A stretch of 64,000 nt of DNA from Gammaproteobacteria bacterium (GTDB taxonomy: Bacteria > Pseudomonadota > Gammaproteobacteria > Eutrophobiales > Eutrophobiaceae), in contig SCUJ01000006.1 in assembly GCA_004297165.1 (NCBI GenBank), forward strand, positions 1,178,464 through 1,242,463. Direction: 5' to 3'. The notes beneath the pieces were generated by a model. The model worked only from the letters and a program-made list of their open reading frames with translations, did not search any database and was not told where the DNA came from. The translations under genes were made by a program, and so were the position numbers. Of this stretch, positions 1-64,000 are shown piece by piece (position 1 is the stretch's first letter; each line of letters begins with the position of its first letter).

Positions 1-596
1 CGCGCTTCCTCCGGCACCCCGCTCTTTTCGAAGATCGGGGTGTCGATGAAACCGGGGCTGACCACATTGACGCGGATGCCGCGCGGACCGAGTTCGGTGG
101 CCAGCACCCGCGCCAGGGCGCGCATGGCGGCCTTGGCGCCGGCATAGACGCCGAGTCCGACCTGGCCGATGGCATTCGAGATGGAACTGCACAGGATGAT
201 CGAGGCGTTGTCCGCGAGGCGCGGCAATGCCTTTTGAATGGTGAAGAACGGTCCCTTGAAATTGGTGTCGCAGAAACCGTCGAAGATCTCCTCCGTCACC
301 TCCTCAATCCGGGCCTGGACGCCTCCCGGCCCGGCATTGAGGAACATGACATCGATGGGTCCGAAACGCTCCACGGCCTGTTCCAGCATCGTCTCGATAT
401 CGTTGAAATCAGAGGCGCTGGCGCGAATGGCGAGGACCTCGCCGTGGATTGTCTTCAAGGCATTATCCAGGTTGTTCTGGTTGCGCCCCGTGATCGCCAC
501 TCGCGCGCCTTCCCTGACAAAGGCCTGCGCCGTTGCCAGCCCGATGCCCGTGCTGCCCCCGGTGATCAATACCACTTTGCCGTCAAATTTACCCAT
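1..596 (-). CDS. SDR family oxidoreductase (partial, C-terminus off window)
   Basis: A short-chain dehydrogenase/reductase, predicted to interconvert an alcohol and a ketone or aldehyde with NAD(P)H in the cytoplasm. The start is the ATG whose complement lies at 594-596. The N-terminus carries the dinucleotide-binding motif GGSTGIG (residues 13-19), then NAG near residue 87 and the catalytic YAGAK near residue 155. A Pro-Gly segment follows the active site, as is usual for the fold. About 198 residues are visible; the family is normally near 250, so only the substrate-lid end is missing. The gene runs off the left edge. The reverse-complement reading was done by hand. The substrate cannot be deduced. 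Confidence 0.9.
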   Translation of the reverse strand, partial: MGKFDGKVVLITGGSTGIGLATAQAFVREGARVAITGRNQNNLDNALKTIHGEVLAIRASASDFNDIETMLEQAVERFGPIDVMFLNAGPGGVQARIEEVTEEIFDGFCDTNFKGPFFTIQKALPRLADNASIILCSSISNAIGQVGLGVYAGAKAAMRALARVLATELGPRGIRVNVVSPGFIDTPIFEKSGVPEEA

Positions 597-626
597 GGTT
601 GTACTCCAGAAATGGTTTCGGTAATT

Positions 627-1028
627 TCAACTCTTCCAAACTGATAGCGGAAAATGTTTGGCGATATGCAGGAAATCCTTATCGGTGGTAAGCATCGTTA
701 ACTCATGCCGCATACACAATTGGGTGAGGAGCGCGTCAATCGTACCTACGACGATACCCTTACTGCGGCAGTTATTGCGCAACTCGGAAGCCTCGATATG
801 ATCTCGCCGATCCGGCGGCAGAAATGGCAACGAGGAAAAATATTCGACAATTTGACTATGCGCCTTGGGACCTGTGAATCCTTGTAACAATTCCTGGAGA
901 ACCAGTCCCGTCGAAAATACAGCTTCGCCTTTCTCCAATGCCTTGGAAAGAAAATCGACCTCCTGACAAGTTGCATCATCACGACGTAACGCGTGAGACC
1001 AGACGCTGGTGTCGACAAACAGACTCAA
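627..1028 (-). CDS. vapC: PIN-domain ribonuclease toxin, VapC family
   Basis: Toxin of a type II toxin-antitoxin pair, predicted to be a Mg2+-dependent endoribonuclease that cleaves tRNA or rRNA when freed from its antitoxin. The 133-residue protein is a complete PIN domain with the acidic residues in place: D6 in the opening VDTS, E46, D98 and D116/D118. Its ATG overlaps the stop of the upstream vapB by 4 bp (ATGA), the usual translational coupling of such operons. The gene ends about 30 bp from the start of the neighbouring SDR gene. The exact RNA target is unknown. Confidence 0.88.
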   Translation of the reverse strand: MSLFVDTSVWSHALRRDDATCQEVDFLSKALEKGEAVFSTGLVLQELLQGFTGPKAHSQIVEYFSSLPFLPPDRRDHIEASELRNNCRSKGIVVGTIDALLTQLCMRHELTMLTTDKDFLHIAKHFPLSVWKS

Positions 1029-1255
1029 GCCCGAGGTCTCCTCCGGGTAATCTTGAGCTGCCGCTCGCGTTCGGCTTTATAGTCGTAGCTTTCATCCCAA
1101 TCCAGGCTGCCGAACAACTCCAGGAGTCGCTTCTGCCTGCGTCGGGCGATGAATTCCTGCAAGGCCCTGGTTACGGCTGCCTTCTTCGTTTTCTCCCCGC
1201 TTACCGTAAAGGCAAGATCGAGCAAATCCGGATCAATTGAGAGATTAGTCGCCAT
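1025..1255 (-). CDS. vapB: VapB-type antitoxin
   Basis: Antitoxin partner of the adjacent vapC. The 76-residue product begins MATNLSIDP, typical of the VapB_antitoxin (type II) family. This start was preferred over one six codons upstream because family members begin just before this strand. The N-terminal half should form the DNA-binding dimer (strand plus two helices around residues 4-45). The basic, Arg-rich C-terminus (residues 45-76) should wrap the toxin. VapB-VapC complexes commonly repress their own promoter, which here would lie in the short stretch up to 1328. Confidence 0.82.
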   Translation of the reverse strand: MATNLSIDPDLLDLAFTVSGEKTKKAAVTRALQEFIARRRQKRLLELFGSLDWDESYDYKAERERQLKITRRRPRA

Positions 1256-1328
1256 AGGTGCATACCTCCACACAACAGTTTACACAACGAGGTGGGATGG
1301 GAAAAGCACAGCGCGGTAAAGACTTGAA

Positions 1329-2069
1329 TCAGGAGCGGAGCCCGCCGGAGCGTTTTATCGACTTGATGGCAAGAAGAGGAATCAACAGGATTAAAAACAG
1401 TACCGCGCTTATCTCCGAGACCTGCACGAACGTCGCCCAGGGATAATGCAAATAATGCTCAATCATCTCCACAGCCGCCATGGCGAGGCAGGCATTGAAA
1501 ATCGTCGTGTAATCCTTCGCAATGGCACGGGCGAAGCTGAATGACATGCCCTCGATGGACTCCTTATATCTGGTGAAATCCGGGATCCAGCGCGGCACCC
1601 GCGCGCAATACCCGGCGTATTCGGCGCCGAACCGGTTCTGCAGATAATGTTCTTCAGCGGCTATGATGCTTGCATAAATCAAGTAGTGAAACCCGATGCC
1701 GAACAGCATGGCCAGCGGCTGGCCATTCATGACGAATATCCCGGAGAACAGCAGCATATTGCCGACATACAGAGGGTTGCGACATAGGCCGAAGAAGCCG
1801 CCGGTGACAAGCTTGTCGGCGTAAACCTGTTTATTCAGTCCTCCGCGTTTGATATAGACCCACCCGATGGTCGCCGACCTGAAGGCAAGACCCGCCACGA
1901 TTATTAACACGGCAATAATATCCTTCGCCTCCTCGATCCATACCGCGCCAAGGTATTCGGCGGGCGGTGGAAATAAAACAAATAACACGGCGAAAATGAC
2001 GGGAAACGCGAGGTTTCGCCATTTGAAAAAGAAGTCTCCGATCCCGATGAGCAGATTTTTTTCCGGCAT
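1329..2069 (-). CDS. Isoprenylcysteine carboxyl methyltransferase-like membrane protein
   Basis: Integral membrane protein of the ICMT/PEMT-like methyltransferase family (246 residues). Hydrophobic segments lie near residues 18-36, 50-66, 100-138 and 205-235. The SAM-binding signature is present: CRNPLY at 96-101 and EEHYL from 139, followed by Phe-Gly-x-x-Tyr and a C-terminal Arg-Val-Pro-Arg-Trp segment. Bacterial members are mostly uncharacterised; methylation of a lipid or small thiol or amine is possible. The start codon is 2 bp after the stop of the upstream cmoA-like gene, so the two are surely cotranscribed and may act together. The C-terminal extension after residue 165 is longer than in minimal family members. 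Confidence 0.75.
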   Translation of the reverse strand: MPEKNLLIGIGDFFFKWRNLAFPVIFAVLFVLFPPPAEYLGAVWIEEAKDIIAVLIIVAGLAFRSATIGWVYIKRGGLNKQVYADKLVTGGFFGLCRNPLYVGNMLLFSGIFVMNGQPLAMLFGIGFHYLIYASIIAAEEHYLQNRFGAEYAGYCARVPRWIPDFTRYKESIEGMSFSFARAIAKDYTTIFNACLAMAAVEMIEHYLHYPWATFVQVSEISAVLFLILLIPLLAIKSIKRSGGLRS

Positions 2070-2071
2070 GG

Positions 2072-2836
2072 TTATTTCACCGCGATGAAGGCCGTGAAGT
2101 TGTACCAGCGGAAGAAATCATCGATATGCCTGAATCCCGCCTCCTTCAGCATCTGGATATTTTCCTCGGGACGATAGGGAATCAGGACATTCTCCAGCGC
2201 CTCGCGTTTTTTGAATATTTCCGTATCGGAATAACCGTTGCGACGCTTGTAATCGTAATAATGTTCAATAAACAGACGGTTCAGGTTGGTGTGTGACGAG
2301 GTCAGCTTTTCCACGAGGATCAGACAGCCATCCTTGTTCATGCCTTCCCATAATTTTTTCACCAACCGCTCGCGATGCAGCGGGCGTACGAACTGCAATA
2401 CCAGGATCATCGTAATGACTGAAGCGTTTTCAATGGCAAGCACATCATGCACATCGGCGAGGACCAGCTCGCATTTGCGCTCCGCTTTCACAAGCGCCAG
2501 TTTTTCCTCGGCCTTTTTAAGCATGCTGTCCGAATTATCGAGGCCTATAAAATTAACGCTGCGGTCAACCTTGTTATGCAGCGCTTCCAGCGTCGTACCG
2601 GTCGCGCAGCCGATGTCGTAGACGTTGGTTCCTGGAACCGCGAAGTCGGCGGCAAGCTCGCAAACCATGCGCTGGATTTCCCCATAAAACGGCACGGAGC
2701 GGCTGACCATGTCGTCGAAAACGCCGGAAACCTTTTCGTCGAACGTGAAATCGAAGATTTTTTTATGCTGATCGTTGAAAATCTGATCGTTGCCGTTATT
2801 CGATTCTACGACTTTTATATTTATTTCTGCGGTCAT
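2072..2836 (-). CDS. cmoA: CmoA-like carboxy-SAM synthase / SAM methyltransferase
   Basis: Class I SAM-dependent enzyme of 254 residues resembling CmoA, which makes carboxy-SAM from SAM and prephenate for the tRNA wobble modification cmo5U34. Features shared with CmoA are FDEKV at 32-36, a VFDDM-like segment and SRSVP after it, the SAM motif DIGCATG at 74-80 and GLDNSDSM at 98-105. CmoA is normally next to cmoB, which is absent here; instead an ICMT-like membrane methyltransferase follows 2 bp downstream. The assignment to the CmoA family is firm from these motifs, but the tRNA role is less certain because of the context. A paralogue acting on another substrate is possible. Confidence 0.72.
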   Translation of the reverse strand: MTAEINIKVVESNNGNDQIFNDQHKKIFDFTFDEKVSGVFDDMVSRSVPFYGEIQRMVCELAADFAVPGTNVYDIGCATGTTLEALHNKVDRSVNFIGLDNSDSMLKKAEEKLALVKAERKCELVLADVHDVLAIENASVITMILVLQFVRPLHRERLVKKLWEGMNKDGCLILVEKLTSSHTNLNRLFIEHYYDYKRRNGYSDTEIFKKREALENVLIPYRPEENIQMLKEAGFRHIDDFFRWYNFTAFIAVK

Positions 2837-2962
2837 GGATCGGTTCCAGGGGAGGGATAACGCTATTTTCTACCTTTATAAGATTCCCGCCAAGCCGTCA
2901 GGAAAGCATAATGTGTTTTATCTCATCGAGCTCCGCGCGTTTATGGGATCTTTTACGGGGCA

Positions 2963-3166
2963 TTAACGGCGAAACAGCAGCGAAATAAGAAACATTACAA
3001 TCCTGAGATTTAGCAGTCGCAGCCCCGCGCGCGCATCTTCGGGTTTCAGGCGGGCGGTCATGGGCAGACTGGCGAAGACCTTGCCTTTGATCACGAGTTC
3101 GCCGCCGTCGCGCTCCAGTCGGTCGATCTCCATCAGTTCGCTGCCGTCGGGGGAATAGAGCTTCAT
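2963..3166 (-). CDS. Small hypothetical protein coupled to the FAD oxidoreductase
   Basis: A 67-residue protein I do not recognise. Its ATG overlaps the stop of the upstream oxidoreductase by 4 bp (ATGA), which supports real translation. The N-terminal two thirds look like a small beta-rich domain with alternating charged and hydrophobic residues (residues 1-45). The last 15 residues are hydrophobic and end in Arg-Arg, possibly a membrane-associating tail. Coupling suggests an accessory role for the oxidoreductase, but no function can be assigned. Confidence 0.55.
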   Translation of the reverse strand: MKLYSPDGSELMEIDRLERDGGELVIKGKVFASLPMTARLKPEDARAGLRLLNLRIVMFLISLLFRR

Positions 3167-4749
3167 CGTGCGCCTTTCACCAGTTTATCGAAATCGATCT
3201 TCAGGTCCTCACACATCTTCATGGCGGTGGCCCGACCCGCGCCGAAGACACCACCGCCCGGATGCTGGAACGGGCCGACCAGGTACATGCCCTCGATCCC
3301 CGGCACCTTGTTTTGCCCGAGGTCCGGGGTGGGCCGGTGCGAGCCGAACTGGTAGAGATAGGAGGCGACGCCGTGCAGGTCGCCCCGGCGGAAACTCGCC
3401 GAGGTCCGCTCCATGTCGAGCGGGCTGTCGCAGTGGTAGGCGATGATGTTGTCCTTGTTCAGATTCGTGATAAAGGCGCCCATCTTTTCTATCATGGTCT
3501 CGGCGAATTCGCCCTTGCGCCGGTCCCACGCTTCTGGGCTGCCATCGGGATGCACGTAGGGAACATAATCCCAGGCGTGCATGATCGCCTTGCCCGGCGG
3601 CACGCGGCTCGGATCGAAACGCGAGGCGGAGCCGAGACCGATCAGCGAATGGCTGGGGATGCGTCCGTAGCGCAGATCATCAAAGTGTTGCCTCAGGATA
3701 TCCACCCGATCCGGCATCAGTTCGATCATCACGGATTCGCTCACGTGATCCCCGGCCTTGAATTTCAGCGCCTCGTTCAGCGCGGCATGGATGGTGAGGC
3801 AACCGACGATGGAGATCTCGGTGTGCTCCGCGTCCCGCAACACCTCCTCCGGCAATCCTTCGATGTAACTCCGCAGGAGATGGGGATGGATGGCCCCGAT
3901 CACGGCATCCTTCGCATAAAATTCCTCGCCGTTATCGGCGACCACGCCCGCCGCGCGCCCGCCCTTGACCAGCACCTTTTTCACCGCCGTGCTTGCCCGC
4001 ACCGTGCCGCCATGATCCTCGATGCAGGCGATCAATGCCCTGGTCAGCATGCCGCTGCCACCCTGCGCGGCGCCGATGCCGTACTTCTCCAGGAAGCTCA
4101 GAAACATGAACACCCCGACCCCCGTGCCCTTCTCCTCCGGGCCGTGCAGGTTTTCGCTGATCATGCGCAGGAAAAAGAGCCGCACGCGCTCGTGCTCGAA
4201 CCATTCCATCACCACGTCATAGGCGCTGCGCTGCATGATATTGAAGAGTCTTCGTCCTTCCCGGCTCTGGTCCATCATCGCGTAGGATGCTCCGACCGGC
4301 GCCGGCGGGCTGTAGAGCGTCGCGGTCAATGAAGGCAGATACGTCGCTCCAAGTTCAGAGAAGCGCAGATAGGCATCGGCATCCTTGCGCGAGAATTTCG
4401 CGATCTGCTCCCAGGTCTTCTGCCGGTCATCGGTGAGCGCGAGCGTCTCGCCGTCCTTGAAGACGCCGATCATGGGGTTCTTCGGATAGATGTACTTCAG
4501 GCCGTACTTGGAGAGCAGCCCAAGTTCATCGTTTTTGATCAGCGGATTCGCCTGGATGAAGATATGGGCCATGCTGTGCTGGTCGTGCTTGAAACCAGGC
4601 ACGGTCAGTTCACGGGTGACCACGCCGCCGCCGAACCAGGGCTGACGCTCCAGCACCAATACCTTTTTACCGGCGGTTGCCAGATAGGCCGCCGCCACAA
4701 GGCCGTTATGTCCGGAACCGATTGCGATGATGTCGTAGGTGTTTGTCAT
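3163..4749 (-). CDS. Phytoene desaturase/PYROXD2-like FAD-dependent oxidoreductase
   Basis: FAD-dependent amine-oxidase-fold enzyme of 528 residues. The Rossmann signature GSGHNG is at residues 11-16, followed by a Val-Leu-Glu-Arg acidic end near 31-35 and a Gly-Gly-Gly segment. The C-terminal FAD motif contains HPGGGVFGAG followed by a helix, typical of the CrtI/PYROXD2 superfamily. The length matches PYROXD2-type proteins better than short CrtI enzymes, and no carotenoid genes are nearby, so carotenoid desaturation is unlikely. The natural substrate is unknown. It is translationally coupled to a 67-residue protein downstream, and a MITE insertion lies in its upstream region. Confidence 0.85.
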   Translation of the reverse strand: MTNTYDIIAIGSGHNGLVAAAYLATAGKKVLVLERQPWFGGGVVTRELTVPGFKHDQHSMAHIFIQANPLIKNDELGLLSKYGLKYIYPKNPMIGVFKDGETLALTDDRQKTWEQIAKFSRKDADAYLRFSELGATYLPSLTATLYSPPAPVGASYAMMDQSREGRRLFNIMQRSAYDVVMEWFEHERVRLFFLRMISENLHGPEEKGTGVGVFMFLSFLEKYGIGAAQGGSGMLTRALIACIEDHGGTVRASTAVKKVLVKGGRAAGVVADNGEEFYAKDAVIGAIHPHLLRSYIEGLPEEVLRDAEHTEISIVGCLTIHAALNEALKFKAGDHVSESVMIELMPDRVDILRQHFDDLRYGRIPSHSLIGLGSASRFDPSRVPPGKAIMHAWDYVPYVHPDGSPEAWDRRKGEFAETMIEKMGAFITNLNKDNIIAYHCDSPLDMERTSASFRRGDLHGVASYLYQFGSHRPTPDLGQNKVPGIEGMYLVGPFQHPGGGVFGAGRATAMKMCEDLKIDFDKLVKGAR

Positions 4750-4823
4750 GGGTTACTCGTCAGTTGTCATTCGTTATTTGTCACTTGTCATTGGTCATTC
4801 GTTATGTACCTTTAACCATTTAG

Positions 4824-4932
4824 GGAAACTCTGAATAAGTACCCACCGTTCGGGCTGAGCTTGTCGAAGCCCTTGATTTTACGAGTGCGCATTTCGACAG
4901 GCTCAATGCGAACGGACTTATTCAGAGTTTCC
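4824..4932. repeat. 109-bp MITE, copy A (IS5-like ends)
   Basis: Palindromic element with 17-bp inverted ends GGAAACTCTGAATAAGT and their complement. It is flanked by a 4-bp direct repeat TTAG at 4820-4823 and 4933-4936. Inside are two hairpin arms containing GAGCTTGTCGAA and TTCGACAGGCTC. There is no coding capacity. The end sequence and YTAR target duplication resemble the IS5 group (IS5 ends as I recall them: GGAAGGTGCGAATAAG), suggesting mobilisation in trans by an IS5-type transposase not present in this window. Confidence 0.85.
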
Positions 4933-5030
4933 TTAGTGTTTTTACAAATGACAAGTGACTAATGACAAATGCCTATTACCTTTTTACTATACCCCCTGCA
5001 ATCGAGCAATCAATAATCGGGAGGTAAGCC

Positions 5031-5438
5031 ATGCCGACAGCAGACAACGCCGTGGAACAGGCCGTCATCGATTTCTTCGCCACCTTGAGCACGGGGGATC
5101 TGGAGAAGATCCGGGCCCGGTTTCACAAGGATGCCATCTGGAAGGTGATGCCCACCGGCATCCCAGGCGCCGGCGAGCATGTCGGCCGCGATTTCATTGT
5201 CGACAGCTTCCTCGCACCGGTGCGGGGTCTGTTCATACCCGGCGATCCCAAAGTAATCATCGACAACATCATCTCCAAGGGAAACACGGTCGCCGTCGAA
5301 ACCAGGGGCGTTGGCACCCTGACGAACGGCAAGAAATACAACAATACCTACTGCTGGGTGATCGAGGTGCGGGACGGCCTAATTTACCGCGTCCGCGAGT
5401 ACATGGACAGCCACCATGTCAGCACCTTGGTAGCCTAA
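5031..5438 (+). CDS. SnoaL/NTF2-like small enzyme or binding protein
   Basis: A 135-residue protein with the NTF2-like cone fold: an N-terminal helix (residues 6-32), then alternating strands ending in the family's typical Tyr-Arg-Val-Arg-Glu-Tyr-Met-Asp strand near 120-128. It resembles limonene-epoxide hydrolase/SnoaL relatives, which isomerise, hydrate or bind small hydrophobic molecules. The ATG has a strong ribosome site (GGGAGG). Its TAA stop (5436-5438) is formed by the CTAA that precedes a MITE end fragment, so the original C-terminus may have been altered. Substrate unknown. Confidence 0.75.
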   Translation: MPTADNAVEQAVIDFFATLSTGDLEKIRARFHKDAIWKVMPTGIPGAGEHVGRDFIVDSFLAPVRGLFIPGDPKVIIDNIISKGNTVAVETRGVGTLTNGKKYNNTYCWVIEVRDGLIYRVREYMDSHHVSTLVA

Positions 5439-5454
5439 GGAACCTCTGTTCGAG
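5435..5454. repeat. MITE end remnant at a gene junction
   Basis: CTAA followed by GGAACCTCTG matches the left end and target site of MITE copy B (11817-11830). No second end is present; the sequence passes directly into the truncated HigB-like frame. It appears to mark a deletion junction caused by a MITE, and it provides the stop codon of the SnoaL-like gene. Confidence is limited by the short match. Confidence 0.5.
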
Positions 5455-5625
5455 TTCGAGTTACGCCATGTGGGCAAATTAAATACGCGCATCCTCTACT
5501 TCTTTATGAAAGGCAAACGAATCATCCTCGTCCACGCGATACGCAACAAGGCTCAGAAGATACCAAAACATGACCGGGAGCTTGCTCAGAACCGGATGCA
5601 AGACTGGTTGATGAGGGTGGCTTGA
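5449..5625 (+). pseudogene. Truncated HigB/RelE-type toxin (phage Gp49-like family)
   Basis: An open frame without a start codon encodes the C-terminal half of a HigB-type ribosome-dependent mRNA interferase: segments reading Arg-Ile-Leu-Tyr-Phe-Phe, then Lys-Arg-Ile-Ile-Leu-Val-His, then a Lys-rich helix with Gln-Lys-Ile-Pro. These match the second half of the family (usually 95-115 residues), while the first half is missing. The frame opens right after the MITE end fragment, which probably replaced the N-terminal coding region. The stop overlaps the ATG of the higA-like gene (TGATG), as in intact higBA operons. Confidence 0.72.
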
Positions 5626-5979
5626 TGAAACTGACCAACTTTGACAAATACCTGCGGGAACAATTAAAAAACGAGCAGTTTGCCGAGCGATTCAAGCATG
5701 CAGGAGCAGCCTGGGATGTCTCTCTGAAAAGCCGCCTTACGCAAGCAGGCAGGATTGTCCCAACAGGAACTCGCCAACCGCCTGGGTACTTCCCAACAAC
5801 AGATCAGCCGGCTGGAATCTCCTGACTATGAAAGTCATTCTCTCAGCATGCTCAGGCGCGTTGCGACGGAATTGGATGCCGAGGTACTGATTACCTTCAA
5901 ACCTGGCAGGTCACGCAGACAAAACATGATCGCCGAGTCACGCGGCAAATATATGCCACAGCGAAAAATGGCGAAATAA
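5625..5979 (+). pseudogene. Frameshifted HigA/XRE-family antitoxin
   Basis: Antitoxin remnant with an XRE helix-turn-helix. The first frame covers 5625 to about 5730 and the second continues to 5979. Reading one A fewer in the AAAA run at 5727-5730 joins them into a normal sequence: Leu-Arg-Lys-Gln-Ala-Gly, then LSQQELANRLGTSQQQISRL, the canonical recognition-helix region. Without that change the protein stops at 5825 with unrelated residues. The length after repair (about 117 residues) is right for HigA. Either a genuine mutation, consistent with the broken toxin, or a one-base sequence error. Confidence 0.72.
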
Positions 5980-6033
5980 AGCCTACATACGAAGAAGAGA
6001 GGGCCTTGCCGTAAATGATCGTCATCACGCAGA

Positions 6034-6792
6034 TCAGTCCCCGCAGGCGGCGATGCCGCCATCCACATTCAGCACCTCGCCGTGGATGAAGGCGGCCTCG
6101 GGGCTCAGGAGAAAGGCGATAGCGTGGGCGTTGTCCTCCTCCCGGCCGATGCGGCGCAGTGGTATGGTGCGGGCGCGCCGTTCGTATTCCTCGCGGCTCA
6201 CCATCCCCATGGCGCCGGGCGTGGGCACTGAACCCGGCGATACGGCATTCACCCGGATCCCCAGCGGGCCCAGCTCCGCCGCCATGACCTTCGTCAGACT
6301 GACAATCGCGCCCTTCACCGCGCTGTAGGCGGCGGTGCGGGGAAAGCCCCGGTAGACCACGGGGGAGGCCATGTTGATGATCGCAGCGGGACGTGCCGGA
6401 TCGCGGTGTTTCATCAGGGCCTGGGCGCCCCAGATCGGGGCCTTGATGCCGACGCCAAGCATCCTGTCGAATGCCTCATCCCGGATCTCCTCGATCGGTT
6501 CATAACGCAGCAGCATGGCATTGTTGATCACCGTATCGATGCGCCCGCACTCGCCGGCCAGTGCGGCGGCGATCTCGAGCACTCTGTCGCGGTCGGCCAT
6601 GTCCCCCGTCCAGCCAAAGGCGTGCCCGCCGTTCCGGCGGATCTCCGCAACTGTATCCTCGCAACTCCCGCCATCGATATCCGTGATGCCAAGCGTCGCG
6701 CCGCAGGCAGCGAGATGCAGGGCGGCGCTGCGGCCGAGGCCGCGCCCACCGCCCGTGAGCAGGATGATCTGATCGCCGAGGTCCGGTCGCAT
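6034..6792 (-). CDS. SDR family oxidoreductase
   Basis: Classical short-chain dehydrogenase of 252 residues, complete. It has GGGRGLG at 14-20, a catalytic triad of S143, Y156 and K160 (Tyr-Ser-Ala-Val-Lys) and the C-terminal GEVLNVDGG segment typical of FabG-like enzymes. The usual NNAG is NNAM here (90-93), a mild deviation. It is divergent from another SDR (6951), and the two may share a promoter region. Substrate not deducible; the surroundings (GMC oxidase, aldo/keto reductase, PQQ enzyme) suggest alcohol/ketone metabolism. Confidence 0.88.
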   Translation of the reverse strand: MRPDLGDQIILLTGGGRGLGRSAALHLAACGATLGITDIDGGSCEDTVAEIRRNGGHAFGWTGDMADRDRVLEIAAALAGECGRIDTVINNAMLLRYEPIEEIRDEAFDRMLGVGIKAPIWGAQALMKHRDPARPAAIINMASPVVYRGFPRTAAYSAVKGAIVSLTKVMAAELGPLGIRVNAVSPGSVPTPGAMGMVSREEYERRARTIPLRRIGREEDNAHAIAFLLSPEAAFIHGEVLNVDGGIAACGD

Positions 6793-6950
6793 GAAAGTCT
6801 CCTGTCTGAGTCAGACTCGTAGCATAGACATCCGGCACTGGCTCGTCCATCGCCCCCGGCGCAGGATTGACAGCCCTGGATGATCGCAGGACACTGGCCC
6901 CACAAACATCCGTCCGCTTGGGGTCGGCGGAACAGCAAGGGGGGAGGGTC

Positions 6951-7859
6951 ATGAAAGATTTAAAGGGCAAGGTGGCGTTCATCACCGGCGGGGCGAGCGG
7001 CATCGGCCTGGCTATTGCAAAGACCTTCGCCGGCGCTGGCATGAAGGTGATTGTGGCCGATCTGCGCCAGGACCACCTCAACGAGGCGGCGGCGGAACTG
7101 GAGCGTCAGGGGGCGGATTTTCACACCCTGCGGCTGGATGTCTCCGATCGCGCGGCCGTGCAGGAGGCGGCGCTGGTCAGCGAACGCCTGTACGGCAAGG
7201 TGCATGTGCTCTGCAACAACGCCGGAGTGAACATCATCCGGCCGGTGGATCAGGCCAGCTTCGAGGACTTCGACTGGCTCATCAACGTGAATCTGGGCGG
7301 CGTGGTCAACGGCCTGCTGAGTTTCATCCCCCGCATCAAGGCCCACGGCGAGGGCGGGCATATCATCAATACCTCATCGGTTGCCGGGATCATCGCAGGA
7401 CCGGGCACCGGGATCTACTCGGCAACAAAATACGCCATCCGGGGGCTCTCCGAGGCCCTGCGTTATGACCTTGCCCCCTACGGGATCGGCGTCTCGGTGA
7501 TTTGTCCCGGCACGGTATCGACCCGGCTCTACGAGAGCGAGGACAACCGTCAGGATCGCTATCTCGGGGAGATCAATGACGAGATACGTGAACGGCGCGC
7601 CGGTACCGGACGCCTGTTTCGGGAGGTCCTGCCCAAGGGCATCGATCCCATGCGGGTGGCGGAAAGAACCTTGCAGGCGCTAAAGAACAATACCTTCTAT
7701 GTCATGACCCATGTCGAAGTGGAAACCGATATCCACGAGTCATTTCAGGAGATGATCGCCGCCCTGCCGGATGACCCGCCCGACCCCGATATCCTCAAGC
7801 TCGAGGAAGGCCGCCGGCAAAAGAAATACGATATCCTCAGGCTGATGGAGGGCAGGTAA
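6951..7859 (+). CDS. SDR family oxidoreductase (long form)
   Basis: Short-chain dehydrogenase of 302 residues. The start at 6951 was chosen because of the strong GGGGGGAGGG ribosome site just upstream and because the dinucleotide motif GGASGIG then falls at the usual place (13-19). NNAG is at 89-92, the active-site serine near 143 and Y156-x-x-x-K160. The C-terminal 60 residues, rich in acidic and proline residues, are longer than in minimal SDRs and resemble the PRK05876-like group. It is the first gene of a plus-strand run with a GMC oxidoreductase, an aldo/keto reductase and a quinoprotein, so probably part of one catabolic operon. Confidence 0.88.
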   Translation: MKDLKGKVAFITGGASGIGLAIAKTFAGAGMKVIVADLRQDHLNEAAAELERQGADFHTLRLDVSDRAAVQEAALVSERLYGKVHVLCNNAGVNIIRPVDQASFEDFDWLINVNLGGVVNGLLSFIPRIKAHGEGGHIINTSSVAGIIAGPGTGIYSATKYAIRGLSEALRYDLAPYGIGVSVICPGTVSTRLYESEDNRQDRYLGEINDEIRERRAGTGRLFREVLPKGIDPMRVAERTLQALKNNTFYVMTHVEVETDIHESFQEMIAALPDDPPDPDILKLEEGRRQKKYDILRLMEGR

Positions 7860-7891
7860 GGTCTTGACCAGTGACGAATGACAACTGACCA

Positions 7892-9523
7892 ATGACCGAT
7901 CTTTCCTTCGATTACATCATCGTCGGCGCGGGCACGGCGGGTTGTGTAATCGCCAACCGCCTGTCCGCCGATCCAAAAATATCCGTCTGCCTCATCGAGG
8001 CCGGGCCAAGGGATTCCCACCCCTTCATCCATATTCCCGCGGCCACCGGCGCGGCAATCGCCACGGCCTCGCTCAACTGGCGCTTCGTCACCGCGCCGCA
8101 GCGGCATCTCAACAACCGCGTGCTGCCGCAGCCGCGCGGCAGATGCCTGGGCGGTTCCAGCTCCATCAACGGCATGGTCTATTCCCGCGGCCATCCGCGG
8201 GATTTCGACGACTGGGCCGCCCTGGGCGGCAAGGGCTGGAGCGCGGCCGAGGTCCTGCCCTACTTCAAGCGCTCGGAGGAAAACCTCAACTTCCGGGATT
8301 CGCCCTGGCACGGCATCGCCGGAGAGATGGCGGTCTCCTCCATCGCAAAACCCAATCCCCTGAATGCCGTGTTCGAGCAGGCCATGGGCGGACTTGGCTA
8401 CACGCACAAGACGGATCTCAATGACGGCGACCCCGAGGGTTACGGTCCGCGGCAATTAAATATCCGCAACGGCCGGCGCGAGTCCATGGCCACCGCCTTC
8501 CTGCGCCGCATCCGTAATCGCCCGAACCTGACCCTCTACACCGACACCCGCGTCCACCGGATCCGGGTGACAGACCATTCCGCCCGTGGCGTGATCTGCC
8601 GGCGCCATACCGAGATGCTGGAATTCGAAGCAAAGCGCGAGGTGATTCTCACGGCCGGGGCAGTGCAATCGCCACAGCTCTTGCTGTTGTCCGGCATCGG
8701 CAACGGCGCGCACCTGCAAACCATCGGGATTGAAACCCGGCATCACCTCCCCGGCGTCGGGGCCAACCTGCACGACCATCCCTCCGCGCCGGTGATGATG
8801 GAGACCGCGATCCCGGATTCCTATGGCCTCTCCTGGCGGGCGCTGCCGCGCAATATCCTCCACTGTTTCGATTACCTGCTGTTCCGGCACGGGGCGCTCG
8901 CCAGCAATCTGTTCGAATCCGCGGCCTTCCTGCGCACGCAGGAGGGCCTCGACAGGCCGGACGTGCAATTCGTCTTTCAACCGGCGCGCAAGATGCTGGA
9001 CGGATTCCCCGTGCCCGTCGGCCACGGTTATGTATTGAACCCCATCTGCCTCTACCCGAAGAGCCGCGGGACCCTCACGCTCGCGAGCCCCGATCCGGAG
9101 GCCGCGCCTGTCATCGATACAAACCTGTTCGCCGACCCTGTGGACTTTCAGCCCCTGCTGCGCGGGATCCGCATCGCCCGCATGGTCTTCGGTGCCCCGG
9201 CCTTCCGCCATTACAACGCCGTGGAGACCGGCCCCGGCCCGGCCTTGCAAAGCGACGACGAACTTGTCGAATACATCCGCGGGATCTCTTATCCCATCAA
9301 CCACCAGGTCAGCACGTGCCGGATGGGCAACGACGCCATGTCCGTGGTGGACCATGAACTCAAGGTCAAAGGCATCGAGAAATTGCGCGTGGCGGATGCC
9401 TCGATCTTCCCGGTGATCATCGGCGGCAACACCAATGCCACTGTGGTGATGGTGGCGGAGAAGGCGGCGGATCTGATCCTCGAAAAACCGGCGCCCGCGG
9501 CGGAGTCAAACTTTAACCAGTAA
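7892..9523 (+). CDS. GMC family FAD oxidoreductase (choline dehydrogenase-like)
   Basis: Glucose-methanol-choline family flavoenzyme, 543 residues, oxidising an alcohol to an aldehyde. FAD-binding GAGTAG at 12-17 with the acidic strand end at E36; the family signature with Gly-Gly-Ser-Ser-Ser-Ile-Asn-Gly near 88-96; active-site pair H471 and N513 or N515 in the C-terminal HQVSTCRMG and GGNTNA segments. No signal peptide, so cytoplasmic or membrane-associated. It is closely similar in length and motifs to the GMC gene at 36126, an evident paralogue. Followed 13 bp later by an aldo/keto reductase. Substrate unknown; long-chain, terpene-like or polyethylene-glycol-type alcohols are possible. Confidence 0.9.
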   Translation: MTDLSFDYIIVGAGTAGCVIANRLSADPKISVCLIEAGPRDSHPFIHIPAATGAAIATASLNWRFVTAPQRHLNNRVLPQPRGRCLGGSSSINGMVYSRGHPRDFDDWAALGGKGWSAAEVLPYFKRSEENLNFRDSPWHGIAGEMAVSSIAKPNPLNAVFEQAMGGLGYTHKTDLNDGDPEGYGPRQLNIRNGRRESMATAFLRRIRNRPNLTLYTDTRVHRIRVTDHSARGVICRRHTEMLEFEAKREVILTAGAVQSPQLLLLSGIGNGAHLQTIGIETRHHLPGVGANLHDHPSAPVMMETAIPDSYGLSWRALPRNILHCFDYLLFRHGALASNLFESAAFLRTQEGLDRPDVQFVFQPARKMLDGFPVPVGHGYVLNPICLYPKSRGTLTLASPDPEAAPVIDTNLFADPVDFQPLLRGIRIARMVFGAPAFRHYNAVETGPGPALQSDDELVEYIRGISYPINHQVSTCRMGNDAMSVVDHELKVKGIEKLRVADASIFPVIIGGNTNATVVMVAEKAADLILEKPAPAAESNFNQ

Positions 9524-9536
9524 TGTGAGGAAACCC

Positions 9537-10502
9537 ATGATGAACACGCTGCCGAAATCGATCCTGGGCCGCACCGGCCTGTGGGTCACCAAACTGGGAT
9601 ATGGCGCCATGGAACTGCGCGGCACGGACCACTTTCCACGTCTGAACGCCAAAGCGGCGAGTGCGATCCTGAACAGCGTGCTGGATAACGGCATCAATTA
9701 CATCGACACTTCGCCGGACTACGGGTATTCGGAGCAAATCATCGGTGAACAGATCGCCCACCGCCGCGCCGAGTTCCACCTTGCCAGTAAATGCGGCTGC
9801 CCGATCGAGGAACCGGATGTGCCTCATGACCAGCGCAAACCCCATGATTTCAGCCGGGCCAATGTGCGCGCTGGTGTCCTGCAGAGCCTGCGCCGGATGA
9901 AAACGGACTACCTGGATGTGGTGCAGTTTCATGTCAGCCCCGAGCGCGCCGAACTGGAGACCAACGATTCCGTCGCGGAATTGCTGAAGCTCAAGGAGGA
10001 AGGCAAGGTGCGTTTCATCGGCATGTCCGGGACCATGCCCCAGCTTGAGGATCACATCGCGATGAATGTGTTCGATGTATTCCAGATCCCCTATTCGGTC
10101 GTGGAACGCGAGCACGAGGACCTGATCCACAAGGCGGCACAAGGTGGCGCAGGCATCGTCATCCGCGGCGGCGTGTCGCGCGGGGTCATGGTCAAGGACG
10201 CCGCGGTGATCGACGAATACCCCGCCTTTCTCCGGCCGGCCTTCCGCGCCCGCCGGCAGCTTTGGCAGCAGACCAATATCGACGATCTGCTTGAGGGGAT
10301 GACGCCGATGGAATTCATGCTGCGCTTTACCATCAGCAATCCGGACATGTCGACCACCATCGTCGGTACCGCCAATCCGGCGCATTTGTTGGCCAACGTG
10401 AAAGTGGCAGCGAAAGGACCGTTGCCCAAGGATATCTATGCGGAGGCCTGCAAACGTTTTCCGAAGATGGCCGCCGAACAGTATTTGCAGCAACTTCCAT
10501 AA
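9537..10502 (+). CDS. Aldo/keto reductase
   Basis: Aldo/keto reductase superfamily protein of 321 residues with a TIM-barrel layout. The catalytic tetrad is visible: D57 and Y62 in the IDTSPDYGYSE segment, K85 in ASK, and H132 in DVVQFH. NADPH-binding residues near the C-terminus follow a TTIVGT segment. The ATG at 9537 was preferred over an in-frame GTG at 9525 because GAGG lies six bases before it. It lies between a GMC oxidase and a quinoprotein dehydrogenase and probably reduces or oxidises a related carbonyl/alcohol. Substrate unknown. Confidence 0.88.
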   Translation: MMNTLPKSILGRTGLWVTKLGYGAMELRGTDHFPRLNAKAASAILNSVLDNGINYIDTSPDYGYSEQIIGEQIAHRRAEFHLASKCGCPIEEPDVPHDQRKPHDFSRANVRAGVLQSLRRMKTDYLDVVQFHVSPERAELETNDSVAELLKLKEEGKVRFIGMSGTMPQLEDHIAMNVFDVFQIPYSVVEREHEDLIHKAAQGGAGIVIRGGVSRGVMVKDAAVIDEYPAFLRPAFRARRQLWQQTNIDDLLEGMTPMEFMLRFTISNPDMSTTIVGTANPAHLLANVKVAAKGPLPKDIYAEACKRFPKMAAEQYLQQLP

Positions 10503-10534
10503 TTGCTTTCTAACCAACCGGAGAAGCGAATGAC

Positions 10535-11785
10535 ATGAACAATAATGCCTTTAATCCGTCGGCAATTAGTGTGTGCAAGCTCCTGTTGCTGCTTGCCTTG
10601 CAGTCCTCTGCCCATATGGCGTGGTCCCAACAACAGGACCCCGCTTACGCCAACATACCGGAGGCGCCAACCGGGTTGGCCAACAAACCCCTGCCGGATG
10701 GCCCATTTGTATATCCGACCGCCGAGGGCATGGACATCCGCGTGGTCGTTCTGACCAAGGCGATTGAATTTCCAACCAGCCTCGCCTTTCCGGATCGCGA
10801 AAGCATTCTGGTGACGACCCGGCAGGGGAAACTACGCCTGCTCCGGAATGGGGTGCTGGATCCGGCGCCGGTGGCGGGTGGACCTAAATCCCATTACGGA
10901 GGCGAGTCTGGTCTACCGGGCGCCATCCACAGCTATATCGATATCGTCTTGCATCCCCGCTTTGCGGAAAATCACCTGGTCTACCTCAGCTACACCAAAC
11001 CCATGCCGGAGGGCGGCTCGGCCCTGGCCTTGGGGCGCGGACAATGGAACGGCAAGGAGATCTCCGGGTTCACCGATCTCTGGGTGGCGGACGATTACAC
11101 CAACGGTCCCGGCCGCATTGCCTTTGCCCGACACGGAACCCTGTTCCTGACCACCAGTGGCGGCGATGCCCAGGACCTCGGCACTTTCTCCGGAAAAATG
11201 CTGCGCTTCAACGATGACGGCAGCGTGCCCAAGGACAACCCCTTCGTCGGCAAGGCGGAGGTCAAGCCCCAAATCTATTCTTATGGCCATCGGGGCTCGC
11301 TGGGCATCGCCATTCATCCGGATACCGGTGAGGTCTGGCAAAACGAGAACGGACCCAACGGCGGGGATGAGATCAATATCATCCGTCCCGGAAGAAATTA
11401 TGGCTGGCCTCACGTCAGCCTGGGCCGCGATTATGCGGGACCCTGGCAAGCCGGAGACCGCCCGACCCATGAAGGCTTCGAACCACCCGTGGTTTATTGG
11501 ATGCCGGCGATTGCCGTGTCGGGCATGGTGTTCTATACCGGGGACGCCTTGCCGAAATGGAAAGGGAATATCCTGGTCGGGGCGCTGCGCACCGGCGAGA
11601 TCCCGGGGACCGGCCATCTGGAACGCATCCTGTTCAACAAGAACATGGAAGAGCTGCGCCGCGAATCCCTCCTGGTCGATCTGCGCCAGCGGATCCGCGA
11701 CGTGCGCCAGGGCCCCGATGGCCTGATCTACGTGGCGACCGATGAAAAGGCCGGCGCCGTGATGCGCATCGAACCGGCGGAGTAA
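10535..11785 (+). CDS. Exported PQQ-dependent sugar/aldose dehydrogenase (GSDH family)
   Basis: Soluble-type quinoprotein of 416 residues with an N-terminal signal peptide (hydrophobic residues 17-28, cleavage likely near Ala-Trp-Ser-Gln). The beta-propeller carries family hallmarks: an early Phe-Pro-Thr-Ser-Leu-Ala-Phe blade, GGESGLPG then LHPRF with the catalytic-type His region, HRGSLGIAIHP, ENGPNGGDEIN and NYGWP, as in Asd/YliI-type aldose sugar dehydrogenases. Predicted to oxidise sugars or other alcohols in the periplasm using PQQ and calcium. It follows the aldo/keto reductase in the same direction after 32 bp. PQQ biosynthesis genes are not in the window. Confidence 0.88.
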   Translation: MNNNAFNPSAISVCKLLLLLALQSSAHMAWSQQQDPAYANIPEAPTGLANKPLPDGPFVYPTAEGMDIRVVVLTKAIEFPTSLAFPDRESILVTTRQGKLRLLRNGVLDPAPVAGGPKSHYGGESGLPGAIHSYIDIVLHPRFAENHLVYLSYTKPMPEGGSALALGRGQWNGKEISGFTDLWVADDYTNGPGRIAFARHGTLFLTTSGGDAQDLGTFSGKMLRFNDDGSVPKDNPFVGKAEVKPQIYSYGHRGSLGIAIHPDTGEVWQNENGPNGGDEINIIRPGRNYGWPHVSLGRDYAGPWQAGDRPTHEGFEPPVVYWMPAIAVSGMVFYTGDALPKWKGNILVGALRTGEIPGTGHLERILFNKNMEELRRESLLVDLRQRIRDVRQGPDGLIYVATDEKAGAVMRIEPAE

Positions 11786-11820
11786 GAAGTTCCCAGAGAT
11801 CACACTTACCGTTTCGCTAA

Positions 11821-11981
11821 GGAACCTCTGAACAAACTCGAATCCGTTCGCCCTGAGCTTGTCGAAGGGCAACTATTACGAGCAGAATCAACGAGTATTC
11901 CATTCGTGCTTCGACAGGCTCATGCTTCGACAGGCTCATGCTTCGACAGGCTCAGCACGTACGGACTTATTCTGAGTTTCC
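11821..11981. repeat. MITE copy B (161 bp, expanded core)
   Basis: Ends GGAACCTCTGAACAA and CTGAGTTTCC, flanked by CTAA at 11817-11820 and 11982-11985. The core differs from the 109-bp copies: the TTCGACAGGCTC arm is present three times in tandem as a 16-bp unit (11909-11924, 11925-11940, 11941-11956), accounting for part of its extra length. It lies immediately upstream of hsdM and may affect its transcription. Confidence 0.8.
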
Positions 11982-12002
11982 CTAATAAAAAAACAGGAAC
12001 CC

Positions 12003-13457
12003 ATGTTCGAACAAGCCTTCAAAAACATCGATGACGTCCTCCGAAAGGAGGCCGGCTGCACCACGGAACTCGACTATACCGAGCAATCCTCCTGGCTGCT
12101 GTTCCTGAAATACCTCGACGGCCTGGAGCAGGACAAGGTCACCGAAGCCGCCCTCTCCCGGAAGAAATATACCTACATCCTCGACAAACCCTACCGCTGG
12201 GAATCCTGGGCCGCGCCCAAGGGCAAGGACGGCAAACTCGACCATAATACCGCCCTCACCGGCGACGACCTCCGCGATTTCGTCAACGGCAAGCTCTTTC
12301 CCTACCTGCACGGTTTCAAGCAGCGGGCGACCGGGCCGGACACCATCGAATACAAGATTGGCGAGATTTTCGGCGAGATCAAGAACAAGATCCAGAGTGG
12401 CTATAACCTGCGCGAGATCATCGACCACATCGACGAACTCCGCTTCCGCTCCCAGACCGAGAAGCACGAGCTCTCGCACCTCTACGAGGCCAAGATCAAG
12501 AACATGGGCAACGCCGGGCGCAACGGCGGCGAGTATTACACCCCACGCCCGCTCATCCGCGCCATCATCCAGGTGGTGGCGCCGCGGATCGGCGAGCGCA
12601 TTTACGATGGCGCCTGCGGCTCGGCCGGTTTTTTGTGTGAATCCTTCGTTTACCTGACGGCCAAGGGCAAGCTCACCACCAAGGACCTCGCCACGCTCCA
12701 GACCCGCACCTTTTACGGCAAGGAAAAGAAATCCCTCGCCTACGTCATCGCCATCATGAACATGATCCTGCACGGGATCGAGGCGCCGAATATCATCCAC
12801 ACCAACACGCTGGCCGAGAACCTGGCCGATATCCAGAAACGCGACCGTTACGACGTGGTGCTGGCCAATCCGCCCTTCGGCGGCAAGGAACGAAAGGAAG
12901 TGCAACAGAACTTCCCCATCCGCACCGGCGAGACTGCGTTTCTCTTCCTCCAGCACTTCATCAAGAGCCTCAAGGCCGGCGGGCGCGGCGGTATCGTCAT
13001 CAAAAACACCTTTCTTTCCAACACCGACAATGCCTCCGTGAGCCTGCGCAAACTATTACTTGATAGCTGCAACCTCCACTCTGTGCTCGACTGCCCCGGC
13101 GGCACGTTCCAGGGCGCGGGCGTGAAGACCGTCGTACTGTTCTTTGAAAAAGGCGCGCCCACCCGCAAGGTCTGGTTCTACCAGCTTGCCCCTGGCCGCA
13201 GCCTCGGCAAGACCAACCCATTGAATGACGACGATTTGACCGAGTTCGTGAAACTGCAAAAGACCTTTGCCGACTCGGATAAAAGCTGGAGCGTGAGCGC
13301 CCAGGATATTGACCAAGCCACCTATGACCTCTCCGTGAAGAACCCGAACAGCGGCGAAGTAATTGTGCATCGCAGCCCGGAGCAAATCATGAATGAGATT
13401 GCCGCGCTGGACGCCGAGAGCGCGGAAGTGCTGGGGAACATCAGGGCACTGCTATGA
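12003..13457 (+). CDS. hsdM: Type I restriction-modification DNA methyltransferase subunit M
   Basis: N6-adenine methyltransferase subunit, 484 residues, forming M2S with HsdS for modification and R2M2S for restriction. An N-terminal helical HsdM domain (residues 1-130) precedes the catalytic domain. SAM motif I is D202-G-A-C-G-S-A-G-F210 (commonly DPACGTGGF), preceded by GGEYYTPR, and the catalytic NPPF starts at N289. The stop overlaps the hsdS start by 4 bp. A MITE copy ends 21 bp before the ATG. The length is typical of EcoEI-type (IB-like) HsdM. Target sequence cannot be read from this. Confidence 0.95.
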   Translation: MFEQAFKNIDDVLRKEAGCTTELDYTEQSSWLLFLKYLDGLEQDKVTEAALSRKKYTYILDKPYRWESWAAPKGKDGKLDHNTALTGDDLRDFVNGKLFPYLHGFKQRATGPDTIEYKIGEIFGEIKNKIQSGYNLREIIDHIDELRFRSQTEKHELSHLYEAKIKNMGNAGRNGGEYYTPRPLIRAIIQVVAPRIGERIYDGACGSAGFLCESFVYLTAKGKLTTKDLATLQTRTFYGKEKKSLAYVIAIMNMILHGIEAPNIIHTNTLAENLADIQKRDRYDVVLANPPFGGKERKEVQQNFPIRTGETAFLFLQHFIKSLKAGGRGGIVIKNTFLSNTDNASVSLRKLLLDSCNLHSVLDCPGGTFQGAGVKTVVLFFEKGAPTRKVWFYQLAPGRSLGKTNPLNDDDLTEFVKLQKTFADSDKSWSVSAQDIDQATYDLSVKNPNSGEVIVHRSPEQIMNEIAALDAESAEVLGNIRALL

Positions 13458-14611
13458 AGAATGGGTGGGAGCGAAAACCATTCGAGAACTGCATCGAGCC
13501 GGTGGTATACACCCGCAAGGTTCAGCGGAAGGATTTCCTCAACGAAGGCCAATTCCCAATCGTTTCGCAAGAGGCAGAGTTCACAAACGGTTACTGGAAC
13601 GACGAGGCTGATGTTTTCAAGGTTTCAACTCCCGTCGTCATCTTCGGCGACCACACTCAGGTTTTGAAGTATGTGGATTTTGATTTCGTGCTCGGCGCAG
13701 ATGGAGTGAAGATTTTGCAACCTCGTAGTTTCCTCCGCCCAAAGTTCCTTTTTTACCAATTACAGGCAGCCGAACTCGCGTCGCTCGGCTATGCGCGGCA
13801 TTACCGCCTTCTGAAAGAACTGGAGATAAAAGTCCCTCCGCTCCCCGAACAGCAGCGGATCGTCGGCCTGCTCGACGAAACGTTTTCGGGCATCGCCACC
13901 GCCCAGGCCAATGCCGGAAAGAACCTCCAAAACGCCCGCTCCCTCTTCGAAAGCCACCTCCAATCCGTCTTCACCCAGCGCGGCGCGAAGTGGGACAGGG
14001 TAACTTTGCAGACACTTCTTGATCGCCGCTGGATTGAGTGTCACTTGGACGGCAATCACGGAAGCGATTATCCCCGCAAGGACGAGTTTATCAGTGTAGG
14101 CGTTCCCTACATCTCCGCAAACTGTCTGGATGACGAGCATATTGACATGTCTCGCGCAAAGTATCTGTCGCCAAGTCGTGCTGCTCAACTTCGCAAAGGC
14201 ATCGCTAAGGACAACGACGTGCTCTTTGCACATAACGCAACGGTCGGGCCGGTGGCCATTCTTCACACAGATGAGGAGAAGGTGATTCTTGGTACTTCGC
14301 TCACTTACTATCGGTGCGATCCAAAGCATATCTTGCCGGAGTATCTTGCCCACTACATGCGGTCATTCGGATTTAAGTCGCAGTATTTGCAGGTAATGAA
14401 GCAATCCACCCGCAATCAAGTGCCCATCACGAAGCAGCGCGAGTTCTTCCACGTCATTCCACCACTTGAAGAACAAAAACTAATTGTCGGTGCGCTCGAC
14501 GGTTTGCTTGAAAATGGCCAACGCCTCGCTCACATCTACGAGCGGAAGCTCGCCGCGCTGGAGGCGTTGAAGAAGTCACTGCTGCACCAAGCCTTCACTG
14601 GAGAACTGTGA
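13454..14611 (+). CDS. hsdS: Type I restriction-modification specificity subunit S
   Basis: Specificity subunit of 385 residues with two target-recognition domains (about 1-130 and 180-325). Each is followed by the conserved helical spacer: first with Pro-Pro-Leu-Pro-Glu-Gln-Gln near 130, then with Pro-Pro-Leu-Glu-Glu-Gln-Lys near 335 and a closing helix ending in Gln-Ala-Phe-Thr-Gly-Glu-Leu. These coiled coils set the spacing of the bipartite DNA target. It is intact, with ATGA coupling to hsdM and close coupling to the rhuM gene. The first recognition domain is somewhat short, but nothing is missing. Confidence 0.93.
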   Translation: MKNGWERKPFENCIEPVVYTRKVQRKDFLNEGQFPIVSQEAEFTNGYWNDEADVFKVSTPVVIFGDHTQVLKYVDFDFVLGADGVKILQPRSFLRPKFLFYQLQAAELASLGYARHYRLLKELEIKVPPLPEQQRIVGLLDETFSGIATAQANAGKNLQNARSLFESHLQSVFTQRGAKWDRVTLQTLLDRRWIECHLDGNHGSDYPRKDEFISVGVPYISANCLDDEHIDMSRAKYLSPSRAAQLRKGIAKDNDVLFAHNATVGPVAILHTDEEKVILGTSLTYYRCDPKHILPEYLAHYMRSFGFKSQYLQVMKQSTRNQVPITKQREFFHVIPPLEEQKLIVGALDGLLENGQRLAHIYERKLAALEALKKSLLHQAFTGEL

Positions 14612-14613
14612 CC

Positions 14614-15666
14614 ATGCCAGGCGAACCATCACCCCAATCCAGCATCATCCTTTACCAGACGGAGGATGGCCGCACCCGCATCCAGTGCCGCTTCGAGGAC
14701 GATACGCTCTGGCTGACTCAGGCGCAGATAGCCGAGTTGTTTCAAACCACTCCACAGAACGTGACACTGCACTTGAAGGCCATCTTCGCGGAGGGGGAAT
14801 TGGCTGAGGCAGCAACTTGTAAGGATTACTTACAAGTTCGCTCCGAAGGCAGCCGTGAAGTGTCCCGCCAGCTCCGCCACTACCGGTTGGAGGCCATCCT
14901 CGCCGTCGGTTACCGCGTCCGCAGCCATCGGGGCACGCAGTTCCGGCAGTGGGCGACGGCGTGTTTGAGCGAGTATCTGGTGAAGGGGTTCACGATGGAC
15001 GACGAGCGGCTGAAGAATCCGCCCGGCAAAGGCCAGACTGACTACTTTGATGAGTTGCTGGTGCGCATCCGCGACATCCGCTCCTCGGAGCGACGTTTCT
15101 ACCAGAAGGTGCTCGATATTTACGCGACAAGCGTGGATTACGATCCGTCGGCGGAGGCAACGCAGCAGTTCTTCGCCACGGTGCAGAACAAGATGCACTG
15201 GGCGGCGCACGGTCAGACCGCGGCGGAAGTGATCCATGCGCGGGCGGATGCCGCCCGGCCATTCATGGGACTGAAGACGACGCGACCCGGCGGCATCATC
15301 CGCAAGGACGATGTGTCCATCGCCAAGAACTATCTCGACGCGGAGGAACTCGGCACGCTGAACCGGATCGTGAACGCCTACATCGAATTTGCCGAGCTGC
15401 GGGCGCTACAACGCAAAGTGATGGCGATGCGGGATTGGATCTCGAAGCTGGACGAGTTCCTGAAGATCTCCGAGCACGAGCTGTTGGATCATGCCGGAAA
15501 GATTTCCGCCGAGCAGGCCAGGGCAAAGGCCGAGTTGGAGTATGACCGCTACCGCAAGCTGGCAGATGCTCAGCCGCGCCCGGTGGATGCGGCCTTTGAG
15601 CAGGCCGTGAAACAGATCCAGAAGTCACCGCCCGCGCCGAAACCCCGCCGGAAGAAGAAACCATGA
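14614..15666 (+). CDS. rhuM: RhuM family protein within the type I R-M operon
   Basis: Protein of the virulence RhuM family, about 350 residues. A winged-helix-like N-terminus contains TLWLTQAQIAELF near residues 25-40 and a phage-antirepressor-like segment with TTPQNV. A long helical middle and a Lys/Arg/Pro-rich tail follow. RhuM was named in a Salmonella pathogenicity island; its biochemical role is unknown, but homologues are often found inside type I R-M operons. The ATG at 14614 was preferred; a GTG at 14608, overlapping the hsdS stop, is an alternative. The stop overlaps hsdR (ATGA), so it is translated as part of the R-M operon. A role in sensing or controlling restriction is inference. 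Confidence 0.85.
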   Translation: MPGEPSPQSSIILYQTEDGRTRIQCRFEDDTLWLTQAQIAELFQTTPQNVTLHLKAIFAEGELAEAATCKDYLQVRSEGSREVSRQLRHYRLEAILAVGYRVRSHRGTQFRQWATACLSEYLVKGFTMDDERLKNPPGKGQTDYFDELLVRIRDIRSSERRFYQKVLDIYATSVDYDPSAEATQQFFATVQNKMHWAAHGQTAAEVIHARADAARPFMGLKTTRPGGIIRKDDVSIAKNYLDAEELGTLNRIVNAYIEFAELRALQRKVMAMRDWISKLDEFLKISEHELLDHAGKISAEQARAKAELEYDRYRKLADAQPRPVDAAFEQAVKQIQKSPPAPKPRRKKKP

Positions 15667-18044
15667 ACGAAGCCGAAACCCGGGCCGAGCTGATTGATCC
15701 CGCATTGAGGGCGGCGGGATGGGGCGTGATCGAGGGCAGTCGAATTCGGCGTGAGTTTCCGATCACCCTGGGTCGAATAGAAGGTCACGGGCGCCGAGGC
15801 AAGCCACTTACCGCCGACTATGTCCTCGAGTACCGCAATACGAAGCTCGCCGTGATCGAAGCGAAAGCGGAGTATGAAGAACTCACCGAAGGCGTCGGGC
15901 AGGCCAAGAACTACGCCGGCAAACTCGCGGTCCGGCACACCTACGCCACCAACGGACACGGTATCTATGCGATAGACATGCGGACTGGGAGTGAAGGGGA
16001 AATCGCCGCCTTTCCGTCGCCCGAACAGCTCTGGACGATGACCTTCTCCGAGGCGAACGCTTGGCGCGACCGCTATGCTGCCGTGCCCTACGAGGACAAA
16101 GGCGGGTCTCATCCCGTACGTTACTACCAGGACATCGCCGTGGAGCGTGTCTTGCAGGCCATCGCGGATGAGCGGCAACGCATCCTGCTCACGCTTGCCA
16201 CCGGCACGGGCAAGACCTTCATCGCCTTTCAGATTGCATGGAAGCTTTTTTACTCGCGCTGGAACCTGAGCCGTGAACCTTCGCGCAGACCGCGGATCCT
16301 GTTTCTGGCTGACCGGAACATCCTGGCGAACCAGGCATTCAACGCCTTCTCCTCGTTTCCCGAGGATGCCTTGGTGCGCATTTCACCCGATGACATCCGC
16401 AAGAAAGGCAAGGTGCCGAAGAACGGCAGCTTGTTCTTCACGATCTTCCAGACTTTCATGACCGGACCAGTCGTGGACGGAAAGCCCTCGCCCTATTTCG
16501 GCGAGTATCCGCCGGACTTCTTCGACTTCATCGTCATTGACGAATGCCATCGCGGTGGTGCAAACGACGAAAGCAACTGGCGCGGCATCATGGAATACTT
16601 CGCCCCCGCCGTGCAGTTCGGCCTCACCGCCACGCCCAAGCGACAGGAGAACGCGGACACCTACCGCTATTTCGGCGAGCCCGTGTTTATCTATTCGCTC
16701 AAAGAGGGCATTAATGATGGCTTCCTCACACCGTTCCGTGTGAAACAGATACAGACGACACTCGACGAGTATGTCTATACGCCCGATGATACCGTGATTG
16801 AAGGCGAGATAGAGGCTGGAAAGCGCTACGAAGAGCAGGATTTCAACAAGAACATCGAAATCAGGTCACGCGAGAAGAAGCGTGTGGAAATCTTACTTTC
16901 AGAGATCCAACCGAACGAAAAGACCCTGGTGTTTTGCGCGAATCAACCCCATGCGCTGCTCGTGCGCGACCTCATCAATCAACTCAAAACCAGCAAAGAC
17001 CCGAACTACTGCCAGCGCGTCACGGCGGATGATGGCTTGCTGGGCGAGCAGCACCTGCGTGATTTTCAGGACAACGAAAAGATAATTCCGACCATTCTGA
17101 CCACGTCGCAGAAACTTTCCACCGGCGTGGATGCCAGGAATATCCGCAATATCGTGCTGATGCGGCCCATTAATTCGATGATCGAGTTCAAACAGATTAT
17201 CGGACGCGGTACGCGGCTGTTCGACGGGAAGGAGTACTTTACGATTTACGACTTCGTAAAGGCACACCTGCATTTCAATGACCCAGAATGGGATGGAGAG
17301 CCGCTGGAACCAGAGCCATGCGCAAGGTGTGGCCGCAATCCTTGCGTATGCATCAGGGAACCACCACCCCCTTGCGCTGTGTGCGGGCAGTCGCCATGCG
17401 TATGTCTGAAGGACCCGTGCCCGAAATGCGGTCAACGCCCTTGCATCTGCAAGAAGAAGGCGAAGGTTAAGCTCGCTGACGGCAAGGAACGCCAGATCCA
17501 GCACATGATGGCCACAACCTTCTGGCATCCCGACGGCACGCCCATGTCCGCGCAGCAGTTCATGGAAATGCTCTTCGGCAAGCTGCCGGATTTCTTCCAG
17601 AGTGAAGCCGAGTTGCGCCGTCTGTGGAGTAACCCCGAGACTCGGGCCAGGTTGCTCGTGGGGCTGGCCGAGAAAGGCTTCGGTCACAACCAACTGGCGG
17701 AGATGCAGAAGATCATCGATGCCGAGAACAGCGATCTCTTCGACGTGCTGGCGTATGTGGCCTACGCGCTGCCACCGGTATCACGGGTGGAACGGGCCGA
17801 CCATGCGCGGGCGTATATCCATTCCAACTTCAATGCCCGGCAGCAGACCTTTCTGGATTTTGTCCTCCTGCACTACGTTACCGTCGGCGTGGAGGAACTC
17901 GAACCCGCCAAGCTCACTCCCTTGTTGCGCCTCAAATACCACGACTCCATTGCTGATGCCATTGCCGACCTGGGGCGTCCCGAGGACATCGGCCGCATCT
18001 TCGCGAACTTCCAACAAGGCTTGTATTACGGGGCGACTGCGTGA
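15663..18044 (+). CDS. hsdR: Type I restriction endonuclease subunit R (EcoEI-type)
   Basis: Motor/nuclease subunit, 793 residues. The PD-(D/E)xK nuclease is N-terminal: D52 and E66-A-K68 followed by a Gln-rich helix. The SF2 translocase follows with Walker A ATGTGKT at 179-185, DECH at 293-296, GLTATP and the late motif IGRGTRL. A C-terminal helical domain binds M2S. Unusual: residues 553-596 hold three consecutive C-x2-C-G-x2-P-C-x-C units, a cysteine-rich, probably zinc-binding insertion between translocase and C-terminal domain. It ends the four-gene operon; a MITE tandem begins 6 bp after its stop. Confidence 0.94.
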   Translation: MNEAETRAELIDPALRAAGWGVIEGSRIRREFPITLGRIEGHGRRGKPLTADYVLEYRNTKLAVIEAKAEYEELTEGVGQAKNYAGKLAVRHTYATNGHGIYAIDMRTGSEGEIAAFPSPEQLWTMTFSEANAWRDRYAAVPYEDKGGSHPVRYYQDIAVERVLQAIADERQRILLTLATGTGKTFIAFQIAWKLFYSRWNLSREPSRRPRILFLADRNILANQAFNAFSSFPEDALVRISPDDIRKKGKVPKNGSLFFTIFQTFMTGPVVDGKPSPYFGEYPPDFFDFIVIDECHRGGANDESNWRGIMEYFAPAVQFGLTATPKRQENADTYRYFGEPVFIYSLKEGINDGFLTPFRVKQIQTTLDEYVYTPDDTVIEGEIEAGKRYEEQDFNKNIEIRSREKKRVEILLSEIQPNEKTLVFCANQPHALLVRDLINQLKTSKDPNYCQRVTADDGLLGEQHLRDFQDNEKIIPTILTTSQKLSTGVDARNIRNIVLMRPINSMIEFKQIIGRGTRLFDGKEYFTIYDFVKAHLHFNDPEWDGEPLEPEPCARCGRNPCVCIREPPPPCAVCGQSPCVCLKDPCPKCGQRPCICKKKAKVKLADGKERQIQHMMATTFWHPDGTPMSAQQFMEMLFGKLPDFFQSEAELRRLWSNPETRARLLVGLAEKGFGHNQLAEMQKIIDAENSDLFDVLAYVAYALPPVSRVERADHARAYIHSNFNARQQTFLDFVLLHYVTVGVEELEPAKLTPLLRLKYHDSIADAIADLGRPEDIGRIFANFQQGLYYGATA

Positions 18045-18049
18045 AGAAA

Positions 18050-18256
18050 GGAACCCCTGCATAAGCACCCACCATTCGGGCTGAGCTTGTCGAGGCCCTT
18101 GATTTTACAAGTGCGCATTTCGACAGGCTCAATGCGAACGGACTTAAGGAAACACTGAATAAGTACCCACCATTCGGGCTGAGCTTGTCGAAGCCCTTGA
18201 TTTTTCGAGCGCGCATTTCGACAGGCTCAATGCGAACGGACTTAATCAGCGTTTCC
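18050..18256. repeat. MITE copies C and D in head-to-tail tandem
   Basis: Unit C (18050-18147) starts GGAACCCCTGCATAAG but lacks the right inverted end, joining through TTAA directly to unit D (18148-18256), which is 109 bp with ends GGAAACACTGAATAAG and CAGCGTTTCC followed by CTAG. The cores are nearly identical. The arrangement suggests D inserted into the TTA of C's right arm, or recombination between copies. It separates hsdR from the Fic gene. Confidence 0.8.
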
Positions 18257-18326
18257 CTAGTGCCCTTTCGCGAAGGTAATTTGTGACTCGCTTGACCAAT
18301 AACTTGACTTATGCTTGACTAATGGC

Positions 18327-19334
18327 ATGGCCTACGAACCCCGATTTACGATCAGTTCCCGCCTGCTTTCCCTGGTGGAGCAGATCGCCGTGTTGCGGGA
18401 GCGCATACAAGGCGCGGCAGTGGAGCTTTCGTGGATTCCGGCGCTGCAGAAGGATACCCGCACACGCAACGGTCATGCCTCGACGGCCATCGAGGGCAAT
18501 CCGCTGACGCTGGAGCAGGTTCGCGCTTTAGAGGAAGGGCGGGAGTTGGCGGCTGCGGACCCGCGGTCGAGCCGGGAGGTGCTGAACTATTTCGCCGGAC
18601 TGCGTTATGTGGAGAAACATGCCCGGAAGAACACGATCCGGCACGAGGACCTCTTCAAGCTGCACCGGTTGCTGGCCGATACGGTGATGGACCAGGGGGA
18701 GGCGGGCTTCTACCGGACGATCCAGGTGCGCGTGGGCAGACATTTCCCGCCCGCGGCGGCGGAAGTATCGGGCTTGATGTTTGAGCTGCTGGAATGGTGG
18801 AACAGGGAATCGATGAAACTTTCACCGGTGCTGAGTTCGGCCATCCTGCACTACCAGTTCGAGTTCATTCACCCCTTCGCGGATGGCAATGGGCGCACCG
18901 GCCGGGCGCTGGCGCTTTGGGAACTTTACCGCCGCGGATTCGACAGCCATCACATCTTCTCCGTGGATGAATATTATTGGGAGGACCGCCCCGGATACTA
19001 CAAGGCCCTGGATTCCGTGCGCCTGGCCGGCCATGACCTCACCGGTTGGCTGGAATACTGCGCTGAGGGTCTGCGGCAGACGCTGGAACGCGTCTGGTTG
19101 CGAGTACAGTCCTTCAGCGTGAAGTCCTCGGAAAAGCTGGTGCTCCGGCCCCGGCAGGAACAGCTTCTGAAACTCCTGCGGGACCACGGCAGCCTGGCGC
19201 CCGCCCAACTCTGGGAGTCGCTAGGCGTGTCGCGACAGGGGGCAATGGATCTCCTGCGTCCGCTGCTGGACTCCGGGTTGGTGGAGAAAATCGGCGGCAA
19301 AAAGACCGGACGCTACGCCCTCAAGCAGCCATAA
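18327..19334 (+). CDS. Fic family protein (self-inhibited AMP-transferase-like)
   Basis: Fic-domain protein of 335 residues, predicted to transfer AMP (or another phosphate-containing group) from a nucleotide to a protein hydroxyl. The core motif HPFADGNGRTGR at 182-193 has the catalytic His and phosphate-binding Asn/Arg. An N-terminal inhibitory helix motif S52-T-A-I-E56-G57 fits (S/T)xxxE(G/N) of class II Fic proteins. The C-terminus (about 270-335) looks like a winged helix. The ATG at 18327 was chosen; an in-frame TTG at 18315 is weaker. It lies between MITE copies beside the R-M operon, so it is part of an apparent defence island. Confidence 0.9.
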   Translation: MAYEPRFTISSRLLSLVEQIAVLRERIQGAAVELSWIPALQKDTRTRNGHASTAIEGNPLTLEQVRALEEGRELAAADPRSSREVLNYFAGLRYVEKHARKNTIRHEDLFKLHRLLADTVMDQGEAGFYRTIQVRVGRHFPPAAAEVSGLMFELLEWWNRESMKLSPVLSSAILHYQFEFIHPFADGNGRTGRALALWELYRRGFDSHHIFSVDEYYWEDRPGYYKALDSVRLAGHDLTGWLEYCAEGLRQTLERVWLRVQSFSVKSSEKLVLRPRQEQLLKLLRDHGSLAPAQLWESLGVSRQGAMDLLRPLLDSGLVEKIGGKKTGRYALKQP

Positions 19335-19356
19335 ACGTAGCCGTGACCAAAGCTAA

Positions 19357-19465
19357 GGAAACTCTGAATAAGTTCTCACCGTTCGGGCTGAGCTTGTCGA
19401 AGCCCTTGATTTTACAAGTACGCATTTCGACTGGCTCAATGCGAACGGACTTAATCAGAGTTTCC
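19357..19465. repeat. 109-bp MITE, copy E
   Basis: Perfect-looking unit with GGAAACTCTGAATAAGT at the left and ATCAGAGTTTCC at the right end, and a clean CTAA duplication at 19353-19356 and 19466-19469. It lies between fic and the convergent lysR gene, where its hairpin could act as a terminator. Confidence 0.85.
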
Positions 19466-19485
19466 CTAAGCTGATTGACCCGTCA

Positions 19486-20391
19486 TCAACCGGGATCTTT
19501 CGTGTAGCACTCCCGCAAATAGCCGATGAAACGGTTGCACAGCGGCGATAGCGTGCGGTGACGATCGGTGATCAGCAGAAAGTTCCGCTCGAAACGCAGT
19601 CCGTGCAATTCGACAACCGCCAGCAGCCCCGCGGCCACCTCCTTGCGCACCGCCCGTTCCGAGAGCAACGTGATGCCGAGCCCGGCGTTGACCGCTTCCT
19701 TGACGGCCGTGGTGCTGCTGAGCGTTGCAGTCACCGGCGGCAGGTCGATCGCGTGCGCCGAAAAAACCGCTTCGAGCAATTTGCGCGTGCCGGAACCTTC
19801 CTCCCGCATGATGAATGCCTCTTGCGCGATCTCCTTCACGCCGACTCGTTTGCGTCCGCTCAACCTGTGTCCACGCTGAACCACCAGCAGTAATCGATCC
19901 TGCCATAGCTGCTCGATGGCAAATTGTTTGCCCGGAGGACGCGACCCTACTATCCCAACCTCCACCTCGCCTTTGCGGACTTGATCGATAATCTCCGCGC
20001 TGTCATGGATGCGCAGATTCAATTCAATCTGAGGGTAATCGGCGCAGAACCGCGGCAACAGGGCGGGCAGGATATATTCTCCGGGGATGTTGCTGGCGCC
20101 GATATTCAAGGATCCGCGCACGACGCCGGCCAGTTCCTCCAGTTCGAGACTGATGGCGGCGCCATGGTCGAGCAGTTGCCGGGCGAGGGTGTAAAAACGC
20201 CGGCCCACCGAGGTGGTGCGGATCTCCCGCGGATTGCGGTCCAACAGCCGCATGCCGACGGCATCCTCGAGCCGCGCAATGCGCTCGGAGACCGCCGCCT
20301 GCGACAGGTGCAGCACCTTCGAGGCGGCACCGAAGCCGCTGTGGTCGACCACGCATACGAACGCCTTCAACTGCCGCAGATCAAAATCCAT
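19486..20391 (-). CDS. LysR family transcriptional regulator
   Basis: Regulator of 301 residues. The winged helix-turn-helix is at residues 1-65 (LKAFVCVVDHSGFGAASK then LSQAAVSERIARLE), followed by the linker helix and a periplasmic-binding-protein-like effector domain (about 90-295). It is divergent from the acyl-CoA-dehydrogenase-like gene with 137 bp between the starts, the classic LysR layout, so it probably controls that operon and itself. The effector is unknown. Confidence 0.93.
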   Translation of the reverse strand: MDFDLRQLKAFVCVVDHSGFGAASKVLHLSQAAVSERIARLEDAVGMRLLDRNPREIRTTSVGRRFYTLARQLLDHGAAISLELEELAGVVRGSLNIGASNIPGEYILPALLPRFCADYPQIELNLRIHDSAEIIDQVRKGEVEVGIVGSRPPGKQFAIEQLWQDRLLLVVQRGHRLSGRKRVGVKEIAQEAFIMREEGSGTRKLLEAVFSAHAIDLPPVTATLSSTTAVKEAVNAGLGITLLSERAVRKEVAAGLLAVVELHGLRFERNFLLITDRHRTLSPLCNRFIGYLRECYTKDPG

Positions 20392-20528
20392 CGCTTCAAT
20401 CCTGTCGATTGATACTGGAAAAACTATCGGAATTATCGATTGTTGGAATCACCGCCAACCATGCTAGATTACCGCCACCCTGTAACACCTGTAAATCCTG
20501 CCTGCCTTACATCCGGAGAAGAATAACC
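20392..20528. promoter_or_regulatory. Divergent promoter region of lysR and the ACAD-like operon
   Basis: Intergenic region between divergent genes, likely holding LysR sites. A dyad TTGG-N8-CCAA lies at 20443-20458, and an AT-richer stretch with repeated ATCG blocks at about 20425-20440. These are candidates only; no clear -35/-10 pair was picked. GGAGAAGAATAACC before 20529 gives a ribosome site for the acyl-CoA-dehydrogenase-like gene. Confidence 0.4.
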
Positions 20529-21680
20529 ATGCAACCATACAAACTGGACGCCAAGGGAAACGAATTGCTCGCCGCAGCGGGGAAACTTGCGGTCGAGGTG
20601 ATACGCAAGAACGCCGCCGATGTGGACGAGGCCGCGCGTTTCCCCAGGGAAAACATCGACGCGATGCGCAACGCGGGACTCCTGGGGCTGGTCAGCGCGG
20701 GCGACATGGGCGGACATGGTCAGGGGCTGCGCGCAGCCGCGGCGGTATGCGAGACCATCGCCCGTGAATGTCCCTCCACCGCCATGGTGACTAAGATGCA
20801 CTATTGCGGCACTGCGGTCATCGAGAAACATGGCAGCCAGGAAGTGCGCCGGGACATTGGCGCGGGAAAACTTGTAACCACCCTTGCCTTCTCGGAATAT
20901 GGATCGCGCAGTCATTTCTGGCTGCCGGTCAGTTCGGCAACGCCGGTCGCAGACAACAAGATCAGGCTCGATGCGAACAAGCAGCTCATCACCTCGGCCG
21001 GCGAATGCGATATCTACGTCTGGTCATCAAAACCGACCCAGGGCGAAGGCCTGTCGAGCATCTGGTGCGTGCCGATGAAAACACCGGGCCTGACCGTCGG
21101 CAAGAAATACGATGGCCTGGGCCTGCGCGGCAATTGCTCCGCACCGATCATCGCCCGCGAGGCGCTCATCCCCGCCAGCAATATCCTGGGCGAGGACGGC
21201 AAGGGCTTCGACCTGATGATGGGCATCGTCCTGCCGTGGTTCAGCGTGCAGAATCTGGCCATCTCCGTCGGTTTGATGGAGGGTGCGCTGGAACGCACCG
21301 TCAAGCACGTGACCGGACAGGGTTATGAATATTCCGGATCCAGGATCGCCGAGTTTCCGCAGGTGCGGGGCTACGTCGCGCGCATGCGCACCCGGATCGA
21401 CATGTGCCGGGCCTTGTTGATCGACGCGCTCGACGCCATCGAACAAGGCCGGGAGGATGCGACCTTGCGCGTCCTGCAGGCGAAGGTCAGCGGCGCGGAC
21501 ACCGCCCTCGAGGTCCTGGACATGGCCATGCGTTGTTGCGGCGGCGCGGCCTTCCGCAAGGACTCGGCCATCGAACGCTATTTCCGCGACAGCCGCGCGG
21601 CCTCCGTCATGGCGCCGGTGTCCGATGCCATGTGGGACTTCATCGGCAAGGCCGTCTGCGGTATGCCGCTCTTTGCCTGA
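20529..21680 (+). CDS. Acyl-CoA dehydrogenase-fold flavoprotein without the usual catalytic Glu
   Basis: A 383-residue member of the acyl-CoA dehydrogenase superfamily. The N-terminal helical domain, middle beta domain (with FSEYGSRSHF where FAD/substrate contacts lie) and C-terminal helices are all present. Near the C-terminus, where true dehydrogenases have a Tyr-Glu-Gly-Thr segment with the catalytic base, this protein reads Arg-Ala-Ala-Ser-Val-Met-Ala-Pro-Val-Ser-Asp. Loss of that Glu is typical of flavin monooxygenase-like relatives (DszC/SfnC-type) and other non-dehydrogenase members. The start at 20529 has a good ribosome site. First gene of a three-gene operon divergent from lysR. Confidence 0.85.
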   Translation: MQPYKLDAKGNELLAAAGKLAVEVIRKNAADVDEAARFPRENIDAMRNAGLLGLVSAGDMGGHGQGLRAAAAVCETIARECPSTAMVTKMHYCGTAVIEKHGSQEVRRDIGAGKLVTTLAFSEYGSRSHFWLPVSSATPVADNKIRLDANKQLITSAGECDIYVWSSKPTQGEGLSSIWCVPMKTPGLTVGKKYDGLGLRGNCSAPIIAREALIPASNILGEDGKGFDLMMGIVLPWFSVQNLAISVGLMEGALERTVKHVTGQGYEYSGSRIAEFPQVRGYVARMRTRIDMCRALLIDALDAIEQGREDATLRVLQAKVSGADTALEVLDMAMRCCGGAAFRKDSAIERYFRDSRAASVMAPVSDAMWDFIGKAVCGMPLFA

Positions 21681-21689
21681 TCGGCGAGC

Positions 21690-22136
21690 TTGGACACGCC
21701 GCGTTTCAGCCTCAGGGTCATCGCAGACCCGGCGGCCCGACCGAGGGCCTATGTCCGCCGCGATTCCTTTGACATAGGCGCGCCGCTCACATTCGATGTC
21801 CATCACGCCGGGATCACCGCCCTGGATTATCTGCTCGGGGCCATCGCCGGGGGGATCGTATCCGGCATGCAGGAAAGTTGCCGCCGGAATCGCATCGGGA
21901 TCGGGCACATCGAGGCCGTGATCCACGCGGAACTGCACAACGCCCTGACTTCCCTTGGGGTGGTTGGCGAGACCGGCGATCCGGGGATCCGCACCCTCGA
22001 CCTCAAGGTGTATGTGGAAACCACCGCGGATGAAGCGGACATCCATCGCGCCTGGGAAGAGATGTTGCAACGCTCGCCCCTGTGGCACACCTTCAAGGGT
22101 TTGACACAATTTACTCTCAATCTGGAAATCACCTAG
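21690..22136 (+). CDS. OsmC-like protein lacking the peroxidatic cysteine
   Basis: A 148-residue protein with the OsmC/Ohr layout: N-terminal beta strands, the long central helix LDYLLGAIAGGIVSGM (residues 45-60) and a C-terminal EEMLQRSPLWHTF segment typical of the family. In OsmC and Ohr the central helix carries the reactive cysteine (Ala-Gly-Cys-x-x-Thr); here the position is Gly-Gly, so peroxidase chemistry is unlikely. A Cys a few residues later (GMQESC) is not at the family site. The start is a TTG at 21690, nine bases after the previous stop. Probably a binding or non-redox member; family assignment is by pattern only. Confidence 0.6.
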   Translation: MDTPRFSLRVIADPAARPRAYVRRDSFDIGAPLTFDVHHAGITALDYLLGAIAGGIVSGMQESCRRNRIGIGHIEAVIHAELHNALTSLGVVGETGDPGIRTLDLKVYVETTADEADIHRAWEEMLQRSPLWHTFKGLTQFTLNLEIT

Positions 22137-22144
22137 GAACCGTT

Positions 22145-22951
22145 ATGAAACCCATCATCGTTGGCGCCGTGCTCTATGACCCCAAGGTCTCGATCATCTG
22201 GGACATCATCCGGAATTTTTTCGAATCGCGCGGCGTGCCCATGGACGTCATCTTCTTCACCAACTACGAGTTGCAGGTCACCTCGCATCTGCAGGGCGCG
22301 CTGGATATCGCCTGGAATTCGCCCCTGGCCTGGATAGATTCCCAGCGGCGATCCGGCGACGCCTGTCGCGCCATCGCCATGCGCGACACCGATCAGGGAC
22401 GTTGCAGTCATGTCATCGTGAGACAGGGCGGCGGCATCGCCTCCATCGCCGATTTGCGCGGCAAGACCCTCGCCTTCGGCGCCTTCGATTCGCCCCAGGC
22501 CACCCTCATCCCGCGGGAACACCTGCGGCGGAACGGTCTCGATGAAGGCGGCTACGAATGCCGGCGTTTCGATGTCGCCGTCGGCAAGCATGGCGATCAC
22601 ATTGGCGGGGAACTCGACGCCTTTCGTTGCCTGCAGCGGCAGGAGGCGGCGGCAAGTTGTCTCATCGATCTCAACTGGTCCGCCTGGACCAGGGACGGGA
22701 CCATCAATCCTTCGCAGTATCGCATCCTCAGCACCACCGGTAATTTCGATCATTGCGTCTTCACCGTGCGGCGGGATTTCCCCGCCGAGCGCGAGGCGGC
22801 ATTCCTGAAAGCGCTGATGGCGATGGATTACCAGAACCCGCAACACCGGGAGATGATGGATCTGGAGGGCCTGAAAAAATGGGAGCCCGGCCGGACCACC
22901 GGATTCGAACTTTTAACCAGCGCCTGCCGGAACCAGAACTTTTTCGCCTGA
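22145..22951 (+). CDS. PhnD-like substrate-binding protein without a signal peptide
   Basis: A 268-residue protein of the phosphate/phosphonate periplasmic-binding family (PhnD-like). Hallmarks are the opening strand IIVGAVLYDPKVS, a Phe-Phe-x-Ser-Arg-Gly helix, the Asp-Ile-Ala-Trp-Asn-Ser-Pro-Leu-Ala hinge near 52-62 and the repeat of the fold ending with Gly-Lys-Thr-Leu-Ala-Phe-Gly. The start at 22145 follows GGAACCGTT and leaves no hydrophobic leader, so it is probably cytoplasmic. No ABC permease or ATPase is adjacent. It may be a ligand-binding partner or enzyme-like relative rather than a transporter component. It is in the lysR-linked operon. Confidence 0.72.
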   Translation: MKPIIVGAVLYDPKVSIIWDIIRNFFESRGVPMDVIFFTNYELQVTSHLQGALDIAWNSPLAWIDSQRRSGDACRAIAMRDTDQGRCSHVIVRQGGGIASIADLRGKTLAFGAFDSPQATLIPREHLRRNGLDEGGYECRRFDVAVGKHGDHIGGELDAFRCLQRQEAAASCLIDLNWSAWTRDGTINPSQYRILSTTGNFDHCVFTVRRDFPAEREAAFLKALMAMDYQNPQHREMMDLEGLKKWEPGRTTGFELLTSACRNQNFFA

Positions 22952-23015
22952 GATTACTCGTAACGCAGGGGCTGGATTGGATCCAGGTGGCGGCGGTCTG
23001 GCGCAGATGCTCTAA

Positions 23016-23124
23016 GGAAACTCTGAATAAGTCCGTTCGCATTGAGCCTGTCGAAATGCGCACTCGTAAAATCGAGGGCTTCGACAAGCTCAGCCCGAAC
23101 GGTGAGTACTTATTCAGAGCCTCC
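23016..23124. repeat. 109-bp MITE, copy F (inverted core orientation)
   Basis: Starts GGAAACTCTGAATAAGTCCG and ends TACTTATTCAGAGCCTCC. It is flanked by CTAA (23012-23015) and GTAA (23125-23128), a one-mismatch target duplication. The core is the reverse complement of copies A, D and E. The rest of the interval 22952-23316 (about 250 bp) holds no gene I can support; it should contain the promoter of the RND pair. Confidence 0.82.
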
Positions 23125-23316
23125 GTAAGAGACACTTTCACAGTCTCGGCCGCGTACTCAGTGATATAATCATCCTGGGAATGCTTTGTGAACGTTCAGG
23201 CGCTGTCGCTGACTATACCTATATGTCTTCGGCCGCCTGGCAAAGGATAATCCCCCACATTAATAGGGAATTTCTATCGAAATCCAGAGTGGGACAGATT
23301 GTCCGAAGGAGAGTGT

Positions 23317-24474
23317 GTGAATCCAAGAACACCAGGCAAGTGGCGCGCAGTTATCGTGATCGTGGCTGCACTCATCGTGTTGGCCGCGTGCGCAGAGTCT
23401 GCCCCGCCAGTCTCACAAGGACCGCTGCTGCTTGCACCGGAAGACCTGCTGACGCTGCGTAATAATGCCCTGACCTCGGGACCGTCGATTACGGGCTCTG
23501 TGCAACCGGAGCGACGCGCCGATTTGCGCGCCGAAGTTTCCGCCGTAGTGCTGGCTGTACTCAAGGAAAATGGCGATGTCGTGCAACAGGGCGATCTGCT
23601 CGTGCAGCTCGACGACACCGCCATCAGCGATACGCTGACGGCTGCCGAGGCCTCGGCGCACGCTGCCGATCAGGCCTACGAGCAGGCTGAGCGACAATTC
23701 CAACGCATGACCACGTTGCGCCAAACAGGCGTAGTATCGACTCAGGCATTGGAAGACGTCGAGATCCGCCGCAATACGGCGCAGAGCGATCGTGAAGCGG
23801 CGAGAACGCGTGTCGTATCGGCCCGCCAGCAACTCGACCGCACCAAGGTTCGGGCGCCGTTTGACGGCATCGTCAGCGACCGTAAAGTATCGGCGGGCGA
23901 TACCGCGCAGATCGGCAAGGAACTTGTCAAAGTCATCGATCCCCAGAGTCTCCGTTTCGAAGGCCTGGTCTCGGCGGACAGCATCGGGGCGGTACAGGTC
24001 GGTCAGCAAGTGGTATTTCGAGTTCATGGCTATGCTGAACGCGATTTTCTGGGCACGGTTACCCGCGTGAACCCCGCTGCAAATGCGACCACTCGTCAGG
24101 TGGAGGTGTTGGTGAGTTTCGCCGACCCCAAACAGCAGCCCGATGTCGCCGGCTTGTATGCGGAAGGGCGGGTCGAAACGCAACGAACCGCTGCGCTGAC
24201 CATTCCCCCGGCCGCACTGGTCCTGGAGGGCGATCAGGCTTATGCCTGGCGCCTGCACGACCGCACGCTCCAGAAAGTCAACCTGAGAATCGGCGAGCGC
24301 GACGCGCGTACGGGCGAGTTCGTGCTGGAGAGCGGTCTCGCGGAGGGCGACACGCTGCTCCGCTATCCAAACTCCACGTTAAGGAACGGACAGGCGGTCG
24401 AGTTATCGACCAGGCCTCATCCGGCCGACCTTTCGGCGGAAGTGGCGCCGCTCGGGGCCAGTGCGGGGAAATAA
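23317..24474 (+). CDS. RND efflux periplasmic adaptor lipoprotein (MFP)
   Basis: Membrane-fusion protein that links an RND pump to an outer-membrane channel. The GTG at 23317 was chosen because AAGGAG lies just upstream and it opens a lipoprotein signal with lipobox Leu-Ala-Ala-C25. The fold order is visible: barrel-sandwich hybrid (about 60-100 and 180-215), coiled-coil hairpin (100-175, with ERQFQRMTTL), beta-barrel and membrane-proximal domain. It is followed 3 bp later by the RND permease. No TolC-type gene is adjacent, so the channel is presumably encoded elsewhere. Confidence 0.9.
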   Translation: MNPRTPGKWRAVIVIVAALIVLAACAESAPPVSQGPLLLAPEDLLTLRNNALTSGPSITGSVQPERRADLRAEVSAVVLAVLKENGDVVQQGDLLVQLDDTAISDTLTAAEASAHAADQAYEQAERQFQRMTTLRQTGVVSTQALEDVEIRRNTAQSDREAARTRVVSARQQLDRTKVRAPFDGIVSDRKVSAGDTAQIGKELVKVIDPQSLRFEGLVSADSIGAVQVGQQVVFRVHGYAERDFLGTVTRVNPAANATTRQVEVLVSFADPKQQPDVAGLYAEGRVETQRTAALTIPPAALVLEGDQAYAWRLHDRTLQKVNLRIGERDARTGEFVLESGLAEGDTLLRYPNSTLRNGQAVELSTRPHPADLSAEVAPLGASAGK

Positions 24475-24477
24475 TCC

Positions 24478-27400
24478 ATGTTCCTGTCCGATTTCAGCAT
24501 TAAACAGCCGGTAACGACGGTGGCGATCGTCATCGTGCTCATGGCTGTGGGTCTCCTGGCGATCCGGAATCTGCGCGTCAATCAGATGCCGGACGTCCAG
24601 CAACCCGTCATCGTCATCAACGTGCCGTTTCCGGGCGCCTCGCCCGAGACGGTCGAGCGCGAGATCATCAACCGCGTCGAGAAGTCCCTCCAAAGCATTC
24701 CGCAGGTGTACGAGATCCGCTCGACCGCCTCGGAGGGTCAGGCGCGGATCATCATCATCTTCGACTTCAAGAAAAACATGGCCATCGCCTCCGACGAGAT
24801 CCGCAACGCAATCGCCTCGGTGCGCTACAAGCTGCCACTGGAGATGCGCGAGCCGGTGCTGTTTCATGTTGACCCCTCCGCACAGCCCATCATGCAAGTG
24901 GCGCTATCGTCGACTGCGCAGAGTCATGCGGAGATCTCGCGCCTGGCCGAAGACGTGCTTGCCGACCGCTTTCGCGCCATCAGCGGCGTGGCCACAGTCC
25001 GGGTCAACGGCTCTCTGCAACGTGAGCTTTCGGTCCTGTTGCACGCGCAGAAACTGCGCGAATATAACGTCTCGGTCACTGAAGTCCTCAATGCGCTGCG
25101 CGCCCAGAACACGACGGCGCCGGTGGGACGCGTTAAAGGCGCGATCGATGAGCAAAGCATCCGGCTCGTCGGCCGGATCGAATTCCCGGAGGAGTTCGAT
25201 CACATCGTCCTTAAACGCAACGGCGACGAGATTGTGCGCCTGGGCCAGGTGGCTACAGTCGAAGACGGTTTCGCCGAGCCCGGTGGGTACAGTCTGCGCA
25301 ACGCGCAGCCGAATGTGAGCCTGTCGGTTACCCGCTCGCGCGAAGCGAGCACCGTGTCAGTCGGCGCCCTCGTGCGCGACCTGGTCGGGGAGATCAACCA
25401 GACGCTGCCTGCCGGGACTAAACTTGAAATCACGGAAGATGGCGGCAAGGACGCCGAGAGCAGCCTGAAAAACGTCGTCGAAGCGCTGATCTTCGGGGCG
25501 GGACTGACGATCTTCGTCGTGTATGTGTTTCTGAACTCCTGGCGTTCCACGCTGATCACGGCGCTTTCGCTGCCGACGTCGGCCATTGCCGCCTTCATCG
25601 CGGTGTGGGCCTGCGGCTTCACGCTGAATTTCATGACGCTGCTGGGCCTGTCATTGGCGATCGGCGTCTTGATCGACGATGCGATCGTGGTGCGTGAAAA
25701 CATCGTGCGCCATATGGACCGCGGCGAGGACAGGGTTACAGCCTCCCGCAGAGGCACGGCCGAGATCGGGCTCGCCGTGACGTCGACCACATTGTCCATT
25801 ATCGCCGTATTCGTCCCGGTCGCTTTCATGGGCGGCGTTGCCGGCGAGTACTTCCGTCCGTTTGCGGTCACCGTCGCGACGTCTGTGATCGTGAGTCTGT
25901 TCATCTCCTTCACACTTGACCCGATGCTCTCGGCCTATTGGGGTGACCCTGTCGATCGCGCCAGCCGACCGCGCGGTCGCCTCGGTCGATGGCTCGCTGC
26001 GTTCAATGAATGGTTCGATCATCAGGCCGATCGCTACGGGAACGTCATCGTCTGGGCCTTGCATCACCGCAGGTGGATGACCGTCATTGCCGTCGGCTGC
26101 CTGGGTCTGGCCGTGCTCCTGCAGGCGGAGTTTGTCGGCTCCAGCTTCCTACCAAGATCGGATGCGGGCATGGTCGCGGTCGATGTGCGCACCCCCTCCA
26201 GCACCAGTCTCGAATACTCCAGGCTCAAGGTTGAACAGGCTGCCGCGCTCTCGCGGGAGATTCACGAAACCAAGGCCACGAACAGCTACGTCAATCCCGG
26301 CGGCGGGCGCTTGTACGTTGACATCGGCAAGAGCACCGAGAGGCAGCGTTCGGCGGAACAGATCGCCGAGGACATTCGCGTACGCCTGGCGCGTCTGGTC
26401 GGCGCGGAATACGTCGTGATGGATGATCTCAATGACGGCGCGGAGAAGCAAGTGCAGATTCAGTTCTACGGTCCGGACTCGCGGCGTCTCATGGCGATTA
26501 CCAATGACTTCATGGAGAAGATGAAGACGATTCCCGGCGCCGTTGACGTGGGCCTCTCGGAGCTGGAGCCGAAAGACGAGCTTAAAATCGAACTCGACCG
26601 CAACCTCGCCAATCAGCTCGGCATCTCGGTGAATGACGCCGCGCAGGCGTTGCGCGTGGCATTCGCCGGCGTCGAGGTGGGTGACTGGGTCGATCCCAAC
26701 GGTCAGTCGCGCGATGTGTCAGTGCGCCTGCATCCGGACGATCGCGTCGATGCGTCCAACATCGAGCATCTGCCGGTGGCGGTCGGCGGCAGCAATATGA
26801 TGGTGCCGCTCGAACAGATAGCGTCAATCACGCTTGACAAGGGTCCGGCACAGATCCAGCACCTGGGCGGCAAGCGCACCATCACGGTCTCGGCCAACGC
26901 GCAGGGCCGCACTCCCGGCGAGGTCACAAACGAAGCGCAGAGTCTGGCAACGGCCATCGAATTCCCCAACGGTTTCGGCGTCTCGCTCGGCGGCGCCTCG
27001 CGGGATCAGGAGGAAATTTTTACTGACATGTACATGGCGCTGATCATGGGCATTGCGGTCATGTATCTGGTGCTCGTGATGCAGTTTGGATCGTTTACTG
27101 CGCCCGTCCCGGTCATGCTCTCGCTGCCGCTCTCGCTGATCGGCGTGGTATTGGCCCTGTTAGTCACGCGAGGAACGCTGAATCTCATGACCCTTATCGG
27201 CGTCATTATGCTGATGGGTCTGGTGGCCAAGAACGCAATCCTGTTACTGGACTTCGCGCGCAAGGAGGAAGCGCGCGGCGTGGACCGCGAACAGGCATTG
27301 ATGCATGCGGGACGCATGCGCCTGCGCCCGATCCTGATGACCACCTTTGCGCTGACCGCTGGCATGATGCCGGTGGCCATAGGCATGGGTGAGGGCGGGG

Positions 27401-27711
27401 AGTTTTACCGGCCCATGGCGGTGGCCATCATCGGCGGGACGATCACTTCTACGCTACTCACGCTGCTCGTGACGCCAAGCTTCTACGACAGCATCGAGAT
27501 CGCCCGCGAATGCGCCGTGGCAAAATTCCACTCGCGCGAAGCACGCATGAATCCCTTCCTCGCGTTCATTACGACGTTCGGAGAAGCGATCGCAACGCTC
27601 CTCTTCCTGCGTTGGCTGTACCGCTCGATCAAGCGGTTGCGAAGCAACGCGACGATTCTGCAGACCACTGGCGGAATCGACCCGGCGCGCACCAGTAGTG
27701 CGAATATCTGA
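24478..27711 (+). CDS. RND family efflux permease (HAE1 type)
   Basis: Inner-membrane proton-driven pump of 1077 residues. Twelve-helix RND topology: first helix at 12-30, a large periplasmic porter loop (35-335), helices 2-7, the second loop and helices 8-12. The proton-relay aspartates are in IGVLIDDAIVV of helix 4, and a conserved Lys lies in helix 10 in GLVAKNAILLLDFAR. The C-terminus extends about 60 residues past the last pump helix with an additional hydrophobic stretch (IATLLFLRWLY), slightly longer than AcrB-type proteins. Substrates unknown. It pairs with the upstream adaptor; the next gene is convergent. Confidence 0.93.
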   Translation: MFLSDFSIKQPVTTVAIVIVLMAVGLLAIRNLRVNQMPDVQQPVIVINVPFPGASPETVEREIINRVEKSLQSIPQVYEIRSTASEGQARIIIIFDFKKNMAIASDEIRNAIASVRYKLPLEMREPVLFHVDPSAQPIMQVALSSTAQSHAEISRLAEDVLADRFRAISGVATVRVNGSLQRELSVLLHAQKLREYNVSVTEVLNALRAQNTTAPVGRVKGAIDEQSIRLVGRIEFPEEFDHIVLKRNGDEIVRLGQVATVEDGFAEPGGYSLRNAQPNVSLSVTRSREASTVSVGALVRDLVGEINQTLPAGTKLEITEDGGKDAESSLKNVVEALIFGAGLTIFVVYVFLNSWRSTLITALSLPTSAIAAFIAVWACGFTLNFMTLLGLSLAIGVLIDDAIVVRENIVRHMDRGEDRVTASRRGTAEIGLAVTSTTLSIIAVFVPVAFMGGVAGEYFRPFAVTVATSVIVSLFISFTLDPMLSAYWGDPVDRASRPRGRLGRWLAAFNEWFDHQADRYGNVIVWALHHRRWMTVIAVGCLGLAVLLQAEFVGSSFLPRSDAGMVAVDVRTPSSTSLEYSRLKVEQAAALSREIHETKATNSYVNPGGGRLYVDIGKSTERQRSAEQIAEDIRVRLARLVGAEYVVMDDLNDGAEKQVQIQFYGPDSRRLMAITNDFMEKMKTIPGAVDVGLSELEPKDELKIELDRNLANQLGISVNDAAQALRVAFAGVEVGDWVDPNGQSRDVSVRLHPDDRVDASNIEHLPVAVGGSNMMVPLEQIASITLDKGPAQIQHLGGKRTITVSANAQGRTPGEVTNEAQSLATAIEFPNGFGVSLGGASRDQEEIFTDMYMALIMGIAVMYLVLVMQFGSFTAPVPVMLSLPLSLIGVVLALLVTRGTLNLMTLIGVIMLMGLVAKNAILLLDFARKEEARGVDREQALMHAGRMRLRPILMTTFALTAGMMPVAIGMGEGGEFYRPMAVAIIGGTITSTLLTLLVTPSFYDSIEIARECAVAKFHSREARMNPFLAFITTFGEAIATLLFLRWLYRSIKRLRSNATILQTTGGIDPARTSSANI

Positions 27712-27738
27712 AAAATATTTCCTGTCCTTCACTCTCAC

Positions 27739-28140
27739 TCAATCGTCGCCGGCGGTGGTGCAGGTAAAATCTATCCGCTGAACCGCTGAGGCCTCCTCCT
27801 TGGTGGCGATCTCGAAGGCGTCTTCATCGAGCAGTTTGCGCTCGAAGATCGCCTGTTTGCGCTCCCATTGCTTCTGGAGATTCTCCACCCGCAACTGCTG
27901 GCGTTCGATTGCGATCTCCTGCATGCGCACCGAGGCGCGATTCTGTTCCACGGCCGCCTGGAAGACCTCATCGTCGATCTGCAACAGCAACTGACCCTTG
28001 GCGACGCGATCGCCTTCCTTGACATAGATCGCGGTGACCTTGCCGATCTCCTCGGTGCTCAGCAGGACCGCTTCCTCATGGGCCAGCGTTCCCTGGGCTG
28101 GTCCGATATCCTGAATTTCTCCTTGATTCCCGCGCTGCAT
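27739..28140 (-). CDS. Truncated HlyD/MFP-like protein
   Basis: A 133-residue protein equal to the front part of a membrane-fusion protein: the half barrel-sandwich (residues 25-60, IGKVTAIYVKEGDRVAKGQ) followed by a long coiled-coil arm (65-120). The returning helix, second half-barrel and beta-barrel are missing, and there is no signal peptide or membrane anchor. Its ATG shares one base with the stop of the upstream E1 gene (TGATG), so it is translated in the operon. Probably a gene fragment fused by rearrangement next to the convergent RND pair. The barrel lacks the Asp-Lys of a true lipoyl domain, which argues against an E2-type role. Confidence 0.6.
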   Translation of the reverse strand: MQRGNQGEIQDIGPAQGTLAHEEAVLLSTEEIGKVTAIYVKEGDRVAKGQLLLQIDDEVFQAAVEQNRASVRMQEIAIERQQLRVENLQKQWERKQAIFERKLLDEDAFEIATKEEASAVQRIDFTCTTAGDD

Positions 28141-30359
28141 CAGGGAATTACTTTCTGGCGCAAGGCCAACACCTCCCTGACAATCCCCGCGACATCGGGC
28201 AGGACGAGTTCCGCCGCGGCCCCGAGCGGAATGAAGGAGTCCTCCGCGGTCAACCGGGCACACCGCTGATCCGGCGCGCGCTCGGCGAACAGGGTCATCA
28301 GCGCCTCGCTCAGGGAACCCGTGCGCCGGCATTCATCCACCACCAGCACTGCGCGGCAGGGTGCGACCGCCTCCAACAGGGCGGACTGATTGAGCGGCGC
28401 TAGCCAGCGCAGATCGATCATGCGGCAATCCATGCCGTGTTTATCCCGCAGGACCCGCGCCGCCTTCAGGGAGAGATAAAAGCCGTTGGCGTATGAGACT
28501 ATGGCGAGGTCCTCGCCCTCCCCTCGCACCGAGATCTCCCCCGGCGGCATCTCCACCACATTTTCCGGGGATGGATAGACCGACAGCCACAGACCATCGC
28601 CGGGCTCGTACAGATCGGCGGTATGGTACAGGGCGATCGGTTCGATGAAGGCCACGACGCGGCCCTCTTCCCTGGCGAGACGCAGACAGGCGCGGAGCAT
28701 GCGCACAGCATCCGCGCCGTTGGATGGACAGGCGATGACGAGGCCGGGGATATCGCGGAACACGGCCAGGGAGTTGTCGTTATGGAAATGTCCGCCGAAA
28801 CCCCTCTGGTAGGCGAGGCCCGGGACGCGAATGATCATCGGGTTGGCATAACGCCCGCTGGAAAAGAAGGGCAGGGTCGCCGCCTCGCCGCGGATCTGAT
28901 CCTCCGCATTGTGCACGTAAGCGAGAAATTGAATCTCGGGGATAGGAATGAATCCGTTCAGGCCGAGACCGATCGCCATGCCGAGGATGCTTTGCTCATC
29001 CAGCAGGGTGTCGGTAACGCGCACCGCGCCGAATTTGCGATACAACCCGTCGGTGATGCCGTATACGCCGCCCTTGCGGCCCACGTCCTCGCCGAAGAGA
29101 ATGGTCTCCGGATACTGGAGCAGGATATCGGCCAGGGCGTAATTGAGGAGATGAGCCATGGTCCGAGGTTTGGCCATGACATTCCATTCCCGCGCGAACA
29201 AGGCCTCTCGCCGGGACTCCGCTGGCGCCGGTGCGGGCGCTGGCGTTCGTGGCGGCGGGATGATGGGGGCCATGATCGCCGCGGCGCTCGCGAGTTTCGG
29301 TTCCGCGACGACGCGCTCGGCCAGGGCGGTTATCTCCGCCTCGATCCCGCGATACAGGTCGCAAACCGCCGCGGGGGAAAGGATGTCATGTTCAACCAGG
29401 ATCCTCGCCGTGTGCAGCAAGGGGTCCTGCGACTCCGCCCACTCAAGGTCCTCCGCGTTGCGGTAAGCGGTCTCCATATCCGATCCGGCATGGCCCATGA
29501 GGCGGATCATGCGCACATGCAGAAAGACCGGCTGTCGGTTTTGCCGGGCATGATGGACCGCCGCGACCGCCGTCCGCCACGCATCCAGAACATCCAGTCC
29601 GTCGCAATACAGGTAATGCAGACCGGCGCGTCCCGCAAGGCTCGCGCGGATCCAGCCGGACGGCGTGGGCGTCGAGATGCCGATGCCGTTGTCCTCGCAG
29701 ATGAAGACCACCGGCATGGGCGAGTTCTGATACGCGGCCCAGCCGGCCGTGTTGATCGCCCCCTGAGCAGTGGAATGATTGACCGAGGCGTCGCCGAAAC
29801 TGCACAGGACGACACTGTCCGGGGGCATGAGAGAGTCCACATCCTTCAGGACGCGGGCGAGCCCGATGGCGTGGGCGGCCCCCACCGCCTTCGGGAGATG
29901 CGAGGCGACTGTGCTGGTCTGGGGCGGAACCAGCAGCGCCTTGCTGCCCAGTATCTTGTGTCTCCCGCCCGAGACCGGATCGGTCGCGGCCGCAACCAGT
30001 GACAGAAGGATATCGCGCACAGTGTCCTCGCCGGTGCCCTGCTTGCCCCGCTGGATCATCAGGGCCCCGTCGCGATAATGCAGGAAGGCCATGTCGGTCG
30101 TGCGGAACGCCTTGCCGAAGACGGCGTTCCCCTCGTGTCCGGCGCTGCCGATGGTATAGAAGCCCTGGTTGCGGGCGCGCAGCCAGCGGGCCGTCAGATC
30201 GAGATGGCGGCTCTTCGCCTGGCTGTCGAAGAGATCGACAAGCTCCGAACCGCTCAGACCCGCGTCCTCAGGGGAGACCTCCGCCAAGACCGGCGGAAAA
30301 TCCCGGGCCAGGACGCGGCGGCAGAAATTCACATGGATGGGTTCCGCGCTGTCATGCAT
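28140..30359 (-). CDS. Fused alpha/beta 2-oxoacid dehydrogenase E1 component
   Basis: Thiamine-diphosphate dehydrogenase in which the alpha (about 1-360) and beta (about 395-739) subunits of a BCKDH/PDH-type E1 are joined in one 739-residue chain. Alpha: the ThDP/Mg motif begins G189-D-A-S and ends E222-D-N, with GSAGHEGNAV near 71-80. Beta: GEDVGRKGGVYG, then an ETQFLAYVHN-like segment (here PEIQFLAYVHN) and a C-terminal transketolase domain with VVDECRR. It decarboxylates a 2-oxoacid and passes the acyl group to a lipoyl E2, which is not encoded nearby. It overlaps the upstream ALDH7-like gene by 8 bp. In this context 2-oxoadipate is a candidate substrate, by inference. Confidence 0.88.
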   Translation of the reverse strand: MHDSAEPIHVNFCRRVLARDFPPVLAEVSPEDAGLSGSELVDLFDSQAKSRHLDLTARWLRARNQGFYTIGSAGHEGNAVFGKAFRTTDMAFLHYRDGALMIQRGKQGTGEDTVRDILLSLVAAATDPVSGGRHKILGSKALLVPPQTSTVASHLPKAVGAAHAIGLARVLKDVDSLMPPDSVVLCSFGDASVNHSTAQGAINTAGWAAYQNSPMPVVFICEDNGIGISTPTPSGWIRASLAGRAGLHYLYCDGLDVLDAWRTAVAAVHHARQNRQPVFLHVRMIRLMGHAGSDMETAYRNAEDLEWAESQDPLLHTARILVEHDILSPAAVCDLYRGIEAEITALAERVVAEPKLASAAAIMAPIIPPPRTPAPAPAPAESRREALFAREWNVMAKPRTMAHLLNYALADILLQYPETILFGEDVGRKGGVYGITDGLYRKFGAVRVTDTLLDEQSILGMAIGLGLNGFIPIPEIQFLAYVHNAEDQIRGEAATLPFFSSGRYANPMIIRVPGLAYQRGFGGHFHNDNSLAVFRDIPGLVIACPSNGADAVRMLRACLRLAREEGRVVAFIEPIALYHTADLYEPGDGLWLSVYPSPENVVEMPPGEISVRGEGEDLAIVSYANGFYLSLKAARVLRDKHGMDCRMIDLRWLAPLNQSALLEAVAPCRAVLVVDECRRTGSLSEALMTLFAERAPDQRCARLTAEDSFIPLGAAAELVLPDVAGIVREVLALRQKVIP

Positions 30360-31926
30360 CGCCGGCCGACTCGAACTTGAACTCGATGCCTTGCGCCAAC
30401 GGCAGATCGGTGGAGTAATTGATGGTTGCGGTACAGCGGCGCATGTAGGACTTCCACGCGTCGGATCCGGATTCGCGCCCGCCGCCGGTGTCCTTCTCGC
30501 CGCCGAAGGCCCCGCCGATCTCCGCGCCGCTCGGTCCGATATTTACATTGGCGAGACCGCAATCGCTGCCGCGCGCCGAGAGAAAGACCTCCGCTTCCCG
30601 CAGGTCCTGCGTGAAGATTGAGGACGAGAGGCCCTGCGGGACGGAATTGTGGATGTTCAGGGCCTCTTCGAAATCCGTGTAGGGAACGATGTAGAGGATG
30701 GGCGCGAAGGTCTCCCGGCCAAGCAGTTCGTTGTCCGCTCTGGTCTCGACCAGGGCGGGCCGCGCGTAATACCCTTCAGGACAACCTTCGACCGGCGTCC
30801 GCTCGCCGCCTGTGACCGTGCACCCGCCGGCGCGCAATCTCTCGATCGTATCGCGCATCGTCTCCCATGCCTGCCGGTCGATCAGCGGCCCGACCAGAGT
30901 GTCGACGGCAAAGGGGTTGCCCACGCGGATCTGCCGGTAGGCATGTTCGAGCCTTCGGGCGAGGTCCGTCCGGATGGACTCATGCACGATCAGGCGGCGC
31001 AGGGTGGTGCAGCGCTGGCCGGCGGTCCCCGCCGCGGCGAAGACGATGGCGCGCACCGCGAGATCCAGCGCCGCGGACGGCGTGACGATCATGGCGTTAT
31101 TGCCGCCGAGTTCCAGGATGCAGCGGCCGAACCGGCCCGCCACCAGTGGGGCCACGGCCCGGCCCATGACCGTGCTGCCGGTCGCGCTGATAATTGGCAC
31201 TCGCGCATCGCCCGCCAGCAACTGGCCGCATTCCCCGCCGCCGATCGCCGTCTGCACGAGCCCGTCCGGCGCCGCGCCGCAACGCCGTGCGACGCGGTGG
31301 AACAACTGCGCCGTCGCGATCGCGGTGATCGGCGTCTTCTCCGAGGGCTTCCAGATCACCGGGTCGCCGCAGACGATCGCGAGCGCCGCGTTCCAGGCCC
31401 ACACGGCGGCCGGAAAATTGAAGGCCGTGATGACGCCGGTGACGCCCAGGGGGTGCCAGAATTCCGCGATTCGGTGCTGCGGTCTTTCCGATGGCATGTT
31501 CAGACCGTAAAGCTGTCGCGACAGGCCGACGGCGAAATCGCAGATGTCGATCATCTCCTGCACCTCGCCCAACCCCTCCTGGTAGATCTTGCCGCACTCG
31601 AGCGTGACAAGCGCCGCCAGTTGCCGCTTGTAATGACGCAACTCCTCGCCGAACAACCGGACGAGTTCGCCGCGGCGTGGGGCGGGGACCTCCCGCCAGA
31701 TTCGGAAGGCCGCCTGCGCCAGCGCGATCTTGTCCTCCAGCGTCACGCGAGTATCGATCCGGGCATGACCGATGCAGGAACCGTCCACCGGCGTGGACAC
31801 GGCGAGATCGCCGCTCTCGAATCCGGACGGATCGAGTTTTAAACCGGACAAGATCTCCGCCAGCCACTGACGCGGCGTGTCTTTTTCTATATCGGGCAGT
31901 CGCCATTCCTGAGTTGCGTTGCGCAT
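30352..31926 (-). CDS. Aldehyde dehydrogenase, ALDH7/aminoadipate-semialdehyde type
   Basis: NAD(P)-dependent aldehyde dehydrogenase of 524 residues. The catalytic C306 is in GTAGQRCTTLRRL, the exact wording of the ALDH7A1 (antiquitin, alpha-aminoadipate semialdehyde dehydrogenase) group, and the general-base Glu lies in the LELGGNNAM segment. An N-terminal extension of about 40 residues is also ALDH7-like. It should oxidise L-aminoadipate semialdehyde (or piperideine-6-carboxylate) to aminoadipate. It is 6 bp from a saccharopine/lysine dehydrogenase-like gene, the expected partner enzyme, and overlaps the E1 gene downstream. Confidence 0.85.
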   Translation of the reverse strand: MRNATQEWRLPDIEKDTPRQWLAEILSGLKLDPSGFESGDLAVSTPVDGSCIGHARIDTRVTLEDKIALAQAAFRIWREVPAPRRGELVRLFGEELRHYKRQLAALVTLECGKIYQEGLGEVQEMIDICDFAVGLSRQLYGLNMPSERPQHRIAEFWHPLGVTGVITAFNFPAAVWAWNAALAIVCGDPVIWKPSEKTPITAIATAQLFHRVARRCGAAPDGLVQTAIGGGECGQLLAGDARVPIISATGSTVMGRAVAPLVAGRFGRCILELGGNNAMIVTPSAALDLAVRAIVFAAAGTAGQRCTTLRRLIVHESIRTDLARRLEHAYRQIRVGNPFAVDTLVGPLIDRQAWETMRDTIERLRAGGCTVTGGERTPVEGCPEGYYARPALVETRADNELLGRETFAPILYIVPYTDFEEALNIHNSVPQGLSSSIFTQDLREAEVFLSARGSDCGLANVNIGPSGAEIGGAFGGEKDTGGGRESGSDAWKSYMRRCTATINYSTDLPLAQGIEFKFESAGDA

Positions 31927-31932
31927 GATCGC

Positions 31933-33033
31933 TTAGCCTCCACGAACCGCCTGCTGCTGGCGGAAATAACTGCCGAACCGGTTCTTGAGAAAATCGTCGA
32001 GGCTCACCTGTTCCTGCCTGACGAAGCCCCGTGTCGGGATGCGGCCCTTCAACAGCAGATCGAGAATGGTGCAGATGGCGGCCGCCGTGGTGATCTGGAT
32101 CGCGCTCCAGACCTGGCCATTGATGGTCTGGGCGTAGATCTTGTTGGCATAGGATTCCTGCAGGAGTTTGCCGCGGAGCTTCCCGCTCACCGTCACGAAG
32201 ATAAGCACCACATCCTGCAGGGTCGCCGGCAGGGCGTTTTCGAGGACATCCTTGAGGACATCCCGGCGCTCCGAGAGGCGGAGGTCGTGCAGCAGTGTCT
32301 TCATGATGTCGCGATGGCCGGGGTAGCGGATCGTCTGGTAATTGAGATTCCTGACCTTGCCGAGGAGCGTCTCGCCCAGGGTCCCGAGACCGCCGGAGGT
32401 GTTGAACGACTCGTAGGTGATGCCATCGAGCGAGAACTCCTCGCGCTGTTCCAGCGGCTGGGTCTCGCAAAGCTCGCCATTGACGATGGCCTCGCACGGC
32501 TCGCAGTATTCGTTGATTACGCCGTCCGTGCTCCAGGTCAGATTGTAAGTGAGGGTGTTCGTGGGATATTGGGGCAGCGCGCCGACCCGCAGATGTACGG
32601 TATCGAGCTCATTGAAGTGACCGGCGATGTCGTAGGCGAGGATGGAGATAAAGCCGGGCGCCAGCCCGCACTGGGGAATGAAGGCGGTGTGCGCTCCGTC
32701 CGCGAGCGCCTTCACCTGCCGCGTGCTCGCCACATCCTCGGTAAGGTCCAGATAATGGATCCCCGCCCGCAGGGCGGCCCTGGCGATGGTGACCGTGAGG
32801 TAATACGGACAGGCGCTCAGCACGGCGAAGCAACCCTTGAGCGTCTTGGCGAATGTCTCCGTGTCGCTCACATCCGTGCAAACCTTGTGCAGGCCGGGTT
32901 GATCGGGCACGGCCGCGAGCGCCGACGCGGACTTGTCCACCAGGGTGACCTCGTAATCGCCCGATTGCAGCAGAAGCGTACAGATCATCTCGCCGATCTT
33001 GCCGGCGCCGATGATCGCAACCTTGGTCGTCAT
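31933..33033 (-). CDS. Saccharopine dehydrogenase / lysine 6-dehydrogenase-like enzyme
   Basis: A 366-residue NAD(P) enzyme. Rossmann GAGKIG at 9-14, an Asp at the second strand end (VDKSAS), CGLAPGFISIL near 122-132, and a C-terminal saccharopine-dehydrogenase domain containing NTSGG and TIRYPGH. This order matches L-lysine 6-dehydrogenase and the saccharopine dehydrogenase module of bacterial LKR/SDH. Both yield aminoadipate semialdehyde, the substrate of the ALDH7-like protein encoded just downstream. Single-domain architecture favours lysine 6-dehydrogenase activity, but saccharopine cannot be excluded. It is 25 bp after a quinohaemoprotein gene in the same direction. Confidence 0.82.
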   Translation of the reverse strand: MTTKVAIIGAGKIGEMICTLLLQSGDYEVTLVDKSASALAAVPDQPGLHKVCTDVSDTETFAKTLKGCFAVLSACPYYLTVTIARAALRAGIHYLDLTEDVASTRQVKALADGAHTAFIPQCGLAPGFISILAYDIAGHFNELDTVHLRVGALPQYPTNTLTYNLTWSTDGVINEYCEPCEAIVNGELCETQPLEQREEFSLDGITYESFNTSGGLGTLGETLLGKVRNLNYQTIRYPGHRDIMKTLLHDLRLSERRDVLKDVLENALPATLQDVVLIFVTVSGKLRGKLLQESYANKIYAQTINGQVWSAIQITTAAAICTILDLLLKGRIPTRGFVRQEQVSLDDFLKNRFGSYFRQQQAVRGG

Positions 33034-33058
33034 CGATCACCTCCCGAAGGTTATTGCG

Positions 33059-35149
33059 TTATCTCGCCTGGGGCCCCGGTGCGAAGAGGACCTCAGTGAG
33101 GTAGTGGCCGATATCCCGGATCTGTTCATTGCTTAAACTATAGCGGAAAGTCGGCATCGTATTTCTGCCGAGCCACACCGTGCGGATGATGGAGGCGGCA
33201 TCCACAGCGGCCGGCGCGAGGGTGGGCCCGGCGCCGTCCTGTCCGCCCAGACCCTCGTCGCCGTGACACCCGGCGCAGTTCTCGCGATACAGTCTGGCGC
33301 CAAGGTCGTGGTCGGGCGCGCCCTCGATGACCAGCACGTCCAGCGCCGCGGCGGCCTCCTCCACCGCCGCTTCCGCCTCGGTCAGCGGTTCCAGTTTCCC
33401 GTCCAGGCGGAACATCCACACACTGTCGCCGTGCCGGTTCCCGGCGTACATGCTGCCGCCGGCCAGCACGGCCACATGCTGCTTATCCTGATGTTCGAAG
33501 GTGGTCACCGTCGTGTTGACCCCGGCATCGGTCTGAAACTGCCAGAGCATATCGCCCGTGGCTTTGTCGAGGGCCGTCAGCCGGCCGTCGTTGCGTCCGG
33601 CGAATACCAACCCGCCGGCCGTTACCACCGATCCGCTGAGACATTGATCCGGCCACTGTTGCCGCCAGACTATGCGATTATCGCGTACATCGACAGCGGC
33701 AAAGATCCCGCGCCGGGGGACCAGAAAATCGCCGAAGGTCCCGCCGAGATAGGACTTGCCATCCGGGGGCGGCGGCGCGAAACCCGATCCGTCCGCCCTG
33801 GATGAGGCGATCGCATCGTTGGCGCAGGCATAAAACAAATGCGTCTCCGGGTCATAGGAACTCGGCGGCCAGTTCGAACCCATCATGGGTTTGTAGACCG
33901 CCATCTCGTCCCAGAACGGGGTGAAGATGCGACCCTCGTTGACGAGTCGCACCCCTTCCGGGGCGATATCGACGAATTGCGGCACGAGGGCGTCACCGAC
34001 GGGGAAGGGTTGGGTGGCGGCGGTGCGTTGCCGCGGTTCCTGCGGGACCGGCCGTTCCTCGATGCCGAGCAGGGGTTTGCCCGTCTCGCGATCCAGCAGG
34101 TAGACCCAGCCGGTCTTGGAAAACTCGGCCAGACCCTTGCGCATGACGCCTTGATACGGGGCATCGAAGAGGATCACTGGATTTGGGGAATCGTAATCCC
34201 AGATATCGTGATGCACCTGTTGATAATGCCAGCGGTATTTTCCAGTCTTCACCTCCAGGGCCACGATGGAAGCGGTGAAGAGGTTGTCCCCGGCGCGCGC
34301 GGAGCCGTTGAAATCCGGCGCGGCGTTGCCCGTGGAGAAATAGATCAACCCGAGTTCCGGATCGACGGCAGGCGTCTGCCAGACAGGTGCACCGCCGTAT
34401 TTCCAGGCGTCGCTGTCAGCGGGCCAGGTGTCGCCGCCAAATTCACCAGGGGCAGGGACGGTGTAAAAGGTCCAAAGCAATTCCCCGTTATCCGCGTCGT
34501 AGGCCTTGATTCGTCCGCGGATCCCCTTCTCGCCGCCGGCAAAGCCAACAATCACCATGCCGTCGTAATACAGCGGCGCGGCCGTGATGCTGTAGCCCTG
34601 GCGCGGGTCATCGGCCTGAACGGACCACAACACCTTCCCATCGCGCTGATCGAGGGCCTCGAGTTTCGCGTCCAGACGGCCGAGATAAAGTCTGCCATCG
34701 CCCACGCCGAGACCGCGGCTTAACCAACCGCAACAGGCCACGACCTCGTCCGGATTCAGGGCGGCGGGATGATTCCAGAGGATTGCGCCGCTCTCCGTAT
34801 CGAGCGCGAAGACATCGTCCTCCCCGGTGACGATATACAGCACCCCTTCATGGACCAGGGCCTGCGCCTGGGCGGAATGATTGGGTTTTCTTCCCGATCC
34901 CAGCAGATGCGTGCGCCACAGGGCCTTGAGGCCGGCGACGTTGTCGCGGCGGATCTCCTGCAATGGGGAATAACGCTGATTGTATAGATTGCCGCCGTTG
35001 GTCAGCCAATCCTCACGCGGGTGCTCCAGCAAGGTCCGTGCGGTGAAGGCGGGTGATGGGATGATGTTTGCCGCTCCGGCAGACTCGGTGGCCGCGGTCT
35101 GCGAAAAAATGCACAACAAAAACGCAGGTATAAAATGGCAAGGCTTCAC
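33059..35149 (-). CDS. PQQ-dependent alcohol dehydrogenase with C-terminal cytochrome c (quinohaemoprotein)
   Basis: Periplasmic enzyme of 696 residues with a signal peptide (residues 1-21). The eight-bladed PQQ propeller includes the adjacent-cysteine pair C139-C140 that stacks on PQQ, Trp-docking repeats ending Asp-x-x-Gly-x-x-x-Trp, and a KTGKYRWHYQ blade. The C-terminal domain binds one haem: C625-x-x-C628-H629, with M665 as probable axial ligand. Such enzymes oxidise primary or secondary alcohols and pass electrons to cytochrome. It is in the minus-strand run between an MBL hydrolase (45 bp upstream) and lysine dehydrogenase-like (25 bp downstream). Confidence 0.92.
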   Translation of the reverse strand: MKPCHFIPAFLLCIFSQTAATESAGAANIIPSPAFTARTLLEHPREDWLTNGGNLYNQRYSPLQEIRRDNVAGLKALWRTHLLGSGRKPNHSAQAQALVHEGVLYIVTGEDDVFALDTESGAILWNHPAALNPDEVVACCGWLSRGLGVGDGRLYLGRLDAKLEALDQRDGKVLWSVQADDPRQGYSITAAPLYYDGMVIVGFAGGEKGIRGRIKAYDADNGELLWTFYTVPAPGEFGGDTWPADSDAWKYGGAPVWQTPAVDPELGLIYFSTGNAAPDFNGSARAGDNLFTASIVALEVKTGKYRWHYQQVHHDIWDYDSPNPVILFDAPYQGVMRKGLAEFSKTGWVYLLDRETGKPLLGIEERPVPQEPRQRTAATQPFPVGDALVPQFVDIAPEGVRLVNEGRIFTPFWDEMAVYKPMMGSNWPPSSYDPETHLFYACANDAIASSRADGSGFAPPPPDGKSYLGGTFGDFLVPRRGIFAAVDVRDNRIVWRQQWPDQCLSGSVVTAGGLVFAGRNDGRLTALDKATGDMLWQFQTDAGVNTTVTTFEHQDKQHVAVLAGGSMYAGNRHGDSVWMFRLDGKLEPLTEAEAAVEEAAAALDVLVIEGAPDHDLGARLYRENCAGCHGDEGLGGQDGAGPTLAPAAVDAASIIRTVWLGRNTMPTFRYSLSNEQIRDIGHYLTEVLFAPGPQAR

Positions 35150-35194
35150 TGTCTTTCCTCGTGAGGTTGACCATCAATACCCGCCAGCAGTCCG

Positions 35195-36073
35195 CTAGCC
35201 GCAAATCCGGAAGCGCCAATGGTCCTGCTCCCGCTCGATCCACCCCGCTGTTGGATCGCAGAAGTGACTGCCGATGATCAATGCCTTGCTGCCGCCGAAA
35301 CGATCGACGAACTCCTTGCGCGTCGTGCAGGCCTGCGTCTTGTCCATGCAAAAATTCGCGGGCATGAGCGGTCTGGCGATCTGGATCGGGTGGTGCATCA
35401 TGTCGCCGGTGATGATCGCCTCCTGGCCCTGCGAACGGATGTGCACGCTGACGTGTCCCGGTGTATGCCCTGGCGTGGGCATCAGATTGATCTCTTCGCA
35501 GACCTGACGATCGGCCTCGATGAAATCGGCGAGCCCCGCATCCAGCACCGGCTGGATGGCATCCACCAGGTGCTGGGAATGCACGCCGCCGTCGCGCGGG
35601 ACCTCCTTCCAATGATCCCATTCCCGGCGGCCCAGCAGGTAGCGGGCGTTGGGAAAGGTGGGGACCCATTTGCCCGCGACTTTGCGTGTGTTCCAGCCGA
35701 CGTGATCGAAGTGCAGATGGGTGCACAGCACGGTATCGATGGTCTCCGGGGGAAATCCCGCGTGTTGCAGATCCTCAAGGAAGGAGGTCTGCATGTCATT
35801 GAAGATCGCGTGCTCGCGCCAGCGGTCGTTGCCGATGCAGGTATCGACCATGATCCGGCGCTTGGGCGTCTTCACCACGAAACATTGAAAGGAGATCTTG
35901 AGATCGCCCTCCGGCGTGGAGAAATGCGGGAACAGCCAGTCATACTGTTTCATCAATTCGCGGGAACCGCCCTCCAGCAGGAAGGCCAGCGGGTCGACGT
36001 GATCGTTGACCTCGACGATCCGGGTCACTTCCACCTCTCCTATGGTCCAGGTCCGCATGTGTTCGACTGACAT
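35195..36073 (-). CDS. MBL fold metallo-hydrolase
   Basis: Metallo-beta-lactamase-fold hydrolase, 292 residues, with the zinc motif H119-L-H121-F-D123-H124 and later His (GHTPGHVSVH) and Asp (TGDMMHHP) ligands; a closing His (GSHFCDP) completes the dinuclear site. Family members include lactonases and thioesterases with cytoplasmic location; no signal peptide. It lies in the long minus-strand gene run between GMC oxidoreductase and quinohaemoprotein, and its sequence differs from the second MBL gene at 40455. A lactone or ester arising from alcohol oxidation is a possible substrate, by inference only. Confidence 0.88.
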   Translation of the reverse strand: MSVEHMRTWTIGEVEVTRIVEVNDHVDPLAFLLEGGSRELMKQYDWLFPHFSTPEGDLKISFQCFVVKTPKRRIMVDTCIGNDRWREHAIFNDMQTSFLEDLQHAGFPPETIDTVLCTHLHFDHVGWNTRKVAGKWVPTFPNARYLLGRREWDHWKEVPRDGGVHSQHLVDAIQPVLDAGLADFIEADRQVCEEINLMPTPGHTPGHVSVHIRSQGQEAIITGDMMHHPIQIARPLMPANFCMDKTQACTTRKEFVDRFGGSKALIIGSHFCDPTAGWIEREQDHWRFRICG

Positions 36074-36098
36074 CGTGGCACTCCTCTTATGACATTAG

Positions 36099-36125
36099 GG
36101 AATTTAGAACTTCTTCGGAGCTTCC
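36099..36125. repeat. Possible MITE remnant between TTAG repeats
   Basis: A 27-bp insert flanked by TTAG at 36095-36098 and 36126-36129. Read on the minus strand it begins GGAAGCTCCGAAGAAG, which matches the MITE end GGAAACTCTGAATAAG at 13 of 16 bases. The core is gone. The TTAG at 36126 gives the TAA stop of the GMC gene. Confidence is moderate because of the short length. Confidence 0.45.
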
Positions 36126-37760
36126 TTAGATCTCCGCGGCCGGCAGGGGTGACTTCCCGAGGATCATGTCGGCCGCCTTCTCCGCCACCATGACCACGGC
36201 CGCGTTGGTATTGCCCCCGATCAGTCCGGGAAACACGGAGGCATCCGCCACGCGCAGGCCCTGAAGACCATGCACGCGCAATTCGGGATCGACCACGCTG
36301 TCCGCGCCCCTGCCCATGCGGCAGGTGCTGACCGGATGATGCACGGTCACCGCGTACTCGCGGATGTACTCCTTGATGGCGTTCTCGTCCTGGCGCGCCG
36401 GCCCCGGCAACAACTCCTCTGCCTGATAGCGGGCAAACGCCGGGGCTTGAAAGACCCGCCGCGAGATCAGGATGCTGCGGTAAAGCGGTTCGATATCGCC
36501 CGGTTCGGCCAGCAGCCTCGGGTCGATCAGCGGCGCAACATGCGGATCCGGACTCGCCAGGGTAAGCCGCCCCCGGCTGGCGGGATAGAGCAGTACGGGG
36601 TTCATGGCGTAACCATGCCCGATGGGGACGGGCAGCCCCGGTTTCGGCCGCATCGCCGGTTGAAAGACGAACTGGATATCGGGACGGTCCAGGCCCTCGC
36701 AGGTCCGCAGAAAACCCATGGATTCGAAGACATTGCTCGATAAAGTGCCGCGCCGGAACAGGAGATAGTTGAATACGCTCAACACATCCTTCGGCAGGGC
36801 CTTGAGGGAAACCCCGTAGGAGTCCGTATTATCGGTGCGGTTGATGACGCCGACGGCGACGTGATCCTGATAGTTTCCGCCAACCGCGGGCGATTCATGC
36901 CGGGGAAGGATGCCGAGTTCCGAGAGTTCCCGGCCAGGTCCAATCCCGGAGAGCAGCAGGATCTGCGCCGATCCTATCGTGCCGCCGGCAAGGATTACCT
37001 CGCGTCGCGCCCGCAACCTGCGTACCGTACCTTCCACGTTGATCTCGAGGCCCACGGCGCGCTTGTCTTCGAGCAAGACCCTGGTGACAAGCGCCCTGGT
37101 CAGGATCCGCAGGTTGGGCCGGCGCCGGATCGGATTGATAAACGCCGTCACGCCGGATTCTCTCCGGCCATCGCGAATGTTGGCCTGCCGGAGATTGAAC
37201 CCCTCCGGTTCCAGCGTGCCGTTGAAATCCGGGCATCGCGGATAACCGAGGGACTCCGTGGCCTCCAGAAAAGCGGCGTTGAGGGGATTGGGCTGCTCGA
37301 TATCGGTCACCCGCATGGGGCCATCCGCGCCATGCCAGGGGGCATCCTGGAAGCGGAGATTCTCCTCCGAGCGGGTGAAATAGGGGAGGACCTCGCGAAA
37401 ACTCCAGCCGCTGTTTCCGGCCGCGGCCCAGTCGTCATAGTCGCGCGGGTGGCCCCGGTAATAGACCATCCCGTTGGTGGAGCTGCAACCGCCCAGGACG
37501 CGGCCCCTGGGGATGGGGATCTCGCGCCCGGCCATGCCGGCCTGTGGCACCGTCTTGTAGCCCCAGCCGAGGGTCTTGTGATTGATCAGCGCGGCCACCG
37601 CGGCGGGAATCTGGATCAAGGGATTCGAATCTGGCGGTCCGGCCTCGATCATGCAGACGCTGACATCGCGCCCGGCCGAGAGCCGGTTCGCGAGCACACA
37701 ACCCGCCGTGCCGGAACCGGCGATTAGAAAATCAAAAACTTCATCGTCTCCAGAACCCAT
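36126..37760 (-). CDS. GMC family FAD oxidoreductase (paralogue of the gene at 7892)
   Basis: Alcohol-oxidising flavoenzyme of 544 residues. GSGTAG at 15-20, the GMC signature with Gly-Gly-Cys-Ser-Ser-Thr-Asn-Gly near 92-99, and an active-site His in VHHPVSTCRMG with an Asn in GGNTNA. Whole segments are shared with the GMC protein at 7892 (for instance RGHPRD and EENLRFQDAPWHG versus EENLNFRDSPWHG), so they are paralogues. The stop codon coincides with a TTAG next to a MITE remnant, which may mean a slightly altered C-terminus. A serine hydrolase lies 46 bp upstream in the same direction. Confidence 0.9.
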   Translation of the reverse strand: MGSGDDEVFDFLIAGSGTAGCVLANRLSAGRDVSVCMIEAGPPDSNPLIQIPAAVAALINHKTLGWGYKTVPQAGMAGREIPIPRGRVLGGCSSTNGMVYYRGHPRDYDDWAAAGNSGWSFREVLPYFTRSEENLRFQDAPWHGADGPMRVTDIEQPNPLNAAFLEATESLGYPRCPDFNGTLEPEGFNLRQANIRDGRRESGVTAFINPIRRRPNLRILTRALVTRVLLEDKRAVGLEINVEGTVRRLRARREVILAGGTIGSAQILLLSGIGPGRELSELGILPRHESPAVGGNYQDHVAVGVINRTDNTDSYGVSLKALPKDVLSVFNYLLFRRGTLSSNVFESMGFLRTCEGLDRPDIQFVFQPAMRPKPGLPVPIGHGYAMNPVLLYPASRGRLTLASPDPHVAPLIDPRLLAEPGDIEPLYRSILISRRVFQAPAFARYQAEELLPGPARQDENAIKEYIREYAVTVHHPVSTCRMGRGADSVVDPELRVHGLQGLRVADASVFPGLIGGNTNAAVVMVAEKAADMILGKSPLPAAEI

Positions 37761-37806
37761 GAACTTTTCCTCGTCGCCGATCGGGAAGGAGGTTCAAACG
37801 CATGTC

Positions 37807-38970
37807 TCAGATTGCCGCCGAGACCGCGATGTCCGAGAGCCTCTGGAACCTTTCGAAATTGGGCGCCCGGTCCATGATCCCCGTGGTCAGGCAGACAAAA
37901 CTCATATCGAGTTCGGGATCGACCCAGAACAGGGTGCTGCCCAGGCCATAATTGCCGAAGGTCTCGGGCGAGGTCAGCGTGCCGTAGAGGTGATGACAGA
38001 TGGATTCGCCGCGCAGGGAGAAGCCCAGGCCGATGTAGGCGGGGAACGGCTCCCAGCCCACCGAGAGCGCCAGGGCCTTGTACAATTCGTTGGGCTTCTC
38101 GCCGGTGTGATTGCGGCGGGAGCGCCTCAGGATCACGGGCGAGAGGATCCGCTTGCCGTCCAGTTCGCCGCCCCGACGCAGCATTTCGGCGAAGCGATAG
38201 ATATCGCCCGCGGTGGCGATGCCGCCCAGCCACGGCATCTCGGAATCGGGTTCCTCGAAGGCCCCGTTCGGACCGAGATTGCTGTGCCCCAGATGCTCGA
38301 CCGGAGACGCCCCAATGAACACCGGCGGGAAGTGCCGCGCCTTCAGATCGCGCCGGACGCCGATCGCGGCGCTGGTCATGCCGAGTGGCTGGAATAATTC
38401 CTCTTCCACCAATTGTCGATAGGAGCGTTTCCCCGGATCCGTGCGGCGTACCGCCTCCCCCATCAGGGCATGATGCACCAGCGGCGAATAATCGACACGC
38501 TTGCCCGGCACCTCGGTGGCCTGAATATTCCGACAGATCGCCGCGATGATCTCGTCCAGGCGATCGATGTACATGCCCGGTTGGGGTGTGTACACGCTTG
38601 GGAGGCCCGAGCTGTGGGTCAACAGATGGGTAAAGGTGATCTGCTCCCGGAGTCCGCCGGAAAATTCCGGGATGATCTCGCAGACCCGCGTCGTCAGGGC
38701 GAATTGTCCGAGCTCGATGGCCCGGAAGACCATGACATTGGTGAAGGCCTTGGTGGTCGACAGCAGGCTGAAGACGCTGTCTTTTGTGACCGGACGGCTG
38801 CCCGCCGCGTCATTGGCGCCCATGGCGGCATGCAGTCCGAGCACGCCATGCCGACCGACCGCGATCGCCGCCCCGTAATATTTGCCCTTGCTAATGTCCG
38901 CTTCGATGACGGACTTCAGATGGTCCAGTCTCTCCGGATTGAGTCCCGCCTGCCTTACGACATCAGTCAT
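37807..38970 (-). CDS. Serine beta-lactamase-fold hydrolase (class C/EstB-like)
   Basis: A 387-residue protein of the beta-lactamase/transpeptidase-like family. The nucleophile motif is S71-T-T-K74 and the second-motif tyrosine is Y160-S-P (Tyr-x-Asn in beta-lactamases, with Asn often replaced in esterases such as EstB). There is no signal peptide, which argues for an intracellular esterase or lactone hydrolase rather than a resistance enzyme. First gene of the minus-strand run ending at 27739; the divergent CMD-HIBADH-MBL run starts about 180 bp away. Confidence 0.87.
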   Translation of the reverse strand: MTDVVRQAGLNPERLDHLKSVIEADISKGKYYGAAIAVGRHGVLGLHAAMGANDAAGSRPVTKDSVFSLLSTTKAFTNVMVFRAIELGQFALTTRVCEIIPEFSGGLREQITFTHLLTHSSGLPSVYTPQPGMYIDRLDEIIAAICRNIQATEVPGKRVDYSPLVHHALMGEAVRRTDPGKRSYRQLVEEELFQPLGMTSAAIGVRRDLKARHFPPVFIGASPVEHLGHSNLGPNGAFEEPDSEMPWLGGIATAGDIYRFAEMLRRGGELDGKRILSPVILRRSRRNHTGEKPNELYKALALSVGWEPFPAYIGLGFSLRGESICHHLYGTLTSPETFGNYGLGSTLFWVDPELDMSFVCLTTGIMDRAPNFERFQRLSDIAVSAAI

Positions 38971-39153
38971 ACCATACCCCTCCCCTGCACAGGATTATCG
39001 GGGAGTTCCGGTCAGGACCGCCGAAACCTCCCCCGCATTGACCGCTTGATGTTATTGACACACTATACTACGACAGGGTGGTTGATCCACACCCGCAGCG
39101 ATGACACTCAACACTGACAATCCCACAACACTATCTTTTGGGAGGTTGACCGC
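38971..39153. promoter_or_regulatory. Divergent intergenic region between two catabolic runs
   Basis: Interval of 183 bp separating the minus-strand esterase run from the plus-strand CMD run. It presumably holds both promoters. TTTTGGGAGG before 39154 is a clear ribosome site. No regulator gene is adjacent and no operator could be identified by eye. Confidence 0.35.
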
Positions 39154-39543
39154 ATGGGAGAACAGACACGCAAAGAACTGGGGGCACAGGGCCTGAAGAT
39201 CCGCCGGGAGGTGCTGGGCGACGCCTACGTGGACAAGGCCATCAACAGCGCCACGGCCTTCAATCAACCCATGCAGGAGCTGGTGAACGAATATTGCTGG
39301 GGGGCGATCTGGGGCCGGGAAGGACTGACCCGCAAGGAACGCAGCCTGATCAATCTCGGCATCCTTACCGCCCTCGGCCGCATGCCGGAGGTGGAGGCGC
39401 ATGTGCGCGGGGCCTTGCGCAACGGTCTGACCGAGCAACAGATCAGCGAGGTCTTTCTGCAGACCGCCATCTACTGCGGCGTTCCCGCGGCCATCGACAG
39501 TTTCCGCGCGGCAGCGAAGGTCCTGGCGGAAAAACCTGCCTGA
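39154..39543 (+). CDS. Carboxymuconolactone decarboxylase family protein
   Basis: A 129-residue CMD/PcaC-family protein. It has the family helices with VNEYCWG near 44-50, Arg-Lys-Glu-Arg-Ser-Leu-Ile-Asn-Leu then EVEAHVRGALRNGLTEQQISE and a closing IYCGVPAA. PcaC decarboxylates gamma-carboxymuconolactone in protocatechuate degradation, but many relatives have other or unknown roles. It lacks an AhpD-type CxxC, so it is not a peroxidase partner. It leads a three-gene plus-strand operon with HIBADH-like and MBL genes; no other protocatechuate genes are in the window. Confidence 0.85.
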   Translation: MGEQTRKELGAQGLKIRREVLGDAYVDKAINSATAFNQPMQELVNEYCWGAIWGREGLTRKERSLINLGILTALGRMPEVEAHVRGALRNGLTEQQISEVFLQTAIYCGVPAAIDSFRAAAKVLAEKPA

Positions 39544-39547
39544 CGCG

Positions 39548-40465
39548 ATGGCGGCGGATCGGATCGGCTTTATCGGCCTCGGCAACATGGGTGCGCCGAT
39601 GGCGCACCGCCTGGCGGCGGCCGGATTCCGGCTCGTCGTCCATGACAAATCAGGAGAACGCCTGCGGGCTTTTCGCGAGGGCCATCCCGAGTGTCAAGCT
39701 GCGGACGACCTGCCCGCCCTCGGACGCGCCTGCCATCTGGTCATCACCATCCTGCCCGACGGTAATATCGTAAGAGAGGTCCTGCTCGGAGAATCCGGGG
39801 TCGCCGCTGGTCTCAAACCAGCCAGCCTGGTGATCGACATGAGCTCGGCATCGGCAATCGGCACGCGGGAGACCGCCGCCCGGTTGGCGGAACGGGGGAT
39901 CGGATTCATCGACGCGCCGGTCTCGGGCGGCGTGAAAAAGGCTGTCGATGGCACGCTGGCGATCATGGCCGGAGGCGATGCCGGGACCATAGACCGCGTT
40001 CGTCCCATTCTGGAAGTGTTGGGAAAGGTGTTCCTCACCGGCCCCGTGGGTTCCGGTCACGCGATGAAATCGCTGAACAATTACCTCTCGGCCGCCTCCC
40101 TCGCCTCGGCGGCCGAGGCCATACTTGCCGGCCGCGCATTCGGCCTCGATCCCGCGCGCATGATAGAGATCCTGAATGCCTCCTCGGGCCGCAGCAACAG
40201 CACCGAAAACAAATTTCCCAACTTCATCCTCAACCAGGCCTATAACTCCGGTTTCGGGATCGGCCTGCTGGCGAAAGACCTGCGTCTGGCCCGGGAGGTC
40301 GCTGTCGCCGCCGGCACGCCGGATACGCTGCTCTGCATCTGTGCGGAGGTCTGGCAGGAGGCGGCCCATGAACTCGGCGATCTGGCGGACCACACGGAGG
40401 TCTTCAAGTATTTGGAGTCTATGGGTCGGTTAGACAGCCGCGGGAGGACTGGAAATGGCGCCTGA
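39548..40465 (+). CDS. 3-hydroxyisobutyrate dehydrogenase family NAD(P) oxidoreductase
   Basis: Beta-hydroxyacid dehydrogenase of 305 residues. NAD motif GLGNMG at 10-15, substrate-binding DAPVSGGVKKA near 120-130, and the catalytic Lys in GHAMKSLNNYL near 172-182, in the family order. Likely oxidises a 3-hydroxyacid to its semialdehyde or reduces the reverse reaction. It starts 4 bp after the CMD stop, and its own 3' end overlaps the MBL start by 11 bp. The true substrate is unknown. Confidence 0.88.
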   Translation: MAADRIGFIGLGNMGAPMAHRLAAAGFRLVVHDKSGERLRAFREGHPECQAADDLPALGRACHLVITILPDGNIVREVLLGESGVAAGLKPASLVIDMSSASAIGTRETAARLAERGIGFIDAPVSGGVKKAVDGTLAIMAGGDAGTIDRVRPILEVLGKVFLTGPVGSGHAMKSLNNYLSAASLASAAEAILAGRAFGLDPARMIEILNASSGRSNSTENKFPNFILNQAYNSGFGIGLLAKDLRLAREVAVAAGTPDTLLCICAEVWQEAAHELGDLADHTEVFKYLESMGRLDSRGRTGNGA

Positions 40466-41243
40466 ATGCCCGCCGTATGAGGTCTACGCCATCCGCTACG
40501 CGACGGTGGAGCGACGGATGGAGGAAAACTTTATTGGCGGCGACCCGCATGCGGGCGGGATGACGATGGATTATTTCATCTGGGTGGCGCGCAATTCACA
40601 GCGCTGTTTCGTCATCGACACCGGTTTCAACAAGCAGGCCGCGGCGCGGCGCGGCCGGACATTTCTGCGTTCGCCAGTGGAGGGTTTGCGGCTGCTCGGG
40701 ATCGAGGCGGCTGCTGTCGAGGAGGTGATCATCACCCACCTGCATTACGACCACGTCGGCAATTTCGATCTCTTTCCGCGCGCGCGTTTTCATCTACAGG
40801 AGCGGGAGATGGCATTCGCCACCGGCCGGCACATGGGATCGCCGTTTTTCTCCAGGGCCTACGAGCCGGACGAGATCGCAGCAATGGTGAAATTCGTACA
40901 TGCGGGACGGGTGGATTTTCACGACGGCGATGCCACGCTGGTTGAGGGGGTCTCCGTGCACCTGATCGGCGGCCATACCCATGGGTTGCAGGTTGTTCGA
41001 ATTTGGACCCGGAACGGGTGGCTGACGCTCGCCTCGGATGCGAGCCACTTTCGCCAGAATCTGGAAGAAGGCCGCCCTTTCCCCATCGTGTTCGACGTAG
41101 GGGCGATGTTCGACGGCTGGCGGCGGTTAAAATCGCTGGTCGATGACCCGCATAAAATCATACCCGGTCATGATCCCTCTGTGATGCAGGACTTTCCCGC
41201 GCCGGCGCCAGAAATGGCGGGATTCGTGGCAAGGCTGGATTAA
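40455..41243 (+). CDS. MBL fold metallo-hydrolase, acyl-homoserine-lactonase-like
   Basis: A 262-residue metallo-beta-lactamase-fold protein with H95-L-H97-Y-D99-H100, then GGHTHGLQV and SDASHF as further metal ligands. The layout resembles AiiA-type N-acyl homoserine lactonases and relatives acting on other lactones. The last gene of the CMD-HIBADH-MBL run; a hairpin follows 8 bp after the stop. With a CMD-family and hydroxyacid dehydrogenase neighbour, hydrolysis of a catabolic lactone is as likely as quorum quenching. Confidence 0.87.
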   Translation: MAPECPPYEVYAIRYATVERRMEENFIGGDPHAGGMTMDYFIWVARNSQRCFVIDTGFNKQAAARRGRTFLRSPVEGLRLLGIEAAAVEEVIITHLHYDHVGNFDLFPRARFHLQEREMAFATGRHMGSPFFSRAYEPDEIAAMVKFVHAGRVDFHDGDATLVEGVSVHLIGGHTHGLQVVRIWTRNGWLTLASDASHFRQNLEEGRPFPIVFDVGAMFDGWRRLKSLVDDPHKIIPGHDPSVMQDFPAPAPEMAGFVARLD

Positions 41244-41250
41244 AAAAAAA

Positions 41251-41281
41251 CGGCCGGGGAGATTATACTTCTCCGCGGCCG
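41251..41281. terminator. Hairpin terminator between convergent operons
   Basis: CGGCCG at 41251-41256 pairs with 41276-41281, extended by GGAGA pairing with TCTCC around a short AT loop. A run of nine A at 41242-41250 precedes it, giving a U tract for minus-strand transcripts; a T-tract is not present on the plus side. It therefore ends the tlpA operon, and the hairpin probably also stops the plus-strand MBL operon. Confidence 0.75.
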
Positions 41282-41323
41282 TCGCGTTTGCCGCCCGATT
41301 CCTGACAGTGTCGGGCGATGCTA

Positions 41324-41842
41324 TTAGTTGATCAAGGCCTTCACATCCTGTTCGAATTCCTCATAGGTCAACGGTTTCTTGTGCATCTTTATGACCTTGC
41401 CGGTCTTGTCGTAGATCATGGTCATCGGCATCTCGCCCCACCACTTCTCGTCGAAGTCGGCATAGAACTCTTCCTCGGTAGATGCGGCGCGATACACCGG
41501 GAAACGCGGTTTGTGCTCGGCAAGAAACTCGGCGATGTCCTCCACTTCCTCCGGTTCATTCATGGAGACCGCGATGACCTGCAAACCCTGTGATTCATAT
41601 GTGTCGTAGAGCTTGATGATATCCGGGAATTCCTTGATGCAGGGGGGGCACCAGGTTGCCCAGAAGTTGAGGACCACCACCTTGCCTTCCTGTTCGCCTA
41701 CGACCGCCTTGATCTGATCGGAATCGAGCGCCTTCACCCCGGCGGCCTCTGCCGCGATTAGCGGCGGCGAGGCAAACATGACCAGAAGAAGCGCCAGAAT
41801 TGCGTTCAGACTCGTTTTACTCATGCTCTTCATTTCGGCCAT
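41324..41842 (-). CDS. TlpA-family thiol-disulfide oxidoreductase, exported
   Basis: Periplasmic thioredoxin-fold protein, about 172 residues. A hydrophobic signal segment is at residues 10-25 (LNAILALLLVMFA) and the redox motif C65-P-P-C68 in FWATWCPPC. The ATG at 41842 was chosen for its nearby AGG; later in-frame ATGs exist. A conserved Pro opposite the motif lies in EMPMTMIYDKTG. It probably reduces disulfides or selenenyl-sulfides in the cell envelope. Last gene of a rhodanese/CxxC/TlpA cluster below the UGSC selenoprotein. Confidence 0.88.
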   Translation of the reverse strand: MAEMKSMSKTSLNAILALLLVMFASPPLIAAEAAGVKALDSDQIKAVVGEQEGKVVVLNFWATWCPPCIKEFPDIIKLYDTYESQGLQVIAVSMNEPEEVEDIAEFLAEHKPRFPVYRAASTEEEFYADFDEKWWGEMPMTMIYDKTGKVIKMHKKPLTYEEFEQDVKALIN

Positions 41843-41852
41843 CACCTGTTCT

Positions 41853-42410
41853 CTACTTTTGTGCAAGGATCTGTTGCGTGGCGCTTTCCACCATGCCGAA
41901 GCTGGTCGAATCGATACCCGTCAGGTTCGTTTTCACGACCCGGTCAAGGTTGACCAGGAAGGTGTTTTTCACCGTGGGGTCCAGCTTGTACATGCGGACG
42001 GCCACATCCTTCTGACCTTTGCGCAAGACCACCAGCGGGATCTCGATCCCCTTGCTCTGCTTGAGTTCCTCGAGCCAGGGTTTTGCGTCCATGCCGGCCA
42101 CCACGACCGCAACCGCCTTGAACTTGCGATCCTTGTTTGCCTTGTACAGGGCATCAAGTTTCGCGATCAGTTCCGCGGTCTCGTCGTTGGCCTCCTGGAA
42201 GAAGCCGATGACATTCGGGTCGTTCTGGAACTCGCAGACATAGCAGATGCGCTTGCCCGCATACGCGCCAGTGACATCGAACACCGCGAAGGACAAGGTC
42301 GATTCTCCAACGGCCAGTCCCGACTTGACGGTTTCAACGGCGCCTGCTGCAGCCGCTGCGCTCAACAATCCGGCAAAAGCAAGGGTAAATATTACCTTGG
42401 AAAGTCTCAT
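41853..42410 (-). CDS. Exported thioredoxin-like protein with CxxC
   Basis: A 185-residue protein with a signal peptide (residues 6-23) and a C56-Y-V-C59 motif shortly after a strand, inside a thioredoxin-like fold (helix after the motif, beta strands AVAVVVAGMD and IPLVVLRK, C-terminal helix). It resembles redoxin-domain proteins of unknown role found in planctomycetes and proteobacteria. The start directly abuts the rhodanese stop, and TlpA follows 10 bp after. Possibly a partner of the rhodanese and the selenoprotein in a periplasmic redox chain; this is inference. Confidence 0.65.
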   Translation of the reverse strand: MRLSKVIFTLAFAGLLSAAAAAGAVETVKSGLAVGESTLSFAVFDVTGAYAGKRICYVCEFQNDPNVIGFFQEANDETAELIAKLDALYKANKDRKFKAVAVVVAGMDAKPWLEELKQSKGIEIPLVVLRKGQKDVAVRMYKLDPTVKNTFLVNLDRVVKTNLTGIDSTSFGMVESATQQILAQK

Positions 42411-42884
42411 CTAGGCGTCCTCCTCACTGTCGGTTGACTCGATCGGATAACCCAGTTCTTCCCACTTGAACCAGCCGCCGCGCAGGATCTTGGTGTTGAA
42501 ATAACCGAACATCCGCAGCTTCTTCGCCATGTCGATGGCATCCGCGTCATCGCCGGTGCAAGGGCAATACAACACCAGCGTCTTGTTGCGCGGCAGTGCG
42601 ATGGGCGGAGTCACATTGGCCACCCAGGGGAAGCTGATCGCCCCCTGGACATGCTCTTCCTCCCACTGCAATGCCGGCGCGGTATCGACGATGACGATGT
42701 CCTGGGATTTATCCTTGATGAGTTGCAGGAGTTCATCGGGTTCCATGAAATTCGGCTCATACGCAGCGCCGCCGGAAAGTTCCGCCTCGATGAATTCCTC
42801 CTGGCTGTAGCTGGCCGTCGCGAGCAGCAAGGCGGCCAGCCCCATAAGGAAGGAAGTCAGATATTTTCTGGTGATAGTGTTCAT
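42411..42884 (-). CDS. Exported rhodanese-like protein
   Basis: Single rhodanese domain of 157 residues behind a signal peptide (hydrophobic residues 10-24). The active-site loop reads C107-P-C109-T-G-D, with the sulfur-accepting cysteine C107 after a strand LVLY as in rhodaneses. A second Cys two residues on is unusual and could make a vicinal redox pair. It should carry or transfer sulfane sulfur (or selenium) in the periplasm. Lies 114 bp after the selenoprotein and is fused end to end with the CxxC protein gene. Confidence 0.85.
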   Translation of the reverse strand: MNTITRKYLTSFLMGLAALLLATASYSQEEFIEAELSGGAAYEPNFMEPDELLQLIKDKSQDIVIVDTAPALQWEEEHVQGAISFPWVANVTPPIALPRNKTLVLYCPCTGDDADAIDMAKKLRMFGYFNTKILRGGWFKWEELGYPIESTDSEEDA

Positions 42885-42998
42885 TACCGCTAACCTCGCT
42901 TGTTGATTAATCTAGTTGCTTTGACTCATCCACCTTCAAGTAGTGCGGTGGAATTTCGCATTATCACCAGTCCATATCGTTTGCCCAAACATCATCGT

Positions 42999-44867
42999 TT
43001 AATGTTTGGCCGCCAGGCCATCCTGAGACGAGGTCCTGCCCGCCTGCGTCAGGGTGGCGCCGCTGATCGGCTTGGAGATATGGGACTCCGGCTTGTATAT
43101 CCCGTTCCGATACGACGACATGGTGATGGTGTAACCCGGAATGCCGCCCGCAACCATAAAGTGCGCATCGGTCGGCCGCAACAGACCAGGGACCTTGCCG
43201 CCGGGTTTCAGGCCGGCCTCGAAGGCCTCCACCCGATCCGCAGGGATGTAACCCGACTTGATGGCGCGCTGCACGGAGGCGATCTCCGCCGGATGCAGGT
43301 TCTCGAAGGCGACGCTGGTCTGGTCATCGATGTAGGCTTGCAGGGATTCCCTGGTATAGCCGAGTCGACTGTTCAACTCCTGGGCGACCTCAGGGTTGAA
43401 GATGATGAAGAACTTGCGATGCGAGCTGCCGAAACCGCTTATCGGGCCGTTCGGCGTTTCCCGGACGCCGCCGCGCCCGCTCTTGATGTCATCGATGATG
43501 CTTTGCAGGACATTCTCCGGCGGGACCAGCGCCACCGCGCCGCCGCCATAGATCTTCGTGCCGCCCATCTGACCGTAACCGCCGGTTACCGAGATGGTCA
43601 CGATGCTGTCGCTCTCGGCATAACCCTCGCTTACGCGGTAGGAGGTCCAGGGACTCTGCGCCTGGTTTTCCGCGAAGGTCGGGAAGGCATGCGCGCCGGG
43701 ACGTCCCACCAGGGCCATGTCATTTGCCGCCGGCCAGGTATGACCCAGGTTGATCATGGCCATACGCGCGGCGCGGCCGATGGTGCTGTTGGCGCGGTTG
43801 CCGAAACTGAAAAGACCCAGCCCGGAATTCATGCCGATCTCGTCCGCGATCGGACCGCTCACGCCGATAACCAGATTGAAGGAACCTGTGGAGGTTGCGA
43901 AATGCAGCTCGTCGAATACAGGATCCGCCAGGGCATCGACAATGGCAAGTATCACGGGCAGATACTCCGGCTTGGCGCCGGCCATCACCGCGTTGATCGC
44001 CACTTTTTCCACGGTGGCCATGCCGTTACGCGGCGAGACTGGACCGATTTCCTCTTCCGGCGAACGTGTGGTTCCGCTCAACATCCACTTCACGCGCTCC
44101 GGCGTTGGCGCCACGATGGGCAGACCGTCCGTCCATTGGCTGGAGAGGAACTGATCGTTGACGTTCTCCAACGCCGCCTCCAGCGATTCGCCGGTTATCT
44201 TGATCGTGCCACGTGATTCCGTTTTCCGGTTCGGATTTTTTTCTTCGGCGGTGACCGGCTTGGTCAGCTTGGCAATCGCCTCTTCAAAATACTCTTTTGC
44301 CACTGGCGCGGCGCGTTCCTTGCTGATGCGCTCGCGGTAATACAGATCCGCGGCGACCGCGACGATCCGCATGTTCGGCACGCCATTGTCCTCGGCGGAC
44401 AGGTGCGCGTTTTCGTTAAACTGTGATGTCGTGAAGTAAACTGTCGGCATCCCCAACTTTTCCAATCTTGCTGTTCCGGCGCCGCCGGCCCAAGTACAAG
44501 ACCCTCAATCCCCGACACCGTAGAGTACGGTATCCACCTCTTTCACGATTTGCGCGGCGCGCTCATCGCCCAGATCGAACGGTCCCTGGTAGCGTTTCGT
44601 CTTGGTATTCGGGTAGCGTTCATGCATCAAGGCCTCGATCCCATCCCAGAAATTGTCGCCGCCGGCCTTGCCAATCCAGTAGATGCCCACTGTCTTTCCA
44701 TCCAGATCGCCCACGCGTTCGGATGGGGCGTTAAACGGCGGAGGCGGAATGATGCCCCGCGGATTCAACACCTCTAGCGTCACAGAATCCTTCCCGCCAG
44801 CCGCAAAGGCCAGCAACCCGGGCAGCAGCAATACCCCCACCGCCATGCCTTGTATCAGTTTCTTCAT
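42999..44867 (-). CDS. UGSC-family selenoprotein with in-frame TGA (Sec) and large C-terminal domain
   Basis: One gene read through a TGA at 44505-44507, translated as selenocysteine 121; 622 residues in all. An upstream GGGAG supports the ATG at 44867. Signal peptide at 1-22. Residues 60-210 match the UGSC family: GKTVGIYWIGK, then Val-Leu-Tyr-Gly-Val-Gly-Asp followed by U121-G-S-C124-T and LEKLGMPTVYFTT. The frame after the TGA is open to 42999 without another stop. Residues about 225-400 form a second conserved domain: DGLPIVAPTPERV, NGMATVEKVAINAVMAGAKPEYLP, and GMNSGLG with a following Asn-Arg-Ala-Asn. That second domain is, as far as I recall, common near or on UGSC proteins. Likely a periplasmic redox enzyme; its reaction is unknown. 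A standard caller would give two genes (44867-44505 and about 44465-42999). Confidence 0.87.
44467..44507 (-). promoter_or_regulatory. Candidate bacterial SECIS downstream of the UGA
   Basis: On the minus strand, after the UGA at 44507-44505, the RNA can form a stem CCGGC (44488-44484) with GCCGG (44480-44476) and a GGC loop starting 22 nt after the UGA. An outer CUUG (44500-44497) pairs with CAAG (44470-44467). The position (within 16-37 nt), a G in the first loop positions and the coding-region location match the bacterial SECIS consensus that recruits SelB. Folded by eye only. Confidence 0.7.
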
Positions 44868-45098
44868 GCTCGACTCCCGATTCACATATTAAGGATTATT
44901 GGTGGGTCGTTAGGGACCCCTGAACCTGAAAGTAACCTTGTTTACTACCTGCCACAGATACATATCGATTGAATAGTTATCGCACGGAATTATTCATCAA
45001 ATCGACCTTTCGATCCAGCAAGGACTTTTCGGAATTAAGGATTTATTGAGGAATCCCCCGATGAGTTGAGGATTCGTCGACCCTTTCCGATGGCCCTA
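44868..45098. other. Upstream region of the selenoprotein operon
   Basis: About 230 bp between the selenoprotein start and the terminator of the hydroxylase gene. AT-richer than its surroundings and without an open frame I can support. It should contain the minus-strand promoter of the redox operon. A sequence TTAG-GGACCCCTGAAC at 44910-44925 faintly resembles a MITE end. Confidence 0.4.
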
Positions 45099-45132
45099 AA
45101 TAATAAACCCCGGCAAGCCGGGGTTTATTATT
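45099..45132. terminator. Perfect 16-bp hairpin, bidirectional terminator
   Basis: Left arm 45099-45114 and right arm 45117-45132 are exact complements (A/T-rich outer 9 bp, then CCCCGGC/GCCGGGG) with an AA loop. The A- and T-rich outer stem gives U tracts on either strand. It lies 17 bp beyond the stop of the molybdenum hydroxylase gene and ends its minus-strand transcript before the selenoprotein operon. Confidence 0.88.
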
Positions 45133-45149
45133 GGAGATAACCTCTATGT

Positions 45150-47600
45150 CTAATTCGAGTTTATGCGCATGTGCTTGTAGAGATCCGGCTGGCCGGCCAG
45201 GGTGTTGATAATCATGTCACGGGTCACCGGCGCCCGATTGAGGTAATGACCGCCAAGCGCATCGGCAATCGCGGACAGCAGCGCCGAGGCTGCAGCGCCC
45301 ACGGGCGGTTCGCCGGTTCCTTTGATTCCCAAGGGATTATCCTTATCGGGCAGGTTCACTGCGTCCACATCCATGTTTTTCGGGGCATCCATGGAACCCG
45401 GCGGTTTGGACTGGTACAGCGAAGCGCTACCGGTTAAACCGTTCTGCGGGTCGTAAACTGTCCGCTCCAGGGACGCCATGCCTATACCCAACAACGCCCC
45501 ACCCTTAATCTGGGTCGTAAGCCCCATGGGATGGATGATGGTGCCGCAATCCTGAATCCCGACATAGTCCTGGATTTCGTAGTGGCCGGTTTCCGTATCC
45601 AGTTCAATCTTCATGAAGGCTATGCCGATGCCCGCTGGCGTACCGGTACGCGGGAGGGTATCCCTCGCCACGCCGACAAGCCCGGTCCCGGCGATGCCCT
45701 GTACCGCGGCCATGGTCTCGGCATTGATCTTGGTCTGCTCATTGCCTGTATCGGGCACTTCTACGCCGCTGAACTTACCGCCGAGTTCGATGGCGCGCTG
45801 GGCTGCCTGCGCGTAAGTCAGGGATTTTGCCGGATCGGCCTTGGCGAAAACCTTTTCGTCGCCGATATCGTAATCATCAGCCGTTCCCCCGAGGTCCGTG
45901 ACGGCAATCTCCTTGAGTTTGGCGATCATGTCCTGCGCCGCGACATAATTGGTGCGGGTCATGGTATTGGAGGTATTGCTGCCGCCTTGCGCCATGTTCC
46001 AGGGTAGGTGCTTGCGACTGTCACCGCGCTCGATGACGCAGTTTTCCCACTTTACCTTGAGGACTTCCGCAGCGATCCGGGAGGTGCCGCTATGCGAGAA
46101 GGTCCCGAGGTTGCCGATACCGGTATGGATATGCAGGATGCCATCCGGCGTTATGCGGAGCAACCCATCCATACCGCTGAACCCGGCCGGATGAAAGGCC
46201 TGACCAACACCGACGCCAATCACCTTGCTGCCGTCACGCTTACCGCTCTGTTTGCTCTTTTCCGCCCAATTGAACTTTTCGGCGCCTTTCTCCAGGGCCT
46301 CTTTCTGATAGGCGCTGGAAAGGGGCATCTGTCTGCCGCCGATTTTAGAGTCATTGTTCGCGGCGTTGAGCTTGCGAATCGTCACCTGATCAATGCCCAA
46401 TTGACGCGCGGCCTTGCTGATGACGGGATCGACGCCCTCGACGATCTGGTTCTGACCAGGGCCCCGTTGCGCGCCTTTAGGCGTGGTATTGGTGGAGATT
46501 GAGATGCCCCGATAGCGCATGGCTTCGGGCTGGTATAACAGGCTCACGCCCTCCGCGGCGGAACTGTGCTCAGTGCTCCCCGCATAGGGTCCGTTTTCGG
46601 AGACGATGTACAGATCGGCGGCAACCACCCGTCCTTCCTTGCTGAAACCCATCTTGATGCGGCCCTGGAAGCCTGGCCGGGCATTGCCCAGGAAAAACTC
46701 TTCGGCGCGGTTCACACGCATCATCACCGGGCGGTTGACCTTTTTCGACATCAGTGCCGGCAATACCAGCAACGGATAGGAAACGATTTTTGAACCAAAA
46801 CCGCCACCGCAGTATTCGGCGATCAACACCACATCCTTCGATTCGATTGGTACGCCTGCGGCCGTCAGCGCCCCGGCGATCGCGGGCTTGACCATGCTCT
46901 GGCTCTGTGAGGAGGCATGTACAAATACCTTGCCGTTCTGCCAGTAGGCCATCCCGCTGCGCGGTTCCAGCGAGTGGGTGGCGTTGCTGTTGGTCACGAA
47001 GGACTCATCGAGGATCAGATGGGCCTTGGCAAATCCCGCTTCCAGGTCCCCGTAGGACCAGGTTGCGCCGTTTTCTTCTCCCATGGGCAACTTGTCATCG
47101 CCGGCATCCGCAAAGTCCTTGGCTTTCCATTTGACGCTTTTCAGTTCCGGCGGTTGACCGAAGGCGCCTGAGATCGTGTTGCCCGAGGTCTTGGCATTGG
47201 GGCCTCCGGGGTAGAGACTTTGCAAGGGATCGACCGTGAATGGCAATTCTTCAAATTCTATCTTGATCTTTTCGATGGCATCCTGCGCGGCCGTCTCAGA
47301 TTCCGCCGCCACCGCCAGGATAGGCTGCCCCACGAAATGCGGTTCGTTGGAGAGTATGGGATCCCTGGGCTCCGGCGTCGGAGGGAAATCATCCGCGGTA
47401 AGGATGCCGACCACACCGGGCATTTTAAGGGCCTCCGAGGTATCGAGAGTCTTTACCTTGGCGTGGGGAATGGGGCTAAGCATCAGGCAGCAATAAACCA
47501 TCCCATCGGCGCGGAAATCCTCGGCGTATTTGGCCTTGCCAGTGACCTTTGCCTCAACGTCATGCGGTATGAAATTCTTGCCAATATGCATGTATGCCAT
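45150..47600 (-). CDS. Molybdenum hydroxylase large subunit (xanthine dehydrogenase family)
   Basis: Molybdopterin-cytosine-dinucleotide-binding catalytic subunit of 816 residues. An N-terminal XdhB/CoxL-type hammerhead domain (KVTGKAKYAEDF, then VGILTADDFP) is followed by the Moco-binding domain with GGGFGSK, RGPGQNQ, and the catalytic Glu764 in GTGEPPVGA. The ATG at 47600 was chosen for its GGGGAG site. Such enzymes need a 2Fe-2S subunit and often an FAD subunit, none of which is adjacent. No signal or Tat motif, so cytoplasmic. Substrate unknown. A strong terminator follows, separating it from the selenoprotein operon. Confidence 0.88.
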   Translation of the reverse strand: MAYMHIGKNFIPHDVEAKVTGKAKYAEDFRADGMVYCCLMLSPIPHAKVKTLDTSEALKMPGVVGILTADDFPPTPEPRDPILSNEPHFVGQPILAVAAESETAAQDAIEKIKIEFEELPFTVDPLQSLYPGGPNAKTSGNTISGAFGQPPELKSVKWKAKDFADAGDDKLPMGEENGATWSYGDLEAGFAKAHLILDESFVTNSNATHSLEPRSGMAYWQNGKVFVHASSQSQSMVKPAIAGALTAAGVPIESKDVVLIAEYCGGGFGSKIVSYPLLVLPALMSKKVNRPVMMRVNRAEEFFLGNARPGFQGRIKMGFSKEGRVVAADLYIVSENGPYAGSTEHSSAAEGVSLLYQPEAMRYRGISISTNTTPKGAQRGPGQNQIVEGVDPVISKAARQLGIDQVTIRKLNAANNDSKIGGRQMPLSSAYQKEALEKGAEKFNWAEKSKQSGKRDGSKVIGVGVGQAFHPAGFSGMDGLLRITPDGILHIHTGIGNLGTFSHSGTSRIAAEVLKVKWENCVIERGDSRKHLPWNMAQGGSNTSNTMTRTNYVAAQDMIAKLKEIAVTDLGGTADDYDIGDEKVFAKADPAKSLTYAQAAQRAIELGGKFSGVEVPDTGNEQTKINAETMAAVQGIAGTGLVGVARDTLPRTGTPAGIGIAFMKIELDTETGHYEIQDYVGIQDCGTIIHPMGLTTQIKGGALLGIGMASLERTVYDPQNGLTGSASLYQSKPPGSMDAPKNMDVDAVNLPDKDNPLGIKGTGEPPVGAAASALLSAIADALGGHYLNRAPVTRDMIINTLAGQPDLYKHMRINSN

Positions 47601-47806
47601 GGTCGCTCCCCAGTGGTGTATCAATCCAGGCAAATGTACTAGATTTGCAGATTATTGCAAGCGTGTATGAAGGGCGATTTCTGGATCCGCGTCATCAGGG
47701 AACATATACTCGCATGCTGATAAAACCAGTATTCATCACGTGCGTCATTTATCATACCAACCTGAATCCGCACGTCCTGAATCCGACATTAATCAGGAGT
47801 ACCATA
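47601..47806. promoter_or_regulatory. Divergent promoter region of hydroxylase and oligoendopeptidase genes
   Basis: Interval of 206 bp between the divergent starts at 47600 and 47807, AT-richer than the genes. AGGAGT before 47807 is a good ribosome site. No operator or small gene was recognised. Confidence 0.35.
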
Positions 47807-49675
47807 ATGCGCATATCCAGCCGCCTCGTTTGCTGCGCCGCCCTGCTGCTATCCAACACCCTTTCCGCACAGGATTCAGATGCCCATCGAGATGATGCCT
47901 GGGACCTGACCGAAATCTACCCCAGCGTCGAAGCCTGGGATAAGGCGCGGCTCGCCATTCTGGAGCGCCTCGATGAGATAACGGCTCGCAAAGGGACTCT
48001 GGGTGAAAGCCCTGCCAGCCTCTACAGTTCGCTACGTCTCATCTCCGATACCCAGCGTGAATTATTGCGGGTTCATGCCTACGCCAGTCTCAAGGAGGAT
48101 GAAGACCTGCGCGATGGCACGGCCCAGGAGCGCAATCAATTGGCGGAGGCAGTGTACGCGCGGTTCGCCGAAGCCACGGCCTGGCTGCAACCCGAGATCA
48201 TCAGGATCGGGCGGCCGCGTATCGAGGAGTTTATCCAGCAGGATTCGAGGCTCGCGCCCTTTGTGCATGACCTGGACAATACCTTGAGGCAGGCTGCGCA
48301 CACCCTCAATGACGAGGCCGAACAGGCGCTTGCATATTTCGCGCAACCACTCGACGCCCCTGGGAATATCTATGGCTTGCTGGCCAACGCCGATATCCCC
48401 TTCCCCAGTCTCAAGCTATCCGATGGCAAAGAGCACCGCATCGATTCGCAAGGTTACGAATTGGGGAGAACCAGTCCGGTGCGCGAGGATCGCAAGGCAG
48501 TGTTCGATGCCTTCTGGGGCAAATGGCTCGAATATCGCAATAGCATCGGCATGGTCCTGAATGCGCATATCCAGAGCCAGGTGGCCATGACGAAGGCCCG
48601 ACGATTCAACAGTATGCTCGAACGCGAACTATTCTCGGATGACCTGCCGCCAGAGGTCTACCGTACCTTGGTTGCAGAGGTGAATAAGGCCCTCCCGATC
48701 TTGCATCGTTATTTCCGGCTCCGGGCCCGCATGCTGGGCCTGGAACAACTGCATTATTACGATATTTATCCGCCGCTTGTGAAGCTCGAGCGGAAATTCG
48801 ACCTCGAAACCAGCAAGCGGATCACCCTTGAAGCCATGTCGATCCTCGGCGTGGACTGGGTCCGGACCCAGCGGGAGGCGATGGACCAGCGTTGGATGCA
48901 TGTCTATCCCCGGCAGGGCAAGCGTTCAGGGGCCTACATGAACGGTTCCGTCTACGATGTTCATCCCTATCTCCTGCTGAACCATCAGGATAATTACAAC
49001 TCCCTATCCACCTTGTCGCATGAATGGGGACATGCCATGCACACCCTCCATGCGCGAGAGGCCCAACCTTTCGAGACGGTAAATTACGCCACCTTCATCG
49101 CCGAGATCCCATCCACCTCCCTGGAACTCATCCTGGAGGAATACATGGTGAAACACGCCGCAACGCCTGATGAGGAGTTGTTCTACCTTGGATCGGGGCT
49201 GGAGAGTCTGCGCGGCACATTCTTCCGGCAGACCATGTTCGCCGAATTTGAATTGCGTCTATATGAGACCGTGGAGAAGGGGGAAGCCCTTACCGGCGAG
49301 CGGATCTCCAGGATTTATGGCGAACTACTGCGCCGTTATCACGGCCACGCCGAGGGCGTGGTGGTAACCGATGACCTCTACGAAAACGAGTGGATGTTCG
49401 TGCCGCACTTCTACCGGAACATGTATGTATTTCAGTACGCCACTTCGCTCACTGCGGGGACCGCCCTCTATAACCGGATGGAGCGGGAAGGCGCAACCGG
49501 GGTGGAAAACTTCAAGAACCTGCTACGCGCCGGAGGTTCCGATTACCCTTATCGACTACTGCTGAAAGCCGGTGTAGATCTGGCAAGCCCCGAACCGTAT
49601 CGGGAAGTGACAGCCCGCATGAGCGCCATCATGGATCGGATGGAAGTCCTGCTGGAAGAGCGGGCCAAGAAGTAA
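47807..49675 (+). CDS. pepF: Exported M3-family oligoendopeptidase (PepF-like)
   Basis: Zinc metallopeptidase of the M3B family, 622 residues. The zinc motif is H405-E-W-G-H409 followed by an Asp/Glu-rich helix with the third ligand Glu (FIAEIPSTSLE). The N-terminal part contains the mostly helical M3 domain. The start at 47807 creates a signal peptide (RLVCCAALLLSNTLSAQ), so it is secreted to the periplasm, whereas OepF of Gram-positives is cytosolic. It would cleave short peptides. It stands alone, convergent with the TonB operon; that operon's last gene ends 25 bp after it. Confidence 0.9.
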   Translation: MRISSRLVCCAALLLSNTLSAQDSDAHRDDAWDLTEIYPSVEAWDKARLAILERLDEITARKGTLGESPASLYSSLRLISDTQRELLRVHAYASLKEDEDLRDGTAQERNQLAEAVYARFAEATAWLQPEIIRIGRPRIEEFIQQDSRLAPFVHDLDNTLRQAAHTLNDEAEQALAYFAQPLDAPGNIYGLLANADIPFPSLKLSDGKEHRIDSQGYELGRTSPVREDRKAVFDAFWGKWLEYRNSIGMVLNAHIQSQVAMTKARRFNSMLERELFSDDLPPEVYRTLVAEVNKALPILHRYFRLRARMLGLEQLHYYDIYPPLVKLERKFDLETSKRITLEAMSILGVDWVRTQREAMDQRWMHVYPRQGKRSGAYMNGSVYDVHPYLLLNHQDNYNSLSTLSHEWGHAMHTLHAREAQPFETVNYATFIAEIPSTSLELILEEYMVKHAATPDEELFYLGSGLESLRGTFFRQTMFAEFELRLYETVEKGEALTGERISRIYGELLRRYHGHAEGVVVTDDLYENEWMFVPHFYRNMYVFQYATSLTAGTALYNRMEREGATGVENFKNLLRAGGSDYPYRLLLKAGVDLASPEPYREVTARMSAIMDRMEVLLEERAKK

Positions 49676-49700
49676 AGGCCGGCCCAACTGTGTATCGTCC

Positions 49701-51092
49701 TCAGGCAGTTTGCCGCGAGCCTTCCAGACGCTCGGCGAGGATGCCGGTGCTGTTCTTATCGAGGATCTGCAATAACCCTCGGGAGAGCGATGCAAGCCCG
49801 GCATTGACGAACAGCAAGGGTATGGCGATGCCGAGACCCAACACGGTGGCGATCATGGCCTGGCCGATGCCATCCGCCATCAGTCGTGGATCGCTGGCCC
49901 CCGACGCGGTAATGGTCTGGAAGGTGATAATCATCCCCACCACAGTACCGATCAGACCGAGCAACGGGCCCGCGGCGACGGCAAGTTTAAGGAAGGATTG
50001 AAAGCGCTCGAGTCTTGGCACTTCACGCAAAACGGCTTCCGAGATCCTGAGTTCGATAACCTCCGGAGAATCCTGTTTCCCGTGATTGCCCTTGACCGCG
50101 AGCAACATACGCCCGAGCGGGTTGCCTGCGTCTGGATGCGCGCGGTCCCGCAACTGATTGGCAACCTTGATGCGAACGATGAACAGATAAACATACTGGA
50201 ACAGGGCGAGCAGGGCGCCGAGGATGCCAACACTGATGATGATGTAACCCACCTCCTGGCCCGCCTCAATACGTTCTAGCCAGTCGGGGCGTTCCACATA
50301 CATGCCCAGCAACGCACCTCTAGCCGGATCCACGATCGCCTCTTGATAGCCTGTTCCGGAATTGTTTCCAGCCAAGAGGGCGGCGATATCGCGCAGGTCC
50401 TGATTCGGTTGAGATCTCAACACGCTCAGTTGCTGTTTGGTCGATAAGTACGCCAGGTAATCGGATCCGGCAATAGCGGTAAAGGGCCCGATCAAGAGTA
50501 CTTCAGCCTTGTTGATGCTGTCATCCTTTTGCACCACGTCGGTCGTTACCCGCATCACCTTGCCGCTTTCTGTCATTTCCTGCTGCAATTCGTACCAGAT
50601 CCGCTCGAGCTCGCGAATGGATGGCAATGCCTTGGCCGCGGCAATCCTCTTTAAAAATGCAACCCGGTCCTCTTCCCCGTCCGACGCGGGAAAACGAACT
50701 GAAATCTGGGATGCCTGCAACACATTGGCGGCATCGCCGGCGATCTGCCGGGTGACCCCGAACAACTCCCCGAGGTTGCCCTGGTGCTGCACCAGCAGCA
50801 ACTCGACTTCAGCTTTCCTTGCGATGTTATCCGTGCGCCGTTTAATCAGGGCGTTACTCGTGGCTTCCGCGCGGTCACGGGTGGCGACCGCTTCATTCAG
50901 GCGCCGTTGTTCGTTAGCGAGGTCGGCTTGAAACGCAGTGACTCGCTCCTTGGCGAGCTTCACTTCTTCCGCGCGTAACTGCCGGGCCTGCTTCAGTAAA
51001 TCATCGAAGGTTACCGCTGCCTGCGTCGTACCGGCGAAGCCGGCCACTAGCAACAGCGCGAGCATGATCTTGGAAAGTTTTTCTACCGGCAT
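49701..51092 (-). CDS. TtpC-like MotA/TolQ/ExbB proton channel protein (second copy)
   Basis: A 463-residue protein: signal peptide (residues 7-25), long periplasmic coiled coil (30-120), then a transmembrane helix near 285-305 and a C-terminal TolQ/ExbB domain with two more helices (LLGLIGTVVGMIITFQ near 392-408; MIATVLGLGIAIPLLF near 425-440). This layout is TtpC, which in Vibrio works with ExbB2-ExbD2-TonB2. It is similar in every part to the protein at 54378, so the operon contains two TtpC paralogues. Last gene of the minus-strand operon starting at 56551. Confidence 0.88.
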   Translation of the reverse strand: MPVEKLSKIMLALLLVAGFAGTTQAAVTFDDLLKQARQLRAEEVKLAKERVTAFQADLANEQRRLNEAVATRDRAEATSNALIKRRTDNIARKAEVELLLVQHQGNLGELFGVTRQIAGDAANVLQASQISVRFPASDGEEDRVAFLKRIAAAKALPSIRELERIWYELQQEMTESGKVMRVTTDVVQKDDSINKAEVLLIGPFTAIAGSDYLAYLSTKQQLSVLRSQPNQDLRDIAALLAGNNSGTGYQEAIVDPARGALLGMYVERPDWLERIEAGQEVGYIIISVGILGALLALFQYVYLFIVRIKVANQLRDRAHPDAGNPLGRMLLAVKGNHGKQDSPEVIELRISEAVLREVPRLERFQSFLKLAVAAGPLLGLIGTVVGMIITFQTITASGASDPRLMADGIGQAMIATVLGLGIAIPLLFVNAGLASLSRGLLQILDKNSTGILAERLEGSRQTA

Positions 51093-51123
51093 AATGCAGT
51101 CTTTTTAAATGTTATTAACCGTG

Positions 51124-52365
51124 CTAGCTGTGGTTATTGATAAGCTGTATAAATCCATTCGCCGTCTTTTTGTGCTTCGCCGAGTTCGATGCGCGTCTGA
51201 ACCACTCGAGGGCTTCTTTGTTCTTTTTCTGATTGTAGAGCGATATTCCAAGCATCAGATGGGCATTGCCAGCATCCCGGAGTCCGCCCTTGTCGATGGC
51301 GCTCCTGAATGCCTGCGCCGCAGCCTCCCAATTTTCCCGCTGGGTGTTCACCTCGCCAAGACGTACGAAGAGATCCCCGTTGCCGGCCATCTGCGCCGCC
51401 TTTTGCAGGGGGGTAACCGCCTTGTCGAATTCTCGGGCGGCAATCCAGCAATTCGCCAGTTTCTCCAGGAGTTTCTGATCCTCCTTTACCTTCTTCGCCT
51501 CTAGTCCCTTCAGCAACACCTGTGCAGCGCGATAGGGTATTCCCTCCATCGTCAGCAGGTCGGACAAACGACGGAACTCGGCGTCTTCAGTCAACAATCC
51601 GCCATTGTAGGGTATCTCCATCATCGTCAGGGCGTTGGTATAATCCTCCTTCTCGCCATAGATCGAAGACAATTGAAGCCAATAATTCTTCTTCTCCGGG
51701 GCCATCGCCACGAGACGCTCAAGCACAGGGATGGCATCCGCGTATTGTTCAAGCTGCATGTACAGTGCCACGACCAGTTGCAACCATCCTTCCTGCGGTT
51801 TCTCCGCAAGTTCGACGGCCTTGATGGCAGGCGCCACTGCCTTCTTGTAATCCTCAATCTGATAATAGGCGACGGCAAGCATGTAATAGGCGGCCGAGTT
51901 CGGCTTGGTTACCACGGCGAACCACTTCTCCAGACAGGTGATGCCGTCCTTCCATTTTTCCTCGATGATATACAACTGGCAGATTACATATTGGACATCC
52001 TTGAGTTCCATCTCATTGAGTCCACCGGCCGCGATGGCTGCCTGGAAATGTGTGCGGGCGCCGTCGTAATTCTCCTGCGCCTGATCGATGGTGGCGAATA
52101 TCTGCTCGACCCGGCTCCTTTCATAGGGGCTCAGGGTATCGAGTTTCAGTTCGGCCAGCGCCGCCCTGGCGGCGTCGTACTGGTCCTTGTTTATGAATTC
52201 GATTGCCTCGTTCAGACGCTTGCCGGTCTTCTCGTCGACGGTAGGCGCCGGCTTCTTATCTTCCTCTTTCTGTGCCTTCTGCGCTTGCGCTCCGGATGTG
52301 GACAAGGCGACTACCAATGGGATGGCGATCAGCGCATAAATAAAATTGCGTAAAACGATTCGCAT
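51124..52365 (-). CDS. TPR-repeat protein of the TonB2-type operon
   Basis: A 413-residue exported protein (hydrophobic segment 9-27). Arrays of helix pairs fill residues 45-405, with TPR-like spacings (for instance FQAAIAAGGLNEME and AAQAFRSAIDKGGLRDAGNAHLMLG). Proteins of this kind sit downstream of tonB2 in Vibrio and Shewanella operons and are thought to help TonB-dependent transport. It starts 3 bp after the TonB stop and is followed by the second TtpC gene. Confidence 0.85.
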   Translation of the reverse strand: MRIVLRNFIYALIAIPLVVALSTSGAQAQKAQKEEDKKPAPTVDEKTGKRLNEAIEFINKDQYDAARAALAELKLDTLSPYERSRVEQIFATIDQAQENYDGARTHFQAAIAAGGLNEMELKDVQYVICQLYIIEEKWKDGITCLEKWFAVVTKPNSAAYYMLAVAYYQIEDYKKAVAPAIKAVELAEKPQEGWLQLVVALYMQLEQYADAIPVLERLVAMAPEKKNYWLQLSSIYGEKEDYTNALTMMEIPYNGGLLTEDAEFRRLSDLLTMEGIPYRAAQVLLKGLEAKKVKEDQKLLEKLANCWIAAREFDKAVTPLQKAAQMAGNGDLFVRLGEVNTQRENWEAAAQAFRSAIDKGGLRDAGNAHLMLGISLYNQKKNKEALEWFRRASNSAKHKKTANGFIQLINNHS

Positions 52366-52368
52366 GCT

Positions 52369-52989
52369 CTAGCCCTCGTCAAGATCGAAGGTTAATCGGA
52401 CCTGTATCCCCACTCGTTCTACAGCCACGCCTTCCACCACTTTGGGGTTATAGCGCCAGCGGAGGATCGCTTTGACGGCGGCATCGTCGAATGTGCCTTT
52501 GGGTTCCGAACTCACCACCTTTGCGTCCTTGACCGTGCCTTCGGCGGTGATCGTGAACTGGACAATTACCCACCCCTCGATGCCTCTGGACAGGGCGCGT
52601 GGCGGATAATCCGGGTTGATTCGGACCAAAGGTATGACATCTCGGTCCGAACCGCCGCCGGCGAGGTTGATGCCGGTCATCGCTCCACGCGTGTCTATTA
52701 CTACCGTTGAAGTCGTGACGACGTTCTCCACCCCCCCCGCGTTAAACGACATCTGCGGTATTTCGGGGGCCACCAACGGTTGTTCCATCTCTATTTTTTC
52801 ATCGCGCTTGGACTCCACATCGGTATCCTTGCGCATGCGGGTGAATTCAATCCGGGTGGCTGTTTTCATATCGGTCACGTCCATCTCCACATGGATCATG
52901 GCCCACAGGGTCCAGAACATCAGACCTGACAGCAGCAGGGAAAGCGCGAACGAGACAGGGAGCCGTATGGCCAGCATTGACGGTGTCAT
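52369..52989 (-). CDS. tonB: TonB-family energy transducer
   Basis: A 206-residue TonB protein. N-terminal membrane helix (residues 6-28) and a central region with less Pro/Lys than in classical TonB. The C-terminal TonB domain (about 125-206) contains YPPRALSRGIEGWVIVQFTI and the later KAILRWRYNPK. The ATG at 52989 was preferred over an upstream in-frame start because of GGAGG before it and because it begins the membrane helix directly. It is 4 bp after ExbD. Likely powers TonB-dependent outer-membrane receptors; none is encoded here. Confidence 0.9.
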   Translation of the reverse strand: MTPSMLAIRLPVSFALSLLLSGLMFWTLWAMIHVEMDVTDMKTATRIEFTRMRKDTDVESKRDEKIEMEQPLVAPEIPQMSFNAGGVENVVTTSTVVIDTRGAMTGINLAGGGSDRDVIPLVRINPDYPPRALSRGIEGWVIVQFTITAEGTVKDAKVVSSEPKGTFDDAAVKAILRWRYNPKVVEGVAVERVGIQVRLTFDLDEG

Positions 52990-52993
52990 GCCA

Positions 52994-53407
52994 TCATCCT
53001 CCGGTATTGGGATCGCCCGCCAGGGAAACATCCTTAATCCCCCCCAGCCTGACCTCATCCATGACCTTGGCCACCATCCCGGCGCGCGAGGCCCGGTCGG
53101 CGACCACGACCACGGTGTCGTCAGGGCGTTCTATGTGCAAACGTTCTACAACCGTCCGTATTTCCCGGATATCCACCTGACGGCGATCCATCCACACCTC
53201 GCCGTTCTCGCGAATGGCGATCAGGATATTGCCAGAATCACGGTGTTCCGCGGTCACCGCTGTGGGTTTGAACACGGTGACTCCCGCTTCCTTGATGAAG
53301 GAGGTGGTAATGATGAAGAAGATGAGGAGATTCAGCACGAAGTCCAGCATTGGAGCAAGGTCTATGCCATGGTCTTCGGTATCAGGCATGGTGCGGCGTG
53401 ATTGCAT
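52994..53407 (-). CDS. exbD: ExbD-family biopolymer transport protein (copy 2)
   Basis: A 137-residue ExbD/TolR protein. A membrane helix at about 18-38 contains the proton-relevant Asp in LAPMLDFVLNLLIFFIITTSF, followed by a periplasmic domain with VERLHIERPDDTVVVVADR. Start at 53407. Together with the copy at 53414 it forms an unusual pair of ExbD genes. Sits directly before tonB in the operon. Confidence 0.9.
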   Translation of the reverse strand: MQSRRTMPDTEDHGIDLAPMLDFVLNLLIFFIITTSFIKEAGVTVFKPTAVTAEHRDSGNILIAIRENGEVWMDRRQVDIREIRTVVERLHIERPDDTVVVVADRASRAGMVAKVMDEVRLGGIKDVSLAGDPNTGG

Positions 53408-53413
53408 AAAATA

Positions 53414-53821
53414 TTACTCCGCAGTGCTGAAGGTTATGTTCCAGACGCCACCCAAATGGACCTGGTCGACTACCGTGACCAAGGTTCCTGTCGGGGCCTC
53501 TTCATCCGCCAGGATGAGCACCCCGCTCTCGGGTTTGACGGCATGGAAGCGTTCCACGTTGGCGCGTACGGCGCGGGCATCCACGACCCGGCCATCCACA
53601 AGGATTTCCCCGTTGGGCAGGATCTGAATCGAGATGCTTTCGCTGTCCTCTTCGGATGTTTCCATACTGGTCGGTCTGTTGACCATCAGGCCCGATTCCT
53701 TCACGAAGATCGCGGTAATGATGAAAAAGATCAGGAGATTCAGCACGAAATCCAGCATCGGCGCGAGGTCGATGCCGTGGGATGATTCGTGCGCTTCCTC
53801 TTGATGACGGCGCATTCGCAT
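53414..53821 (-). CDS. exbD: ExbD-family biopolymer transport protein (copy 1)
   Basis: A second ExbD/TolR-like protein of about 135 residues. It has the same pattern as the next gene: LAPMLDFVLNLLIFFIITAIF in the membrane segment, then a VKPESGVLILADE periplasmic domain. The ATG at 53821 is likely; a TTG at 53830 is an alternative. Lies 6 bp before the other exbD. The two differ mostly in the periplasmic part and could form mixed dimers. Confidence 0.88.
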   Translation of the reverse strand: MRMRRHQEEAHESSHGIDLAPMLDFVLNLLIFFIITAIFVKESGLMVNRPTSMETSEEDSESISIQILPNGEILVDGRVVDARAVRANVERFHAVKPESGVLILADEEAPTGTLVTVVDQVHLGGVWNITFSTAE

Positions 53822-53863
53822 AACTAGCAAGCCTTCATGGTAATCTGTTAGAGAATCCGATAC

Positions 53864-54385
53864 TTAGTAGGTGAAGCGATCCGCCAGAAGTTCCGTCTCC
53901 AGGCGCGCCTGATGCCGAAAATAGTGCACCGGATACAGACCCGAGATGCTCACCGCCAACCCGGACATGGTGCAGATCATGGCGTGCGACACGCCGCTGG
54001 CCATTGTCTTGGCATCGGCGGAACCGCGCAAGGCCATGGAGTCGAAGACCTCCAGCATGCCGCTTACCGTACCGATCAGGCCCAGCAGGGGCGACATCGG
54101 GACCAGCACTTGCAGGAGTGGAAAACCAGTCGTCATCGCCACGTTCAGTCGGGAGATCATGGCACTGCGGATCTGTCTGGCGCACCATGAGGAATGATCG
54201 GTCCTGGCCTTCCAGATGGCATGGGCGTCGTTGGCCATCTTCGGGAGCACCCTTTTGAAGAACCAATATCGCTCGAACACCATCCCCCACATCAGCACCA
54301 TGCTGGCGAAGATACAGATGACGTAGGGTCCTCCGTCATGCACCAGATCGACGACGGCGACATAAAGCGCTGTCAAACTAGGCAC
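53864..54385 (-). CDS. exbB: ExbB2-type proton channel protein
   Basis: Short MotA/TolQ/ExbB protein of 173 residues with three membrane helices (about 8-30, 88-110, 130-155), typical of ExbB2. The segment LLGLIGTVSGMLEVFDSM matches the family's conserved helix. The GTG at 54385 was selected: it overlaps the ttpC-like stop by 8 bp, has GGAG about 10 bases before it, and yields the standard ExbB2 length. An ATG near residue 27 would remove the first helix. Works with ExbD and TonB. Confidence 0.82.
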   Translation of the reverse strand: MPSLTALYVAVVDLVHDGGPYVICIFASMVLMWGMVFERYWFFKRVLPKMANDAHAIWKARTDHSSWCARQIRSAMISRLNVAMTTGFPLLQVLVPMSPLLGLIGTVSGMLEVFDSMALRGSADAKTMASGVSHAMICTMSGLAVSISGLYPVHYFRHQARLETELLADRFTY

Positions 54386-55775
54386 GGCGACGTTTCTCCA
54401 GGCTCTCCGCCAGAAGACCGGCGCTCTGTTCATCCAGGATCTGCACCATGCTGCGGGACAGCGTCGATAACAGGGCGTTGGCAAACAGCAGCGGAACGGC
54501 GATGCCAAGGCCCAACACCGTCGCGATCATGGCCTGACCGATACCTGTAGCCATCATTTTCGGATCGCTGGAACCGGATTCCGTAATGCTCTGGAAGGTC
54601 AGGATCATACCCCATACCGTACCGATCAGACCCAGCAGGGGACCGGCAGCCACTGCGAGCCGCAGCAGCGCCTGAAAGCGCTCCAGTCTCGGGACCTCAT
54701 GGAGCACCGCCTCGGAGATCCTGAGTTCGGCGACATCCGCGTCTTCTTCGATGTGTTTCGGGTCGCTCTTGAAGGCCAGCAGGACACGGCCCAACGGATT
54801 GCCCTTGCCGGGATGATCCAAGTTACGCAACTGCATGGTCACACCTATGCGCGCGTAGAGGAGATAAATCAACTGAAACACGAACGCCAAAGCACCAGCG
54901 ATTCCTACCACTATGATCACGTAACCGATCTCCTCACCGAGTTCGATGCGCTCCTCGAAAGTGGGTCGTTCGATGTACATCCCCAACAACACACCCCGCG
55001 CCGGATCGACGGTGGCCTGGACATAGCCGGAAGTGGCATTCTGGAGGTTAGTCGCCATCTCCATGAAGCGATCGGGCAATTGGCGGGTCAGCACATTCAA
55101 GGTGGACAGGCTGGACATGTAACCCAGAAACTTGCCATCGGCGACGGCGGTGAATGGTCCAATCCGGGTCACTCTGGTGACGACCCGCTCACCGTTCGGC
55201 TGAACGATGCCAGCTTCGAAGTGAACCACCTTGCCGCTCTCCGTCATCTCCCTTTGGATCTCGATCCAGACCCTTTCCAGTTCGGCAACAGATGGCACCC
55301 GTTTCGATTCCGCGAAGCGATGCAGGAAATCGATACGATTGTCACCGCCCGCGGCCGTGCCCAGTTGTGCGTTGATGATCGACTGTTGGAGAATGCCGGC
55401 GATATCCGACGATGTCTGCCGTGCTACACCGAACAACTCACCAATCTTGTTGAGAGCATTCTCCTTTTGTCGCAGCTCGGTATTCAGGTTATTGATGCGA
55501 ACCTCGTTGTTCGAGTACTGATCCGAGAGGGTTTTGGCCGAAGCTGCGCGCGCATCGCGTTCCGCGGTCACCTCCCGCAACATCCGCTCCTGGTCCGCCG
55601 GTGAAGCACTGTTATATTTTTCGGCGTTCTGAGTGGCCAGACGATCGGATTCCTCGCGCGCCGCCCTGGTCTGTTGCAACAGGTCATCCAGCGACGCGGC
55701 CGCATGCGCCGCGGTCAGGCCAAATGGAATGGCCAGCGTAACCAGCGATCCAAAGATTATATTCCGAGTACGCAT
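54378..55775 (-). CDS. ttpC: TtpC-like MotA/TolQ/ExbB proton channel protein (first copy)
   Basis: A 465-residue paralogue of the protein at 49701. Signal peptide at 6-25, coiled coil (28-130), a helix near 280-300, and the C-terminal ExbB domain with LLGLIGTVWGMILTFQSIT and IATVLGLGIAVPLLF. TtpC bridges the TonB2 complex to DUF3450 and outer-membrane events in Vibrio. Its start shares one base with the DUF3450 stop (TGATG), and its end overlaps the ExbB2-like gene. Confidence 0.9.
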   Translation of the reverse strand: MRTRNIIFGSLVTLAIPFGLTAAHAAASLDDLLQQTRAAREESDRLATQNAEKYNSASPADQERMLREVTAERDARAASAKTLSDQYSNNEVRINNLNTELRQKENALNKIGELFGVARQTSSDIAGILQQSIINAQLGTAAGGDNRIDFLHRFAESKRVPSVAELERVWIEIQREMTESGKVVHFEAGIVQPNGERVVTRVTRIGPFTAVADGKFLGYMSSLSTLNVLTRQLPDRFMEMATNLQNATSGYVQATVDPARGVLLGMYIERPTFEERIELGEEIGYVIIVVGIAGALAFVFQLIYLLYARIGVTMQLRNLDHPGKGNPLGRVLLAFKSDPKHIEEDADVAELRISEAVLHEVPRLERFQALLRLAVAAGPLLGLIGTVWGMILTFQSITESGSSDPKMMATGIGQAMIATVLGLGIAVPLLFANALLSTLSRSMVQILDEQSAGLLAESLEKRRRA

Positions 55776-56551
55776 CAGGATTTCCCCTCCTGCGGGGCGG
55801 GCACGGGCACTGTCAACAGGTCCGGCGCGCCATCCTTCCTGGCGACTCGGCGCGCTTCCTTGACGGCCTCGGTGTAAGTATTATCCAGAACCCAGTCTTT
55901 CTTCTGGGCGTCCCAATACCCAGTCTCCGCCTCATCCAGGGTCTGATACATCAAGGAGATCCGGCCCAACCGCACGAATTCTACGGTCTTCTCGCCGACC
56001 TTGCCCTCGTAGGCATCCAGGGTCCGGCCGTATTCAAGCTCAATCTGATACGCCTCGAGGATTCTGCGGTATTTCTCCGAAATGGCGATATCCGAACGCG
56101 CCATCAGCTCCTTCAACTTGCTGACGCGCTCAGTGCGTTCCTCAAGCAGGAACGGAACATCCAGCGCGACGAACTGCTCCAAGGTATCCACCATCTTCTG
56201 CATCAACGGCTGGACTTCCCGGTTGGTGGTCTCGATATCCAGAAGCTGTTGCTCGATCCCGGCAATCTCCTCGTCCTGGGATTTGACCTGAACGCTCAAC
56301 TGTTCGATGTATTTGTTCAGACTTTCCGTCTCGGCAACCACCTGGGCATAGCGTCCGGCCAAGTCCTGTTTCTTATCGAGGATATCGTTGATCTGCGCTT
56401 GCGAGGCCTGCGCGGCCTTGTCGGCCTCCTTCTGTTCCGCCTCGACATTTTTCAATGTCTGCGCCCCGCCATTCGCGGCCATCCCCGCCAGCGCTATCGT
56501 CAGCGCCGCGCCGGTCAAGCGACGCAAGGATTTCATGTTTATTGGAGTCAT
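55775..56551 (-). CDS. DUF3450 family exported protein
   Basis: A 258-residue periplasmic protein, first gene of the TonB2-type operon. Signal peptide at 9-30, then a long coiled coil (residues 31-125) with repeated Gln/Glu/Lys heptads and a helical C-terminal part. DUF3450 is found at the head of ttpC-exbB2-exbD2-tonB2 operons in gammaproteobacteria. Its exact role is unknown; a scaffold in energy transduction is likely. Upstream lies a 500-bp stretch with no firm gene. Confidence 0.87.
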   Translation of the reverse strand: MTPINMKSLRRLTGAALTIALAGMAANGGAQTLKNVEAEQKEADKAAQASQAQINDILDKKQDLAGRYAQVVAETESLNKYIEQLSVQVKSQDEEIAGIEQQLLDIETTNREVQPLMQKMVDTLEQFVALDVPFLLEERTERVSKLKELMARSDIAISEKYRRILEAYQIELEYGRTLDAYEGKVGEKTVEFVRLGRISLMYQTLDEAETGYWDAQKKDWVLDNTYTEAVKEARRVARKDGAPDLLTVPVPAPQEGKS

Positions 56552-57056
56552 ACTCGAATTGCCTCTCTTTACGATCGAAATATACCCGTTAAGGTAAGCC
56601 AGTTGAAGGAAGTGTAACAGCCCGGAAAAGGAGAATCATGGAATACATCGCCCGCATCAATGATCTATATCAACGCGGCAAAGAACGATATTGTAGAGTT
56701 GCGTCGTGTATCCAACATACTTCACCTCCCCCGGATAAGTATCGCTTCAAAGCCTGTTGGTAATCCACCTGCCCGCACTGACCGCGATTATAGAGCGGCA
56801 TTTCCATCGACTCACCTGCGTCATCTCGCGTGACGTTTGGCAATCAGGGTGAATACTGGTCCGTGCAGAGATAAATGGGATATTTTCAGTCCAATGAAGC
56901 GTGAAAAAATCTGTGTTTGAGTCTGCGAACTGAAACGCGATAACGCCAGCGTTTTATTCGCGGCTAAATTAATCCGAAATACGGTGCTGTTGCAAGCACG
57001 ATTTTTGGTCCGCAAATAAATTTTGCAAATTCCTTAGCCCGGCAAACAGGTAAAAA
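56552..57056. other. Intergenic region before the TonB operon
   Basis: About 500 bp between the divergently placed DUF3450 start and the DedA stop. It is less GC-rich than the genes and should hold the operon promoter. Apart from one doubtful small frame (56638-56763), nothing coding was accepted. A minus-strand frame at 56821-57015 has no family resemblance. No Fur box could be recognised with confidence. Confidence 0.4.
56638..56763 (+). CDS. Possible 41-residue small protein
   Basis: A short frame beginning ATG at 56638, with AAGGAG six to ten bases upstream, and ending TAA at 56761-56763. The product (MEYIARINDLYQRGKERY and a Cys-containing tail) is unfamiliar and lacks a membrane segment or domain. 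It depends mainly on the good ribosome site. It might be chance. Confidence 0.22.
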   Translation: MEYIARINDLYQRGKERYCRVASCIQHTSPPPDKYRFKACW

Positions 57057-57761
57057 CTAATCCATTTGCGTAGGCCGCAGCACGAAAAAGTAATAAAGCA
57101 GCCAGAGCACGGCGATGATCCCGAGGATGATAAATGTGGTCAGCGCCAGCGAATCCCGGAGGACTTCCTGGTTCCGTCCCGCCTGCAATCCCAGCCATGC
57201 CAGGACCGTGCACCAGATTCCGGAACCGGTCAGTGTCGCCAGACTGTAATACCGAAAATCCAGTTTGAGGACGCCAACCGGGATGCCGATCAGATGGCGA
57301 ATCACCGGTAACAGGCGGGCAAAAAAGGTTCCCGCAGGACCGTAGCGATGGACGAAACGGCGGGCGGTGACCAGTCTTTCCTGGCCCAGGCCGAAATACA
57401 TCCCATACCGCAACAGCAGCGACCAGCCCAGACCTCGCGCTGCCCAGTACATCAGGCTGGCGCCGGCCCACGAACCGAGCGTGCCGGCAAGTACGATCCC
57501 GGATAACGACATCTCGCCGTCGCGGTAGGCGAGATAGGCCGCGGCCGGTATGACGACCTCGCTCGGTATCGGAATCAATGTGCTTTCCAGCAGCATCAAA
57601 AAAGCCACCAGCAGATAGCCGCCATCGGCAAGATTCGCTAAATACCATTCCGTTACTGCATGCAACGGTTCAGTTAACACTTGGGGGATTGCTCCAGCGC
57701 GCGTTGAATGGTGTGTCGAGATTTCTTCTGTCTGTTGATATACCCATGCCCCGGAGTGCAT
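57057..57761 (-). CDS. DedA family membrane protein
   Basis: A 234-residue integral membrane protein of the DedA/SNARE-associated family. Hydrophobic segments lie near 45-75, 85-110 and 165-228. The conserved FARLLPVIRHLIGIPVG segment (residues 144-160) carries the Arg residues essential in DedA proteins, and EStlIPIPSE near 60-69 is the family's acidic/proline region. DedA proteins are thought to act in membrane lipid homeostasis as flippase-like scramblases. It stands alone and is divergent from RND pair 2. Confidence 0.88.
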   Translation of the reverse strand: MHSGAWVYQQTEEISTHHSTRAGAIPQVLTEPLHAVTEWYLANLADGGYLLVAFLMLLESTLIPIPSEVVIPAAAYLAYRDGEMSLSGIVLAGTLGSWAGASLMYWAARGLGWSLLLRYGMYFGLGQERLVTARRFVHRYGPAGTFFARLLPVIRHLIGIPVGVLKLDFRYYSLATLTGSGIWCTVLAWLGLQAGRNQEVLRDSLALTTFIILGIIAVLWLLYYFFVLRPTQMD

Positions 57762-57951
57762 GACTTTAATGCCTGCGCGTCACGCCGGATGTTATCACTC
57801 AAATCAAGGTTGGGGTACTGATGAGCGGTAACTTAAAGCCGTTGAAACATGATGTTGATTCGCCGTTATTCCTCATTTGTTTCACATTACTGGTTTTATC
57901 ATCGCTGGTATCATATTCGCGTTGTAACTCCGGAATAAGGCAAAGATTTTT

Positions 57952-59115
57952 ATGCGCATACCAGCTTCTACCGTACGACCTGGAAAGTCCCCGAGAAATC
58001 GTCTGCTCGCGCTTGCGTGTATCTGGATGCTTATCTGCCAGCAGCCGCCATTGAACGCGGCAGAAAGCAGTACCGGTCCAACCCCGGTCGAGGGCGCGCA
58101 AGAGACGCCTCATGCGCGGGAAGCCGCTCTTACCGTTACAGTTGCCAAGGTGGCGGCCTCGGATTTGTCGCGGACCATCACTGTCAACGGAGCCATCCAC
58201 GCCTGGCAGGAGATCGTGGTGGCGCCGGAGGTCGGCGGCTACCGGGTCGCGGAGGTCAATGTCGATGTCGGCGATACCGTCGAAAAATCCCAGGTCCTGG
58301 TCCGTTTATCGAGCACCCTGCTGGAGGCCGACGTCACTTCCAAGCAAGCCATGGTCAAACAGCGTCAGGCGGAGTTGATCAATGCCCAGGCAGCCCTGCG
58401 GCGCGCCCAATCGTTGATGGATAAAAAGGTCCTGTCGGAGGCGGATCTGGATCGCCTCAACAGCGAGGCCCTGGCGGCGGAGGCCCGTCTGGAATCCGCC
58501 CGCGCGGACCTCGAGACCTCGGCGGTCCGGTTGCAATTCACCAGCGTCACCGCGCCCGATGCCGGCGTGATCACCTCGCGCACCGTGACCATGGGACAGA
58601 TTGCCCAGGCGGGAGTGGAGATGCTGCGGCTCCTGCGCCAGAGCCGGGTCGAATGGCGCGGAGAGGTGCCTGAGTCACGCATGGCCGAGTTGCAAGCGGG
58701 TCAGAAGGTTACCGTCAGACCCGCGGGCGGCGGCAAGCTGGAAGGGACCATCCGGGTGGTCGCTCCGACCATAGCCACCAATAACCGGCTGGGTCTGGTT
58801 TATGTGGACATCGACAACGACGCGGCCGCGCGCCCCGGCATGTTCGCCAGCGGCGACATCGAGATCAGCCGCAGCGCCGGTATCACCGTGCCACTCAGCA
58901 GTCTGGTGACCTCGGACGGTTATAACTTCGTCTTCGTGCTGAAGGCCGACCATACCGTGGAACGGCGGAAGGTGGAGATCGGGGTCATGCAGGAATCCAG
59001 GATCGAAATCGTATCCGGTGTGCGGGAAGGCGATTTGATAGTGGAAAAAGGCGCCGCCTTCCTGAAGGATGGCGACTTCGTCAGCGTAGTAGTGGCGCCG
59101 GCGGAGCATTCCTGA
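57952..59115 (+). CDS. RND efflux periplasmic adaptor (MFP), pair 2
   Basis: A 387-residue HlyD/AcrA-like protein with an N-terminal signal (LLALACIWMLICQQ). Barrel-sandwich halves (VVAPEVGGYRVAEV at about 85 and a later FTSVTAPDAGVI), coiled-coil arms between and a beta-barrel with GQKVTVRPAGG. It is immediately followed by the RND permease (1 bp gap). No outer-membrane channel is adjacent. It is distinct from the lipoprotein adaptor at 23317. Confidence 0.9.
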   Translation: MRIPASTVRPGKSPRNRLLALACIWMLICQQPPLNAAESSTGPTPVEGAQETPHAREAALTVTVAKVAASDLSRTITVNGAIHAWQEIVVAPEVGGYRVAEVNVDVGDTVEKSQVLVRLSSTLLEADVTSKQAMVKQRQAELINAQAALRRAQSLMDKKVLSEADLDRLNSEALAAEARLESARADLETSAVRLQFTSVTAPDAGVITSRTVTMGQIAQAGVEMLRLLRQSRVEWRGEVPESRMAELQAGQKVTVRPAGGGKLEGTIRVVAPTIATNNRLGLVYVDIDNDAAARPGMFASGDIEISRSAGITVPLSSLVTSDGYNFVFVLKADHTVERRKVEIGVMQESRIEIVSGVREGDLIVEKGAAFLKDGDFVSVVVAPAEHS

Positions 59116-59116
59116 C

Positions 59117-62100
59117 ATGAATTTCGTCACCTGGTCCATCCGCAATCCCGTCCCGGTCATTATGATGTTTATCGCGCTGACCGCCGCGGGGTTGATCAGT
59201 TTCCCCAGGCTCGGGGTCCTCGACCGGCCGGATATCGAATTCCCGGCCATCACGGTCTCCGTCGGATACGGCGGCGTTGCGCCCACCCAGATGGAGTCGG
59301 AAATCACTCGCAAAGTGGAGGATGCGGTCACCACCATCGCGGGCATCGAACAGATCCGCTCCACCGTCGACGAAGGCATTTCCACGACTAATATCGAATT
59401 CCGTTTCGGCACGGACCTGAGCGCCGCCCTGGACGATGTGCGGGACGCCCTGACCCGCATCCGCCCGGACCTGCCGCAGGATGCGAATGAACCCATCGTC
59501 TCCCGTAACACCACCGCCGGCGGGGCCATCGTCACCTGGACCGTCGCCTCGGACAGCATGTCGGACACGGAACTGTCCTGGTTCGTTGATCTGGTGGTCT
59601 CGCGCGAACTCACCGCCGTGCCCGGCATGGGGCGCGTCTCGCGGGTCGGCGGCGTCTCCCGTGAAGTGCGGGTCGATCTCGATCCGGACCGCATTGCCGG
59701 CCTCGGGGCGACGGCCAGCGATGTCTCCAGGCAGTTGCGCCGCATCCAGGCCGAGTATCCCGGCGGCGAGGCGCGCGTGGGCGGCATGGAACAGACGGTG
59801 CGGATGACCGGGGTATTGAAATCCGTGCAGGACCTTGCGGCCCTGCCGATTGTCCTGCCTGATGGCCGCAGCGTACGGCTCGACACCATCGCGGACATCC
59901 GCGATCAGGCGGCCGAACAACGCCAGATGGCGTTGCTCAATGGCGAGCCGGTGGTCGGTTTCCAAATCGTGCGCGCCTGGGGCGCCAGCGCGCTCGATGT
60001 GGCCAAGGAGGCCCAGCAGGTGGTTGAACGGCTGAAAGAGGAATATCCGCACATAACATTCGCGGAGGCCAGTTCCACGGTCGGCTACATCCAAACCTCT
60101 TTCGATGCCTCCATGGAGATGCTGATCGAGGGCGCGATCCTCGCCGTGCTCGTGGTGTGGGTCTTCCTGCGCGACTGGCGGGCCACCGTGGTCTCCGCGA
60201 TTGCGCTGCCCCTGTCGATCATCCCGGCCTTCTGGATCATGTATCTGCTGGACTACACCCTGAACATCCTCACCCTGCTGGCCCTGACCTTGGTGGTCGG
60301 CATCCTGGTGGATGACGCCATCGTGGAGGTCGAGAACATCGTGCGTCATCTGCGCCAGGGCAAAAAACCGATGGAAGCCGCCATGGACGCCGCCATTGAA
60401 ATCGGACTGGCCGTGGTGGCGACCACTCTGACCATCTGCGGCGTGTTCATCCCGGTGGCCTTCATGAGCGATGTCGCGGGCGAATTCTTCCGGCCCTTCG
60501 CCTTCACCGTGACGGTCTCCGTTCTCTTTTCCCTGCTCGTGGCGCGGATGCTCACCCCGATGATGGCCGCCTATTTCCTCAAGCCGCATCCCGGCGTGGT
60601 CGAGGATTCCGCGGTCATGCGCTGGTATCTGGGTAAGGTGCGCTGGTGCCTTACCCACCGCTGGATCACCACAGGCATCATGCTGGCGGTCCTGATTCCA
60701 ATGCTGCTGGTATTCAAACTTCTTCCGGTCGCCTTTCAGCCGGCTGGTGACAACGGTTTCACCAACCTGACGGTCGAACTGCCGCCGGGTTCCTCCATCG
60801 AGGACACCTACGCCACGAGCGAACTGGCGCGCCAAATGCTCGCGACGCTGCCCCAGACCAAAAGCATCTATACGACCATAGGCGCGGCCGGCGGCGGTGG
60901 TATGGGGCCGGGCGGCGGATCGGCCGGCAATGTGCGCCGGGCCAATCTGACCATCCACCTGGAAAACATAAGCGGTGAGAAATCCACCCAGCAGGATTAC
61001 GAGCGCCGCGCGACGGAGCTCCTGCGCGAGGTTCCGGGCGCGCGACTATCCTTCTCCAGCATGGGCGGCGGCGGCCTGGAGATCACGCTTACCGGCGATG
61101 ATTCGCAACGGCTGAACGAGGCCGCGGCCGCCGTGGAGCGGGATATCCGCACCATTCCCGGCCTGGGTACTGTCACCAGCAGCGCCGCCCTGGTCAAACC
61201 GGAGATCGTGATCCGGCCGCTCTCCGATCGGGCCGCGGAACTCGGCGTCACCACGGAAACGCTGGGTCTGGTCACCCGCATCGCCACCAGCGGCGACGTG
61301 GAGACCGGGCTCGCCAAGTTCAATCTCGACAACCGCCAGATCCCGATCCGCGTCCGGCTCAACGACCCCTCGCGCCGGGACATCGAGCGGATCCGGCTGC
61401 TGCCGGTGCCGGGACGCAACGGTCCGGTGCCCTTGATGAACGTGGCGGATATCCGGCTCGGCTCGGGCCCGGCCCAGATCACCCGGCTGGATCGCAGCCG
61501 CAACATCTCCATCAACGCCAACCTGAACGGCCTGCCGCTCGGCGATACCCTGAACCAGATCGAAGCCATGCCCTCGATGCGCAATCTGCCCGAGGGCGTC
61601 CATCAGGTCCGCACCGGGGATGCGAAATGGATCATGCAGCTCATCATCCAGTTCGGCACGGCCATGGCGATCGGTGTGCTGTCCATCTATGCCATCCTGG
61701 TGATGCTGTTTCACAAGTTCATCCAGCCGATCACCATCCTGTGGGCGCTGCCGCCCTCCGCGGCCGGCGCCGCCGTGGCGCTCTATCTCTCCGATTACTT
61801 CATCGCCATCAACTCGCTCATTGGTCTGCTCATGCTGATGGGCATCGTGACCAAGAACTCCATCCTGCTGGTGGAATACGCGATCATGGCCCAGGAACAC
61901 CACGGCATGGGGCGATTCGATGCCCTGGTGGACGCCTGCTCCAAACGCGCCCGCCCCATCGTGATGACCTCCATCGCCATGATAGCGGGCATGACGCCCG
62001 TGGCCATGGGCTGGGCCGGGGATCCGAGTTTCCGTTCCCCCATGGGCGTCGCCGTGATCGGCGGGTTGATCGTGTCAACGGTCATGAGCCTGTTCATCGT

Positions 62101-62227
62101 GCCGGTCATATTTACCTTCATGGATGACATTCAAGCGTGGTTCCGCAACAAATTCGGCGCACTGCCAACGCGGCATGATGCGCCGGTTCTGCACGCCGGC
62201 AGAGCGTTGGCAAAAGAACCGGGCTGA
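59117..62227 (+). CDS. RND family efflux permease, pair 2
   Basis: A 1036-residue RND pump with classic topology: first helix at 10-30, periplasmic loop, helix 4 VGILVDDAIVEVENIV bearing proton-relay Asps, second loop with a glycine-rich stretch (GAAGGGGMGPGGG) and a helix 10 Lys in MGIVTKNSILLVEYA. It is more related to the MdtF/multidrug-like HAE1 group than to heavy-metal pumps by the Asp-Asp motif. Paired with the upstream adaptor. Followed by a PQQ dehydrogenase in the same direction. Confidence 0.92.
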   Translation: MNFVTWSIRNPVPVIMMFIALTAAGLISFPRLGVLDRPDIEFPAITVSVGYGGVAPTQMESEITRKVEDAVTTIAGIEQIRSTVDEGISTTNIEFRFGTDLSAALDDVRDALTRIRPDLPQDANEPIVSRNTTAGGAIVTWTVASDSMSDTELSWFVDLVVSRELTAVPGMGRVSRVGGVSREVRVDLDPDRIAGLGATASDVSRQLRRIQAEYPGGEARVGGMEQTVRMTGVLKSVQDLAALPIVLPDGRSVRLDTIADIRDQAAEQRQMALLNGEPVVGFQIVRAWGASALDVAKEAQQVVERLKEEYPHITFAEASSTVGYIQTSFDASMEMLIEGAILAVLVVWVFLRDWRATVVSAIALPLSIIPAFWIMYLLDYTLNILTLLALTLVVGILVDDAIVEVENIVRHLRQGKKPMEAAMDAAIEIGLAVVATTLTICGVFIPVAFMSDVAGEFFRPFAFTVTVSVLFSLLVARMLTPMMAAYFLKPHPGVVEDSAVMRWYLGKVRWCLTHRWITTGIMLAVLIPMLLVFKLLPVAFQPAGDNGFTNLTVELPPGSSIEDTYATSELARQMLATLPQTKSIYTTIGAAGGGGMGPGGGSAGNVRRANLTIHLENISGEKSTQQDYERRATELLREVPGARLSFSSMGGGGLEITLTGDDSQRLNEAAAAVERDIRTIPGLGTVTSSAALVKPEIVIRPLSDRAAELGVTTETLGLVTRIATSGDVETGLAKFNLDNRQIPIRVRLNDPSRRDIERIRLLPVPGRNGPVPLMNVADIRLGSGPAQITRLDRSRNISINANLNGLPLGDTLNQIEAMPSMRNLPEGVHQVRTGDAKWIMQLIIQFGTAMAIGVLSIYAILVMLFHKFIQPITILWALPPSAAGAAVALYLSDYFIAINSLIGLLMLMGIVTKNSILLVEYAIMAQEHHGMGRFDALVDACSKRARPIVMTSIAMIAGMTPVAMGWAGDPSFRSPMGVAVIGGLIVSTVMSLFIVPVIFTFMDDIQAWFRNKFGALPTRHDAPVLHAGRALAKEPG

Positions 62228-62340
62228 TCGCCGCCGTCCCGGTGTCGATCGATTCCGGTCATGCTATGCTGGCGCGGCTTGCGTAGCAGGGATTCCACGC
62301 CCACAAATAATTACAACGTACCAAAATGGGGAGACACCAC

Positions 62341-64000
<1,660 letters not shown>

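Follow-up and report, generated by a model that had tools for sequence, protein, structure and literature searches.

The UGSC family of selenoproteins was published in 2008 together with a fusion of UGSC to a conserved unknown domain (UGSC/Unknown_1) from the Global Ocean Sampling data, and was then called likely thioredoxin-like (PMC2398784). Passages of a 2026 review place UGSC among the proteins grouped with thioredoxin-like folds (PMC13188914). The family as now catalogued (PF24696; Zhang and Gladyshev; NF041046) has selenocysteine (Sec) in a canonical U-G-S-C motif. A second group of selenoproteins that bears on the present locus comprises, from fermenting bacteria, GrdB, which is selenoprotein B of the glycine, betaine and sarcosine reductases (TIGR01917/TIGR01918), and PrdB of D-proline reductase (TIGR04483); in GrdB, according to passages of the same review, Sec takes part when an activated amino acid is reductively cleaved (PMC13188914).

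The gene described here is a further member of the already known UGSC selenoprotein family, and is one of at least 16 related selenoprotein genes in one bacterium. It occupies positions 42999-44867 on the minus strand of the 64-kb stretch of DNA that was analysed (the window) and has 622 codons with one internal TGA at 44505-44507, at residue 121 in the context VLYGVGD-U-GSCTWAGG. An earlier note on this DNA had placed the TGA at the U of U-G-S-C and had the same frame running on past it, which is what we find, the frame from 44867 to 42999 closing with a TAA. The same note had observed that the downstream part lacks a good start of its own, and this part is indeed listed as an open reading frame only from a TTG at 44465, 14 codons on and already past the motif; a GGGAG stretch shortly 5' of the ATG is a possible ribosome-binding site for the whole frame. 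Residues 1-24 (44796-44867) form a probable signal peptide, judged by inspection to be a hydrophobic leader and modelled with low pLDDT at residues 1-21, and are followed by the Sec domain (residues 33-202; 44262-44771) and a C-terminal domain (residues 222-606; 43050-44204). A comparison with UGSC family models, as the note had suggested, gives a Pfam PF24696 match over residues 33-202 with the TGA inside it (89.1 bits, cut-off 25) and an NF041046 match over residues 56-172 (E 1.2e-22, 80.5 bits) that does not reach the equivalog cut-off of 125, so that the protein is a UGSC member by Pfam but falls outside the NCBIfam equivalog as curated.

We propose that the gene encodes an exported, two-domain selenoprotein acting as a GrdB-like Sec reductase that is re-reduced by thiol carriers encoded next to it, and we put the probability of this reading, with the conditional steps set out below, at roughly 0.6.

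The kinship with GrdB emerges from profile comparison, in which UGSC positions 101-205 align with GrdB positions 335-433 at a probability of 93.8% (E 1.8e-7), pairing Sec with Sec and Cys with Cys. Masking the five motif residues leaves the same register (E 9e-4) but lowers the probability to 22%, and a reversed-profile control reaches 0.9%. Among 14 gene families of grd loci set against the UGSC profile only GrdB matches (90.7%), the others scoring at most 1.4%, and a Glu at U+15 is invariant in 82 UGSC and 28 GrdB sequences. Selenoprotein B models of the TIGR01917/TIGR01918 type are matched by 9 of 70 homologues (9 and 3 respectively), others matching GrdF, GrdH or PrdB, all of them weakly; the 622-residue protein itself matches neither TIGR01917 nor TIGR01918. 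These computations show the UGSC Sec domain to be a remote homologue of the Sec-bearing C-terminal domain found in GrdB-type reductases, and the presence of a GrdB-like Sec domain in the protein under study is very probable. A Cys three residues after the Sec position occurs in 67 of 70 Sec-containing members but in only 4 of the 39 members that lack Sec, the pattern that a selenenylsulfide pair should give.

In the literature reading, the U-x-x-C would instead serve as the CxxC of a thioredoxin-like thiol:disulfide oxidoreductase working on periplasmic proteins or small disulfides. The U-x-x-C spacing is indeed common to thioredoxin-like selenoproteins and the UGSC protein, the Cys is coupled to the Sec, TlpA- and rhodanese-type genes lie close by and the likely thioredoxin-like fold was stated in 2008, but the specific profile match to GrdB argues otherwise, as does the AlphaFold2 model of the Sec domain (pLDDT 89.5). 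In this model strands and helices alternate, with Sec121 just ahead of the helix that follows strand 113-119, and the predicted strand order differs from that of thioredoxin-like selenoproteins. In structural searches the model comes closest to lumazine-synthase-, flavodoxin- and binding-protein-like structures (Foldseek E 8.9e-4 and VIA Z 11.3, with an rmsd of 4.7 over 132 residues, at best), thioredoxins are absent from its listed matches, and no thioredoxin family appears among the Pfam matches of 70 members. A PDB sequence search with the UGSC family profile gave no match, and a GrdB structure was looked for but none was found. The data favour a GrdB-type domain over a thioredoxin-like fold, and we regard the thioredoxin-like reading as unlikely.

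The C-terminal domain spans 385 residues, is modelled at a pLDDT of 89.6 and matches no Pfam family. At three loci in the same class (L204 and L206 in one genome, G571, and L205 in another, G350) two neighbouring genes encode the domains separately, one for a UGSC selenoprotein of about 200 residues with a TGA and one for the second domain, and the 42999-44867 protein thus joins in a single chain what these loci divide between two genes. In entire clades, mostly of Bacillota with some Acidobacteriota, the two domains are kept although Sec and Cys are both missing, and so the fold can act without Sec/Cys chemistry. In a clade from rumen and digester Bacillota (L088-L102 and L110) both domains are present, Sec is replaced by Thr, Ser or Ala and the Cys is lacking, and some of these loci contain genes for a glycyl radical enzyme and its activase as well. 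Several possible relatives of the C-terminal domain were considered and set aside: class I fumarate hydratase (5l2r; best Foldseek E 6.8e-4, TM 0.22) and the best VIA match (Z 5.8, rmsd 2.7 over 80 residues) are both too weak to claim, and the grd-locus genes GrdE, GrdA, GrdC and GrdD were tested with no relation found. The earlier note had suggested that an exported member with a large extra domain is less described; a fusion of UGSC to a conserved unknown domain, which may correspond to the C-terminal domain seen here, was already in the 2008 paper.

Three closely spaced genes follow on the same strand. They encode an exported rhodanese-domain protein (42411-42884), a 185-residue exported protein with a CYVC motif (41853-42410) and a TlpA/ResA-type thiol-disulfide oxidoreductase with a CPPC motif (41324-41866), the last a candidate reductant. 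A rhodanese gene adjoins UGSC in related Gammaproteobacteria and at three Acidobacteriota loci, in two of which (L061 and L072) the rhodanese and the 185-residue protein form a single fusion; a TlpA gene was not found beside other family members. Upstream lies the gene for the large subunit of a molybdenum hydroxylase of the xanthine dehydrogenase type (45150-47633, minus strand), close relatives of which are present at the loci of two other genomes (G002 and G019). A paralogue 68% identical to the protein under study is encoded about 25 kb away, near PQQ dehydrogenase-like genes, and the neighbours of other family members include PQQ dehydrogenases, molybdenum enzymes, AFOR, SDR or glycyl radical enzymes. 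The window also contains a PQQ dehydrogenase-cytochrome c domain fusion (33059-35149, minus strand), adjoined by aldehyde dehydrogenase and saccharopine-dehydrogenase-like genes, and a type I restriction-modification locus with an HsdM-like methylase and an HsdR-like helicase (12003-18044, plus strand).

By analogy with GrdB we propose nucleophilic Sec chemistry with Cys124 as the resolving thiol. A small substrate would sit between the Sec domain and its C-terminal partner, where the selenolate of Sec121, placed at the point where the helix following strand 113-119 begins, would attack an activated carbon or sulfur of the substrate. Cys124 would then form a selenenylsulfide with Sec121, freeing the reduced product, and the selenol would be restored by the neighbouring thiol carriers, namely the TlpA-type protein, the CYVC protein and the rhodanese. 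We consider the chances about even that Sec121 performs reductase-type nucleophilic catalysis of this kind; that the TlpA and rhodanese proteins are the electron donors is a possibility to which we give somewhat less than even odds. The sixteen family members may represent the same catalyst tuned to different substrates, which would be in keeping with their differing oxidoreductase neighbours.

A different role for the same residues would be the handling of sulfur, selenium or metals, with Sec121 and Cys124 working alongside the rhodanese and TlpA proteins to carry or detoxify a soft ligand, and no carbon substrate being reduced. The conserved rhodanese neighbour, fused to the CYVC protein in Acidobacteria, would suit such a role, and metal binding has been proposed for other selenoproteins in passages of the 2026 review (PMC13188914); the PQQ dehydrogenase, molybdenum enzyme, AFOR, SDR and glycyl radical neighbours found elsewhere point instead to organic substrates, and we think ligand handling improbable.

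That the TGA is decoded is supported by comparison within and between genomes. A search of the organism's own genome (3.53 Mb in 13 contigs) yields 16 homologous frames including the 42999-44867 gene, each with an in-frame TGA that falls in the same aligned column in 16/16, and Sec121 and Cys124 are invariant among them, the motifs being UGSC, USTC, USLC, USSC, UHGC, UDGC and UNGC. In a wider homologue set, composed of 80 loci from named genomes together with the loci of two related genomes, the codon in the residue-121 column is TGA in 70 stretches and encodes Cys in five; the remaining homologues have Ser, Thr, Ala, Asn or others at this position, and all but two are without an in-frame stop. 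Comparison with the orthologue from the same genus (G002, locus L140) gives a dN/dS of 0.07 before the TGA (residues 30-120) and of 0.06 after it (residues 122-606); both sides of the TGA evolve as one coding sequence.

Were the TGA instead a true stop, a sequencing error or the mark of a pseudogene, the locus would encode a 120-residue protein and a separate downstream open reading frame. TGA continues to serve as a stop codon in this organism, since 6 of the 16 family genes end in it; however, a true stop at residue 121 is excluded by the identical TGA in all 16 members, by the homologues with Cys, Ser or Thr that read through, by the low dN/dS on both sides and by a hairpin specific to the TGA-bearing homologues (below), and the Pfam domain spans the TGA. 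Sequencing error, for which the earlier note had allowed in the form of another codon or a frameshift, is ruled out because the TGA is conserved in independent assemblies, including that of the G002 orthologue. We consider this whole alternative highly improbable. Reassignment of TGA to an ordinary amino acid throughout the genome can be dismissed as a negligible possibility, given the same six TGA-terminated genes and the Sec machinery that the genome encodes.

This machinery is complete as far as the earlier note had called for it, with SelA (583.6 bits), SelB (362.9 bits) and SelD (363.3 bits) all above their cut-offs and a tRNA-Sec at 70.8 bits, to which ARAGORN assigns the anticodon TCA. 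SelD too contains Sec, in the motif TCGUAAK. A 10-kb segment of contig C2 carries, in this order, selB, a UGSC paralogue, selA, a second UGSC paralogue and tRNA-Sec. A short open reading frame with similarity to the C-terminal portion of SelA (32 bits) is also seen between selA and the next UGSC paralogue (C2 near 149050; L027:11017-11337). A tRNA-Ser with anticodon TGA (L010, C13:578010-578095) that scored as tRNA-Sec, at 48.6 bits against the Rfam cut-off of 47, is a false positive. In other organisms selB-like genes adjoin family members in one Burkholderiales locus (L109) and two Bacillota loci (L119 and L121), and a selD-like gene stands beside family members in L119. Across the organism's family SelB is above cut-off in 10 of 53 genomes and UGSC matches occur in four, one of them as fragments only, so that the Sec trait can be present where UGSC is absent. 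G000 and G019 have SelB, which was not found in G002, a 76%-complete genome. G019 belongs to the same GTDB family and shares identical contigs with the public gammaproteobacterial MAG B4_bin.12 (L044 and L045 against L145 and L148), which places the organism in the Gammaproteobacteria.

Directly 3' of the UGA is a hairpin (44464-44503, minus strand) that we regard, from its folding energy and z score, as a putative bacterial SECIS. Folding of the 42 bases after the TGA gives the gene an MFE of -19.0 kcal/mol and, relative to 200 synonymous recodings, a z of -1.74. The mean z is -1.31 for TGA-bearing homologues (n=82), -0.08 for non-Sec homologues (n=39) and 0.14 for five Cys versions, and control windows elsewhere in the same 16 genes have mean z between 0.05 and -0.53. 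The corresponding p values (4e-22 against zero and 1e-9 for Sec versus non-Sec) overstate independence as the sequences are related, although the contrast between Sec and non-Sec homologues is clear despite this kinship. Stem pairs vary on both sides in two subgroups, at 15-30 (GC, CG, UA) and 15-31 (GC, AU, CG, GU), and the USxC subgroup has a consensus GGUC apical loop. These two-sided changes are confined to two other subgroups; the gene's own subgroup has a weak common stem, and its hairpin consequently rests on the fold of a single sequence. For the UGSC family, computation shows that a hairpin under selection follows the UGA. Rfam at gathering scores reports no RNA in the 64-kb window, a result of little weight as bacterial SECIS elements are too variable, and a scan by codon usage for more genes with an in-frame TGA in the window had no power, missing even the TGA at 44505. 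Taken with the 16 aligned members, the wider homologues, the dN/dS values and the Sec machinery, the hairpin data make Sec insertion at UGA 121, which the earlier note had proposed because chance would hardly preserve a conserved protein across a true stop, a computational prediction that we hold to be nearly certain.

The 16 copies are scattered in the tree among Acidobacteriota, Chloroflexota, Myxococcota and other Pseudomonadota, and the 'Sec' label needs only five changes on it, which indicates that Sec is old and that the copies do not come from one recent amplification; a single recent tandem amplification was rejected on this ground. UGSC matches occur in only 6 of the 369 genomes sampled from the class. 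Most of the organism's own paralogues have a hydrophobic leader, which is absent in C2_144791, C13_1589471 and C13_1673591. One paralogue (L040; C4, near 5091) meets a long stretch of N, its first 410 residues being readable. Variants of the motif are seen further afield: three Dehalococcoidia loci (L049, L051 and L054) have U-G-T-F-T-C, with the partner Cys at +5 instead of +3, and in Bacillota tandems (L113, L119 and L121) one gene has Cys at the Sec column without Cys+3 and the next has a TGA in U-N-C-C. With SelD the 16 family members set a lower bound of at least 17 on the selenoproteome; passages of the 2026 review give larger ones of 57 and 63 genes (PMC13188914), so this number is high but no record.

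In the passages of the literature covered there is no link between UGSC and GrdB, although Haft and Tolstoy (2025) may mention it or the expansion; relative to those passages, the 16-fold expansion, the evidence for a GrdB/PrdB kinship of the Sec domain and the split two-gene loci go beyond what is described, and the expansion, the GrdB-like domain and the separable partner domain are of wider interest. A widespread selenoprotein family gains a testable mechanistic anchor in the GrdB-type Sec domain, and a partner domain able to be a separate subunit. As 16 members keep Sec and other clades have replaced it, the reason for its retention can be tested by Sec/Cys exchange. In practical terms, annotation that stops at the UGA would split or truncate all 16 genes. 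More tentatively, UGSC may constitute an unrecognised branch of GrdB/PrdB-type Sec reductases whose Sec domain is fused to, or paired with, a new substrate domain, and which in this one gammaproteobacterium would comprise at least 16 Sec-dependent, mostly exported enzymes that act on different substrates outside amino acid fermentation.

GrdB and PrdB have in common with the UGSC protein the U-G-[ST]-C-T motif and the Glu at U+15, aligned without gaps, and also Gly and Pro at U+18 and U+20. The first 330 or so residues of GrdB are without counterpart in the UGSC profile match, and unlike GrdB the UGSC protein has a hydrophobic leader and a different partner domain, itself without similarity to other Grd genes. 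Compared with the UGSC equivalog as curated in NF041046, with which it shares the domain and the canonical Sec-containing motif, the protein encoded at 42999-44867 is predicted to be exported, has a second domain of 385 residues and is one of 16 copies.
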